Assembly (NCBI GenBank): GCA_900321635.1
Contig: ONWV01000018.1
Location: 1-41,065, forward strand
Source of the DNA: an uncultured Spirochaetaceae bacterium
Lineage (GTDB): Bacteria > Spirochaetota > Spirochaetia > Sphaerochaetales > Sphaerochaetaceae
Length of the DNA stretch: 41,065 nucleotides
Direction of reading: 5' to 3'
The notes under the pieces were generated by a model. The model saw only the letters and a list, made by a program, of their open reading frames with translations, was not told where the DNA came from and did not search any database. A program made the position numbers and the translations under genes. This document shows, one piece after another, positions 1-41,065 of the stretch (its first letter is position 1; the number at the start of each line of letters is the position of its first letter).

Positions 1-641
1 TTCAGAAGGGCCTGCTGGACACCTTCGCCCGAGACATCACGAGTGATGGAAACGTTTTCGCCCTTCTTGGCAATCTTGTCCACCTCATCCAGGAAGATGA
101 TTCCGTGCTCGGCTGCCGCAATGTCATCGTTTGCAGCCTGAATAAGCTTTAAAAGAATGTTCTCTACATCTTCTCCGACATAACCGGCTTCGGTGATTGT
201 GGTTGCATCTGCAATTGCAAAAGGAACGCTGAGCTTTGTGGCCAGTGTTCTTGCCAACAGAGTCTTTCCTGTTCCTGTGGGTCCGATCATCAGGATGTTG
301 GACTTATCCAGCGAGACATTCTCCTTGGACTCCAGCTCCTTTTCGAACTTGACCCTCTTGTAGTGGTTGTATACTGCGACGCTGAGAATCTTCTTTGCCT
401 GGTCCTGACCTATGACATATTCGTCCAGATACTCCTTAAGTTCATGAGGAGTAGGGAGCTTGTCGGGAAGGCCCGGAGCCTCCTTGGAGGAAGGATTGGA
501 CGGTCCCTCGTCATCAAAGAGGATTGATCTGCACTTTTCGACGCAGTTCTCACAGATGGTCACGCCGCCCGGGCCTGTGACCATCCTGTAGTTCGAACTT
601 CCGCAGAATGAACAGTATTTATTGTTCTTACCGAATGCCAT
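1..641 (-). CDS. clpX: ClpX, ATP-dependent protease ATPase subunit (C-terminal part outside window)
   Basis: AAA+ unfoldase that recognises substrates and feeds them into the ClpP chamber. Reading down from 641, the protein opens [14 protein letters not shown], the N-terminal Cys zinc-binding domain of ClpX. The Walker A motif GPTGTGKT lies at about 260-285, and the fragment runs to [20 protein letters not shown] at the window edge, a stretch typical of ClpX. About 213 residues are present; the rest of the AAA+ domain lies upstream of base 1. The ATG shares its A with the clpP stop (TAATG at 643-639), so translation is probably coupled to clpP. Third gene of a tig-clpP-clpX operon. Confidence 0.97.
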
Positions 642-1243
642 TATTTGTCCTCGCGGTTGAGAATGCTGTCAACGATGTGATAGGCCAAAGCATCCTCGGC
701 TGTCATGAAATGATCTCTTTCGATATCTGAAGCAACCTTTGCCGGATCCTGCTTTGTGTGCTTGGCAAGATAGTCAATGGAGAGTTTCTTCAGTCTGATG
801 ATCTCCTTTGCATGGATGCTCACATCAGAAGCCTGACCCTGAACTCCGCCCCAAGGCTGATGGATCATGACCCTTGAGGAGGGAAGGGCATAGCGCTTTC
901 CTTCGGCCCCTGCTGCAAGAATCAGTGCTGCCATAGAGGCTGCCTGACCAATGCAGATTGTGGATACCGCAGGAAGCAGAGACTGCATCGTGTCATAGAT
1001 GGCAAGACCTGCAGTGACGCTTCCGCCAGGTGAGTTGATGTAAAGGCTAATGTCCTTCTTCGGGTCCTCGCTCTCCAGAAACAGGAGCTGGGCAACAACA
1101 AGGTCTGCCCTTGCATCGTCAATCTCCCCGTCCAGGAAGATGATGCGCTCCTTGAGGAGTCTGCTGTAGATATCATAGGCCCTTTCATTCAGGCCGTTGT
1201 GCTCTATGACCGTCGGAATCAGGTATGAAGACTCTCTGTTCAT
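641..1243 (-). CDS. clpP: ClpP, ATP-dependent Clp protease proteolytic subunit
   Basis: Serine peptidase that forms the tetradecameric degradation chamber served by ClpX. The 200-aa length is normal for the family. The nucleophile Ser is in GQAASMAA and the catalytic His in [10 protein letters not shown]; the third catalytic residue should be the Asp in the [13 protein letters not shown] region. The N-terminal [10 protein letters not shown] is typical of mature ClpP, with little or no propeptide. The ATG lies 5 bp after the tig stop, and an AAGGA ribosome-binding sequence overlaps the end of tig, so all three genes are probably co-transcribed. It overlaps the clpX start by one base. Confidence 0.97.
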
Positions 1244-1248
1244 TCAGT

Positions 1249-2625
1249 TCAGTCCTTTTTCGTTGTAGTTTCTTTCTTTGCGGGCTCTTTCTTCTCGTCT
1301 GCCTTCTCAGCCTTTGCAGCCTTCTTTGTAGCAGCCTTGAAAGTGTTGTTCTCAAGCAGGAAATCACGAGCCTTTCTGAACTTGATGTCGTCCTCGGCGT
1401 AGATCTTCATTGACTCGTAGTTCGGGCTGTCCTTTGTGATGTCCTCGCCGTAGTTCTTAAGCTCTTCGGCAAGCTCATCTTCCTTGACCTCGTACTTCTG
1501 CTCTTCCTTGACCTGCTCGATGATGAGCTGAGCCTTGATGTTCTGAAGGGTGTCTGCACGTCTGGTCTCCAGGAACTGCTCCTTGGATCCGCCCTGTGCG
1601 CCCATGATCTTCAGGACATCGGCCTCGTTCATGCCGAAGCGGGAGATGAAGTTCTGCCAGTCAGACTCAAGCTGAGCCTCGACCATGCTCTTGGGAACAG
1701 CGATTTCTGTCTTCTCAAGAAGAGAGTTGACAATGGCATCGAGCTTGGCGCTCTTGTTCTCGTTCTCTGCTGCATCCTCAAGCTGCTTCTTTGTAGCCTT
1801 GAGAAGGTCGGCGACTGTCTTGTACTCGTCCTTGACGTCCTGAGCAAAATCGTCGTCCAGAGCCGGGACTTCCTTGATCTTGACTTCCTTGACTGTGACC
1901 TTGATCTTGACGGTCTTTCCGAGGTAGTCGGTGCCCATTCCGCTGTCATCACCGTAGGTCTTCTCAATGACGGAGCTGTCTCCCTTCTTCATGCCGATGA
2001 TGTCCTTGTCCAGCTTGTAGAAGTTGTAGGAGCTTCCTACTGTGAAGGTGAAGTCATCACGCTTGGTGGACTCCATCTCCTTTCCGTCTGCATCCAGCTC
2101 AACATAGTCGAGTGTGACAATATCGCCGTCAGCAATGGCGCCGTTCTTGGCAATGACCATGGCGTTCTGCTGTCTGAGTCTCTCGATCTCCTCGTTGACG
2201 TCCTTCTCTGTGACCTTCTTGGCCTCGTACTCAATCTCCAGTCCCTTATACTCGGGAAGCTTGACCTGAGGAAGAACATCATAGATGACGCTGTATGTCA
2301 CGTCTGTGTTCGGCTTGAACGGAAGAAGGGACTCCTCGTTCTGAAGCTCAGGAGTGCTGTACGGAAGCGGGCGGTCCTTGGCATCCATGTCCTTGTATGA
2401 ATCCGTGAGATTCTTCTCCATCAGTCTGAAGGTGACTTCTTCGCGGATTGCATCACCGTACTTGCTCTCGATAAGTGAAAGCGGTGCCTTGCCGGGTCTG
2501 AATCCCTTGAGGGTCAGCTTCTTGGCATAATCCTTAATGGTCTTCGAATAGTCTTCCTCGATTGCAGCAGCGCCGAGAGTAAGGGTAAGCTGCACTGATG
2601 AGTTCTCAAGTTTCTTGATTTCCAT
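1249..2625 (-). CDS. tig: Trigger factor, ribosome-associated chaperone
   Basis: Ribosome-bound folding chaperone with peptidyl-prolyl isomerase activity. Three parts are visible: the N-terminal ribosome-binding domain (MEIKKLENSSVQLTL, with the GFRPGKAP ribosome-contact loop), a central FKBP-type domain (about residues 150-245, DGDIVTLDYVE to TVKEVK), and a helical C-terminal chaperone arm. A lysine/alanine-rich tail ends in TTTKKD. The start is the ATG at 2625 (458 aa), chosen because GAGGA sits 5 nt upstream and the trigger-factor consensus begins there. An in-frame start 16 codons earlier would add residues unlike the family. First gene of tig-clpP-clpX, an order common in bacteria. Confidence 0.95.
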   Translation of the reverse strand: MEIKKLENSSVQLTLTLGAAAIEEDYSKTIKDYAKKLTLKGFRPGKAPLSLIESKYGDAIREEVTFRLMEKNLTDSYKDMDAKDRPLPYSTPELQNEESLLPFKPNTDVTYSVIYDVLPQVKLPEYKGLEIEYEAKKVTEKDVNEEIERLRQQNAMVIAKNGAIADGDIVTLDYVELDADGKEMESTKRDDFTFTVGSSYNFYKLDKDIIGMKKGDSSVIEKTYGDDSGMGTDYLGKTVKIKVTVKEVKIKEVPALDDDFAQDVKDEYKTVADLLKATKKQLEDAAENENKSAKLDAIVNSLLEKTEIAVPKSMVEAQLESDWQNFISRFGMNEADVLKIMGAQGGSKEQFLETRRADTLQNIKAQLIIEQVKEEQKYEVKEDELAEELKNYGEDITKDSPNYESMKIYAEDDIKFRKARDFLLENNTFKAATKKAAKAEKADEKKEPAKKETTTKKD

Positions 2626-2762
2626 TTTATTCCTCACTAAAAAAATGTCGCTAAAAAAATGTTGCCTACCCAATATATAGAAATTAATAAAAGAAATCCA
2701 CTACCTGACGGCGGTTTTTTGGTACGGTTGTCCGTCAATTGAAAAATAAAACCAATCAGCTA

Positions 2763-2791
2763 TTGCGCAACTTCTGCAAAAATGCTATAAA
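2763..2791 (+). promoter_or_regulatory. Promoter of tRNA-Gly
   Basis: TTGCGC at 2763-2768 and TATAAA at 2786-2791 are separated by 17 bp, and a TGC immediately precedes the -10. Predicted transcription start is 6-7 bp downstream, just before the tRNA 5' end at 2804. Confidence 0.6.
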
Positions 2792-2803
2792 CAAACTCGT
2801 CTT

Positions 2804-2875
2804 GCAGCAGTAGCGTAGTGGTTACGCACCACCTTGCCAAGGTGGCCTACACGAGTTCGAATCTCGCCTGCTGCT
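2804..2875 (+). tRNA. tRNA-Gly (anticodon GCC)
   Basis: 72-nt cloverleaf. The acceptor strands GCAGCAG and CTGCTGC pair fully. The anticodon arm is CCACC-TTGCCAA-GGTGG with anticodon GCC, and the T-arm contains GAGTTCGAATCTC. CCA is not encoded. A run of seven T follows directly and probably ends the transcript. It marks the left edge of the accessory island at 2964-9014, consistent with tRNA 3' ends being common insertion sites, but I see no second copy of the tRNA end to the right of the island. Confidence 0.97.
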
Positions 2876-2921
2876 TTTTTTATTTGCTGAAATACCAAAG
2901 CAAATCCGTTGGCTGATGTTA

Positions 2922-3003
2922 TATAATTTCATCTGATTCTGGCATCAGCGTGGAGAACGGAAAGTGAAAGCCAAGACGAACATATGTGTGATGAGCACAT
3001 ATG
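2922..3003 (+). promoter_or_regulatory. Leader and start region of the PLD-RT gene, with two hairpins
   Basis: A perfect TATAAT is at 2922-2927, with no good -35 at the usual distance. The short leader can pair CTGAT (2933-2937) with ATCAG (2944-2948); alternatively GCTGATG (2912-2918) pairs with CATCAGC (2943-2949). Just inside the gene, CATATGTG (2981-2988) and CACATATG (2996-3003) form an 8-bp stem with a 7-nt loop holding an in-frame ATG. The SD GGAGA (2952-2956) and the GTG start (2964) lie between these structures, so translation could be structure-sensitive. No retron-type msr/msd is evident. Confidence 0.4.
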
Positions 3004-5162
3004 ACCTGGATCTGAATGTCCTGGACTCTATTGTTCCTCAGGGGGAAGACCTCTCAAGGTATGTCGTGTTCAATGGAGCAGGCCTCTTTGAGCCCTTCAA
3101 GTCAGACGGTCAGGACAAAAGCCCAAGACAGATTGCAATGGAAGGGTGCATTGTCCCATCATTGCTTCCTGATGGGTATATGTACGGCAAACTCAAGCTC
3201 ACGGAGACGGTGGATGAGGCGGGCTCTTTCAGCTACAGGCTGGAGATCGGGAGCGCCAACATCTTCCACTTCAGGAACAAGGAGATACAGATTCTCTTCT
3301 CTGGAGAGCCGACTACCGAAATCCAGGAAAAGAGCATTCCAATTTGCACCTTCCTTGCGGATTTGTGTCCCTTCATGGACAAGAGCGACCCAAGGCGGGA
3401 GAGTGTCCTTGCCCTTGCTGAGAGGTTCAAGTACGTTAAGCTCGCCATGAGCGGACCTTATCAGAGCGACGACTGGTCAATCATCGCCACATGTCCATCC
3501 TCCAAGGACCCGAATCCTGTCATGCGCATGGCCGAGGACTACGACCAGATTCTGGTGGTGGCCCCGAATGTGAACCTCTCTGTCCTCCAGAGGTTGACGG
3601 GCACAGGAAGAAGAAGGAAAGAGTGCATCCTGATAACAAGAAGGGCCATCCTGGACGAGATGCTTTTGGAAGGGCCTCTAAGGGCCACGTCATGCGCCAG
3701 CGAGGAGCTTTGTGACAGATATATACACGCCAAGGTGTATCTTTGCAGAAAGGGTGGTGATTTCGAGCTTCTCTGCGGGTCCATGAACCCCACATACTAC
3801 GGGCTGTACAGAAACTTTGAGCTTTCCATCAGTCTCGCAAAGCCGAATGGCGTCACATCGGTGGTCTCGTTTCTGGCGGATTTTCTGGAGGTGGATGAGA
3901 ATAGGCTTCGCAGCCTCCTTGTCTCGGAAACAGTCAGGTGCAAAAAGGTGCTTGAGGGCGCAGGCGATGACATGAAGCTTTTCGACCTTTTGTCATCCGT
4001 TGAGGTTCGCCATTCTTATCTGAGGCACCTGATGGACAGGGACAAGGAGATTCGGCTTTCTGAGCGGAAGACGATCTGCGACTACATCCTTTCAGATGAT
4101 TGCCTAAAAGACATAGAGGATGCAAAGAACCAGAGACTGCAGCTCCCGCCCCCTGAAAGGAGGGAAATCTGCCAGAATGGGAAAAAGAGGGAAGTCTATG
4201 TGTTCCCGATGAGAGCGCGTTGCTTTCTCGGTCTTGTGGGCTTTGCCCTGAAAAGACACGATGGATGTTTCTCCGACTGCCTCTACTCGCATCGCTTGGG
4301 AGTGTCTGCCCACGATGCCTTGATACGCTTTCGCCGAACACCACCGGACAGTAGAAGAATCATCCTGAAGACTGACATCCACAGCTATGATCCATCGATT
4401 GACAGGGACAGGCTGTTCTCCAAGATCGATGACCTTCTTTCCTGTGATCCGGATACTGCCCGGTTCCTGAAGCGCATCTCTTGTTCTGGACAGTACATCC
4501 AGGACGGTGTTTTGCACGATGATGGTCCAGCGGTCATGTCAGGAAGCCCGCTAGCAGGATTCTTCGAGAACCTCTACCTTTCGGATCTTGACCACATGAT
4601 GGAGAAGGCTGCTCCACTTTACATCCGCTATGCGGACGACATCCTTGCGGGAGTCCCTGACAAGGACAGTCTGAATACAATCATGCCCGCTTTCACGGGA
4701 TGCATCGAAAAGGAAGGTCTGACCCTGTCGGAGAACAAGACCATGGTGATCGACGCAGACAGTCCTTTCGTCTATCTCTCCTGGCAGATATGTGGAAATG
4801 ACATCGACATTCCGGAATCCACGGTGCAGATGTGGAGGCAGACTCTCAGACGTGAGATGAGGGAGCTTGCAGACAGGATGCAGACCCGGGCGCTGCCTCC
4901 GGAGGTGCTGACGTACATATGTGTACGAAAGCTTCATGCAGTGCAGAAGAACATCGGAATAAGGCGCTATTTCAGATTGGTGACAACAGACAGGACGCTG
5001 AGAAGAATTGACCACATAACCGTTGATGAGATGAGACGCGTAATCAGCGGACACTCCGGCAAGGAACGCTACAAAGTCCGGTACAGGTATCTGCGGAGAC
5101 TGGGCTACAGGAGCCTTGTAAGCCAGTACTATGGATTTCTGAGTTATAAAAAAAGGCAATGA
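2964..5162 (+). CDS. PLD-like nuclease domain fused to a reverse transcriptase
   Basis: 732 aa, GTG start with GGAGA upstream. N-terminal part (about 1-330): the region from RYIHAKVYL to CGSMN has one phospholipase D-type catalytic signature (H255-x-K257, D266, G272-S273-x-N275), as in PLD-superfamily nucleases that work as dimers. C-terminal part (about 400-730): reverse transcriptase, with motif A ILKTDIHSYDPSID (D471), motif B MSGSPLAGFFENLYL, motif C YIRYADDIL (D558, D559), motif D EGLTLSENKT and a YLSWQI motif corresponding to FLGY/F. No HNH, maturase or DGR accessory domain is visible. All key catalytic residues of both domains appear intact. The RT resembles group II-intron-like or unclassified bacterial RTs; I cannot assign a named clade. 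Its stop codon lies inside the terminator of the convergent peptide gene. Confidence 0.85.
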   Translation: MKAKTNICVMSTYDLDLNVLDSIVPQGEDLSRYVVFNGAGLFEPFKSDGQDKSPRQIAMEGCIVPSLLPDGYMYGKLKLTETVDEAGSFSYRLEIGSANIFHFRNKEIQILFSGEPTTEIQEKSIPICTFLADLCPFMDKSDPRRESVLALAERFKYVKLAMSGPYQSDDWSIIATCPSSKDPNPVMRMAEDYDQILVVAPNVNLSVLQRLTGTGRRRKECILITRRAILDEMLLEGPLRATSCASEELCDRYIHAKVYLCRKGGDFELLCGSMNPTYYGLYRNFELSISLAKPNGVTSVVSFLADFLEVDENRLRSLLVSETVRCKKVLEGAGDDMKLFDLLSSVEVRHSYLRHLMDRDKEIRLSERKTICDYILSDDCLKDIEDAKNQRLQLPPPERREICQNGKKREVYVFPMRARCFLGLVGFALKRHDGCFSDCLYSHRLGVSAHDALIRFRRTPPDSRRIILKTDIHSYDPSIDRDRLFSKIDDLLSCDPDTARFLKRISCSGQYIQDGVLHDDGPAVMSGSPLAGFFENLYLSDLDHMMEKAAPLYIRYADDILAGVPDKDSLNTIMPAFTGCIEKEGLTLSENKTMVIDADSPFVYLSWQICGNDIDIPESTVQMWRQTLRREMRELADRMQTRALPPEVLTYICVRKLHAVQKNIGIRRYFRLVTTDRTLRRIDHITVDEMRRVISGHSGKERYKVRYRYLRRLGYRSLVSQYYGFLSYKKRQ

Positions 5163-5176
5163 ATGCTCATTGCCTT
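5148..5176 (-). terminator. Rho-independent terminator of leader-peptide gene A
   Basis: AAGGCAATGA (5153-5162) pairs perfectly with TCATTGCCTT (5167-5176) around a 4-nt loop. On the minus strand it is followed by seven T (5154-5148). The stem includes the RT stop codon, so the two convergent genes share this structure. Confidence 0.85.
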
Positions 5177-5183
5177 CACATGA

Positions 5184-5417
5184 TCAGGATGTCTCGAACC
5201 ACGGGTTTCCGTGCCATCCGCCACCAACGACCTTGTCAAGATCCTCGGCGGACAATGAGGATGCCTGTCCAGCTATCTGGATCAGTTTCTCCACCTGCTT
5301 GTCTGAGATCTCAAGGTTGTTCTTGTTGGCGAAGGCGAAAATCTCATCCTTCGTCTTGAGCGAGATGAGCGATCTCATGAGTTCCGGGCTTAAATCCTTC
5401 AGCTTGAACTTTTTCAT
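5184..5417 (-). CDS. Leader-type peptide A (Nif11-like body, double-glycine motif)
   Basis: 77 aa, ATG with AGGAGAG upstream. It opens MKKFKLKDLSPEL. A helical, charged body resembles the Nif11-like leader family of RiPP/bacteriocin precursors (DEIFAFANKNNLEISDKQVE). Then comes LSAEDLDKVVGG, matching the classical double-glycine leader consensus with Gly-Gly at 65-66. The predicted tail is only GWHGNPWFETS, with two Trp and no Cys. Peptide B (6633-6869) shares the body and GG motif but has a different tail, the pattern expected of a conserved leader with a variable core. No C39-peptidase exporter or classical RiPP-modifying enzyme is nearby. It has its own promoter and terminator and is divergent from the small-protein/Fic operon. 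Confidence 0.7.
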   Translation of the reverse strand: MKKFKLKDLSPELMRSLISLKTKDEIFAFANKNNLEISDKQVEKLIQIAGQASSLSAEDLDKVVGGGWHGNPWFETS

Positions 5418-5460
5418 GTTCGTCTCTCCTAATTGCTGCGATGCTACACAGTGATAACAA

Positions 5461-5505
5461 ATATTACATCCTGATGGTTACTTTTACAACTGTAGATGGT
5501 AAGAT
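5461..5505. promoter_or_regulatory. Interlocked divergent promoters, cassette A
   Basis: Minus-strand promoter for peptide A: -35 TTGTAA (5489-5484), 17-bp spacer, -10 TAATAT (5466-5461). Plus-strand promoter for the small-protein/Fic operon: weak -35 GTTACT (5477-5482), 17 bp, -10 TAAGAT (5500-5505). The minus -35 falls inside the plus spacer, so RNA polymerase should not occupy both at once. GGTTACTT (5477-5484) followed 12 bp later by ATGGTA is conserved at the same place in cassette B and may be a shared operator. Confidence 0.6.
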
Positions 5506-5512
5506 TGCTTAC

Positions 5513-5758
5513 ATGAAGAAACTGGGTACAAGGGCTCTCACACCTTCAATTATGGGGGTTCTGATAAAAGAGGACAGCACAGACGGCGTAAGGCGCAGAG
5601 CGTTTGGGCTGGGCTATGAACTGTCCGAGAACCTTGCAAAGAGGATCCTCTACATGAAGAGGTTCTCGGCATCCGTTGATGATGGGGAGTTCCCCATTCA
5701 TTTCTCCTCATTCGAATTCGGTGAGGCAGAGTACTCCAATCCATTTGAGGAGGAATAG
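5513..5758 (+). CDS. 81-aa small protein A, upstream partner of Fic
   Basis: No family recognised. The start at 5513 is chosen because the resulting 81-aa protein aligns end to end with its 81-aa paralogue in cassette B (6967-7212). Both read xTPSIMG near residue 10, have a central Y.(L/V)SE.LA..ILYMKR helix, and end in an acidic (N/A)PF.E(E/D) tail. A longer reading from 5441 would overlap the promoter. No ribosome-binding site precedes the ATG, and the -10 ends 7 nt upstream, so the mRNA is probably leaderless. The stop is 3 nt before the Fic start, a spacing that fits a small regulator or antitoxin encoded just before a Fic enzyme. The Fic-inhibitory motif (S/T)xxxE(G/N) is not present in this copy. 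Confidence 0.65.
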   Translation: MKKLGTRALTPSIMGVLIKEDSTDGVRRRAFGLGYELSENLAKRILYMKRFSASVDDGEFPIHFSSFEFGEAEYSNPFEEE

Positions 5759-5761
5759 GGA

Positions 5762-6466
5762 ATGGACATAGCGGCACTTAGAAAAAGGGACGCGGATCTC
5801 TATGCAAGGCTTCCCGGCTTCATGTTGAAAGGGGAGCATTTTGTGCTTGCCAACGCAATGTTCCACCCGGGAAGGCTCTTGAACGAGCTGAATGCCATGA
5901 ACTTCATCATCGACCACGAATCGGAGCCTTTCTGCCTCAAGACAATCTGCGACATCTATGCGGCTTTGACGAAGGGGACGGAATTCGAGGGCAAGTCATT
6001 CAAAAAGCGCAATGTGTTCGTTTCGGACAAGAACAGGAAGTATCTATTCGTCACTGCAGCCGCAGAGGACACCCCGGCCGAGATTGAGCGCATATGCAAG
6101 GACTTCAGCCATCTGGACAATCCAAGGGATGAAAACCTTGATGACATGCTACGCTTCATCCTGATGTTGATGCTCATTCACCCGTTTGAGGATGGAAACG
6201 GGCGCTTTGCGTCTGTGGTCCTCCAGTTTCTGATGCAGAAGGCGCATTTCAGGTGTGCACCTTTTCTTCCGGTTGATTATCTGAGATACGGGTATCATAT
6301 GAACTTGTTCGCGAAGCATATCGTCTATGCCTCCGGTGCATTCTACGGACACCGGCCCGTCAGATCTGACAGGTTCGTTCCATACATGTGGGATGTGATA
6401 GACAATGCATATGGCTTTCTGGAGAAAGCGGTGAAAAGATGTGAGATCTCCGCATCACGAAACTGA
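5762..6466 (+). CDS. Fic-domain protein 1 (predicted nucleotidyl/AMP transferase)
   Basis: 234 aa. Fic enzymes usually transfer AMP, less often another phosphate-containing group, to Ser, Thr or Tyr hydroxyls of a target. The full catalytic loop HPFEDGNGR is at 140-148 with the catalytic H140, and an upstream flap-like segment EGKSFKKRNVFVSD (about 76-89) fits target docking. The residue after GNGR is F rather than the common T, and the second Arg of the extended HPFx(D/E)GNGRxxR motif is absent. Only a short N-terminal helical region precedes the Fic fold, and no own (S/T)xxxE(G/N) inhibitory helix is evident. It aligns without gaps through residue 150 to Fic 2 (8313-9014), showing a tandem duplication. 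It sits 3 nt after the 81-aa gene and is probably co-translated with it. Confidence 0.85.
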   Translation: MDIAALRKRDADLYARLPGFMLKGEHFVLANAMFHPGRLLNELNAMNFIIDHESEPFCLKTICDIYAALTKGTEFEGKSFKKRNVFVSDKNRKYLFVTAAAEDTPAEIERICKDFSHLDNPRDENLDDMLRFILMLMLIHPFEDGNGRFASVVLQFLMQKAHFRCAPFLPVDYLRYGYHMNLFAKHIVYASGAFYGHRPVRSDRFVPYMWDVIDNAYGFLEKAVKRCEISASRN

Positions 6467-6478
6467 ACCCTACAGTTG

Positions 6479-6598
6479 GAATTGATCCGGGAATATAAGA
6501 AGGTCCATGACGGGAAACGGTAATTGCCAAAGCGCTCTACCATGATGGATTTCCTGTGTAATCCCGAGAGCGTGCAGGAACTGAATCATCGCATTTAA
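6479..6598 (+). pseudogene. Possible remnant of a decayed gene between the cassettes
   Basis: One frame reads 39 sense codons interrupted by a single TAA at 6521-6523, in segments such as ELIREYKKVHDGKR and MMDFLCNPESVQELNHRI, with protein-like composition but no start. This suggests the 3' end of a lost gene at the cassette junction. I do not recognise the family. The 166-bp interval 6467-6632 otherwise shows nothing clear. Confidence 0.3.
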
Positions 6599-6632
6599 GC
6601 GGCATTCCCGCCATGAACCATGGTTGTCAAAG

Positions 6633-6869
6633 TCAAGATTCTGTGTGTACGTTTCCCCATGAATCGACCCAAATTCCGCCTACGACCTTGTCAAGCTCCT
6701 CCAGGGACAGATGGTTGTTCTCCGACACCTGCAGAATCCTCTCCGCCTGCCTGTCTGAAATGTCAAGGTTGTTCTTGTGGGCCAATGCAATGACCTCATC
6801 CTTCGTCTTCAAGACTATGAACGACTTGATGAGCTCCGGGCTCAAATCCTTAAGTTTGAATTTCTCCAT
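6633..6869 (-). CDS. Leader-type peptide B (Nif11-like body, double-glycine motif)
   Basis: 78 aa, preceded by AGGAGAG. Paralogue of peptide A. The first 20 residues differ at only a few positions (FKLKDLSPEL is identical), followed by KTKDEVIALAHKNNLDISD and LSLEELDKVVGG with Gly-Gly at 64-65. The tail IWVDSWGNVHTES differs from tail A except for two Trp, a Gly-Asn pair and a hydroxyl-rich C-terminus (TES versus ETS). Conserved leader with divergent tail is typical of precursor peptides, but here there is no recognisable exporter. It could instead be a small regulatory or antitoxin-like protein. The minus promoter at 6944-6916 drives it. No strong terminator is visible after its stop. Confidence 0.68.
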   Translation of the reverse strand: MEKFKLKDLSPELIKSFIVLKTKDEVIALAHKNNLDISDRQAERILQVSENNHLSLEELDKVVGGIWVDSWGNVHTES

Positions 6870-6915
6870 TTTCTCTCCTGCTCCTTTTGAAAACAGATTT
6901 CCATATCTACAACAA

Positions 6916-6960
6916 AATATACCATCCGTCGGTTACTTCCTCAAGAAATAATGGTACACT
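6916..6960. promoter_or_regulatory. Interlocked divergent promoters, cassette B
   Basis: Minus promoter for peptide B: TTGAGG (6944-6939), 17 bp, TATATT (6921-6916). Plus promoter for the small-protein/RtcB/Fic operon: GTTACT (6932-6937), 17 bp, TACACT (6955-6960). The geometry is identical to cassette A, with GGTTACTT and ATGGTA again 12 bp apart. The upstream AACAAA.TAT..CATCC block is also shared between cassettes. Confidence 0.6.
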
Positions 6961-6966
6961 TGTCAT

Positions 6967-7212
6967 ATGCAGATGCTGAGCAAAAACAAGATCACCCCGT
7001 CCATCATGGGACTGTTCATGACAAAGGACTCCGTAGATGAGATAGGAAGCTGTGCGCTTGAAAACGGCTACATCGTTTCGGAGGAGCTGGCTAATAGCAT
7101 TCTGTACATGAAGAGGCTTGCAGGTTCAATCCAGGATGAGGATCTTCCGCTTCACTTCATCCCGTTCGACTGCGGAGAGATGGATTACGCTGCCCCATTC
7201 GGAGAGGACTGA
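6967..7212 (+). CDS. 81-aa small protein B, paralogue of 5513-5758
   Basis: No family recognised. Aligned without gaps to small protein A over all 81 residues (ITPSIMG, then ILYMKR, then an acidic tail). An in-frame TAA at 6949-6951 excludes an earlier start, which fixes the N-terminus for both paralogues. No SD, and the -10 ends 6 nt before the ATG, so probably leaderless. Residues SCALEN match the Fic-antitoxin motif (S/T)xxxE(G/N) known from VbhA-type inhibitors; the equivalent in copy A is RRAFGL. The match is short and may be chance. The stop overlaps the RtcB start (TGATG at 7210-7214), implying coupled translation. Confidence 0.65.
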   Translation: MQMLSKNKITPSIMGLFMTKDSVDEIGSCALENGYIVSEELANSILYMKRLAGSIQDEDLPLHFIPFDCGEMDYAAPFGED

Positions 7213-8309
7213 TGCTTGAGATAAAAGGACGCAAGAGCACTGCGATCTGCTACTGCAAGACCATACGCGACAGGGCAGTCATGGACATAAGAGCAATCTG
7301 TGACCATGACTTCACAGAAAACCGCAGGATCAGGATTATGCCGGATGTCCATCCGAACGGGGATGGAACGGTGACGGGCTTCACTATGACATTAGGTGAG
7401 CCGCTGGTGTTGGGCCTTGAATATCCCAGCGGCTGTGGCGTCAGCTGTGCAAAACTCAATGCCGCTCCTTTGGACCTTCCCAAGCTTGACCAGGTCTGCA
7501 GGCAGTTTCCGGCATCCAGGGGCGAATCTCTCATTGTGCCTGCCTTTGACTACGACTTCTCTGTGTTGCGATGCTATGAGAATGTCAGACCCTATTACCT
7601 CTGGCCGACCTCATTGGGGACCCTCGGCGGGGGCAACCACTTCATAGAGCTGGACAGGGATGATGAAGGAGGACTGTATCTTGTGGTCCACAACGGACTT
7701 GGAAGGCTCGGATCCCCGGTTCTCAGGCATTACCGGGATCTGTCTCTCCGAAAATCGGGGAAGGTGGGCGGTGAGGCGGAACTTGAGGACACATTCCTCT
7801 TCGGACAGGACATGGAGGACTACATCCATGACATGGACATCATCGTCGACGCCTGCAGGAAGAACAGACGCTACATAATTGACTCCATCATCTCCGATAT
7901 GGGGTGGAAGGAGTTGGATTTCTTCGATACCTGCCACCATTGCATAAGCAAGGAGGATGGGGTGATACGCCATGGGGCTGTATCCGCCCACAAGGGTGAG
8001 AGGGTCATAATACCGGTCAATGCAAAGGACGGGACCATATTGGGGACTGGAAATGGGAACGAGGAATGGAACTTCTCCGCTCCCCATGGCGGTGGAAGGG
8101 TCTACAGCAGAAGCGAGGCCTTTGAGAATCTGGACATAGAGGGCTACAGGTCGTCAATGGATGGAATCTACAGCACTTCTGTGAGCGAGGGCAACCTGGA
8201 CGAGGCGCCGCTTGCCTACAAGAGGATGGATGAGATTCTGCAGACGATAGAGGACAGCGTCGATGTGCAGAGGATCCTCAAACCGGTGTTCAACTACAAG
8301 GGGGAGTAG
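7212..8309 (+). CDS. RtcB-family RNA ligase, divergent short form
   Basis: 365 aa, shorter than characterised RtcB proteins (about 400-480). RtcB joins 3'-phosphate or 2',3'-cyclic phosphate RNA ends to 5'-OH ends through a His-GMP intermediate with Mn2+. Visible signatures: SGCG (C75), SLGTLGGGNHFIEL (H143), VVHNGLG (H160), CHHC (H242/H243), SAPHGGGR with the presumed guanylylated H292, and the C-terminal LDEAPLAYK and LKPVFNYKG. Oddity: the Asp that normally lies three residues before the metal-binding Cys (DxxC) is Pro72 here, so one metal ligand is missing. Present only in cassette B, between the 81-aa protein and Fic 2. No archease gene nearby. A role in RNA repair or protection tied to Fic is inference. 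Confidence 0.88.
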   Translation: MLEIKGRKSTAICYCKTIRDRAVMDIRAICDHDFTENRRIRIMPDVHPNGDGTVTGFTMTLGEPLVLGLEYPSGCGVSCAKLNAAPLDLPKLDQVCRQFPASRGESLIVPAFDYDFSVLRCYENVRPYYLWPTSLGTLGGGNHFIELDRDDEGGLYLVVHNGLGRLGSPVLRHYRDLSLRKSGKVGGEAELEDTFLFGQDMEDYIHDMDIIVDACRKNRRYIIDSIISDMGWKELDFFDTCHHCISKEDGVIRHGAVSAHKGERVIIPVNAKDGTILGTGNGNEEWNFSAPHGGGRVYSRSEAFENLDIEGYRSSMDGIYSTSVSEGNLDEAPLAYKRMDEILQTIEDSVDVQRILKPVFNYKGE

Positions 8310-8312
8310 CGG

Positions 8313-9014
8313 ATGAATCTTGCATCACTCAGGGCAAAAGACGATGACATCTACGGAAGAATGCCTGCTTTCATGAGGCGTGGGGAGCATCTTCTGCTGT
8401 CAAATGCGATGTTCCACCACAAAAGCCCCTTGAACGAGCTCAATGCCCTGCATCACATCATAGACCATCGTTCAGATCCCCTCTGCGTCAAGACGGTCTG
8501 CGAAATCTACGCCTCTCTTGTGAAGGGGACGGAATTCGAGGGAAAGTCTTTCAAGAAGAAGAATGTGGTGGTGACTGATGTCGACAGCGACCATATGTAC
8601 GTCACGGCCTCCGTCGAGGAGACGCCATATGAGATGGAGAAGCTATGCAGGGACTTCAGACATCTGGACGATCCCTGTGATGACGACTTGGACGACATGA
8701 TCCGTGTCTGTCTTCTTGCTCAGCTCATACACCCATTCGAGGACGGAAACGGGAGGTTCTCCTCAGTGCTTCTTCAGTTCCTGCTTCATAAGGCATATCT
8801 GAGATGCGCACCGTTGCTTCCATTCGACTTCATGAAATACGGGTCGAACATGTCCGTGATCACAAAGCACATAATCTATGCCTCTGGGGCATTCTACGGA
8901 CACAGGCCGATAGTGTACGACAAGTTCATCCCATTCATGAAGGATCTGATCTGCAAATCCTACGGCTACCTGGATGACACGGTGAAGAGGTACGAGATGT
9001 GGCAAGGGCTATGA
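8313..9014 (+). CDS. Fic-domain protein 2 (predicted nucleotidyl/AMP transferase)
   Basis: 233 aa, starting 3 nt after the RtcB stop. Catalytic loop HPFEDGNGR at 140-148 (H140), with flap region EGKSFKKKNVVVTD. Colinear with Fic 1, with long identical blocks (NELNA, KGTEFEGKSF, HPFEDGNGRF, IYASGAFYGHRP). The conserved C-terminal YASGAFYGHRP segment is not part of the canonical Fic motif and may be specific to this subfamily. Both copies keep their catalytic residues, so neither looks like a decaying duplicate. Last gene of the cassette B operon; no terminator recognised before the metK promoter. Confidence 0.85.
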   Translation: MNLASLRAKDDDIYGRMPAFMRRGEHLLLSNAMFHHKSPLNELNALHHIIDHRSDPLCVKTVCEIYASLVKGTEFEGKSFKKKNVVVTDVDSDHMYVTASVEETPYEMEKLCRDFRHLDDPCDDDLDDMIRVCLLAQLIHPFEDGNGRFSSVLLQFLLHKAYLRCAPLLPFDFMKYGSNMSVITKHIIYASGAFYGHRPIVYDKFIPFMKDLICKSYGYLDDTVKRYEMWQGL

Positions 9015-9053
9015 TCTCATTGTCCGAAAGCAGAAGGTGCCCTTTTACAGTCC

Positions 9054-9082
9054 TTTACATATTTTACTTAATTCGATATATT
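9054..9082 (+). promoter_or_regulatory. Promoter of metK
   Basis: TTTACA (9054-9059), 17 bp, TATATT (9077-9082). The predicted leader of about 55 nt has a small GACGG/CCGTC stem and ends in AAAGGAGGG before the ATG. It is too short for a known SAM riboswitch. Confidence 0.7.
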
Positions 9083-9143
9083 TGCCTCCGACGGGATTTA
9101 ACATCTACTTGCTCCGTCTAAAAAATAGCTAAAGGAGGGAAAC

Positions 9144-10187
9144 ATGACTATGTTTTCTACCGAGATGGTAAGTAAGTTCCATCCAGACAAATACGCAGAC
9201 CAGATTTCAGACACAATCCTTACTGAAATTCTCAAATCAGACCCCGCAGCCCATGTCGCGTGCGAAACTCTTGTAAAGGATGACACCGTCGTCATCGGCG
9301 GCGAAATCACCACAACTGCCAAAGTCGACTACAACGCAATTGTAAAGAGCGTGGGGAAGAAGCTGAACTACAAGGTCGGCAACGTGATCAACCTGATCAC
9401 AACCCAGTCTCCCGAAATCGAGAACGCCGTTGACTCCGACGAGAGAATCGGAGCAGGGGACCAGGGCATGATGTTCGGCTACGCCGTAAAGGGAGGAAAG
9501 TACTATCTTCCTTACGGACAGGAAATTGCCATAGACATCATCAAGGCAATTGAAAAGGACATTGCTCAGAATCCGAACACAATCTTCCAGGGAGACACCA
9601 AGACCCAGGTCACTACAATAATCGGCCAAAACGGCTATGTGAAACCGCTTGACACCATCTTGGTCTCAGCCTGCCACAAGGAAGGTCTTTCTCTTTCTCA
9701 GGTTCAGAACAGAATCCTTGACCTTCTTACGGAAAACGACATCCCGCAGGCTCCCAAGATGCTGATAAACCCTGCTGGCATCTGGACCTTCGGCGGACCT
9801 AGTGCAGACTGCGGACTTACAGGAAGAAAGATTGTCTGTGACCAGTACGGCGGCTATGCTCCAGTCGGTGGCGGTGCCTTCAGCGGAAAGGACCCGTCAA
9901 AGGTTGACAGAAGCGGATGCTACATTGCCCGCCGCATTGCTGTGGATATGGTCAAGAAGCATGACTTTGAAAGCTGCACAGTCCAGATTGCCTATGCAAT
10001 CGGAGTTCCCGAGCCCGTATCGGTTGCCGCAAACGGACTTGATGCCCATGGCAGGAAAATTGATGTAAGCGCCGATGTCAGATCTTCCTATGACCTGACA
10101 CCGAGAGGAATCATCAACTATCTGAACCTTACTAAGCTGGATTATTCAAAGCTTTCTGAGGGAAACCACATGATTTACTTCATCTGA
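9144..10187 (+). CDS. metK: S-adenosylmethionine synthase (short form)
   Basis: Makes S-adenosylmethionine from methionine and ATP. Signatures: substrate/Mg motif HPDK (H13) near the N-terminus, GAGDQGMMFGYA, ATP loop GGGAFSGKDPSKVDRS, and a C-terminal region with AIGVPEPVSV. At 347 aa it is shorter than the usual bacterial enzyme (about 380-400), with the N-terminus starting close to the HPDK motif and several connecting segments trimmed. The typical GHPDK is FHPDK here. The first of two nearby ATGs is chosen because AGGAGG lies 5-6 nt upstream. Monocistronic, with its own promoter and terminator. Confidence 0.93.
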   Translation: MTMFSTEMVSKFHPDKYADQISDTILTEILKSDPAAHVACETLVKDDTVVIGGEITTTAKVDYNAIVKSVGKKLNYKVGNVINLITTQSPEIENAVDSDERIGAGDQGMMFGYAVKGGKYYLPYGQEIAIDIIKAIEKDIAQNPNTIFQGDTKTQVTTIIGQNGYVKPLDTILVSACHKEGLSLSQVQNRILDLLTENDIPQAPKMLINPAGIWTFGGPSADCGLTGRKIVCDQYGGYAPVGGGAFSGKDPSKVDRSGCYIARRIAVDMVKKHDFESCTVQIAYAIGVPEPVSVAANGLDAHGRKIDVSADVRSSYDLTPRGIINYLNLTKLDYSKLSEGNHMIYFI

Positions 10188-10216
10188 AGCTTCGACTGAA
10201 GCTTTGGGAAATAAAA

Positions 10217-10301
10217 AAGCAGTCTGTGAGACAAAAAATTGCTCCGTAGACTGCTTCTGGCAGTCTGGAATGAATAATTTTTCGCTACAGACTGCTTTTT
10301 T
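10217..10301. terminator. Paired convergent terminators of metK (+) and ade (-)
   Basis: Hairpin 1: AAGCAGTCT (10217-10225) with AGACTGCTT (10248-10256), preceded by A6 so that on the minus strand it ends in a T-run (serves ade). Hairpin 2: GCAGTCTG (10260-10267) with CAGACTGC (10288-10295), followed by T6 (serves metK). The two stems share sequence and probably arose by tandem duplication. Confidence 0.8.
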
Positions 10302-10313
10302 AATTACAAGACC

Positions 10314-12056
10314 TCAATCCTCTATCTCAAGAGGGACAAAGTCATACTTTTTCAGGTCAAATAGGCCAAGGTCGGTGACCTTGATCTCAGGAATTACCAC
10401 CAGTGACATGAAGCAGAGGGTCATGAACGGGTCAACGGCTCCTCTGATGCCAAGTTCAACCTGAGCTGTTCTGATAATAGCTGCAAGACGGCCTGCAACG
10501 ACCTCGCCAGGCAGGTCTGTCATAAGACCTGCAATCTCGTGCTGGACGGACTGGAGGACCATGCCGTTTTTGACAACGGTCATTCCGCCACCGAGTCTGA
10601 TAAGCTCGCGCACGGCAAGTTCCATATCCTGGTTGTTGTCTCCTGCGACAATGACGTTGTGAGAGTCATGGGCAATAGATGTTGCAATGGCACCGCCTCT
10701 GAGGTTCAGGCCCTTGATCAGGGCAAGACCGATGTTTCCGGTTCCCTTGTGGCGCTCGACTACAGCGACTTTGACAATGTCTTCATCGTTGCGCTTCCAG
10801 CAGCCGTTCTCGTCAAGATCAACATAGGCCTCGCCTGACTTTGTGACGACGGATCCCGGAAGAAGCTCTATGACCTTCACGTGCTTGGAAGAAAGCTTCA
10901 GGTCAAAGCGCTCGGGACTCAGATCGCGGATGTTCATCTTTCCGCTGACTTTTTCAATGGAAGTGTGAACCGGCTTTACCAGATACTGTCTGTCGGAAGC
11001 CACGTGCTTTCCTGCAGTGTAGACCTCCTGGACTCTGAAGTCCTTGTCCAGGGATGTCAGGAAAAGCAGGTCGGCTCTGCGGCCGGGGGCAATGGCTCCG
11101 CGGTCGCTTAAGTTGTAGCAGGTTGCGGCGTTGATTGTAGCCATGCAGATGGCTGTGAGCGGATCTACGCCTGCTCCGATGGCCATGCGGACATTGTTGT
11201 CAATGTGTCCGATTTCAACCATGGTCTTTGCTGCGCAGTCGTCGGTGCACATAAGGCAGCGGCTTGTGTTCTTGTCATCCATTCCAGGAAGAAGGTTCAG
11301 AAGGTCGTGGCATGCTGTTCCCTGTCTGAGAAGCACATACATTCCACGGCGGATTCTGTCTCTGAGATCCTGAACCGTCGCACACTCGTGGTCGGTAAGG
11401 ATTCCGGCTGCGCTGTAAGCATCAAGTCTGGGACCGAATCCGAGATAGTGGCCGTCAATCACCTTGCCGGCTTTCTTTGCCACAAGGATCTTGTCCATGA
11501 CATCGTCTTTTGCCGCACAGACTCCGACGAAGTCCATCATCTCTCCAAGGCCCAGAACTCTTGGATGGTCGATGCGTTTTGAAATCTCGTGTGCGTCAAG
11601 GTATGCACCGGAGTTCTCATACGGGGTGCAGGGGACGCAGGACGGGACCTGGAGGAAAACAGAAAGAGGCAGATTCTCCGTTGCTTCGAGCATGTAGTCG
11701 AATCCGTCAAGTCCGCAGACGTTGACAATCTCGTGCGGGTCGGCAATGACAGTCGTTGTTCCGCAGGGGACGACAAGGCGAGAATACTCGGCTGGCGATA
11801 CATGCGATGACTCGATATGCAGATGGCTGTCGATGAAACCGGGCACGATGTAAGCGCCTTTTGCATCGACCACCTCCAAGGCCTCCGGGAACCATTCTTC
11901 GCCGAAACCGGCGATCAGGCCGTCAACTACATAGAGGTCAGAGTCAAAGACCTCCTTGTTGAACACGTCAACGATGTGGCAGTTTGTGATCCTAAGATCA
12001 GCTCTTGCTCTACCTCTGGAGACGTTGATGAGACGTTGAAGATGCTTTCTGTCCAT
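10314..12056 (-). CDS. ade: Adenine deaminase
   Basis: Amidohydrolase that converts adenine to hypoxanthine and ammonia in purine salvage. 580 aa, typical of the family. The metal-binding GFIDSHLHIESS (HxH) is near residue 75, the ADPHEIVNVCG block follows, and VIDGHYLGF and LMCTDDCAAK are further family signatures. The C-terminal domain has HDSHNVIVAGDNNQDM. The ATG follows AAAGGAGG. Downstream of an NCS2 permease on the same strand, from which a terminator hairpin separates it. The pairing suggests uptake and deamination of adenine. Confidence 0.93.
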   Translation of the reverse strand: MDRKHLQRLINVSRGRARADLRITNCHIVDVFNKEVFDSDLYVVDGLIAGFGEEWFPEALEVVDAKGAYIVPGFIDSHLHIESSHVSPAEYSRLVVPCGTTTVIADPHEIVNVCGLDGFDYMLEATENLPLSVFLQVPSCVPCTPYENSGAYLDAHEISKRIDHPRVLGLGEMMDFVGVCAAKDDVMDKILVAKKAGKVIDGHYLGFGPRLDAYSAAGILTDHECATVQDLRDRIRRGMYVLLRQGTACHDLLNLLPGMDDKNTSRCLMCTDDCAAKTMVEIGHIDNNVRMAIGAGVDPLTAICMATINAATCYNLSDRGAIAPGRRADLLFLTSLDKDFRVQEVYTAGKHVASDRQYLVKPVHTSIEKVSGKMNIRDLSPERFDLKLSSKHVKVIELLPGSVVTKSGEAYVDLDENGCWKRNDEDIVKVAVVERHKGTGNIGLALIKGLNLRGGAIATSIAHDSHNVIVAGDNNQDMELAVRELIRLGGGMTVVKNGMVLQSVQHEIAGLMTDLPGEVVAGRLAAIIRTAQVELGIRGAVDPFMTLCFMSLVVIPEIKVTDLGLFDLKKYDFVPLEIED

Positions 12057-12075
12057 TCTATTCCTCCTTTGCTTT

Positions 12076-12103
12076 AAAAAACGCCGCAGGAAGAACCTGC
12101 GGC
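12076..12103 (-). terminator. Terminator/attenuator between NCS2 permease and ade
   Basis: GCCGCAGG (12083-12090) and CCTGCGGC (12096-12103) form a perfect 8-bp stem followed on the minus strand by G and six T. No obvious separate ade promoter lies between it and the ade start, so ade may depend on read-through. Confidence 0.75.
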
Positions 12104-12126
12104 AGTAATTGGTTTATTTGTCAAAG

Positions 12127-13428
12127 TCAAAGTGCCTTGACGATGATCTTCAGGACGAAGAGCAGGGCAACAATCCAAGTTGTTGTTCCAATCTCTTTGG
12201 ACTTTCCGGAAGCGGACTTCATGATTACGTAGGAAAGGATACCGAACATGATACCATCTGAAATGCTGTATGCACAAACCATGAACAGCATGCAGAGGAA
12301 GGCCGGAATACCTTCTGAATAATCGTGGAAATCGATCTCTGTGACAGGAGTGATCATCATGACACCGACGATGATGAGTGCCGGAGCTGTTGCTGCGCTA
12401 GGAATTGATCCGAACAGCGGCTCGAGGAACAGTGAGAGGAGGAAGAGGACTGAGACTGTGATAGCTGACAGACCGGTTCTTCCGCCTTCTGCGACACCGG
12501 ATGCACTCTCAACGAATGTTGTGACTGTTGAAGTTCCGAGGATAGCACCGACTGTTGTACCGACAGCATCGGCGAACAGAGCTTCCTTACAGTTGGGGAT
12601 TGAACCGTCTTTCTGGACAAGACCGGACTTTCCGGCACATCCGATAAGGGTTCCGACTGTATCGAACATATCAACGAACAGGAATGTGAACATGACAATC
12701 ACAAAATCGAATGTTGACTTACCGTTGGAGAAGATCTCCTTGAAAGCGAACTCAAAGCAGTATGGAGCGCTTGGGAGGTAGCTTCCGCCGGCGTACTGTG
12801 TGACTCCGAAAGGAATACCGATGATTGTTGTGATGATGATACCGAGAAGCAGAGCGCCCTTGACCTTTCTGGCAAGAAGAATGCCTGTGATGACAAGACC
12901 GATCATTGCGACTCCGGCGGGACCTCTGAACCAGCCAGCGCTGAGCTCAACAAGTGTTGCACCGCCTACGATGATTCCGGCATTCTGCAGTCCGATGAAA
13001 GCGATGAACAGACCGATACCTGCGGCGATTGCCTTCTTGAGGCTTGCCGGGATGCTGTTGACAATTGCTTCTCTGACGTTGAGGAATGTCAGAAGCAGGA
13101 AGATGATACCTTCAACAAAGATTGCAGTCAGTGCCCACTGCCATGAGTAGCCCATTCCGAGACAGACAGTGTAAGCGAAGAATGCGTTGAGACCCATTCC
13201 TGCGGAAAGTGCGAACGGAAGGTTTGCAAGAAGACCCATGACCAGGGTTGCAATAGCTGATGTGATAGCTGTTGCTGCGAAGACCTTTCCGAAATTCATT
13301 CCGGATGCAGAAAGAATTCCAGGGTTGACAGCCAGGATGTAAGCCATTGTCATGAAGGTAGTGATACCGGCCATGATTTCGGTCTTGACGTCCGTGCCTC
13401 TTTCCTTGAGTTTAAAGAATTTTTCCAT
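12127..13428 (-). CDS. NCS2/AzgA-type purine permease
   Basis: Inner-membrane nucleobase transporter, about 12-14 hydrophobic segments. Family signatures: MAGITTFMTMAYILAVNPGIL near the N-terminus, GMGLNAFFAY, and the GTSTVTTFVESASGVAEGGRTG region of AzgA/PbuG-type hypoxanthine, guanine or adenine carriers. The neighbour ade points to adenine or hypoxanthine as substrate. The start is the ATG at 13428 (433 aa), 7 nt after AAAGGAG; the in-frame TTG at 13434 almost touches the SD and is unlikely. Confidence 0.88.
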   Translation of the reverse strand: MEKFFKLKERGTDVKTEIMAGITTFMTMAYILAVNPGILSASGMNFGKVFAATAITSAIATLVMGLLANLPFALSAGMGLNAFFAYTVCLGMGYSWQWALTAIFVEGIIFLLLTFLNVREAIVNSIPASLKKAIAAGIGLFIAFIGLQNAGIIVGGATLVELSAGWFRGPAGVAMIGLVITGILLARKVKGALLLGIIITTIIGIPFGVTQYAGGSYLPSAPYCFEFAFKEIFSNGKSTFDFVIVMFTFLFVDMFDTVGTLIGCAGKSGLVQKDGSIPNCKEALFADAVGTTVGAILGTSTVTTFVESASGVAEGGRTGLSAITVSVLFLLSLFLEPLFGSIPSAATAPALIIVGVMMITPVTEIDFHDYSEGIPAFLCMLFMVCAYSISDGIMFGILSYVIMKSASGKSKEIGTTTWIVALLFVLKIIVKAL

Positions 13429-13468
13429 TTCCAATCTCCTTTTAGATTAATGGCATTCGATATTGCCA

Positions 13469-13497
13469 TTCTAACCCCACAAGTATGTGTAAGTAAA
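13469..13497 (-). promoter_or_regulatory. Putative promoter of the purine permease
   Basis: Minus strand: TTTACT (13497-13492), 17 bp, TTAGAA/TAGAAT (13474-13468). A stem of AATGGCA with TGCCATT lies in the leader just before the SD. The upstream stretch to 13560 is T-rich on this strand. No purine riboswitch recognised. Confidence 0.45.
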
Positions 13498-13583
13498 GCA
13501 AAATCGAAAAAATGCAACAAAACGCAACAGAAAAAAACGCAAAAAAAGAGGACCAAAATTGATGTTTTCGTAAATAGTGGGAG

Positions 13584-15509
13584 TTACTTTCTTCTGTTTC
13601 CGTTCTTTACGAAGGCAACGTAATCATCCTCCACAAGAGGAGGTGAGAAGTAGTAACCCTGAATCTGCTTTGCGCCCATCTTGGTGACGCGGTCCAGAAC
13701 GGACTTGGACTCAATGCCCTCGACGACAATCTCAAGGCCCAGATCGCAGAAGAGCTTGATTGTGCTTTCAAGGATTCTCTTGCCCTTGTCGGCCTCGTCC
13801 AGGAGGGTCTTGTCAATCTTGACCGTGGCAAACGGAAGCTTCATGACCTGAAGGATGTTGGAATAACCTGTTCCGTAGTCATCCAGCGCAAACGAGAATC
13901 CCATCTTGATCATCTCGTTCATGAAGGCCATCAGAAGGTCAGGATTCTTGGCGGCCACGGATTCTGTGATCTCGAAGCAGATTCTCTTGGGCTCGATTCC
14001 GTATTTTTTAACCACATCGTAGATTCTCTTTGTCGGGTTGTGGAAGAACTCGGCTCCGGAGATGTTCAGATGGAGCATGTTGATCTCAGGGTGCTTGGCA
14101 AGGACGCGGCAGGCGATGTCAACGACGAAATTGTCGATGAAGATGGCCATGCCTCCCTGCTCGATGACCTCTATGAACTCGCCGGGGGAGACTGCTCCCA
14201 GATTCGGATCGTCATATCTTAGAAGGACCTCGGCGGATGAGAACGACAAATCATCTACATGGATTATTGGCTGCATGCAGATATAGAAGCCTTCGCCTGA
14301 CTTTATGGACCTTCTCATGGACTCTTCCAGAAGCTGTCTTCTTCTGTGCTTGGCTATCTGCTGGAAGTCGATGGTCACGCTCTTCTTTTGGTCCGTGTAG
14401 GTCGTCTCCTCGTCAAGAAGCTCTCCGATGAGTGCAATCATCTCGGGAGTCGAGATGCTGACCGATGTTCCCATATCCACACTCAGGACCTTTGCCATGA
14501 GATCGATGTTCACTCCTCCTGCATCCCAGCTCTTTCTGAAACGCTCCACTATGAGGCCTGAGACCTCTTCCATCTCCGCCTTGCTCTTTGATCCCACCCA
14601 GAAACGGGTCTTGGAGTCCCTGAAGCACCAGACGCTTCCTGATGAGAGCGAAGACAGGTAATCTCCTATACTATTCATAAGAATATGGCTGGATTTGTCT
14701 CCGATTTCCCTCTCGGTGGAGCTGAGCCCGTCAATCTCCATGACGGTGAAAAAGCACTTGGAAGCTTCGATTCTGTCATCCATGTACAACTTCAGGGCAA
14801 CAATGTTGAATACTCCAGACTCTCCGTCGAACATGCTGTCAGGACTCTGGAGCGTCAGATCCCACAAAAGGATTGCGATTGTCATTGCCGTTCCGACAAG
14901 AAGCAGCTCCGGATTCTTCATTTGGATAACCATGGCAACCGATACGACTATGGTGAAAAGAACTATTGTCCAGATCTGCTTGCGGGAAAGATTCCTGCGC
15001 ATGAAGATTATTATGAGAAGGAGCACAATCTCATAGAAGAAGGCTCCTGCGTAGTACAGGGTATGGAACCGTCCGGTTCTGAATACCGCCAGACCGTCTA
15101 TGACATCAAAGTAGAAGAACATCCTTGTGAACGGGTTCAGAATCTGAAGCAGCATGAAGGCCGCAGCCGGAACCATCACCAGGAAGATTCTGGGATTCTT
15201 CTTGTATGTGCATCCCGTTGCAATAAGAACGTAGATGCATGTCAGACCCGGAATGGTGATCTGTAGGAAGTAGAACAGCCCGTTTATCAGGTAGTTCAGC
15301 CACAACGGGACCATTATTCTGTTCATGACGGTAAGACAACCCAGAAGGTCGGTTGTCAGGCTTCCAACGGCACAGAGAAGAATCAAAGTGAATAGGAAAT
15401 TGGTTCTTGTCGGGAATTTCTTGGCTGAAACGAACTGGAAAGTGATGGCAAGCAAAAACAAAAGAGAGCAAAGCTCATACTGAAGCTGATAATTATATGT
15501 CACCGCCAT
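13584..15509 (-). CDS. Membrane-bound EAL-domain cyclic-di-GMP phosphodiesterase
   Basis: 641 aa. About seven hydrophobic segments occupy the first 230 residues as a probable sensor. A GGDEF-position domain follows (about 235-375) that has lost the GGDEF motif and is presumably non-catalytic. The C-terminal EAL domain (about 385-635) keeps the residues needed for c-di-GMP hydrolysis: EVLLR (ExLxR), LHLNISG, FEITES, ALDDYGTGYSN (DD), VKIDKT, EGIES and QGYYFSPP. It is therefore predicted active. The start is the ATG at 15509, 8 nt after GGGAG; an upstream in-frame ATG at 15527 lacks an SD. Transcribed divergently from the 15618 gene. Confidence 0.9.
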   Translation of the reverse strand: MAVTYNYQLQYELCSLLFLLAITFQFVSAKKFPTRTNFLFTLILLCAVGSLTTDLLGCLTVMNRIMVPLWLNYLINGLFYFLQITIPGLTCIYVLIATGCTYKKNPRIFLVMVPAAAFMLLQILNPFTRMFFYFDVIDGLAVFRTGRFHTLYYAGAFFYEIVLLLIIIFMRRNLSRKQIWTIVLFTIVVSVAMVIQMKNPELLLVGTAMTIAILLWDLTLQSPDSMFDGESGVFNIVALKLYMDDRIEASKCFFTVMEIDGLSSTEREIGDKSSHILMNSIGDYLSSLSSGSVWCFRDSKTRFWVGSKSKAEMEEVSGLIVERFRKSWDAGGVNIDLMAKVLSVDMGTSVSISTPEMIALIGELLDEETTYTDQKKSVTIDFQQIAKHRRRQLLEESMRRSIKSGEGFYICMQPIIHVDDLSFSSAEVLLRYDDPNLGAVSPGEFIEVIEQGGMAIFIDNFVVDIACRVLAKHPEINMLHLNISGAEFFHNPTKRIYDVVKKYGIEPKRICFEITESVAAKNPDLLMAFMNEMIKMGFSFALDDYGTGYSNILQVMKLPFATVKIDKTLLDEADKGKRILESTIKLFCDLGLEIVVEGIESKSVLDRVTKMGAKQIQGYYFSPPLVEDDYVAFVKNGNRRK

Positions 15510-15580
15510 GTCAGACTCTCCCAGCATTATCTATTGTAAATCACTTTGAGTTTATTTGGTAGACGGATTCCAGTGCGAAG

Positions 15581-15609
15581 TTGTAAGAATCGCCGTCGTG
15601 TGTTATAAA
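15581..15609 (+). promoter_or_regulatory. Promoter giving a probably leaderless mRNA
   Basis: TTGTAA (15581-15586), 17 bp, TATAAA (15604-15609). The ATG at 15618 is only 9 nt from the end of the -10 and no SD precedes it, so transcription should begin at or within 1-2 nt of the start codon. Confidence 0.65.
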
Positions 15610-15617
15610 ATAGAAGT

Positions 15618-15845
15618 ATGAGAAAAAGACAAATCAAGAAAATCATCAACTCGTATTATTGGGATACGGAGGAAGACATCCTTCTTCCGCCATCAGTCAT
15701 GAAGGAAGAGCTCAGAGCAGAAGAGGTCTACTACAGCAAGGCCTTCATCATCTCAAACCCTGAGAAAGCCAAGGAATTCCAGAAGAAGATCGAGGAAAGA
15801 ATCGAGGCCGAGACAAAGAAGGCAATGGAGCTTTCCCAGGAGTAA
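15618..15845 (+). CDS. Small charged protein, function unknown
   Basis: 75 aa, no family recognised. A basic N-terminus (MRKRQIKKIINSYYWDTEED) is followed by a long charged helix rich in Glu and Lys (EKAKEFQKKIEERIEAETKK). Soluble, no signal peptide. First gene of an operon: the stop lies 3 nt before the next ATG. Apparently translated from a leaderless mRNA. Confidence 0.65.
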   Translation: MRKRQIKKIINSYYWDTEEDILLPPSVMKEELRAEEVYYSKAFIISNPEKAKEFQKKIEERIEAETKKAMELSQE

Positions 15846-15848
15846 AAC

Positions 15849-16379
15849 ATGTCAAGAAATCTCGAGATCGTCCAGAAGACCTCAAAGGTCTTGGGAATAC
15901 TGTCTAAAATCGGCTACATCTGCAGCATCGTAGGTGCTGTGTGCTGTCTTGTGGCAGTATCCATCCTCTTCATCGCAGGAAGAAACCCTGAGATTGTTGC
16001 CAAGATTCAGGAGGGCTCGAAGCTTACCATCAGACAGACCGTCGGAGCCTGCTTCATCGGCCTTGTCTACTGCATCAGCTCCATTCTGATCACAAAGTGG
16101 CATCTGAACTATTTCCTGATGGAGCAGAAAGAGGGGACTCCGTTCACCGAAGAAGGAGCCAAGGCTTTCAGGACATTGGGAATCGTAAACATCGTTGTCC
16201 CGCTTACGACTGTCATCATCGCTTCCATCATCGAGGCTATATTCAAGAGCCCGCATGAGGTCAGACCGGATGTCAGCCTCGGATTGGGAATCGCAATGAT
16301 TCTGCTTTCATTCGTTTTCGCATATGGTGCGGAGCTTGAGAAGAAGGCAGAACCAAAAGAAAAAGCATCAGACAAATAA
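15849..16379 (+). CDS. Four-TM membrane protein (DUF2975-like)
   Basis: 176 aa with four predicted membrane helices (about 20-45, 65-88, 112-135, 145-168) and a lysine/glutamate-rich cytoplasmic tail. The layout and the short segment between helices 2 and 3 resemble DUF2975 proteins of unknown function; assignment is tentative. Starts 3 nt after the 75-aa gene and lies 24 bp before rubrerythrin, so it may be co-expressed with the oxidative-defence genes. Confidence 0.6.
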   Translation: MSRNLEIVQKTSKVLGILSKIGYICSIVGAVCCLVAVSILFIAGRNPEIVAKIQEGSKLTIRQTVGACFIGLVYCISSILITKWHLNYFLMEQKEGTPFTEEGAKAFRTLGIVNIVVPLTTVIIASIIEAIFKSPHEVRPDVSLGLGIAMILLSFVFAYGAELEKKAEPKEKASDK

Positions 16380-16403
16380 GAATCATAAAAAAGGAGAAAA
16401 ACC

Positions 16404-16940
16404 ATGAGCAAGTACACAGGAACAAAGACAGAGAAGAACCTTGAGGCCGCATTCGCAGGCGAGTCCCAGGCAAGAAACAAGTACACCTATTTCGCATCGG
16501 TTGCAAAGAAGGAAGGCTATGAGCAGATTGCTGCCATCTTCCTGGAGACAGCTGAGAACGAGAAAGAGCATGCAAAGATGTGGTTCAAGGAGCTTGAGGG
16601 CATCGGCAACACAGCCGCCAACCTCGGTGCAGCCGCAGACGGCGAGAACTTCGAGTGGACAGACATGTACGAGGGTTTTGCCAAGACAGCTGAGGAAGAG
16701 GGCTTCAAGGCACTGGCAGCCAAATTCCGCATGGTCGGAGCAATTGAGAAGCATCATGAGGAGCGCTACAGAGCTCTTCTGGACAACGTAGAGACCAAGA
16801 AGGTCTTTGAGAAGAGCGAGGTCAAGGTCTGGAAGTGCCGCAACTGCGGACACATCTGCGTCGGAACCAAGGCTCCTGAGATCTGCCCGGTCTGCGCACA
16901 TCCACAGGCTTATTTCGAAGTCAACGCAGAAAACTACTGA
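16404..16940 (+). CDS. Rubrerythrin
   Basis: Diiron peroxidase of anaerobes that reduces hydrogen peroxide. 178 aa. The N-terminal four-helix domain has E20, E53/H56 (ENEKEHAK), the AEEEGF helix and EKHHEERY as iron ligands. The C-terminal rubredoxin-like domain has Cys pairs C145/C148 and C161/C164. The ATG has AAGGAG 10 nt upstream. Located 17 bp before an FprA-type flavoprotein, so the pair covers peroxide and oxygen/NO detoxification. Confidence 0.95.
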
Positions 16941-16957
16941 GATAAAAGAAGGTCCGA

Positions 16958-18160
16958 ATGAACTGCACTAGGCTGGTAACGTCCGACATCTATTACGTTG
17001 GTTCAAGCGACAGAAGGCTTGCACTTTTCGAAAGCGTCTATCCTATCCCAAGAGGGGTCTCTTACAACTCATACCTGATTCTGGATGAGAAGACCGTCCT
17101 TCTGGATACAGTGGACAGATCCGTTTCCACCGTGTTCTTCGAGAACATCAAGGCCCTGCTTGACGGCAGGAAGCTTGACTATGTCATCGTCAACCACATG
17201 GAGCCGGACCACGCCGCCACACTTTCCGAGCTGAGGCTCAGATATCCTGAGGCAACCTTCGTGGCAACCCAGAAGGCAGTGGACATGATGGGGCAGTTCT
17301 TCGACAGCACCACCGCGACACCGTTTCTGGCGGTCAAGGAGGGCGACAGCCTCTGCACAGGAAGGCATAACTTCAGCTTCGTGACAGCCCCGATGGTCCA
17401 TTGGCCTGAGGTCATGGTCAGCTATGACAGCACGGACAAGGTCCTTTTCTCTGCAGATGCATTCGGAACCTTCGGTGCTCTTGGCGGAAACATCTTCGCC
17501 GACGAGTACGACTTTCAGCGCGACTGGCTGGATGATGCGCGCCGCTACTACACGAACATCGTGGGAAAGTACGGCGTCCAGGTTCAGAACCTTCTGAAGA
17601 AGGCAGGCGGACTTGATATTAAGTTCGTCTGTCCTCTTCACGGGCCAATCTGGAAAAAGGACATAGCATGGTTCATCGACAAGTATGACAAGTGGTCAAG
17701 CTACACTCCTGAGGACAAGAGCGTTCTTATTGCATACGCATCTGTCTACGGAGATACGGAGAACGCCGCCAACATCCTTGCAACAGAGCTTGCGGAGAAC
17801 GGAGTCAGGAACATCGCCATGTACGATGTCTCCACCGTCCATCCGTCCGTCATTGTGTCCGAGGCCTTCCGCTGCAGCCATCTGGTCTTTGCCGCAACCA
17901 CCTACAACATGGGCATCTTCGTGAACATGGAGATTGCTCTGAACGACATCAAGGCTCATAACCTTCAGAACCGCAAGGTAGCCATCCTGGAAAACGGCTC
18001 TTGGGCACCTGCCAGCGGAAAGCTGATGCGTGAGCTTATCTCTTCAATGAAGAACATGACCATCATCGAGCAGAGCACGACGCTCAAATCATCCGTCAAG
18101 GCCCAGAATGTCGATGACATCAAGGCCATGGCCAAGGCTCTGGCAGTCGATCTGGTCTGA
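16958..18160 (+). CDS. FprA-type diiron flavoprotein (flavodiiron O2/NO reductase)
   Basis: 400 aa, two domains. The N-terminal metallo-beta-lactamase-like diiron domain (1-250) has H80-x-E82-x-D84-H85, H148, D167 and H228. The C-terminal flavodoxin domain (about 255-400) has the FMN-binding loop AYASVYGDTENAA and FAATTYNMG. The family reduces oxygen to water and/or NO to N2O in the cytoplasm of anaerobes. Without a fused rubredoxin it would rely on a separate electron donor. Follows rubrerythrin by 17 bp and overlaps the MATE gene by one base (TGATG). Confidence 0.93.
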   Translation: MNCTRLVTSDIYYVGSSDRRLALFESVYPIPRGVSYNSYLILDEKTVLLDTVDRSVSTVFFENIKALLDGRKLDYVIVNHMEPDHAATLSELRLRYPEATFVATQKAVDMMGQFFDSTTATPFLAVKEGDSLCTGRHNFSFVTAPMVHWPEVMVSYDSTDKVLFSADAFGTFGALGGNIFADEYDFQRDWLDDARRYYTNIVGKYGVQVQNLLKKAGGLDIKFVCPLHGPIWKKDIAWFIDKYDKWSSYTPEDKSVLIAYASVYGDTENAANILATELAENGVRNIAMYDVSTVHPSVIVSEAFRCSHLVFAATTYNMGIFVNMEIALNDIKAHNLQNRKVAILENGSWAPASGKLMRELISSMKNMTIIEQSTTLKSSVKAQNVDDIKAMAKALAVDLV

Positions 18161-19524
18161 TGGCGGATAAAAGCGATTTCACAAAGGGCAGCATTCCTCA
18201 GAACATAGTCCGTATGGCTATACCCATGACGATAGCTGTCCTTGTGAACGCGCTTTACAACATTGTAGACAGAATGTATCTTGGCCACATCCCGGGAGCA
18301 GGGGCATTTGCCTTGACAGGAGTGGGACTGGCATTTCCGATAATCACGATAATCACGGCATTTCAGAACCTCTTCGGAAACGGAGGGGCTCCGCTTTTTG
18401 CAATGGCCCGCGGAGAAGGCGAGGATGATCTTGCCGCAAGGTACATGAGCAATGTGGCCTTCATGCTCATATTCATGGGCATTGTTCTGACCGCAGTGGG
18501 CTTTCTGGTGAAAAAGGATGTGCTTTGGCTCATAGGAGCCTCAAAGTCCACATTCATCTATGCGGACCAGTATCTGGATGTCTATCTTCTGGGAACGGTC
18601 TTTGTAATGCTCTCAGTGGGCCTGAACCCCTACATCAACGCCCAGGGCTTTGCAAAGACTGGAATGCTGACCGTCCTTATCGGAGCTTTCATCAACATAG
18701 TCCTGGATCCGGTCTTCATCTTCATTCTGAACATGGGAGTTCGCGGAGCGGCCATAGCCACAGTCATTTCCCAGATGATAAGCGCTGTGTGGGTAGTGGC
18801 GTTTCTTGTCGGAAAGAAAACGCCTGTCAGGCTCAGTTTTAGAGGCTTTAAGCCTGATTTAAAGCTCATCGGAAGGGTGGCAGGCCTAGGTGTTACCGAC
18901 TTTTGCTTCGCTGTTACAAACAGCGCCGTTGCCATGATATGCAACGCACGGCTGCAGGTACTGGGCGGCGATGCATGGGTGGCCTCAATGACGGTCATCA
19001 CATCCATCAGGGAGATTCTTCTTACCGTCCAGCATGGAATCACTAACGCCACAAAGCCCATTATCAGCTACAACTACGGAGCAAGGCGCTCTGACAGAGT
19101 AAGAACGGCCATAAACTGGATGACATGGCTTCTTCTTATCTACTTCATCCTTTTCTGGCTTCTGATGATGATCTTCCCGGGCTTCTTTGCAAGTCTGTTT
19201 ACAAGCGATAGTGAGGTCTACAGGTGCTGCATCACCGGAATCCGCGTGTTCTACTGCCTACAGATCTTCATGGCCTTCCAGGCTACGGGACAGAGCACAT
19301 TTACGGCTCTTGGAATGGCAAAGCATGCTCTGTTCTTCTCGCTTTTCAGAAAAGCAATTCTTGTAATACCTCTTGTGCTAATCCTGCCTTCTGTATTAAA
19401 CCTTGGAGTGTTGGGAGTCTTTGCGGCAGAACCTGTGTCCGATGTGATCGGAGGTCTGTCCTGCTACATCACAATGCGCCTTAGTGTGAAAAAGCGTCTG
19501 AAGAGGCTTCCCGACATCGGATAA
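18160..19524 (+). CDS. MATE-family multidrug/cation efflux protein
   Basis: 454 aa with about 12 membrane helices. The N-terminal MAIPMTIAVLVNALYNIVDRMYLGHIPG segment is characteristic of MATE antiporters, and an internal repeat begins near residue 235. Exports organic cations or metabolites using a Na+ or H+ gradient; the substrate is not predictable. Its start codon overlaps the flavoprotein stop, and AzlC follows 12 bp later, so it belongs to the same plus-strand run. Confidence 0.88.
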   Translation: MADKSDFTKGSIPQNIVRMAIPMTIAVLVNALYNIVDRMYLGHIPGAGAFALTGVGLAFPIITIITAFQNLFGNGGAPLFAMARGEGEDDLAARYMSNVAFMLIFMGIVLTAVGFLVKKDVLWLIGASKSTFIYADQYLDVYLLGTVFVMLSVGLNPYINAQGFAKTGMLTVLIGAFINIVLDPVFIFILNMGVRGAAIATVISQMISAVWVVAFLVGKKTPVRLSFRGFKPDLKLIGRVAGLGVTDFCFAVTNSAVAMICNARLQVLGGDAWVASMTVITSIREILLTVQHGITNATKPIISYNYGARRSDRVRTAINWMTWLLLIYFILFWLLMMIFPGFFASLFTSDSEVYRCCITGIRVFYCLQIFMAFQATGQSTFTALGMAKHALFFSLFRKAILVIPLVLILPSVLNLGVLGVFAAEPVSDVIGGLSCYITMRLSVKKRLKRLPDIG

Positions 19525-19536
19525 ACGGGGTAGGAG

Positions 19537-20256
19537 ATGACAAACAGACAGGCCTTTCTTAGAGGAATGAAAGCCGGTGTGCCTATTGCACTGGGCTATT
19601 TTGCCGTGTCTTTTTCCCTGGGCATCGCTGCAAAGAGTGTGGGTCTTACTCCGTTTCAGGGTTTTCTTGCAAGCCTCTTAAACAGCGCCTCGGCAGGCGA
19701 GTACGCACTGTTTTCCTTAATCGGAGCAGGTGCAAGCCTAATTGAGCTGTTTTTTGTAACACTTGTTGCCAACGGCCGCTATCTTCTTATGAGCTGCGCC
19801 CTTGGACAGAAGTTTTCAGAGGATACACCTCTGATTCACAGAATAGGGGTGGGATTCTACATAACAGATGAGATTTTCAGCCTTTCCATCACAACGCCCG
19901 GAAAGCTCAATCCGTTTTTGAACTACGGAGCCATTGCCGTTGCCGTTCCCGCATGGTCTGTGGGAACGGCCCTTGGTGTGATTGCGGGTAACATTCTCCC
20001 TGCAAGTCTTGTAAGCGCTTTAAGCGTTGCCCTGTACGGCATGTTCATTGCTTGCTTTCTGCCGCCTGCAAAACAGAACAGGATTCTTCTTTGTGCAATT
20101 CCCTGTTGCTTTTTCCTAAGCTACATTGCCTTCAGAATGCCTGTGATCGGAGATCTTTCAGAGGGAACAAGGGCTGTGATTCTTACCGTTGTGATTGCGA
20201 CAATCCTTGCCGTGGCATTTCCTCTGAAGGATGAGGCAGAGGAGGCTGACATATGA
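19537..20256 (+). CDS. azlC: AzlC-family branched-chain amino-acid exporter, large subunit
   Basis: 239 aa membrane protein. The N-terminal FLRGMKAGVPIALGYFAVSFSLG and LNSASAGEYA motifs are typical of AzlC/YgaZ. It works with AzlD/YgaH to export branched-chain amino acids or analogues. Overlaps azlD by 4 bp (ATGA), which supports a two-subunit exporter. Confidence 0.88.
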   Translation: MTNRQAFLRGMKAGVPIALGYFAVSFSLGIAAKSVGLTPFQGFLASLLNSASAGEYALFSLIGAGASLIELFFVTLVANGRYLLMSCALGQKFSEDTPLIHRIGVGFYITDEIFSLSITTPGKLNPFLNYGAIAVAVPAWSVGTALGVIAGNILPASLVSALSVALYGMFIACFLPPAKQNRILLCAIPCCFFLSYIAFRMPVIGDLSEGTRAVILTVVIATILAVAFPLKDEAEEADI

Positions 20257-20552
20257 GCGCCTATATCTACATCATAGGAATGTGCGTCATAACATCCGCA
20301 ATAAGGATTCTGCCTCTGTTGATTCTCAGACGTCCAATAAAGAACCGTTTTTTAAGATCGTTCTTCTACTATGTGCCCTATGTGACACTTTCTGTTATGA
20401 CTTTCCCTGCAATAGTGAATGCCACAGACAGCCCCGTTTCAGGAGCTCTGGCCTTTGCCGCGGGACTTATTCTTTCATGGATAGGGGCGAACATGATCAC
20501 AGTATCTGCAGCATGCTGCGTTGTGGTCTTCATCGCCGAGCTTTTTATCTGA
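20253..20552 (+). CDS. azlD: AzlD-family branched-chain amino-acid exporter, small subunit
   Basis: 99 aa, three to four hydrophobic helices. The signature ITSAIRILPLLILRR and the central YYVPYVTLSVMTFPAI match AzlD. The ATG lies within the azlC stop region. It ends 2 bp from the convergent ABC permease, with no terminator visible between them. Confidence 0.87.
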   Translation: MSAYIYIIGMCVITSAIRILPLLILRRPIKNRFLRSFFYYVPYVTLSVMTFPAIVNATDSPVSGALAFAAGLILSWIGANMITVSAACCVVVFIAELFI

Positions 20553-20554
20553 AG

Positions 20555-21190
20555 TTATCTTCCTGTACGCATCTTCTTTTCCATGTAGTCAAATGCCTTT
20601 GAGACAATGGCATTCATGACAAAGTAGAAGATTCCTGCAATGAAAATCGGCATGACCGAAAAGATTCTGGCACTTGCATTTTGGGCTGAGCGGAAGAGCT
20701 CTGCGATTCCGATTGTCTGCGCAAGGGCCGTGTCCTTGACCAGCGTCACAACTTCGTTGCCTATGGAAGGCAGTACCATTCTGATGACCTGGGGAAGCTT
20801 TACAAAGAAGAATTCATCGACTTTTCCCAGACCCAGGACATAGCATGCCTCGTGCTGGCCTATGTCGATGCTCTGAAGTCCACCGCGGTATATTTCGGCA
20901 AAGTATGCGCTGTAGTTCAGCACAAAAGCCACTATACAGGCGGTGAACCTCGGAAACGAAACCCCGAACAGATAGAACGGGGCAAAATATACGAACAGAA
21001 GCTGCAGAATCAAAGGCGTTCCGCGCATAATCATTATATAGATGTTGACCGGAATGCTTATTATCTTATGTCTGCTCATCTTCCCGGCCGCAACGACAAA
21101 GCCAAGCGGCAACGAGAAGATGAGAGTCAGAAAGAAGATCCTCAGTGTGGCACCGAGGGATGACAGCATCTGAAGTATTATCTGGTTCAT
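20555..21190 (-). CDS. Polar amino-acid ABC transporter permease (unit 1)
   Basis: 211 aa, HisM/GlnP type. Five or so membrane helices; the N-terminal LGATLRIFFLTLIFSLPLG and MRGTPLILQLLFVYF are characteristic, and the EAA loop AEIYRGGLQSIDIGQHEAC contacts the ATPase. Lies 3 bp after its binding-protein gene. No ATPase is in this unit; it may share the one at 23859-24635. Confidence 0.9.
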   Translation of the reverse strand: MNQIILQMLSSLGATLRIFFLTLIFSLPLGFVVAAGKMSRHKIISIPVNIYIMIMRGTPLILQLLFVYFAPFYLFGVSFPRFTACIVAFVLNYSAYFAEIYRGGLQSIDIGQHEACYVLGLGKVDEFFFVKLPQVIRMVLPSIGNEVVTLVKDTALAQTIGIAELFRSAQNASARIFSVMPIFIAGIFYFVMNAIVSKAFDYMEKKMRTGR

Positions 21191-21193
21191 GCC

Positions 21194-22000
21194 TTACTTT
21201 CCGATGACCGTGATGTCAGCGCCGAACCACTGTGTTGCAATCTTGGCCATGGTTCCGTCTGCGGCCATGTCCTTCATTGCCTTGTTGACAGCATCGGCAA
21301 GAGCCTTTTCACCAAGTCTGAATCCTACGGCATACTCTTCATTTGCAAGGCCTTCTTCCAGAATGCGCATGGGCTTTGCGGACTGCTTGATGGCATAGTT
21401 GGCAACAAGAAGGTCCATGAGAACAGCATCGCATCCGCCGGCCTGAAGGTCCATAAGGGCTGTCAGGTTATCCTTGAGCTCAATGACGTTCTTAAGGGAT
21501 GCCTTGAAATCAGGTGAGTCGGCAAGAGCATCGGAAGCAGAAGATCCTGCCTGAAGTCCCACAGTCTTGCCCTTGAGGTCAGAGAGGGTCTTGTAGGGTG
21601 AGTCGTTGAGGACAATCAGAACCTGAGCGTTGTTTACATATGCATCGCTGAAAGTCAGGCTCTTCTTTCTTTCCTCTGTTACGGTGAAGCCGTTCCAGAT
21701 GCAGTCGATCTGTTTTGTGGCAAGCTCCTGCTCCTTGGCGTTCCAGTCAATCGGCTGCAGGACAAGCTTGACGCCCAGGCGCTTACAGACTTCCTTTGCA
21801 ACATCAATGTCAAATCCGACAATCTCGTTGTTCTCGTCACGGTAGCCCATGGGAGGGAAGGAGTCATCAAGACCAAGAACAAGATTTCCCTTTCCTTTAA
21901 TATATTCGAGGCTGTTGTCAACGCCACTTTCCTTCGCACCTGATGCGAAGACTACTGCTGCACATAAAACCAGCATAAGAACAAAAACAGTTTTCTTCAT
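21194..22000 (-). CDS. Amino-acid ABC transporter substrate-binding protein (unit 1)
   Basis: 268 aa exported SBP_bac_3-type protein. The signal peptide MKKTVFVLMLVLCAAVVFASGAKE resembles exported spirochaetal binding proteins. Mature part: LVLGLDDSFPPMGYRDENN and GFDIDVAKEVCKRLG, the ligand-binding signatures for polar amino acids. The start is the ATG at 22000, with GGAG 6 nt upstream, rather than four codons earlier. Ligand unknown. Divergent from unit 2. Confidence 0.9.
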   Translation of the reverse strand: MKKTVFVLMLVLCAAVVFASGAKESGVDNSLEYIKGKGNLVLGLDDSFPPMGYRDENNEIVGFDIDVAKEVCKRLGVKLVLQPIDWNAKEQELATKQIDCIWNGFTVTEERKKSLTFSDAYVNNAQVLIVLNDSPYKTLSDLKGKTVGLQAGSSASDALADSPDFKASLKNVIELKDNLTALMDLQAGGCDAVLMDLLVANYAIKQSAKPMRILEEGLANEEYAVGFRLGEKALADAVNKAMKDMAADGTMAKIATQWFGADITVIGK

Positions 22001-22293
22001 ATTAATCTCCATGACGGCATAAAGCCGTTTAAGCTATTTTGTCACCTTTGGGCATGAAGTGTAAATAGCGAATGCAAAATTTTATGCATATCAAGCTGCA
22101 TTTATTTGCATGAATCTACAAAAACGGCTGAAATCAGCCCTGTAAATCGTAATTTTTTTCAGTTTTGTTAAAAAAGGTATGGACATTATCAGGCAAAAGT
22201 GCGACTATCACACTCGTTAACGAAACGTTTCTGTAGTTTTATGCAGAAAATTCGGAAGTTTTTGAATAAAAATTAGAAGTTCAGAGGTGGAAC
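22001..22293. promoter_or_regulatory. Divergent intergenic region of two amino-acid uptake units, with operator-like palindrome
   Basis: 293 bp without a gene. It holds GAAACGTTTC (22222-22231), a perfect 10-bp palindrome with central CG as in LacI-family operators; three TGCAT repeats near 22075-22115; a GGCTGAAATCAGCC hairpin near 22130; and an ACGGC/GCCGT hairpin near 22020 in the unit 1 leader. I could not fix either promoter confidently. No riboswitch recognised. Confidence 0.35.
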
Positions 22294-23166
22294 ATGAAAA
22301 AACTTGCAATTCTTCTTTTAATCGCAGCAATCTGCATGCCTATCTTCGCATCAGCAGCCTCAGAGAGTGCCAGCACAGCAACTGCAGCTGACTACTCCAA
22401 GATGTCACTTGACCAGCTCAAGAGCGCCATCAAGACAATCAAAAGCGGAACACTCACCGTTGCAACATCCCCGGATTTTGCTCCGTACGAGTTCTACGCA
22501 ATCGCCGATGACGGAACACCGACACTTGCAGGTTTTGACATGAGCCTCGCACAGTACATCGCAGACTATCTCGGACTTAAGCTCGATGTCATCCCGATGG
22601 ACTTCGACGGAACCCTCATGGAGCTCCAGAACAAGAACGTCGATTTGGGAATCGCGGGCTACTCACCGGATCCGGACAGAGCAGAGGCCATGGAGTTCTC
22701 GGCAATCTACTATGAAGGCGGACAGTCATTCGTCACAACAAAGGCCAACGCTTCCAAGTTCAAGAGCCTTGAGGACACAAACAAGAAAGAGTACTCAGTT
22801 GCAGCTCAGACCGGATCAATTCAAATGAAGCTCGCTTCACAGTTCTCACCCAATGCAGACATCATCGCCCTGACAAAGGTCACCGACATCATCGCCGAGC
22901 TGATCACAGGCAAGATCAGCGGTGCCTACATCGAGACCGCTGTCGCAGAGTCTTATTCAAAGAACTATCCTGATCTTGCAATCGTCCTGGATGTCCCTTA
23001 CGAGTCAGAAGGATCTGCAATCGGAGTTTCAAAGGGCAACCTTGCACTTCTTGAGGGTGTCAACAGAGCAATTTCTCAGGCACTTGCAGACGGAAGCATG
23101 GCTAACTTCGTAGCCGTTGCCAACGAGAAGGCAAGCGGAAACATTATCGAAGGTCTTCTTAACTGA
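22294..23166 (+). CDS. Amino-acid ABC transporter substrate-binding protein (unit 2)
   Basis: 290 aa. Signal peptide MKKLAILLLIAAICMPIFASA, then a spacer rich in Ser, Ala and Thr, and a SBP_bac_3 domain (LTVATSPDFAPYEFYA, GFDMSLAQYIADYLGLKLDV). It carries an extra N-terminal segment of about 30 residues (DYSKMSLDQLKSAIKTIKSG) compared with unit 1. The ATG follows AGAGGTGG. First gene of binding protein-permease-ATPase, 10 bp before the permease. Confidence 0.92.
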   Translation: MKKLAILLLIAAICMPIFASAASESASTATAADYSKMSLDQLKSAIKTIKSGTLTVATSPDFAPYEFYAIADDGTPTLAGFDMSLAQYIADYLGLKLDVIPMDFDGTLMELQNKNVDLGIAGYSPDPDRAEAMEFSAIYYEGGQSFVTTKANASKFKSLEDTNKKEYSVAAQTGSIQMKLASQFSPNADIIALTKVTDIIAELITGKISGAYIETAVAESYSKNYPDLAIVLDVPYESEGSAIGVSKGNLALLEGVNRAISQALADGSMANFVAVANEKASGNIIEGLLN

Positions 23167-23176
23167 GGATTCGTAG

Positions 23177-23875
23177 ATGTTCACTTCAGCAGGATTCGCC
23201 AAGACCTGGCAATATATCCAGTTATTCAAGGAAGGGCTGATATGCACACTGTCGCTGTCAGCCCTGACAGTTATCTTCGGATTCATCTTCGCGCTGATTC
23301 TGGCACTGATGAGGATGTCCAAGATAAAACCACTGTCATGGTTTGCAACCTGTTATGTTGAGCTGTTCAGAGCAACACCTATGCTCGTTCAGCTCTTCAT
23401 TGTCTATTACGTGGTCTTTGCAAAGGCAAGTCTTCCGAACTTCAAGCTCTTCGGCTTCATCCGTTTTGAAAGATTCTTCCCGGGAGTCGTTGCCCTGTCG
23501 ATGAACTCAGGTGCATATCTTTCGGAGATAATCAGAGCCGGAATCCAGTCCATTGATCACGGACAGACCGAGGCTTCAAGGTCCCTGGGACTGTCAAGCA
23601 GGCAGACTTTGTTCGATATAGTGCTTCCTCAGGCCATCAAGAACATTCTTCCGGCCATTGCAAATGAGTTTGTCACCATCATCAAGGAGTCTTCGATCTG
23701 CTACACAATCGGTGTTCAGGAGATCATGTACGCCGTCGCATCAATTAAGGGAGCTACCTACAGAATCGCAGAGCCTCTTCTGATCGCAACCGCGGTCTAC
23801 TTCTGCCTGACATTCCCTACAAGCAAGATCATCGCTTATTTCGAAAGGAGGATGAGCCGTGGCTTCAAACGCTGA
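23177..23875 (+). CDS. Polar amino-acid ABC transporter permease (unit 2)
   Basis: 232 aa HisM/GlnP-type permease with [17 protein letters not shown] and the EAA loop [23 protein letters not shown]. Its 3' end overlaps the ATPase start by 17 bp. Forms the membrane channel of the complete unit 2 importer. Confidence 0.92.
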
Positions 23876-24635
23876 ACTTATCAAGGTTACAGGACTTTGC
23901 AAACATTTCTATAACGGAGACCTCAAGGCTCTGGACGGGGTGGACTACTCAATCAACAAGGGCGATGTCGTCGTAGTCATAGGCCCCTCAGGAAGCGGAA
24001 AGTCAACCTTCCTCAGATGTCTGAACCTTCTTGAGGTTCCCACATCAGGCGAGGTCGTCTTCAAGGGCGTGGACATCACCAAAAAGTATTACACCGACAA
24101 GAACGGAAACAAGGTCAGGCTGAACATAGACGAGCACAGACGCAAGATGGGCATGGTCTTTCAGCACTTCAACCTCTTTCCGCACATGACGGTCCTTGCC
24201 AACATGACCCTTGCCCCGATCAAGGTCAAGAAGATGGACAAGGAAACGGCTGAGAAGAAAGCAAGAAAGCTTTTGGAAAGAGTAGGTCTTGCAGACAGAG
24301 CCGATGCCTATCCCATTCAGCTTTCAGGCGGACAGAAGCAGAGAGTTGCCATCGTGCGTGCTCTGATGATGGAGCCCGAGGTCATGCTCTTTGACGAGCC
24401 TACATCCGCTTTGGATCCCGAGATGGTAGGTGAGGTTCTTGAGGTAATCAGGGAACTTGCCCAGAGCGGAATGACCATGGTCATAGTCACCCACGAGATG
24501 GGCTTTGCCAAGGAAGTTGGAAAGAAGATTGTCTTCATGGCTGACGGAAAGATCGTTGAAACCGGAAGTCCACAGGAGATTTTCGATAATCCTAAGAGCC
24601 CCAGGCTTCAGGATTTCCTGCGCAAGGTTCTTTAA
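23859..24635 (+). CDS. Polar amino-acid ABC transporter ATP-binding protein
   Basis: 258 aa GlnQ/HisP type. Walker [11 protein letters not shown]-loop [14 protein letters not shown], signature [15 protein letters not shown], Walker [15 protein letters not shown], switch His in VTHEMGFA. The GTG start at 23859 is preceded by GGAGG at 7 nt; no ATG start is available. It carries a small insert ([15 protein letters not shown]) after the first strands. Powers unit 2 and possibly unit 1. Confidence 0.93.
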
Positions 24636-24639
24636 TTTT

Positions 24640-25254
24640 TCAACTTAAGACTGAAATCAGTTTTTCAAGAGGGAGGCCGATGATATTCGAAAGGCTTCCC
24701 TCTGTTTTTTCTATGATCTTGTAGCCGTTTCTCTGAATCTTGTAGGCACCTGCAGCTCCTATGCAGTCTCCGGTTGAAATGTACCAGCGGATAGTCTCAT
24801 CGCTCAGGTCCTTGAAAAGAGCGCGCGAGACATCGCTTAAGGTTGTGCTTTGACCTGTCTTTGGATTGTAGACTGACATTCCGGAGTAAACCTCATGCCA
24901 TTTTCCGGAAATCATGCGGAGCATTGAGAAGGCCTCTTCATCATTTTGCGGCTTTCCCAGAAGCTTTCCCTCAAAGCATACAAGAGTGTCCACGGCAACA
25001 GCCACAAGAGAGGGATCAAACTCCGGGCTTTTGAGATAACTGTCGAACTTCTGTCTTGAAAGGGTCATCACAACCTCTTCAGGGACAGTTTTTCCGCAGA
25101 TTTCCCAGATGTCCTGAGGCCTTGCTATGACACGCACCCCTGCATCCTCCAGTATCTTTCTTCTGTTGGGTGACTGGGATGCAAGAACAATTGTGGGACA
25201 GACTTCAACAAGGCGTCTGTTTACACTCTCTTCAACATGTGGGCAGTATTCCAT
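24640..25254 (-). CDS. maf: Maf-family nucleoside triphosphate pyrophosphatase
   Basis: 204 aa. Maf proteins hydrolyse non-canonical or modified nucleoside triphosphates. Motifs: LASQSPNRRKIL (SxRR), the acidic AVDTLV, GKPQNDEEAFSMLRMISGKWHEVYSG, and GAYKIQ near the C-terminus. The N-terminal 20 residues before the SxRR motif are longer than usual. Starts 5 bp after the phosphotransferase stop and forms the end of a three-gene minus operon; it ends 4 bp from the convergent ATPase gene. Confidence 0.9.
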   Translation of the reverse strand: MEYCPHVEESVNRRLVEVCPTIVLASQSPNRRKILEDAGVRVIARPQDIWEICGKTVPEEVVMTLSRQKFDSYLKSPEFDPSLVAVAVDTLVCFEGKLLGKPQNDEEAFSMLRMISGKWHEVYSGMSVYNPKTGQSTTLSDVSRALFKDLSDETIRWYISTGDCIGAAGAYKIQRNGYKIIEKTEGSLSNIIGLPLEKLISVLS

Positions 25255-25259
25255 AGCTC

Positions 25260-26354
25260 TTACCTCTTGGCTGTTTCTTTCACAATGGCCTGCATCTGAG
25301 CCATCTTTCTGTCCATGTCCTTTGCAAGGGCAATCTGGTTTCTTGCCCTGTCAAGGTTCTGCGTCGGATATTTTGCGTTAAAGTATCTGTCGCCTGTAAG
25401 ATAGTCGTCAAGGTATCTTGAGGAAAGCTCAAGTGCCATCACAAGACAGCTTTGTGCAAGAGACTCTATCTCCTGAGGCACAAGGATGGACGATGTGGAT
25501 GAAAGATAGCCTTCGGCGAACGCTTTGAAGATGTCGGTATCAAGGGCCACCTTGTCAAACTCAAGGCTGCCGGATCCCATACAGTTTCCTGCAGATCTTA
25601 CGGCATCACCGAAATCATGACCGGCATAGCCCGGCATTACCGTATCAAGGTCAATGACGCAAAGAGCCTCGCCTGTTTTTGCATCGAAAAGGACATTGTT
25701 TATCTTGGTGTCGTTGTGGGTCACGCGAAGAGGAATCTTCTTTTCTGCGGCAAGACGGTCAAGAACAAGGGCCTTGTCACGCATGGAAAGAACATAGGCC
25801 ACATCGCCTGCGCAGGTCTTTGCGCGGTCAAGAATATCAGCCTTATAGTCGCTTTCAAGAGTCTGAAGGCGCTTTGTCGTGTTGTGGAAGTCCGCGATGG
25901 TGTAGTGGAGAAATGAGTGGTCAAAGCCATCGAGGTTTGTGATGAAATCACCAAAAGCCTTGCCTGCGTTTCTGACCACGACAGGGTCCTTGGATGAGTT
26001 GTATGTCACAGAGTCTATGTAGCCGAAGACCCTCCAAAACGATGTGATCATGTCCATGTAGGTCTCACCCAGGTTTGTGGTCCTGTATTGCAGGCAGTTT
26101 ACCTCGGGGTGGTATCGGTCTATGTATTCCGTCACGCGCCTGATGTTCTCCATGACCTCGCGGGGTTTTTTAAAGACATAGGTGTTCACGTTCTGGAAGA
26201 TGAAGGTCTTGCTCTGGCCGTTGAGGTCCACATCAACCTTATAGGTTTTATTCACCTTGCCTGCGGTCAGCTCTTCAATGGAAAGAACCGGTCCCAGCCT
26301 GAACTCCTTGGCTACATAGGGGATTACCTGATTCACATCAACAGCACTATTCAT
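25260..26354 (-). CDS. APH-type phosphotransferase, NahK-like (predicted sugar kinase)
   Basis: 364 aa, aminoglycoside-phosphotransferase/choline-kinase fold. Catalytic loop RVTHNDTKINNVLFD and metal site VIDLDTVMPGYAGHDFGDA. Together these resemble N-acetylhexosamine 1-kinases more than drug-resistance enzymes; the substrate is inferred, not shown. The start is the ATG at 26354 with GAGG 6 nt upstream; the earlier in-frame GTG is less likely. Overlaps the thioesterase stop by 8 bp. Confidence 0.78.
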   Translation of the reverse strand: MNSAVDVNQVIPYVAKEFRLGPVLSIEELTAGKVNKTYKVDVDLNGQSKTFIFQNVNTYVFKKPREVMENIRRVTEYIDRYHPEVNCLQYRTTNLGETYMDMITSFWRVFGYIDSVTYNSSKDPVVVRNAGKAFGDFITNLDGFDHSFLHYTIADFHNTTKRLQTLESDYKADILDRAKTCAGDVAYVLSMRDKALVLDRLAAEKKIPLRVTHNDTKINNVLFDAKTGEALCVIDLDTVMPGYAGHDFGDAVRSAGNCMGSGSLEFDKVALDTDIFKAFAEGYLSSTSSILVPQEIESLAQSCLVMALELSSRYLDDYLTGDRYFNAKYPTQNLDRARNQIALAKDMDRKMAQMQAIVKETAKR

Positions 26355-27096
26355 GGTTTTCCTCACATCTCACAAGCTGAGCAAGAAGAGACGGCTTTGA
26401 GTCCTCAAAGTAAAGCCCGCAGTTTGTGATATTCCCATCGGACTTCTCTTTCATGGAAAGCACATCGCCTTCATGGGCAGAAGTCTTGAAGATGACCGTA
26501 ATCTCCTTTATGTCCTTCTTCTTAAGCTCCTCTACGGAGAATGCTCCCAAAAGGGCCCTGACATAGGCTGTGTTGTTCATGTGAAGACCCATATCAATGT
26601 CCGAAGAGTTAACCTTATATGTATCTTTTACGCTATAGCTGTCGTCTGCGGCTATTATTCTTGGAAAATCCTGGATTGAAAAACTTTCATCGTTGAACTC
26701 AAAATCCTTTGGAAAAATGTCAGTAAGCGGGGCAAGTCTCATGGCCTTGAGGTCCATGACGGCCCATTCGGTTCTGCCTTCTGCAAGAACTCCGTCCTTA
26801 TCCAGAAGCCTGTAGCATCTGTCGGTTCTGAGGCTTGTGGGCTTAAGCGGCCAGGTCTGTGCCTGAACTGCCTGGCCCATGGAAGGCCTCCTTACAAATG
26901 CTATCCTTGTCTTGACGGTAAGCCAGAAAAGACCCTTTGACATGAGAGAAAGAAGGTCACATCCCAAGATGGTTGCATGGGCGTTTGCAATGTCCATGAA
27001 GAGTCTGAAGGTCTCGTAATAACCGAGCCTGTTTGAGAAGTCCACCTGGCTTGGGGCAACATGTAAATCCGTGATGTATTTATTGGGAAACTGCAT
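26347..27096 (-). CDS. Acyl-ACP thioesterase-like protein
   Basis: 249 aa, double hot-dog fold. N-terminal half SQVDFSNRLGYYETFRLFMDIANAHA and second half DIDMGLHMNNTAYVRALLG follow the two hot-dog repeats, with N/H catalytic candidates in the HMNN segment. Releases fatty acids from acyl carrier protein. First gene of thioesterase-kinase-maf; a promoter was not resolved. Confidence 0.85.
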   Translation of the reverse strand: MQFPNKYITDLHVAPSQVDFSNRLGYYETFRLFMDIANAHATILGCDLLSLMSKGLFWLTVKTRIAFVRRPSMGQAVQAQTWPLKPTSLRTDRCYRLLDKDGVLAEGRTEWAVMDLKAMRLAPLTDIFPKDFEFNDESFSIQDFPRIIAADDSYSVKDTYKVNSSDIDMGLHMNNTAYVRALLGAFSVEELKKKDIKEITVIFKTSAHEGDVLSMKEKSDGNITNCGLYFEDSKPSLLAQLVRCEENHE

Positions 27097-27146
27097 GCCT
27101 GTATTTTAAGGAAAAGAGCTCTGAGTGTCATCATCTGCGTTTGTCC

Positions 27147-28721
<1,575 letters not shown>

Positions 28722-28741
28722 AAGGCAAAAGGTATAGGACA

Positions 28742-28770
28742 TTCAAAAAAGTCTGAAAACTTGAGATAAT
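28742..28770 (+). promoter_or_regulatory. Putative promoter of the Ldh2-family gene
   Basis: TTCAAA (28742-28747), 17 bp, extended -10 TGA-GATAAT (28762-28770). GGAGG precedes the ATG at 28795. Confidence 0.5.
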
Positions 28771-28794
28771 AGAAGAAGAGGACGGAGGAATAAC

Positions 28795-29904
28795 ATGGAA
28801 ACAAGACCTTATATACCATGGAAGATGGTCAATGACTTCATGATCGATGTGTTTGAGAAATACGGTGTACCCAGAAAGGACGCCGAAATCTGTGCGGACG
28901 TACTTCTTGAGTCCGACAGAAGAGGCATTGAAAGCCACGGCTGCAACCGCTTCAAACCCATCTATCTTGACCGCATCAAGAACGGAACACTATTACCTGT
29001 GACAAAGATAGACATAGTCAAGGAGACACCCACCACGGTCGTCATGGACGCCAACAACGGAATGGGAATGGTCGCATCCTACAGGATGATGGAGATGCTC
29101 ATTGAAAAGGCCAAAAAGTACGGAATGGCCGGTGGAACAATCTTCAACTCCACCCACTACGGAATTGCAGGCTACTGGACAACAATGGCAGAGAAGGCCG
29201 GCATGATCGGAATCTCGGGAACCAACGCAAGACCGTCTGTAGCACCGACCTGGGGCGTAGAGCCCATGATGGGAACCAACCCGCTGACATTCACAATGCC
29301 CACCGACGAGGACTTCCCGTTCAACTTCGACTGCGCCACATCAACAATCCAGAACGGAAAGATCGAGTTCTATGAGAGAAGCGGAAAGCCGACCCCTGCA
29401 GGCCTTGTCGTCAACCGTGAAGGCCAGACAATGACAGACAGCGGCAAGATCTTAAAGGACATGAGAGCAGGTCAGGCAGCACTTTGCCCGCTGGGAGGAC
29501 TTGGAGAGGCCACAGGCGGCTACAAGGGCTACGGATTTACCACAGTCGTAGAGATTCTCTCTGCAGCTCTTGCAGGCGGCCCGTACATGAAGGCTCTCAA
29601 CGGCAAGGACAAGGACGGAAAGACCCAGATGTACAGACTGGGACACTTCTTCTTTGTCATCAATCCCGAGTTCTTCATGGGACTTGATACCTTCAAGAAG
29701 ACAGCCGGTGGAATCTGCCGTGATCTGCGTTCTTCTGCCAAGGCACCTGGGGCAGAGCGCATCTACACCGCAGGTGAGAAAGAGCACCTTGCATGGCTGG
29801 ACAGAAAGGACAAGGGAGTTCCTGTGGGAGAGGCTATTCAGAAGGAGTTCATCGCTCTTCGCGACGAGTTTAAGCTTCCCTACAAGTTCCCGTTCGAGAA
29901 GTGA
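28795..29904 (+). CDS. Ldh2/MDH2-family NAD(P)-dependent 2-hydroxyacid (malate/lactate) dehydrogenase
   Basis: 369 aa, a fold unrelated to classical lactate/malate dehydrogenases. Signatures: ESDRRGIESHGCNRF near the N-terminus, the catalytic His region NSTHYGIAGYW, GISGTNARPSVAPTWG and MGTNPLTF of the NAD-binding part, and GLGEATGGYKGYG. The substrate (malate, lactate, sulfolactate, ureidoglycolate) cannot be told from sequence. It has its own promoter and a strong terminator at 29938-29968. Confidence 0.88.
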   Translation: METRPYIPWKMVNDFMIDVFEKYGVPRKDAEICADVLLESDRRGIESHGCNRFKPIYLDRIKNGTLLPVTKIDIVKETPTTVVMDANNGMGMVASYRMMEMLIEKAKKYGMAGGTIFNSTHYGIAGYWTTMAEKAGMIGISGTNARPSVAPTWGVEPMMGTNPLTFTMPTDEDFPFNFDCATSTIQNGKIEFYERSGKPTPAGLVVNREGQTMTDSGKILKDMRAGQAALCPLGGLGEATGGYKGYGFTTVVEILSAALAGGPYMKALNGKDKDGKTQMYRLGHFFFVINPEFFMGLDTFKKTAGGICRDLRSSAKAPGAERIYTAGEKEHLAWLDRKDKGVPVGEAIQKEFIALRDEFKLPYKFPFEK

Positions 29905-29937
29905 AACCGCTTTAATTCCTTATATAAAACACATTTC

Positions 29938-29968
29938 TTCGGCTGCTTCCGGGCAGCCGAAATTTTTT
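29938..29968 (+). terminator. Terminator of the Ldh2-family gene
   Basis: TTCGGCTGC (29938-29946) and GCAGCCGAA (29953-29961), a 9-bp stem, followed by A and six T. Confidence 0.88.
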
Positions 29969-29990
29969 GAAAAAAAGCTTTGAAAGCTTA

Positions 29991-30056
29991 TTGACAACTG
30001 CTGTATATGGGACTTAATATAGTGTGTACGGGTTTTGACAACACTACATTTTGTGT
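29991..30056 (+). promoter_or_regulatory. nrdDG promoter with two NrdR boxes
   Basis: Promoter TTGACA (29991-29996), 18 bp, TAATAT (30015-30020). Box 1 at 30010-30025 matches 12 of 16 positions of the NrdR consensus acaCwATATwtwGtgt-type palindrome and overlaps the -10. Box 2 at 30041-30056 (ACACTACATTTTGTGT) matches 14 of 16. Start-to-start distance is 31 bp, the spacing typical of NrdR box pairs, so repression by NrdR with ATP/dATP is expected. Confidence 0.8.
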
Positions 30057-30123
30057 CAATACCAAAATCCAACAGAAATTATATTCGACTTATATAACTT
30101 TGTGAAAAAGAGGGGGAACTGCC

Positions 30124-32439
30124 GTGTATCAGGTACTTAAAAGAACAGGTGAGAAGATAGACTTTGATATCAAGAGAATCGAGAACGCAATTGTCCGTGC
30201 ATTTGTCGCAACCGGAAAAAATTATAACGAGGATGTCATCCAGATGCTCGCTCTCAGAGCAAGCGCACGTTTTTCAGACAAGGTGAAGGACGGTGCTATT
30301 TCCGTTGAGGATATCCAGGACAGCGTCGAGAGCGTCCTTGCCCAGGCAGGCTATGAGGACGTTGCCAAGGCATACATCCTTTACAGAAAGCAGCACGAGA
30401 ATGTCAGACAGGCATCCCAGACACTTGTCGACTACAAGAAGATCATCGACAGCTACCTCGGTGCAAAGGACTGGAGAGTCAAGGAAAACAGCACCGTCAA
30501 CTACTCAATCGGCGGCCTGATCCTCTCAAACAGCGGAGCTGTCACAGCCAACTACTGGCTCTCCGAAATCTACGATGATGCAATCGGAAACGCTCACCGC
30601 AACGGAGACATCCACCTCCACGACCTCTCCATGCTCTCTGGCTACTGCGCAGGATGGAGCCTCAAGCAGCTCATCCGTGAGGGCCTTGGCGGAGTAGACG
30701 GCAAAATCTCATCCGCACCCGCAAAGCACCTCTCCACACTTTGCAACCAGATGGTCAACTTCATCGGTATCATGCAGAACGAGTGGGCCGGCGCACAGGC
30801 ATTCTCCAGCTTCGACACCTACCTCTCTGCATTCGTCAAGGCCGATAAACTCTCATACCGCGAGGTCAAGCAGTGCATCGAGTCCTTCGTATTCGGCGTC
30901 AACACACCGTCTCGCTGGGGCACCCAGGCACCGTTTAGCAACATCACCCTTGACTGGACAGTCCCTGATGATCTGAGAGACCTTCCTGCAATCATCGGCG
31001 GCAAGGACATGGATTTCACATACGGCGACTGTAAGGCCGAGATGGATATGGTCAACAAGGCATTTCTGGAGATCATGATCAACGGAGATGCAAACGGCCG
31101 CGGTTTCCAGTATCCTATTCCCACATACTCACTTACAAAGGACTTTGACTGGTCTGACACAGAAAACAACAGACTTCTGTTCGAGATGACAAGCAAGTAC
31201 GGCACACCTTATTTCTCCAACTACATTGGAAACACAGAGATGCAGCCGTCTGATGTCAGATCCATGTGCTGCAGACTCAGACTGGACCTTAGAGAGCTGA
31301 GAAAGAAGAGCGGCGGATTCTTCGGAAGCGGAGAGTCCACAGGATCCATCGGAGTTGTAACAATCAACATGCCCAGAATCGCATACCTTGCAAAGGACAA
31401 GGAAGACTTCTACAAGCGCCTTGACGACATGATGGATCTGTCTGCCAGAAGCCTCAAGACCAAGCGTGAAGTTGTCACAAGCTACCTGGAGCACGGACTT
31501 TATCCTTATACAAAGCGCTATCTGGGAACCTTCAACAACCACTTCTCGACAATCGGACTTGTCGGAATGAACGAGACCTGTCTGAACGCCAAATGGCTCA
31601 AGAAGGACCTGACAAACCGCGAGGCACAGATTTTCGCAGGCGAAGTCCTGGACCACATGAGAGAGAGACTTTCCGACTACCAGGTCAAGTACGGCGATCT
31701 GTACAACCTCGAGGCAACTCCTGCTGAGTCAACAGCTTACAGACTTGCCAGACATGATAAGGAGCATTATCCCGATATCATCACAGCTGGAACAGAGGAG
31801 TCCCCGTACTACACCAATTCTTCGAACCTGCCTGTCTGGTTCACAGACGACATCTTCGAGGCCATGGACATTCAGGATCCGCTTCAGGTCAAGTACACCT
31901 CAGGAACAGTCTTCCACGTGTTCCTCGGCCAGAAGGTCTCCGACTGGAAGGCAACAAGAACATTGGTCCGCAAGATTGCAGAGAACCACAAGCTGCCTTA
32001 CTTCACCATCTCCCCGACATATTCAGTCTGTCAGGAGCACGGCTACCTTGAAGGCGAGCAGTGGGAGTGCCCGATCTGCCACAAGAAGACCGAGGTCTAC
32101 TCCAGAATCACCGGTTACTACAGACCTGTCCAGAACTGGAACATCGGAAAGACCCAGGAGTTCAACGAGCGCAAGGAGTACAAGCCCGAAATCAGAGCAG
32201 CCATGCCGCTTCTTTTCACCACCAAGACCTGCCCGAACTGCCCGTCAGCAAAGGCAAACCTTGAGAAGATGGGAATCGCCTACAAGGTCGTTGACGCCAT
32301 GGAGAGCCAGGACCTTGCACAGAAGTACGGCGTCATGAGCGTTCCGACACTCGTACCCGATCCGGATGATCCTTCCACAGTGATCAGCGGCGTGAACCAG
32401 ATTGTAAGCTGGGCAAAGGCAAACGGAAAGAGGGCATGA
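30124..32439 (+). CDS. nrdD: Anaerobic (class III) ribonucleotide reductase with fused C-terminal glutaredoxin-like domain
   Basis: 771 aa. Reduces ribonucleotides to deoxyribonucleotides with a glycyl radical. An ATP-cone (about 1-95, VLKRTGEKIDFD) gives allosteric control. The catalytic barrel follows. The Zn site has C636, C649 and C652, and the radical Gly is G664 in RITGYYRP. The last 75 residues form a redoxin domain with C703-P-N-C706 and SVPTLVPD, like NrdH/glutaredoxin. The fusion suggests electrons come from a dithiol rather than formate. GTG start with AGGGGG upstream. Overlaps nrdG by 4 bp. Confidence 0.94.
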   Translation: MYQVLKRTGEKIDFDIKRIENAIVRAFVATGKNYNEDVIQMLALRASARFSDKVKDGAISVEDIQDSVESVLAQAGYEDVAKAYILYRKQHENVRQASQTLVDYKKIIDSYLGAKDWRVKENSTVNYSIGGLILSNSGAVTANYWLSEIYDDAIGNAHRNGDIHLHDLSMLSGYCAGWSLKQLIREGLGGVDGKISSAPAKHLSTLCNQMVNFIGIMQNEWAGAQAFSSFDTYLSAFVKADKLSYREVKQCIESFVFGVNTPSRWGTQAPFSNITLDWTVPDDLRDLPAIIGGKDMDFTYGDCKAEMDMVNKAFLEIMINGDANGRGFQYPIPTYSLTKDFDWSDTENNRLLFEMTSKYGTPYFSNYIGNTEMQPSDVRSMCCRLRLDLRELRKKSGGFFGSGESTGSIGVVTINMPRIAYLAKDKEDFYKRLDDMMDLSARSLKTKREVVTSYLEHGLYPYTKRYLGTFNNHFSTIGLVGMNETCLNAKWLKKDLTNREAQIFAGEVLDHMRERLSDYQVKYGDLYNLEATPAESTAYRLARHDKEHYPDIITAGTEESPYYTNSSNLPVWFTDDIFEAMDIQDPLQVKYTSGTVFHVFLGQKVSDWKATRTLVRKIAENHKLPYFTISPTYSVCQEHGYLEGEQWECPICHKKTEVYSRITGYYRPVQNWNIGKTQEFNERKEYKPEIRAAMPLLFTTKTCPNCPSAKANLEKMGIAYKVVDAMESQDLAQKYGVMSVPTLVPDPDDPSTVISGVNQIVSWAKANGKRA

Positions 32440-33131
32440 CCTTCAGCGGTTTTGAGAAAACAGATCTCATTAACTATCCCGGACTGGTTGCATCCACAGT
32501 ATTTACCTGTGGGTGCAACTTTCGTTGTCCCTACTGCCACAACCCTGAATTCGTAATCCAAGGCTCTGACGAAACTTACTTCGGCGAAAGCTACACCGAA
32601 GATGAAATCCTTGCGTACCTCACAAAGCGCCGCGCTCTTTTGGACGGCCTTGTGATTTCAGGCGGCGAGCCCACACTTCACAAGGACCTTGCTCCTTTCA
32701 TGCGCCGCGTCAAGGACATGGGCTATAAAATCAAGCTGGACACAAACGGCAGCCGTCCTGCTGTCCTTAAGGACTTGATTTCCCAAGGCCTTGTGGACTA
32801 CGTGGCCATGGACATCAAGGCCCCGCTTGAGAAGTACCATCTTCTTGGTTTTACCGACACATCAGCCATTTCGATGTCGATAGATATCCTCGAAGGCCTC
32901 GATGACCTCGTTGACCACGAGTTCCGCACAACATGCCCCAAGAGCATTCTGGAAGTCTCCGACTTTGCAAAAATGGCAGACCTTATAGGTCAAAAAGCCA
33001 AATGGTACCTTCAGCCGTTCAACCCCAAGAAGACCCTGGACCCCTCATACAACGAAGAGTCCTCATACTCTTCAGAGGAACTTGAAGAAATAATTAGAAA
33101 CCTTGGAAGAAAGAACACGTTCGTGCGCTGA
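32436..33131 (+). CDS. nrdG: Anaerobic ribonucleotide reductase-activating radical-SAM protein
   Basis: 231 aa. CxxxCxxC cluster motif at C27, C31, C34 (CNFRCPYC) binds the [4Fe-4S] that cleaves SAM; GGEPTLH follows as the SAM-binding motif. Installs the glycyl radical on the neighbouring NrdD. It is longer than E. coli NrdG and of the TIGR02495-like radical-SAM type. Translation is coupled to nrdD (ATGA overlap). Confidence 0.92.
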   Translation: MTFSGFEKTDLINYPGLVASTVFTCGCNFRCPYCHNPEFVIQGSDETYFGESYTEDEILAYLTKRRALLDGLVISGGEPTLHKDLAPFMRRVKDMGYKIKLDTNGSRPAVLKDLISQGLVDYVAMDIKAPLEKYHLLGFTDTSAISMSIDILEGLDDLVDHEFRTTCPKSILEVSDFAKMADLIGQKAKWYLQPFNPKKTLDPSYNEESSYSSEELEEIIRNLGRKNTFVR

Positions 33132-33182
33132 ATTCACAAAGAACTGATTATGTGGCATGATTTGAACTTGGGAGAGACTCGA

Positions 33183-33779
33183 ATGAATCAGAAACTTTTC
33201 ATTTTTGATATAGGCGGTGTGATAGTAATGCACAATCCGCCGATCCGTGAGTTCTGCGAGAAATACAACTTGGACCTGGAGTCTGTTCACAGAGACTGGA
33301 TGTGTTACATAAAGCCGATGCTTGACGGGTTTCTTGATGTTGATTACTTCTACAGGATGCTGGAGCTGAACTACAACATTGATCTCTCAAACGATCCTGT
33401 CATGATTACCTGCTATCATCCATATGAGAATACATTCATGAAGGATATGGTCAGAAAACTCCGAAAGGCAGGCCATAGGGTAGTGACAGGTTCAAATACA
33501 TTCGCACCGCATTGGGACCTTCTGAAGAATCTCAAGCCAAGTCCGCTTGATGGATTTGATAAGCTGTATGCCTCACATGAGATGCATCTTTCAAAGCCCA
33601 ATACAGCCTTTTATAAATACATAGCAGATGCAGAGGGCTTTAAGCTTGAAGACTGTTTCTTCTTTGATGATTCTGAAGTCAATGTGAAATCAGCAAGCTC
33701 CATTGGAATCAATGCATTCCATTATACCCAGGACAATGATGCTGTTTTGAATTATCTTAAACCTTATATTTCCGAATAA
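33183..33779 (+). CDS. HAD-superfamily hydrolase (YihX-like)
   Basis: 198 aa. Motif I FIFDIGGVIV has the nucleophile Asp followed by Gly in place of the second Asp, as in YihX-type phosphatases. Motif II region VVTGSNTFAPHWD, Lys in HLSKPNTAFYKY and motif III CFFFDDSEVNV complete the fold. Substrate unknown. The start is the ATG at 33183 with GGGAGAG upstream; an ATG 11 codons earlier lacks an SD. Lies 51 bp after nrdG and 18 bp before aspartokinase. Confidence 0.82.
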   Translation: MNQKLFIFDIGGVIVMHNPPIREFCEKYNLDLESVHRDWMCYIKPMLDGFLDVDYFYRMLELNYNIDLSNDPVMITCYHPYENTFMKDMVRKLRKAGHRVVTGSNTFAPHWDLLKNLKPSPLDGFDKLYASHEMHLSKPNTAFYKYIADAEGFKLEDCFFFDDSEVNVKSASSIGINAFHYTQDNDAVLNYLKPYISE

Positions 33780-33797
33780 GGATGCTTAGGAGCACAT

Positions 33798-35117
33798 ATG
33801 AAAACAATTGCAATGAAATTCGGAGGAAGCTCACTTGCAGATGCCAGCCAGTTCAAGAAGGTTGCATCGATCATTAAATCACATGAAGGCAAGCTCTATG
33901 TTGTGGCCTCGGCTCCCGGAAAGCGCTGCAAGGATGATACAAAAGTCACTGACATGCTCTACGCCTGTTATGACAGTGCATCACAGAAAGCAGATTTTTC
34001 CTCATCCCTTGATGCGATAAAGGCAAGGTTCTCTGAAATCATAGTGAATCTGGGAATCACTTTTGACCTTGATTCTGAGTTTTCAGTTATAGCAAAGCAT
34101 CTGAGCGACACTCCACAGCGCGACTACATGGCTTCCCGCGGAGAGTATCTCAATTCCAAGATCCTTGCTACTTATCTTGGCTATGATTTCATCGATCCTG
34201 CAAACTATGTTTTCTTTGGCCAAGACGGTGTTCTGAATGCCGAAAGAACAAACACTGAACTTGCAAGAGCTCTTTCCAAGACAGACCATGCAGTTGTGGC
34301 GGGATTCTACGGAACAGGAGCCGACGGAAAGGTTAAGACATTCTCCCGTGGAGGCTCTGATGTTACAGGAGCGATTGTCGCCCGTGCGGCCAAGGCCGAT
34401 GTCTATGAAAACTGGACGGACGTCTCAGGAATGCTTTCAGCAGACCCCAGAATCGTCAAAGATCCTGATGCAATAGAGGAGATAAGCTACAAGGAGCTTA
34501 GAGAGCTTTCATACATGGGAGCTTCGGTCATGCATGAGGATGCTGTCTTTCCTGTAAGAAGCGCGGGCATTCCTATCAACATCAGAAATACAAACAGACC
34601 GCAGGACAAGGGCACTTGGATTGTTGCTCACAGGGAAAACCCTGCTCAAAGTGGCAAGATAGTCACAGGAATTGCGGGAAAGAAAGGTTTCAGCTCTCTT
34701 CGTGTTGAGAAAGCCATGCTGAACAACGAAGTGGGATTTGCAGCAAAGCTTCTGAACATCATCGCATCGGCGGGAGTTTCGTTTGAGCATGTACCATCGG
34801 CCATTGACAGCATGTCCGTCATAGTGGACTCAGCGGCTTTCAGGGCAAACCGCTCAAGGATTTTGGAAAGCGTTCAGGATATCCTTCACCCTGATGCCAC
34901 AATTGTGGACACAGGCATAGCCCTGATTGCAGTTGTCGGAATGGGAATGGTCTACAAGAAGGGAGTTGCCGCAAAGGTTTTCTCCGCATTGGCCAAGGCT
35001 GAAGTCAACATCAGAATGATTGACCAGGGCTCAAGTGAGATCAACATCATCGTCGGAATAGACGAGCCTGACTATGAAAAGGCAGTAAATGCCCTCTACG
35101 ATGCGTTCTTCCGCTGA
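33798..35117 (+). CDS. lysC: Aspartate kinase (monofunctional)
   Basis: 439 aa. Phosphorylates aspartate, the first step toward lysine, threonine, methionine and diaminopimelate. Kinase domain MKFGGSSLAD, FSRGGSDVTGAIVARAA, VYENWTDVSGMLSADPRIV. Two C-terminal ACT domains (about 300-439, VGMGMVYKKGVAAKVFSALAKAEVNIRMI and so on) for feedback control. TAGGAG lies 5 nt before the ATG. Confidence 0.94.
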   Translation: MKTIAMKFGGSSLADASQFKKVASIIKSHEGKLYVVASAPGKRCKDDTKVTDMLYACYDSASQKADFSSSLDAIKARFSEIIVNLGITFDLDSEFSVIAKHLSDTPQRDYMASRGEYLNSKILATYLGYDFIDPANYVFFGQDGVLNAERTNTELARALSKTDHAVVAGFYGTGADGKVKTFSRGGSDVTGAIVARAAKADVYENWTDVSGMLSADPRIVKDPDAIEEISYKELRELSYMGASVMHEDAVFPVRSAGIPINIRNTNRPQDKGTWIVAHRENPAQSGKIVTGIAGKKGFSSLRVEKAMLNNEVGFAAKLLNIIASAGVSFEHVPSAIDSMSVIVDSAAFRANRSRILESVQDILHPDATIVDTGIALIAVVGMGMVYKKGVAAKVFSALAKAEVNIRMIDQGSSEINIIVGIDEPDYEKAVNALYDAFFR

Positions 35118-35128
35118 ATCGGGTGATT

Positions 35129-36067
35129 ATGGCACGACCTAAGAAACTCAGAAAGAACAGCCTTCTTGAGTCTCATAAGAAAGTCCTCTTCATCTATAAT
35201 CCTGTTGCAGGCCGCGGAAAGATTTTGAAATACCTTAAGGTCATAGAAGGCATCTTTGCGCGCGACGGAGCTGAAATAGAGCTTTATCCGACAAAAGGGA
35301 AAGGCAAGGATCTGCCGTATCTCATTCCCAAGGTCAATTCGGATTATGACCTTATCATGTTCTCAGGCGGAGATGGAACGCTTAACAACGTCATCAACAT
35401 CCTGATGAAGGAAAAATCCCGGACTCTTTTAGGCTACATTCCCCTGGGATCCACATGCGACTTCGCACACTCTGTCGGAATCAGCAAAAAGCCTTTCTAT
35501 GCCATAAAGACGGTTCTATTCAGCGACAATGTTCAGCAAATCGACATAGGACAGCTCAATGACAGATATTTTGCCTATGTGGCATCCTTCGGTGCCCTGA
35601 CAAAGGTCACATACATAACACCTCAGAAGCTGAAGAAAACCTTCGGCTACCTTGCCTATGTCGCAAATGCCGCCGCACATCTTTTCCCGCTTCCCGTCTC
35701 CAATCTGCGCATAAAGACAGAGAAAAAAAGCTTTGAAGGCGAGTTCATTGCGGGAATCATCTCAAATTCTCATTATGTCGGCGGCTTCAAGGTCCTGAAC
35801 GACAAGGCAAAGCTCAACGACGGCCTTCTTGAGATTCTTCTTATCAAGAAGCCAAAGAACATCTTCGGTGTGATTTCCATCGCCATGGCCCTTGTGGGAC
35901 GAAGAATCAACAAAAAGCACATGATTTCCTTCCAGGCCTCACAGATTGAGATAGAGGACAAATCCGGCAAGGGCATTGACTGGAACATCGACGGCGAGTT
36001 CGGCGGTAACCATACTGATGCCAACATCCGCATCGCCGACCAGCAGCTACGCATCATCACTGACTGA
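35129..36067 (+). CDS. Diacylglycerol kinase-family lipid kinase
   Basis: 312 aa. DAGK catalytic motifs YNPVAGRGK, FSGGDGTLNNVIN and IPLGSTCDFAHS, and a C-terminal domain ending with a DGE-type IDGEFGG. Could phosphorylate diacylglycerol, sphingosine-like lipids or undecaprenol. The start at ATG 35129 is chosen over GTG 35123; a weak GGGTGA precedes it. Lies 11 bp after lysC in the same operon. Confidence 0.87.
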   Translation: MARPKKLRKNSLLESHKKVLFIYNPVAGRGKILKYLKVIEGIFARDGAEIELYPTKGKGKDLPYLIPKVNSDYDLIMFSGGDGTLNNVINILMKEKSRTLLGYIPLGSTCDFAHSVGISKKPFYAIKTVLFSDNVQQIDIGQLNDRYFAYVASFGALTKVTYITPQKLKKTFGYLAYVANAAAHLFPLPVSNLRIKTEKKSFEGEFIAGIISNSHYVGGFKVLNDKAKLNDGLLEILLIKKPKNIFGVISIAMALVGRRINKKHMISFQASQIEIEDKSGKGIDWNIDGEFGGNHTDANIRIADQQLRIITD

Positions 36068-36167
36068 CAAAAACAATTTTCTGATTGACATTCTTTCGTC
36101 TAAATTCTCTTAAAATAAAGAGAGTTTTTCTTTATTATTTACTTAATATATGATAATATATAATTGA

Positions 36168-36410
36168 GCTTGACCAGTGAAACGGTATGCGGTTGATTGC
36201 CTCTTCAGCTCTGCTGAGAGGTGCAAAAACCTCTAATCCCCAGCAGGAAAGGAGGTGATGCTTATGACCGATTTTGAGATTCTAATGATTGTTCTTACAG
36301 TCTTGGGGTTGATCTTCAGACATAAAAAAAAATAACCGCACCTGATCTCCCAATCGGCATGCGGTTATGAAACCAATACCGAGAGGCATCAACCGTATGC
36401 CGGTCAAGCT
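36168..36410 (+). ncRNA. Structured transcript/element enclosing a small toxin-like gene
   Basis: The 5' arm (36168-36204) and 3' arm (36382-36410) are complementary over about 29 bp. Both start/end with AGCTTGACC/GGTCAAGCT, and GGTATGCGGTTGAT pairs with ATCAACCGTATGCC. The two mismatches in the second block are G-U pairs in the plus-strand RNA only, which favours a plus-strand structured RNA. Inner hairpins: CCTCTTCAGC with GCTGAGAGG (36201-36221), ACCTC (about 36229) able to mask the SD GAGGT, and ATAACCGCA with TGCGGTTAT (about 36332-36368). TATAAT (36159-36164) lies just upstream. Layout is like type I toxin mRNAs; a small transposable element with terminal inverted repeats is an alternative. 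Confidence 0.6.
36264..36335 (+). CDS. 23-aa membrane peptide, holin-like/type I toxin-like
   Basis: MTDFEILMIVLTVLGLIFRHKKK in shape: a short acidic N-terminus, one hydrophobic helix (about residues 5-18) and a basic RHKKK tail. This is the architecture of the putative holin-like/TxpA-type type I toxins. A very strong AAAGGAGGTGAT SD precedes the ATG. It lies inside the structured element at 36168-36410, which could hide the SD. The antisense RNA that would complete a type I toxin-antitoxin pair was not identified. Confidence 0.6.
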   Translation: MTDFEILMIVLTVLGLIFRHKKK

Positions 36411-36526
36411 CTCTTCATCTATATGATACAACAAATTACGTTTTTGTCAAACATTGATTCCCTCGGTTTAAAGACAGTATTATCTTGCCGCCGTTCCAAA
36501 AAAAGCTTTTTTTGTAAAAATAGCAT

Positions 36527-36532
36527 TATAAT
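36527..36532 (+). promoter_or_regulatory. -10 element of the Gfo/Idh gene, probably leaderless
   Basis: Perfect TATAAT whose end is 9 nt before the ATG at 36542; no SD in between. The -35 is not clear. Transcription would start at or next to the ATG. Confidence 0.5.
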
Positions 36533-36541
36533 GTACCTCGT

Positions 36542-37765
36542 ATGAAAGACTATGTTCGCGTCGGTTTGATAGGTTTCGGAAAGCAGGGCTCGCACTATGT
36601 GCGAATGTTTATTGAGCACCGCCTCTTTTCCAGGTTCCGCCTGACGGCAATTGCTGATACCTGCCCACAGAAGCTTCAGTGGATTAAGGATAACATCGGT
36701 CCTGAAATCGAGTGTTTTGACTCTGCAGAGGCTATGCTTTCCAGCGGGAAAATTGATGCATGCATCATAACAACGCCGCATCCCATGCATCCTGAGCACG
36801 TTATCATGTGCCTTCAGCACGGCATCCACGTGCTGTGCGACAAGCCTGCAGGTGTTCATATCCTTCAGGTCCAGCAGATGAACAGGGAAGCCGAAAAGCA
36901 TCCGGATCTGGTCTTCTCGATCATGTTCAACCAGAGGACCAACTGCGCCTACAGAAAGCTGAAAAGCATAATAGAGACAGAAGAATACGGAAAGGTAAGG
37001 CGGATAAGCTGGACCATAAACAACTGGTACAGAAGCCGCTACTACTACGACAGCTTTGACTGGCGGGGAATCTGGAAGGGCTCGTTCGGCGGAACAATCA
37101 TGGACCAGTGTCCTCATCAGGTGGATCTTTGGCAGTGGATGTTCGGCATGCCCGATAAGGTCACCTGCCGCATGGGATTCGGTTCTCACCACGATATAGA
37201 GGTGGAGGATGAGGTTTCGGCCATCATGGAGTACAAGGATGGCTGCATCGGGACTTTCAATGCATCCACATCCGTTCCCAACGGCCAGAACACGCTTGAG
37301 GTGAATCTGGATGCGGCCAACATAAGAATCAGGGGAAACAGCGTCTTTGTGGAGAAGTTCTGCATGCCCGAAGCAAAGTGGCAGCAAAGCCCTCGTGGTA
37401 TATATGAGAAGATGGATGTCGCGCCGGAAGTGGAGATTCCCACGGATGGTAAAAATGCCCAGCACAAGGGCGTCATCGAGGCGTGGATAAACAGAATCCT
37501 GGGCAAGGGTGAAGGCTCGAATGACGGAAAAGACGGCCTTGCCAGCGTGATGCTTTCAAATGCCATGTACATGTCGGCCTTCACAGGAAAGAGCGTAAGT
37601 CTTCCTTTGGACGGGCAGGAATATTACAATGAGCTGATGAAGAAAGTCAAAGCTTCAAAATCCAAGCCACCTGTAAAGGACCCGCTTGCCCCGGTTCGTG
37701 AGACCTTCCAGATCAAGGACCCCAAGCAGGTGGAAGCATATTTCGGAATAGTGGAGCGCGTATGA
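36542..37765 (+). CDS. Gfo/Idh/MocA-family oxidoreductase
   Basis: 407 aa. Rossmann motif VGLIGFGKQG, the CDKPAG motif (EKP-type, catalytic Lys), and the second domain with GGTIMDQCPHQVDLWQW carrying the conserved Asp/His. NAD(P)-dependent oxidation or epimerisation of a sugar or inositol derivative; substrate unknown. It overlaps the ABC exporter by 4 bp, an unusual partner. Confidence 0.87.
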   Translation: MKDYVRVGLIGFGKQGSHYVRMFIEHRLFSRFRLTAIADTCPQKLQWIKDNIGPEIECFDSAEAMLSSGKIDACIITTPHPMHPEHVIMCLQHGIHVLCDKPAGVHILQVQQMNREAEKHPDLVFSIMFNQRTNCAYRKLKSIIETEEYGKVRRISWTINNWYRSRYYYDSFDWRGIWKGSFGGTIMDQCPHQVDLWQWMFGMPDKVTCRMGFGSHHDIEVEDEVSAIMEYKDGCIGTFNASTSVPNGQNTLEVNLDAANIRIRGNSVFVEKFCMPEAKWQQSPRGIYEKMDVAPEVEIPTDGKNAQHKGVIEAWINRILGKGEGSNDGKDGLASVMLSNAMYMSAFTGKSVSLPLDGQEYYNELMKKVKASKSKPPVKDPLAPVRETFQIKDPKQVEAYFGIVERV

Positions 37766-39930
37766 TCCTGAAAACGACAGCATCCAAGCTTGGAAGTGCC
37801 ACAGAGAGCATCGAGAAGCAAATTTCGAGGTACTCGCTTGAGAATAAAACGCGCTACCTCTGCACGCTGCTTTTTGATGAATTGTCCTACGTGCTGGCTG
37901 AGAAGCTCGATGCAGAGACGCCTGTGACAGTCAGAGTAGGCAAGAGCCTCAGGGAGGTCTCGGTCAGCCTTAACTTCCACTGTGACCGTAATATCATGGA
38001 AGAGGAAAAAGTCCTGAGCGGAGACGATTCGGAGATTGAGCAGATAATCAGAAACACGGTCCTTGAATCAAACGCCGACAAAATCAGAACCAAGTACAAT
38101 CCGAAAAAGCAGAAGCTGATAATCACAATCAGCGTTGCACTTAAGCCCAAAAGGGACTATGAGCAGGAACTTGAGGACTTTTATTCGTTCCGAAAAGGCA
38201 AAAGCCCTTCCGCCTCCGCAACCATGTTCTTCTTTGTAAAACAGCGCTTCTGGCGGTTCCTTGTTGCCTTCATCATCAAGGTCATCCGCTCTGCACCTAT
38301 GGTCGTCATCCCCGTAATCAGCGCCAACATCATAGACATTGTCTCCGAGGGCATGATGGCTCAGAAGCTGCTCTATTTCTTTCTCAATGTAGGAATCGGC
38401 ATCTTCTCGCTCCTTCTGAACGTCCTTTCTTCCTTCCTTGACAGCCGCTTTTTCAAGAAGCTCTGCTTCTCCATCGGCGAGGACCTTCGAAACGTCATGG
38501 TCAGAAAGCTTCAGATTCTCTCCATCACATATCACAAGGAGAACCAGATCGGGGCCATCACCAACAAGATGCTCAACAATGTCGAGTCCATTGAGAATGC
38601 ATTTGGCATTTTGGGTACCCAGATTTCAATAATCCTCACATATGTCACGGCAGCACTTGTAATTACGATGCTTGAAGCTCCTGTCATGGCTCTGTTCTAC
38701 GTTCTGTTCATTCCCATGGCTCTTTTCCTTGCCGCTGTGTTCCGTAAGCCGATTACAAACAAGAACAAGGAATGGAGAAAGAGCATGGAAGGCGCCAACG
38801 CCGCCGTGACCGAGATGCTCGGCATGGTCGAGACCACAAGGGCCCACGGCCTTCAGAAGGACGAGATCTCAAGGATGAGCCATTACATGGAAAACATCCG
38901 CGATGCCGGAACAAAGCTTGAAGAGGTCAACCAGTTCTTCGGCGCGGTAAGCTGGGCGATTTTACAGTTCTTCCAGATTCTTGCCTTTGCGTTTTCTGCC
39001 TACATCGCCTCAAAGGGCATGATCTCTGTCGGTATGATTGCCCTGTTTCAGGCATATTTTACGCAGACCGTCACCCGCATCTCCACGTTCATCAACATCC
39101 TGCCTCAGTGCACCAAGGGCTTTGATGCGTGCCTGAGCATTGCCGAGGTCCTTTGCGCCGATTCAGACGAGCACATGGGAACAAAGAGCCCTGAGATCTT
39201 CAAAGGCGACATCACATTCACGGATGTTGACTTCAGGTACAATAAAGAAGACCCGAAAATCCTGGACAATTTCTCGCTCCATATCCCGTCAGGTCAGAGC
39301 GTTGCCCTTGTGGGTGGCTCGGGCTCAGGAAAGTCCACACTGATAAATCTGATAATCGGTTTCATCATGCCGGATTCAGGATCTGTCACAATAGACGGAG
39401 TCAGCACAAAGGACATGAACCTGACACGTCTTAGAAAGCACCTTGCCGTTGTGACGCAGAACACGGTCCTTTCCACAGGAACATTGTACCAGAACCTTGT
39501 CTACGGCTCGCCTTATGTCACACGGGCAAAGGTTGAAAGCACCGTCCGAGAAGTAGGCCTTGGAGAGCTGATAGACAGCCTCCCCGATGGTCTTGATACC
39601 GTTGTCACGGAATCAGGATCCAACCTCTCAGGAGGCCAGAAGCAGAGAATCTCCATCGCCCGGGCACTTCTTCGCGACCCTGCGATAATGATTCTTGACG
39701 AGCCCACCAGCGCGCTTGACAGCGAGAACGAGCTTCGCATCAAGGAGATTCTCAAGAAAATCCAAGGCAGATGCACCATCATCATGATTGCCCACAGGCT
39801 CACCATGGTCGAGAACTTCGACAATATCATCGTCCTTGAAAAGGGCGAGATTGCGGAGCAGGGCACCTACGCCCAGCTGATGGCCAAAGAAGGCGGCGCC
39901 TTTTGGAAGCTAAATTCGCAGACAAAATGA
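37762..39930 (+). CDS. ABC exporter (TMD-NBD) with an extra N-terminal soluble domain
   Basis: 722 aa. Residues about 1-140 are soluble and precede the exporter; TRYLCTLLFDELSYVLAEKL and LIITISVALKP resemble a GHKL/anti-sigma-type ATPase fold, but the Gly-rich ATP lid is not obvious, so the match is tentative. Six membrane helices follow (about 150-445), then the NBD: Walker A GGSGSGKST, signature [10 protein letters not shown], Walker [14 protein letters not shown]-loop IAHRLT. A homodimeric lipid, peptide or drug exporter is likely. Start within the Gfo/Idh stop (ATGA). Confidence 0.85.
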   Translation: MILKTTASKLGSATESIEKQISRYSLENKTRYLCTLLFDELSYVLAEKLDAETPVTVRVGKSLREVSVSLNFHCDRNIMEEEKVLSGDDSEIEQIIRNTVLESNADKIRTKYNPKKQKLIITISVALKPKRDYEQELEDFYSFRKGKSPSASATMFFFVKQRFWRFLVAFIIKVIRSAPMVVIPVISANIIDIVSEGMMAQKLLYFFLNVGIGIFSLLLNVLSSFLDSRFFKKLCFSIGEDLRNVMVRKLQILSITYHKENQIGAITNKMLNNVESIENAFGILGTQISIILTYVTAALVITMLEAPVMALFYVLFIPMALFLAAVFRKPITNKNKEWRKSMEGANAAVTEMLGMVETTRAHGLQKDEISRMSHYMENIRDAGTKLEEVNQFFGAVSWAILQFFQILAFAFSAYIASKGMISVGMIALFQAYFTQTVTRISTFINILPQCTKGFDACLSIAEVLCADSDEHMGTKSPEIFKGDITFTDVDFRYNKEDPKILDNFSLHIPSGQSVALVGGSGSGKSTLINLIIGFIMPDSGSVTIDGVSTKDMNLTRLRKHLAVVTQNTVLSTGTLYQNLVYGSPYVTRAKVESTVREVGLGELIDSLPDGLDTVVTESGSNLSGGQKQRISIARALLRDPAIMILDEPTSALDSENELRIKEILKKIQGRCTIIMIAHRLTMVENFDNIIVLEKGEIAEQGTYAQLMAKEGGAFWKLNSQTK

Positions 39931-39981
39931 ATCTATAATAACATGGTGCAGATGTTGCACTTTTCCAATTTTAAAAGGTGC

Positions 39982-40014
39982 AAAAATTAAGGCCACACAT
40001 ATCTGAGTGGCCTT
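39982..40014 (-). terminator. Terminator hairpin downstream of the tRNA-Lys-tail element
   Basis: AAGGCCAC (39989-39996) and GTGGCCTT (40007-40014), 8-bp stem, followed on the minus strand by AATTTTT. It may also stop the plus-strand ABC transcript. Confidence 0.7.
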
Positions 40015-40019
40015 CACGT

Positions 40020-40103
40020 TTTGAGCGGACAGGGGATCGCGCCCTGCGACGCCCGCCTTCGTCGCAAAGCAATGCACCTGCTTTGCTCCTCGTTTCGATC
40101 CCC
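40020..40103 (-). repeat. tRNA-Lys-tail-mimicking hairpin element
   Basis: On the minus strand it begins GGGGATCGAAA, the antisense of the tRNA-Lys T-arm 3' half, and ends CGATCCCC then TGTCCGCTCAAA, the tRNA-Lys 3' tail. The 20 bases at 40020-40039 are identical to 40154-40173 of the tRNA gene. The ends therefore pair with each other, and the inside holds GCAAAGCA/TGCTTTGC. It shares layout and short blocks (GGAGC, AAAGCA, TTTGC, AAGGCGG/TAGGCGG) with the element after tRNA-Leu. Confidence 0.65.
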
Positions 40104-40118
40104 ATATAAGTCCTAACA

Positions 40119-40149
40119 AACACTAAAGGCACCTCTTTCAAGGTGCCTT
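40119..40149 (-). terminator. Terminator of tRNA-Lys
   Basis: AAGGCACC (40126-40133) and GGTGCCTT (40142-40149), 8-bp stem, followed on the minus strand by TAGTGTTTG. The hairpin sequence is a relative of the one at 39989-40014. Confidence 0.65.
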
Positions 40150-40155
40150 CGTGTT

Positions 40156-40228
40156 TGAGCGGACAGGGGATCGAACCCTGGACCCGCAGATTAAGAGTCT
40201 GCTGCTCTACCAGCTGAGCTATCCGCCC
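40156..40228 (-). tRNA. tRNA-Lys (anticodon CTT)
   Basis: 73-nt cloverleaf on the minus strand: acceptor GGGCGGA with TCCGCTC, D-arm GCTCAGCTGGTAGAGC, anticodon arm GCAGA-CTCTTAA-TCTGC (CTT), T-arm CAGGG-TTCGATC-CCCTG. No encoded CCA. Confidence 0.97.
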
Positions 40229-40354
40229 GACGCGAGGTAATGTATATCATTTTCTGGCCTGTTGTGCAATACCTCAGACAAAAAACTTTACCTGAAGTAG
40301 CTCAAATTCCATGAATTGAACAACAGCACCGATTGTGTTATCCTCGAATCACTT

Positions 40355-40434
40355 GCGGGGATGGTGGAACTGGCAGACACGTAGGATTTAGGTTCCTATT
40401 CGCAAGAGTGAGGGTTCAAGTCCCTTTTCCCGCA
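40355..40434 (+). tRNA. tRNA-Leu (anticodon TAG)
   Basis: 80-nt tRNA with a long variable arm. Acceptor GCGGGGA with TTCCCGC, anticodon arm TAGGA-TTTAGGT-TCCTA (TAG, reads CUN), T-arm GAGGG-TTCAAGT-CCCTT. No encoded CCA. Its terminator follows directly. Confidence 0.95.
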
Positions 40435-40440
40435 AACACG

Positions 40441-40464
40441 AAGACCGGCAACCGCCGGTCTTTT
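40441..40464 (+). terminator. Terminator of tRNA-Leu
   Basis: AGACCGGC (40442-40449), AACC loop, GCCGGTCT (40454-40461), then TTT; strong GC stem. Confidence 0.9.
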
Positions 40465-40484
40465 GTGTTTGAATGGGATTCGAT

Positions 40485-40580
40485 AGGGACTTGAAGCGGA
40501 GCGTAAAGCAAAACCTCCTGCGGAGGGTTTGCAGCGTAGGCGGCCTGAACCGGACATACGGGAGGTGAAGGCAAGTCCCT
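40485..40580 (+). repeat. tRNA-Leu-tail-mimicking hairpin element
   Basis: 96 bp. It begins AGGGACTTGAA, the exact antisense of tRNA-Leu 40415-40425, and ends CAAGTCCCT, identical to 40417-40425, so the ends pair. The inside has AAACCTCC/GGAGGGTTT and the GCGTAAAGCA and GTAGGCGG blocks also seen in the tRNA-Lys element. It lies 20 bp after the tRNA-Leu terminator. Confidence 0.65.
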
Positions 40581-40933
40581 AAATATCATCAGCAGAAATA
40601 ATAGCCCTATACCCCTGATTTTTCTGTTTTTTCAAAGGGCAAAAACAGAAAAATACGGCAAAACCTCGTTCTTTTCTGTCAAGCTGTCCTGGCTATGATC
40701 ATTTTAACAGAAAAAACAGGGTCCTCATGTCATTCTTGCTGTTTCTCAAGCAGATATAATTCATATTTCTTAGCTTTTTTCTGTCAGAGTCCAAAATACC
40801 GATTGTGCGCAGGCTGTTCGCAGCCTGTGAAGTGGCCCGACGGTTGGGAAAAGTCTTAGGCTGCAGTCCTGAGCTGTTTCTGATGGATTAAAACCATATT
40901 CAAAAGGCCCCAAAAGAATTTAGAAAAAATATA
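40581..40933. other. Gene-free interval with TTTTCTGT repeats
   Basis: No convincing gene. TTTTCTGT or its complement occurs five times (near 40620, 40645, 40673, 40708, 40778). Two of them form a 13-bp inverted repeat (TTTTTCTGTTTTT with AAAAACAGAAAAA, about 40619-40653). A CAGGCTG/CAGCCTG hairpin lies at about 40811-40828. Confidence 0.5.
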
Positions 40934-40962
40934 TTGACACCTGATTCTACATAGGTTATTGT
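40934..40962 (+). promoter_or_regulatory. Strong promoter at the right edge
   Basis: Perfect TTGACA (40934-40939), 17 bp, TATTGT (40957-40962), with an A/T-rich upstream tract like an UP element. It faces a G+C-rich stretch running off the window. Confidence 0.7.
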
Positions 40963-40968
40963 GAAACT

Positions 40969-41065
40969 CCCGAGCGAGAGACGCGGATCGAGTTCCGAGA
41001 CGCACGCGAGCGCGGGGTTGGTAGCGGACCGCGGGTGGGCCTGGTAACAGTGCTGGCGCGTGGGG
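40969..41065 (+). ncRNA. Possible stable RNA, 5' part only (identity unknown)
   Basis: About 97 bases, sharply G+C-rich relative to the flanks, with no open frame from the start and with related blocks (GAGCGAGAGACGCG, GAGACGCACGCGAGCGCG). Together with the strong promoter this suggests a structured RNA or rRNA leader. It is cut by the window edge. I could not match it to tmRNA, SRP RNA, RNase P or rRNA. Confidence 0.35.

Follow-up and report, generated by a model that had tools for sequence, protein, structure and literature searches.

A duplicated spirochaete cassette in which an 81-residue protein, encoded next to Fic, is a paralogue of a double-glycine peptide leader

What might hold together a Fic enzyme, a small protein of 81 residues and a peptide with a double-glycine leader, set side by side twice in a row in the genome of an uncultured member of the Sphaerochaetaceae? 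The first-pass annotation of the window (the whole stretch of 41,065 nucleotides analysed here) had described a duplicated cassette at 5148–9014, and an open reading frame check found every gene that it named, in the place and order it gave. The two tandem cassettes lie at 5184–6466 (copy 1) and 6633–9014 (copy 2). Each consists of a minus-strand peptide gene, whose product has a leader ending in VVGG, followed by plus-strand genes for an 81-aa protein and a Fic. In copy 1, peptide 1 (77 aa, 5184–5417, minus strand) is separated by a divergent intergenic region (5418–5512) from the 81-aa gene (5513–5758, plus strand), and the Fic (234 aa, 5762–6466, plus strand) follows. In copy 2, peptide 2 (78 aa, 6633–6869, minus strand) and the intergenic region (6870–6966) are followed on the plus strand by the 81-aa gene (6967–7212), an RtcB-family gene (365 aa, 7212–8309) and the Fic (233 aa, 8313–9014). 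As first reported, RtcB is restricted to copy 2. Alignment of the two intergenic regions revealed a common block, GGTTACTT.

The gene junctions were as uniformly tight as had been claimed: the 81-aa and RtcB genes overlap by 1 base (TGATG), and the remaining junctions are 3-base gaps. Shine–Dalgarno-like GGAG or GGGGAG runs precede the peptide, RtcB and Fic genes, and no such site was found before the 81-aa starts in either copy. A leaderless 81-aa transcript was considered for this reason, and the promoter scan gave no convincing plus-strand promoter. On the minus strand, a promoter-like site for peptide 2 (6916–6944; TTGAGG, 17 bases, TATATT, with TG preceding the second hexamer) is a consensus match only, of a grade that chance alone is expected to give. 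Past peptide 1 lies an intrinsic terminator (5152–5177, minus strand), a stem of 11 pairs with a T run behind it, which also falls at the end of the upstream reverse transcriptase gene.

The cassettes belong to an island between tRNA-Gly (2804–2875) and metK. This is a variable insertion site (2804–9143): among sister species, the same interval is short and empty in G134 and holds carA- and carB-like genes in G127, G133 and G135. Upstream of the cassettes is a gene for a reverse transcriptase of 732 aa (2964–5162, plus strand), whose RT domain is nearest to RT_UG26 (E 1e-71). The protein has a PLD-like N-terminal part (a PADLOC ZacB match at residues 59–321) and a YADD motif. Its DNA is 99.6% identical to the copy in the sister species G131, and the flanking DNA is 93–96% identical; these values suggest that the reverse transcriptase, at least, was recently exchanged. 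The G131 contig stops just before the reverse transcriptase stop codon, and no cassette-family Fic was found in the G131 assembly. The terminator stands between the reverse transcriptase and peptide 1, and no functional tie of the former to the cassette was found.

Copy-to-copy identity was 58% for the Fics, 44% for the 81-aa proteins and 63% for the peptides. Nei–Gojobori estimates between the copies gave dS of 1.3–1.7 and dN of 0.29–0.42, indicating an old duplication and purifying selection on all three shared genes. The dN/dS ratio, which is an average across the whole time since duplication, was ~0.22 for Fic, ~0.25 for the 81-aa gene and ~0.23 for the peptide. Most differences between the copies fell at the third position of the codon when read in the claimed frames, that of the minus-strand peptide included. 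In this last frame the differences within the leader numbered 11, 5 and 22 at codon positions one, two and three, a bias that supports the frame as coding. Selection after duplication, proposed earlier, was therefore borne out for the three shared genes (dN/dS ~0.2). Judged by these substitution patterns, both copies are old and still selected.

What the first-pass annotation had missed was a relationship between the two small proteins. Residues 1–49 of the 81-aa protein aligned without gaps, from residue 1 onwards, with both peptide leaders (hhalign probability 86%, E 4.9e-6). Because two-sequence profiles give rough E-values, the leader columns were permuted as a test: the observed score was 171, the best permutation reached 118, and none of 100,000 column permutations did as well. 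Taken singly, the 81-aa proteins each scored 85–86 against the leaders, as compared with 18 for the best of 2,758 other 49-residue segments from eight proteins of the window. From these alignments we conclude that the 81-aa protein and the peptide leader are paralogues, a relationship described here for the first time. Structure models, both based on alignments of two sequences, predicted helices in the same order and of the same length in the 81-aa protein (11–17, 23–32 and 39–54) and in the peptide (11–18, 23–32 and 39–52). In the copy 2 model of the 81-aa protein, block-mean pLDDT was 85–94 over residues 1–50, which form a predicted three-helix domain, and the acidic tail was modelled as disordered. 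The leader and the 81-aa N-terminus are predicted to be the same three-helix domain.

Past residue 49 the sister proteins diverge: GG and a tail follow in the peptide, and in the 81-aa protein the tail is acidic (charge −7 to −8), with Tyr74 and Ser54 among the positions kept in both copies. Each cassette thus encodes two small sister proteins, on opposite strands, of which only the peptide has a Gly-Gly site. Profile libraries gave no family match for the 81-aa protein, and a fold search of solved structures gave no significant match for either small-protein model. DNA-binding domains matched the 81-aa model weakly (E above 2), and these matches were set aside.

The leaders end in LSAEDLDKVVGG (peptide 1) and LSLEELDKVVGG (peptide 2), and are followed by a tail of 11–13 residues, GWHGNPWFETS in peptide 1 and IWVDSWGNVHTES in peptide 2. 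Both tails are short, contain Trp, lack Cys and end in hydroxyl residues (ETS, TES). The earlier observation that the leader was kept and the tail changed held on comparison of SLSAEDLDKVVGG and HLSLEELDKVVGG, in which conservation falls past the GG. A double-glycine motif of the ELSxEELxxVxGG type closes the conserved region of both peptides. Such a motif has been published for NHLP, N11P and class II bacteriocin leaders, for example ELSDEELESITGG (PMC2887384), and the cassette motifs fit it. The body of the leader had also been called Nif11-like; searches with PF07862 and TIGR03798 gave zero profile matches up to E 10, so the term describes resemblance rather than membership.

Neither Peptidase_C39 nor an NHLM transporter was found in the window's own MAG, which is only 80.6% complete, so that their absence is weak evidence. 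The sister species G131 has an NHLM pair, scoring 888 bits with TIGR03796 (cut-off 853) and 709.3 with TIGR03797, 0.1 bit under the cut-off of 709.4. Export of the peptide is plausible. In G131 (L077, G131:C269) the NHLM bacteriocin transporter pair occupies 1251–5595, and a GG-type peptide lies nearby at 5644–5844 (VLTPEELENVSGGG). In G133 (L078, G133:C4) an ordinary 379-aa Fic with an internal SSQIEG (12848–13987) is found ~1 kb from an NHLM pair, possibly by coincidence.

Both Fics matched the Pfam Fic profile (E 1.5e-11 and 4.7e-9). The motif HPFx[D/E]GN[G/K]R, recorded earlier as HPFEDGNGR in both copies, is present in each (HPFEDGNGRFAS in copy 1, HPFEDGNGRFSS in copy 2), with the His, the Asp and GNGR in place. 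At the second Arg of HPFxDGNGRxxR, which all 15 comparison Fics have, both cassette Fics carry Ser. The broader claim that all catalytic residues had been retained fails at this position, as it does in the RtcB pocket. The inhibitory motif [S/T]xxxE[G/N] was absent from the interior of both Fics. In EfFIC the inhibitory Glu pairs by salt bridge with Arg122 (PMC6408439), which we equated with the second motif Arg by numbering from His111. The 81-aa protein of copy 2 carries SCALEN, which fits the inhibitory motif; that of copy 1 has no such motif. The loss of the second Arg and the missing Glu motif in copy 1 disfavour standard Glu-based inhibition; a small partner or antitoxin may act by some other mechanism. 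The motif arises by chance in 8–14% of shuffles of the 81-aa sequence and occurs twice in RtcB as well, and SCALEN, at chance level and in copy 2 only, was set aside as an inhibitory motif. No VbhA-type Pfam match was found. PADLOC candidate-defence Fic profiles matched the cassette Fic at 4e-12.

Small partners of class I Fics are on record, VbhA/VbhT being one such pair. The Fti proteins of Campylobacter, ~80 aa long and encoded immediately ahead of class I fic genes, have been proposed or shown to act as partners of the Fics, and one of them, Fti3 (78 aa), contains GHAIEN (PMC5651007). AntF, and AntY with its own promoter, are likewise small partners of class I Fics (PMC7479194).

The RtcB-family protein of copy 2 matched Pfam RtcB with E 3.6e-31 and 109 bits (cut-off 27). 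It aligned over its whole length with relatives at 34–40% identity, with a ~45-aa deletion as compared with most of them. In Pyrococcus numbering, the equivalents of Cys98, Asn202, His203, His234, His329, His404 and Arg408 are kept. Three positions, each invariant in 41 relatives, are altered (Arg238 to Gly, Asn330 to His and Lys351 to His), and Asp95, invariant in the same 41, falls at Glu70 or Pro72 according to the placement of a two-residue insertion. Metal and phosphate roles have been published for the equivalents of Asp95, Asn330 and Lys351 (PMC10630183; PMC10944509). In human RTCB, Asp119, Asn354 and Lys375 (the Asn and Lys were matched to Pyrococcus by hand, by motif position) hold the phosphate freed from the nucleotide, and mutation of Asp119 alone ends ligation (PMC10944509). 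With these pocket residues changed, ordinary RtcB ligase activity is unlikely, and the protein is probably an accessory of copy 2 rather than an ordinary GTP-dependent RNA ligase. In the Fics and in RtcB alike, residues are missing from the side of the nucleotide pocket that binds phosphate, a sign, perhaps, of unusual donors or of a role in binding instead of catalysis. Elsewhere in the same family, genome G097 (L073, G097:C177, 2–982) encodes a short RtcB without the same ~45-aa segment; it keeps the normal catalytic residues and no cassette is linked to it.

Relatives of the Fic, the 81-aa protein and the peptide were sought in 393 genomes of the phylum and 139 of the family, in 84,980 species genomes (two pattern scans), in pattern scans of viral contigs and by tblastn of plasmids and phages; distant ordinary Fics alone were found. 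The genome and viral pattern scans need short exact peptide stretches and miss divergent members, so a count of one genome is a lower bound. The test of recurrence in unrelated genomes that had been proposed thus failed, the full gene set being seen in one genome only. Nor did linkage to RtcB recur: among 47 RtcB loci (40 viral, 6 plasmid and 1 from the same family) none had Fic, the 81-aa gene or the peptide nearby. A literature search found no published description of this composition, in agreement with the first impression, and no paper naming Nif11 together with Fic.

Our preferred explanation, a tentative one, is that the cassette is a Fic with a dedicated 81-aa partner, beside an exportable sister of that partner. 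The 81-aa gene is tightly packed with Fic into a single unit, and since this Fic-coupled partner and the peptide share a domain, the two probably meet the same binding site. We infer that the site is on Fic, which would modify, bind or be regulated there. Fic would bind the shared leader-type domain, and the 81-aa protein would stay in the cell as its regulator or fixed substrate. The peptide, with the same domain, would compete for that site or be guided to it, after which its tail would be cleaved off and exported via an NHLM-type transporter. Protein modification by Fic would in this way be tied to the making or sensing of the peptide. The explanation is supported by the homology of the 81-aa protein to the leader, the matching predicted helices, the fit to the double-glycine motif, the NHLM pair of G131, the selection and codon-frame evidence and the small-partner precedents among class I fic genes. 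It is weakened by the lack of a C39 or NHLM match in the 80.6% complete MAG, by structure models built on two sequences with no resembling solved structure, and by a cassette in which no known RiPP enzyme was found. Occurrence in one genome leaves no cross-species co-occurrence with which to test the pairing, and limits our confidence. A more ambitious form, which we regard as doubtful, is a new peptide system in which a three-helix dock is common to an exported GG peptide and its non-exported sister, an altered-pocket Fic acts on or is controlled by the dock, and RtcB was recruited after losing ligase activity.

Two alternatives are close rivals of the Fic-partner explanation. The peptide may be tailored in the manner of a RiPP, the leader guiding Fic to modify Ser, Thr or Tyr in the tail (by nucleotidylation or otherwise), perhaps in the 81-aa tail also, before the modified peptide is exported. 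We consider this somewhat doubtful. Leader, GG and variable tail make up a precursor architecture, hydroxyl residues close both peptide tails, Tyr74 and Ser54 are among the 81-aa tail positions kept between copies, and a sister species has the NHLM transporter. However, the tails are short and without Cys, no other tailoring enzyme or transporter adjoins, Nif11 and Fic were not paired in any paper found, and Fic shares an operon with the 81-aa gene while the peptide is on the opposite strand. That arrangement, a small protein followed by a tightly packed Fic without an inhibitory motif of its own, is what a class I Fic toxin–antitoxin would present. There the 81-aa antitoxin would block the ATP site of Fic (through an inhibitory Glu in the standard form), and the peptide would be a side product of the family. 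The candidate-defence Fic profiles and the SCALEN of copy 2, comparable to the GHAIEN of Fti3 (PMC5651007), point the same way. We nevertheless hold it to be rather unlikely: the motif is missing in copy 1 and within reach of chance, the Arg that pairs with the inhibitory Glu in EfFIC (PMC6408439) is Ser in both Fics, and no VbhA-type match was found.

The two remaining readings we judge improbable. The neighbouring reverse transcriptase, with its RT_UG26 similarity, and the variable tRNA-Gly site would suit an RNA-repair or anti-phage unit within a defence island, with RtcB as the repair enzyme for RNA and Fic marking or damaging the translation machinery, and RtcB2–PrfH is known to protect against a ribotoxin (PMC9223846). 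Yet copy 1 has no RtcB, and the RtcB of copy 2 has lost residues invariant in 41 relatives, where the Asp mutation alone abolishes ligation by human RTCB (PMC10944509). A terminator, moreover, parts the reverse transcriptase from the cassette, and G131 has the reverse transcriptase while the cassette was not found in its assembly. The same altered residues in Fic and RtcB, the large RtcB deletion and the restriction to one genome would be expected of a decaying remnant of a formerly larger cluster, its enzymes already losing activity. Against such decay, every reading frame is intact, and dN/dS is ~0.2 for the three duplicated genes, although such an average, taken from the duplication to the present, could hide recent decay of one copy.

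If it is true that the shared domain docks both the peptide and its cytoplasmic partner on Fic, Fic modification would be linked to bacterial peptide export, a link of which no instance was found in the literature searched. The RtcB variant is a natural experiment on the capacities of the RtcB fold once its phosphate-binding residues are lost. The evidence comes from one genome, and more members are needed before the claim carries weight.

Compared with known systems, the cassette resembles several in part. The copy 2 protein is like the RtcB RNA ligases in its Pfam match, its whole-length alignment and its equivalents of Cys98, Asn202, His203, His234, His329 and His404. It differs from them in the changes at Asp95, Arg238, Asn330 and Lys351, in the ~45-aa deletion and in its setting within a Fic operon. 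The peptides share with NHLP and N11P precursors (TIGR03793, TIGR03798) a long, predicted-helical leader, an LSxEELxxVxGG end and a short variable tail, and the transporter pair that serves for comparison (NHLM; TIGR03796/03797) is present in the sister species. In contrast to those precursors, the leaders match neither PF07862 nor TIGR03798, the tails have no Cys, the adjoining enzyme is a Fic instead of a known tailoring enzyme, and the transporter was not found in the window's own 80.6% complete MAG. The placing of an ~80-aa protein directly before Fic is that of Fti3/Fic3, AntF/Fic-1 and AntY/FicY, and the Fics resemble class I enzymes in having HPFxDGNGR and no inhibitory motif of their own. 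They depart from that class in carrying Ser at the second motif Arg and in partners that do not both have the inhibitory Glu motif, and the small protein beside them has a double-glycine leader as its paralogue.
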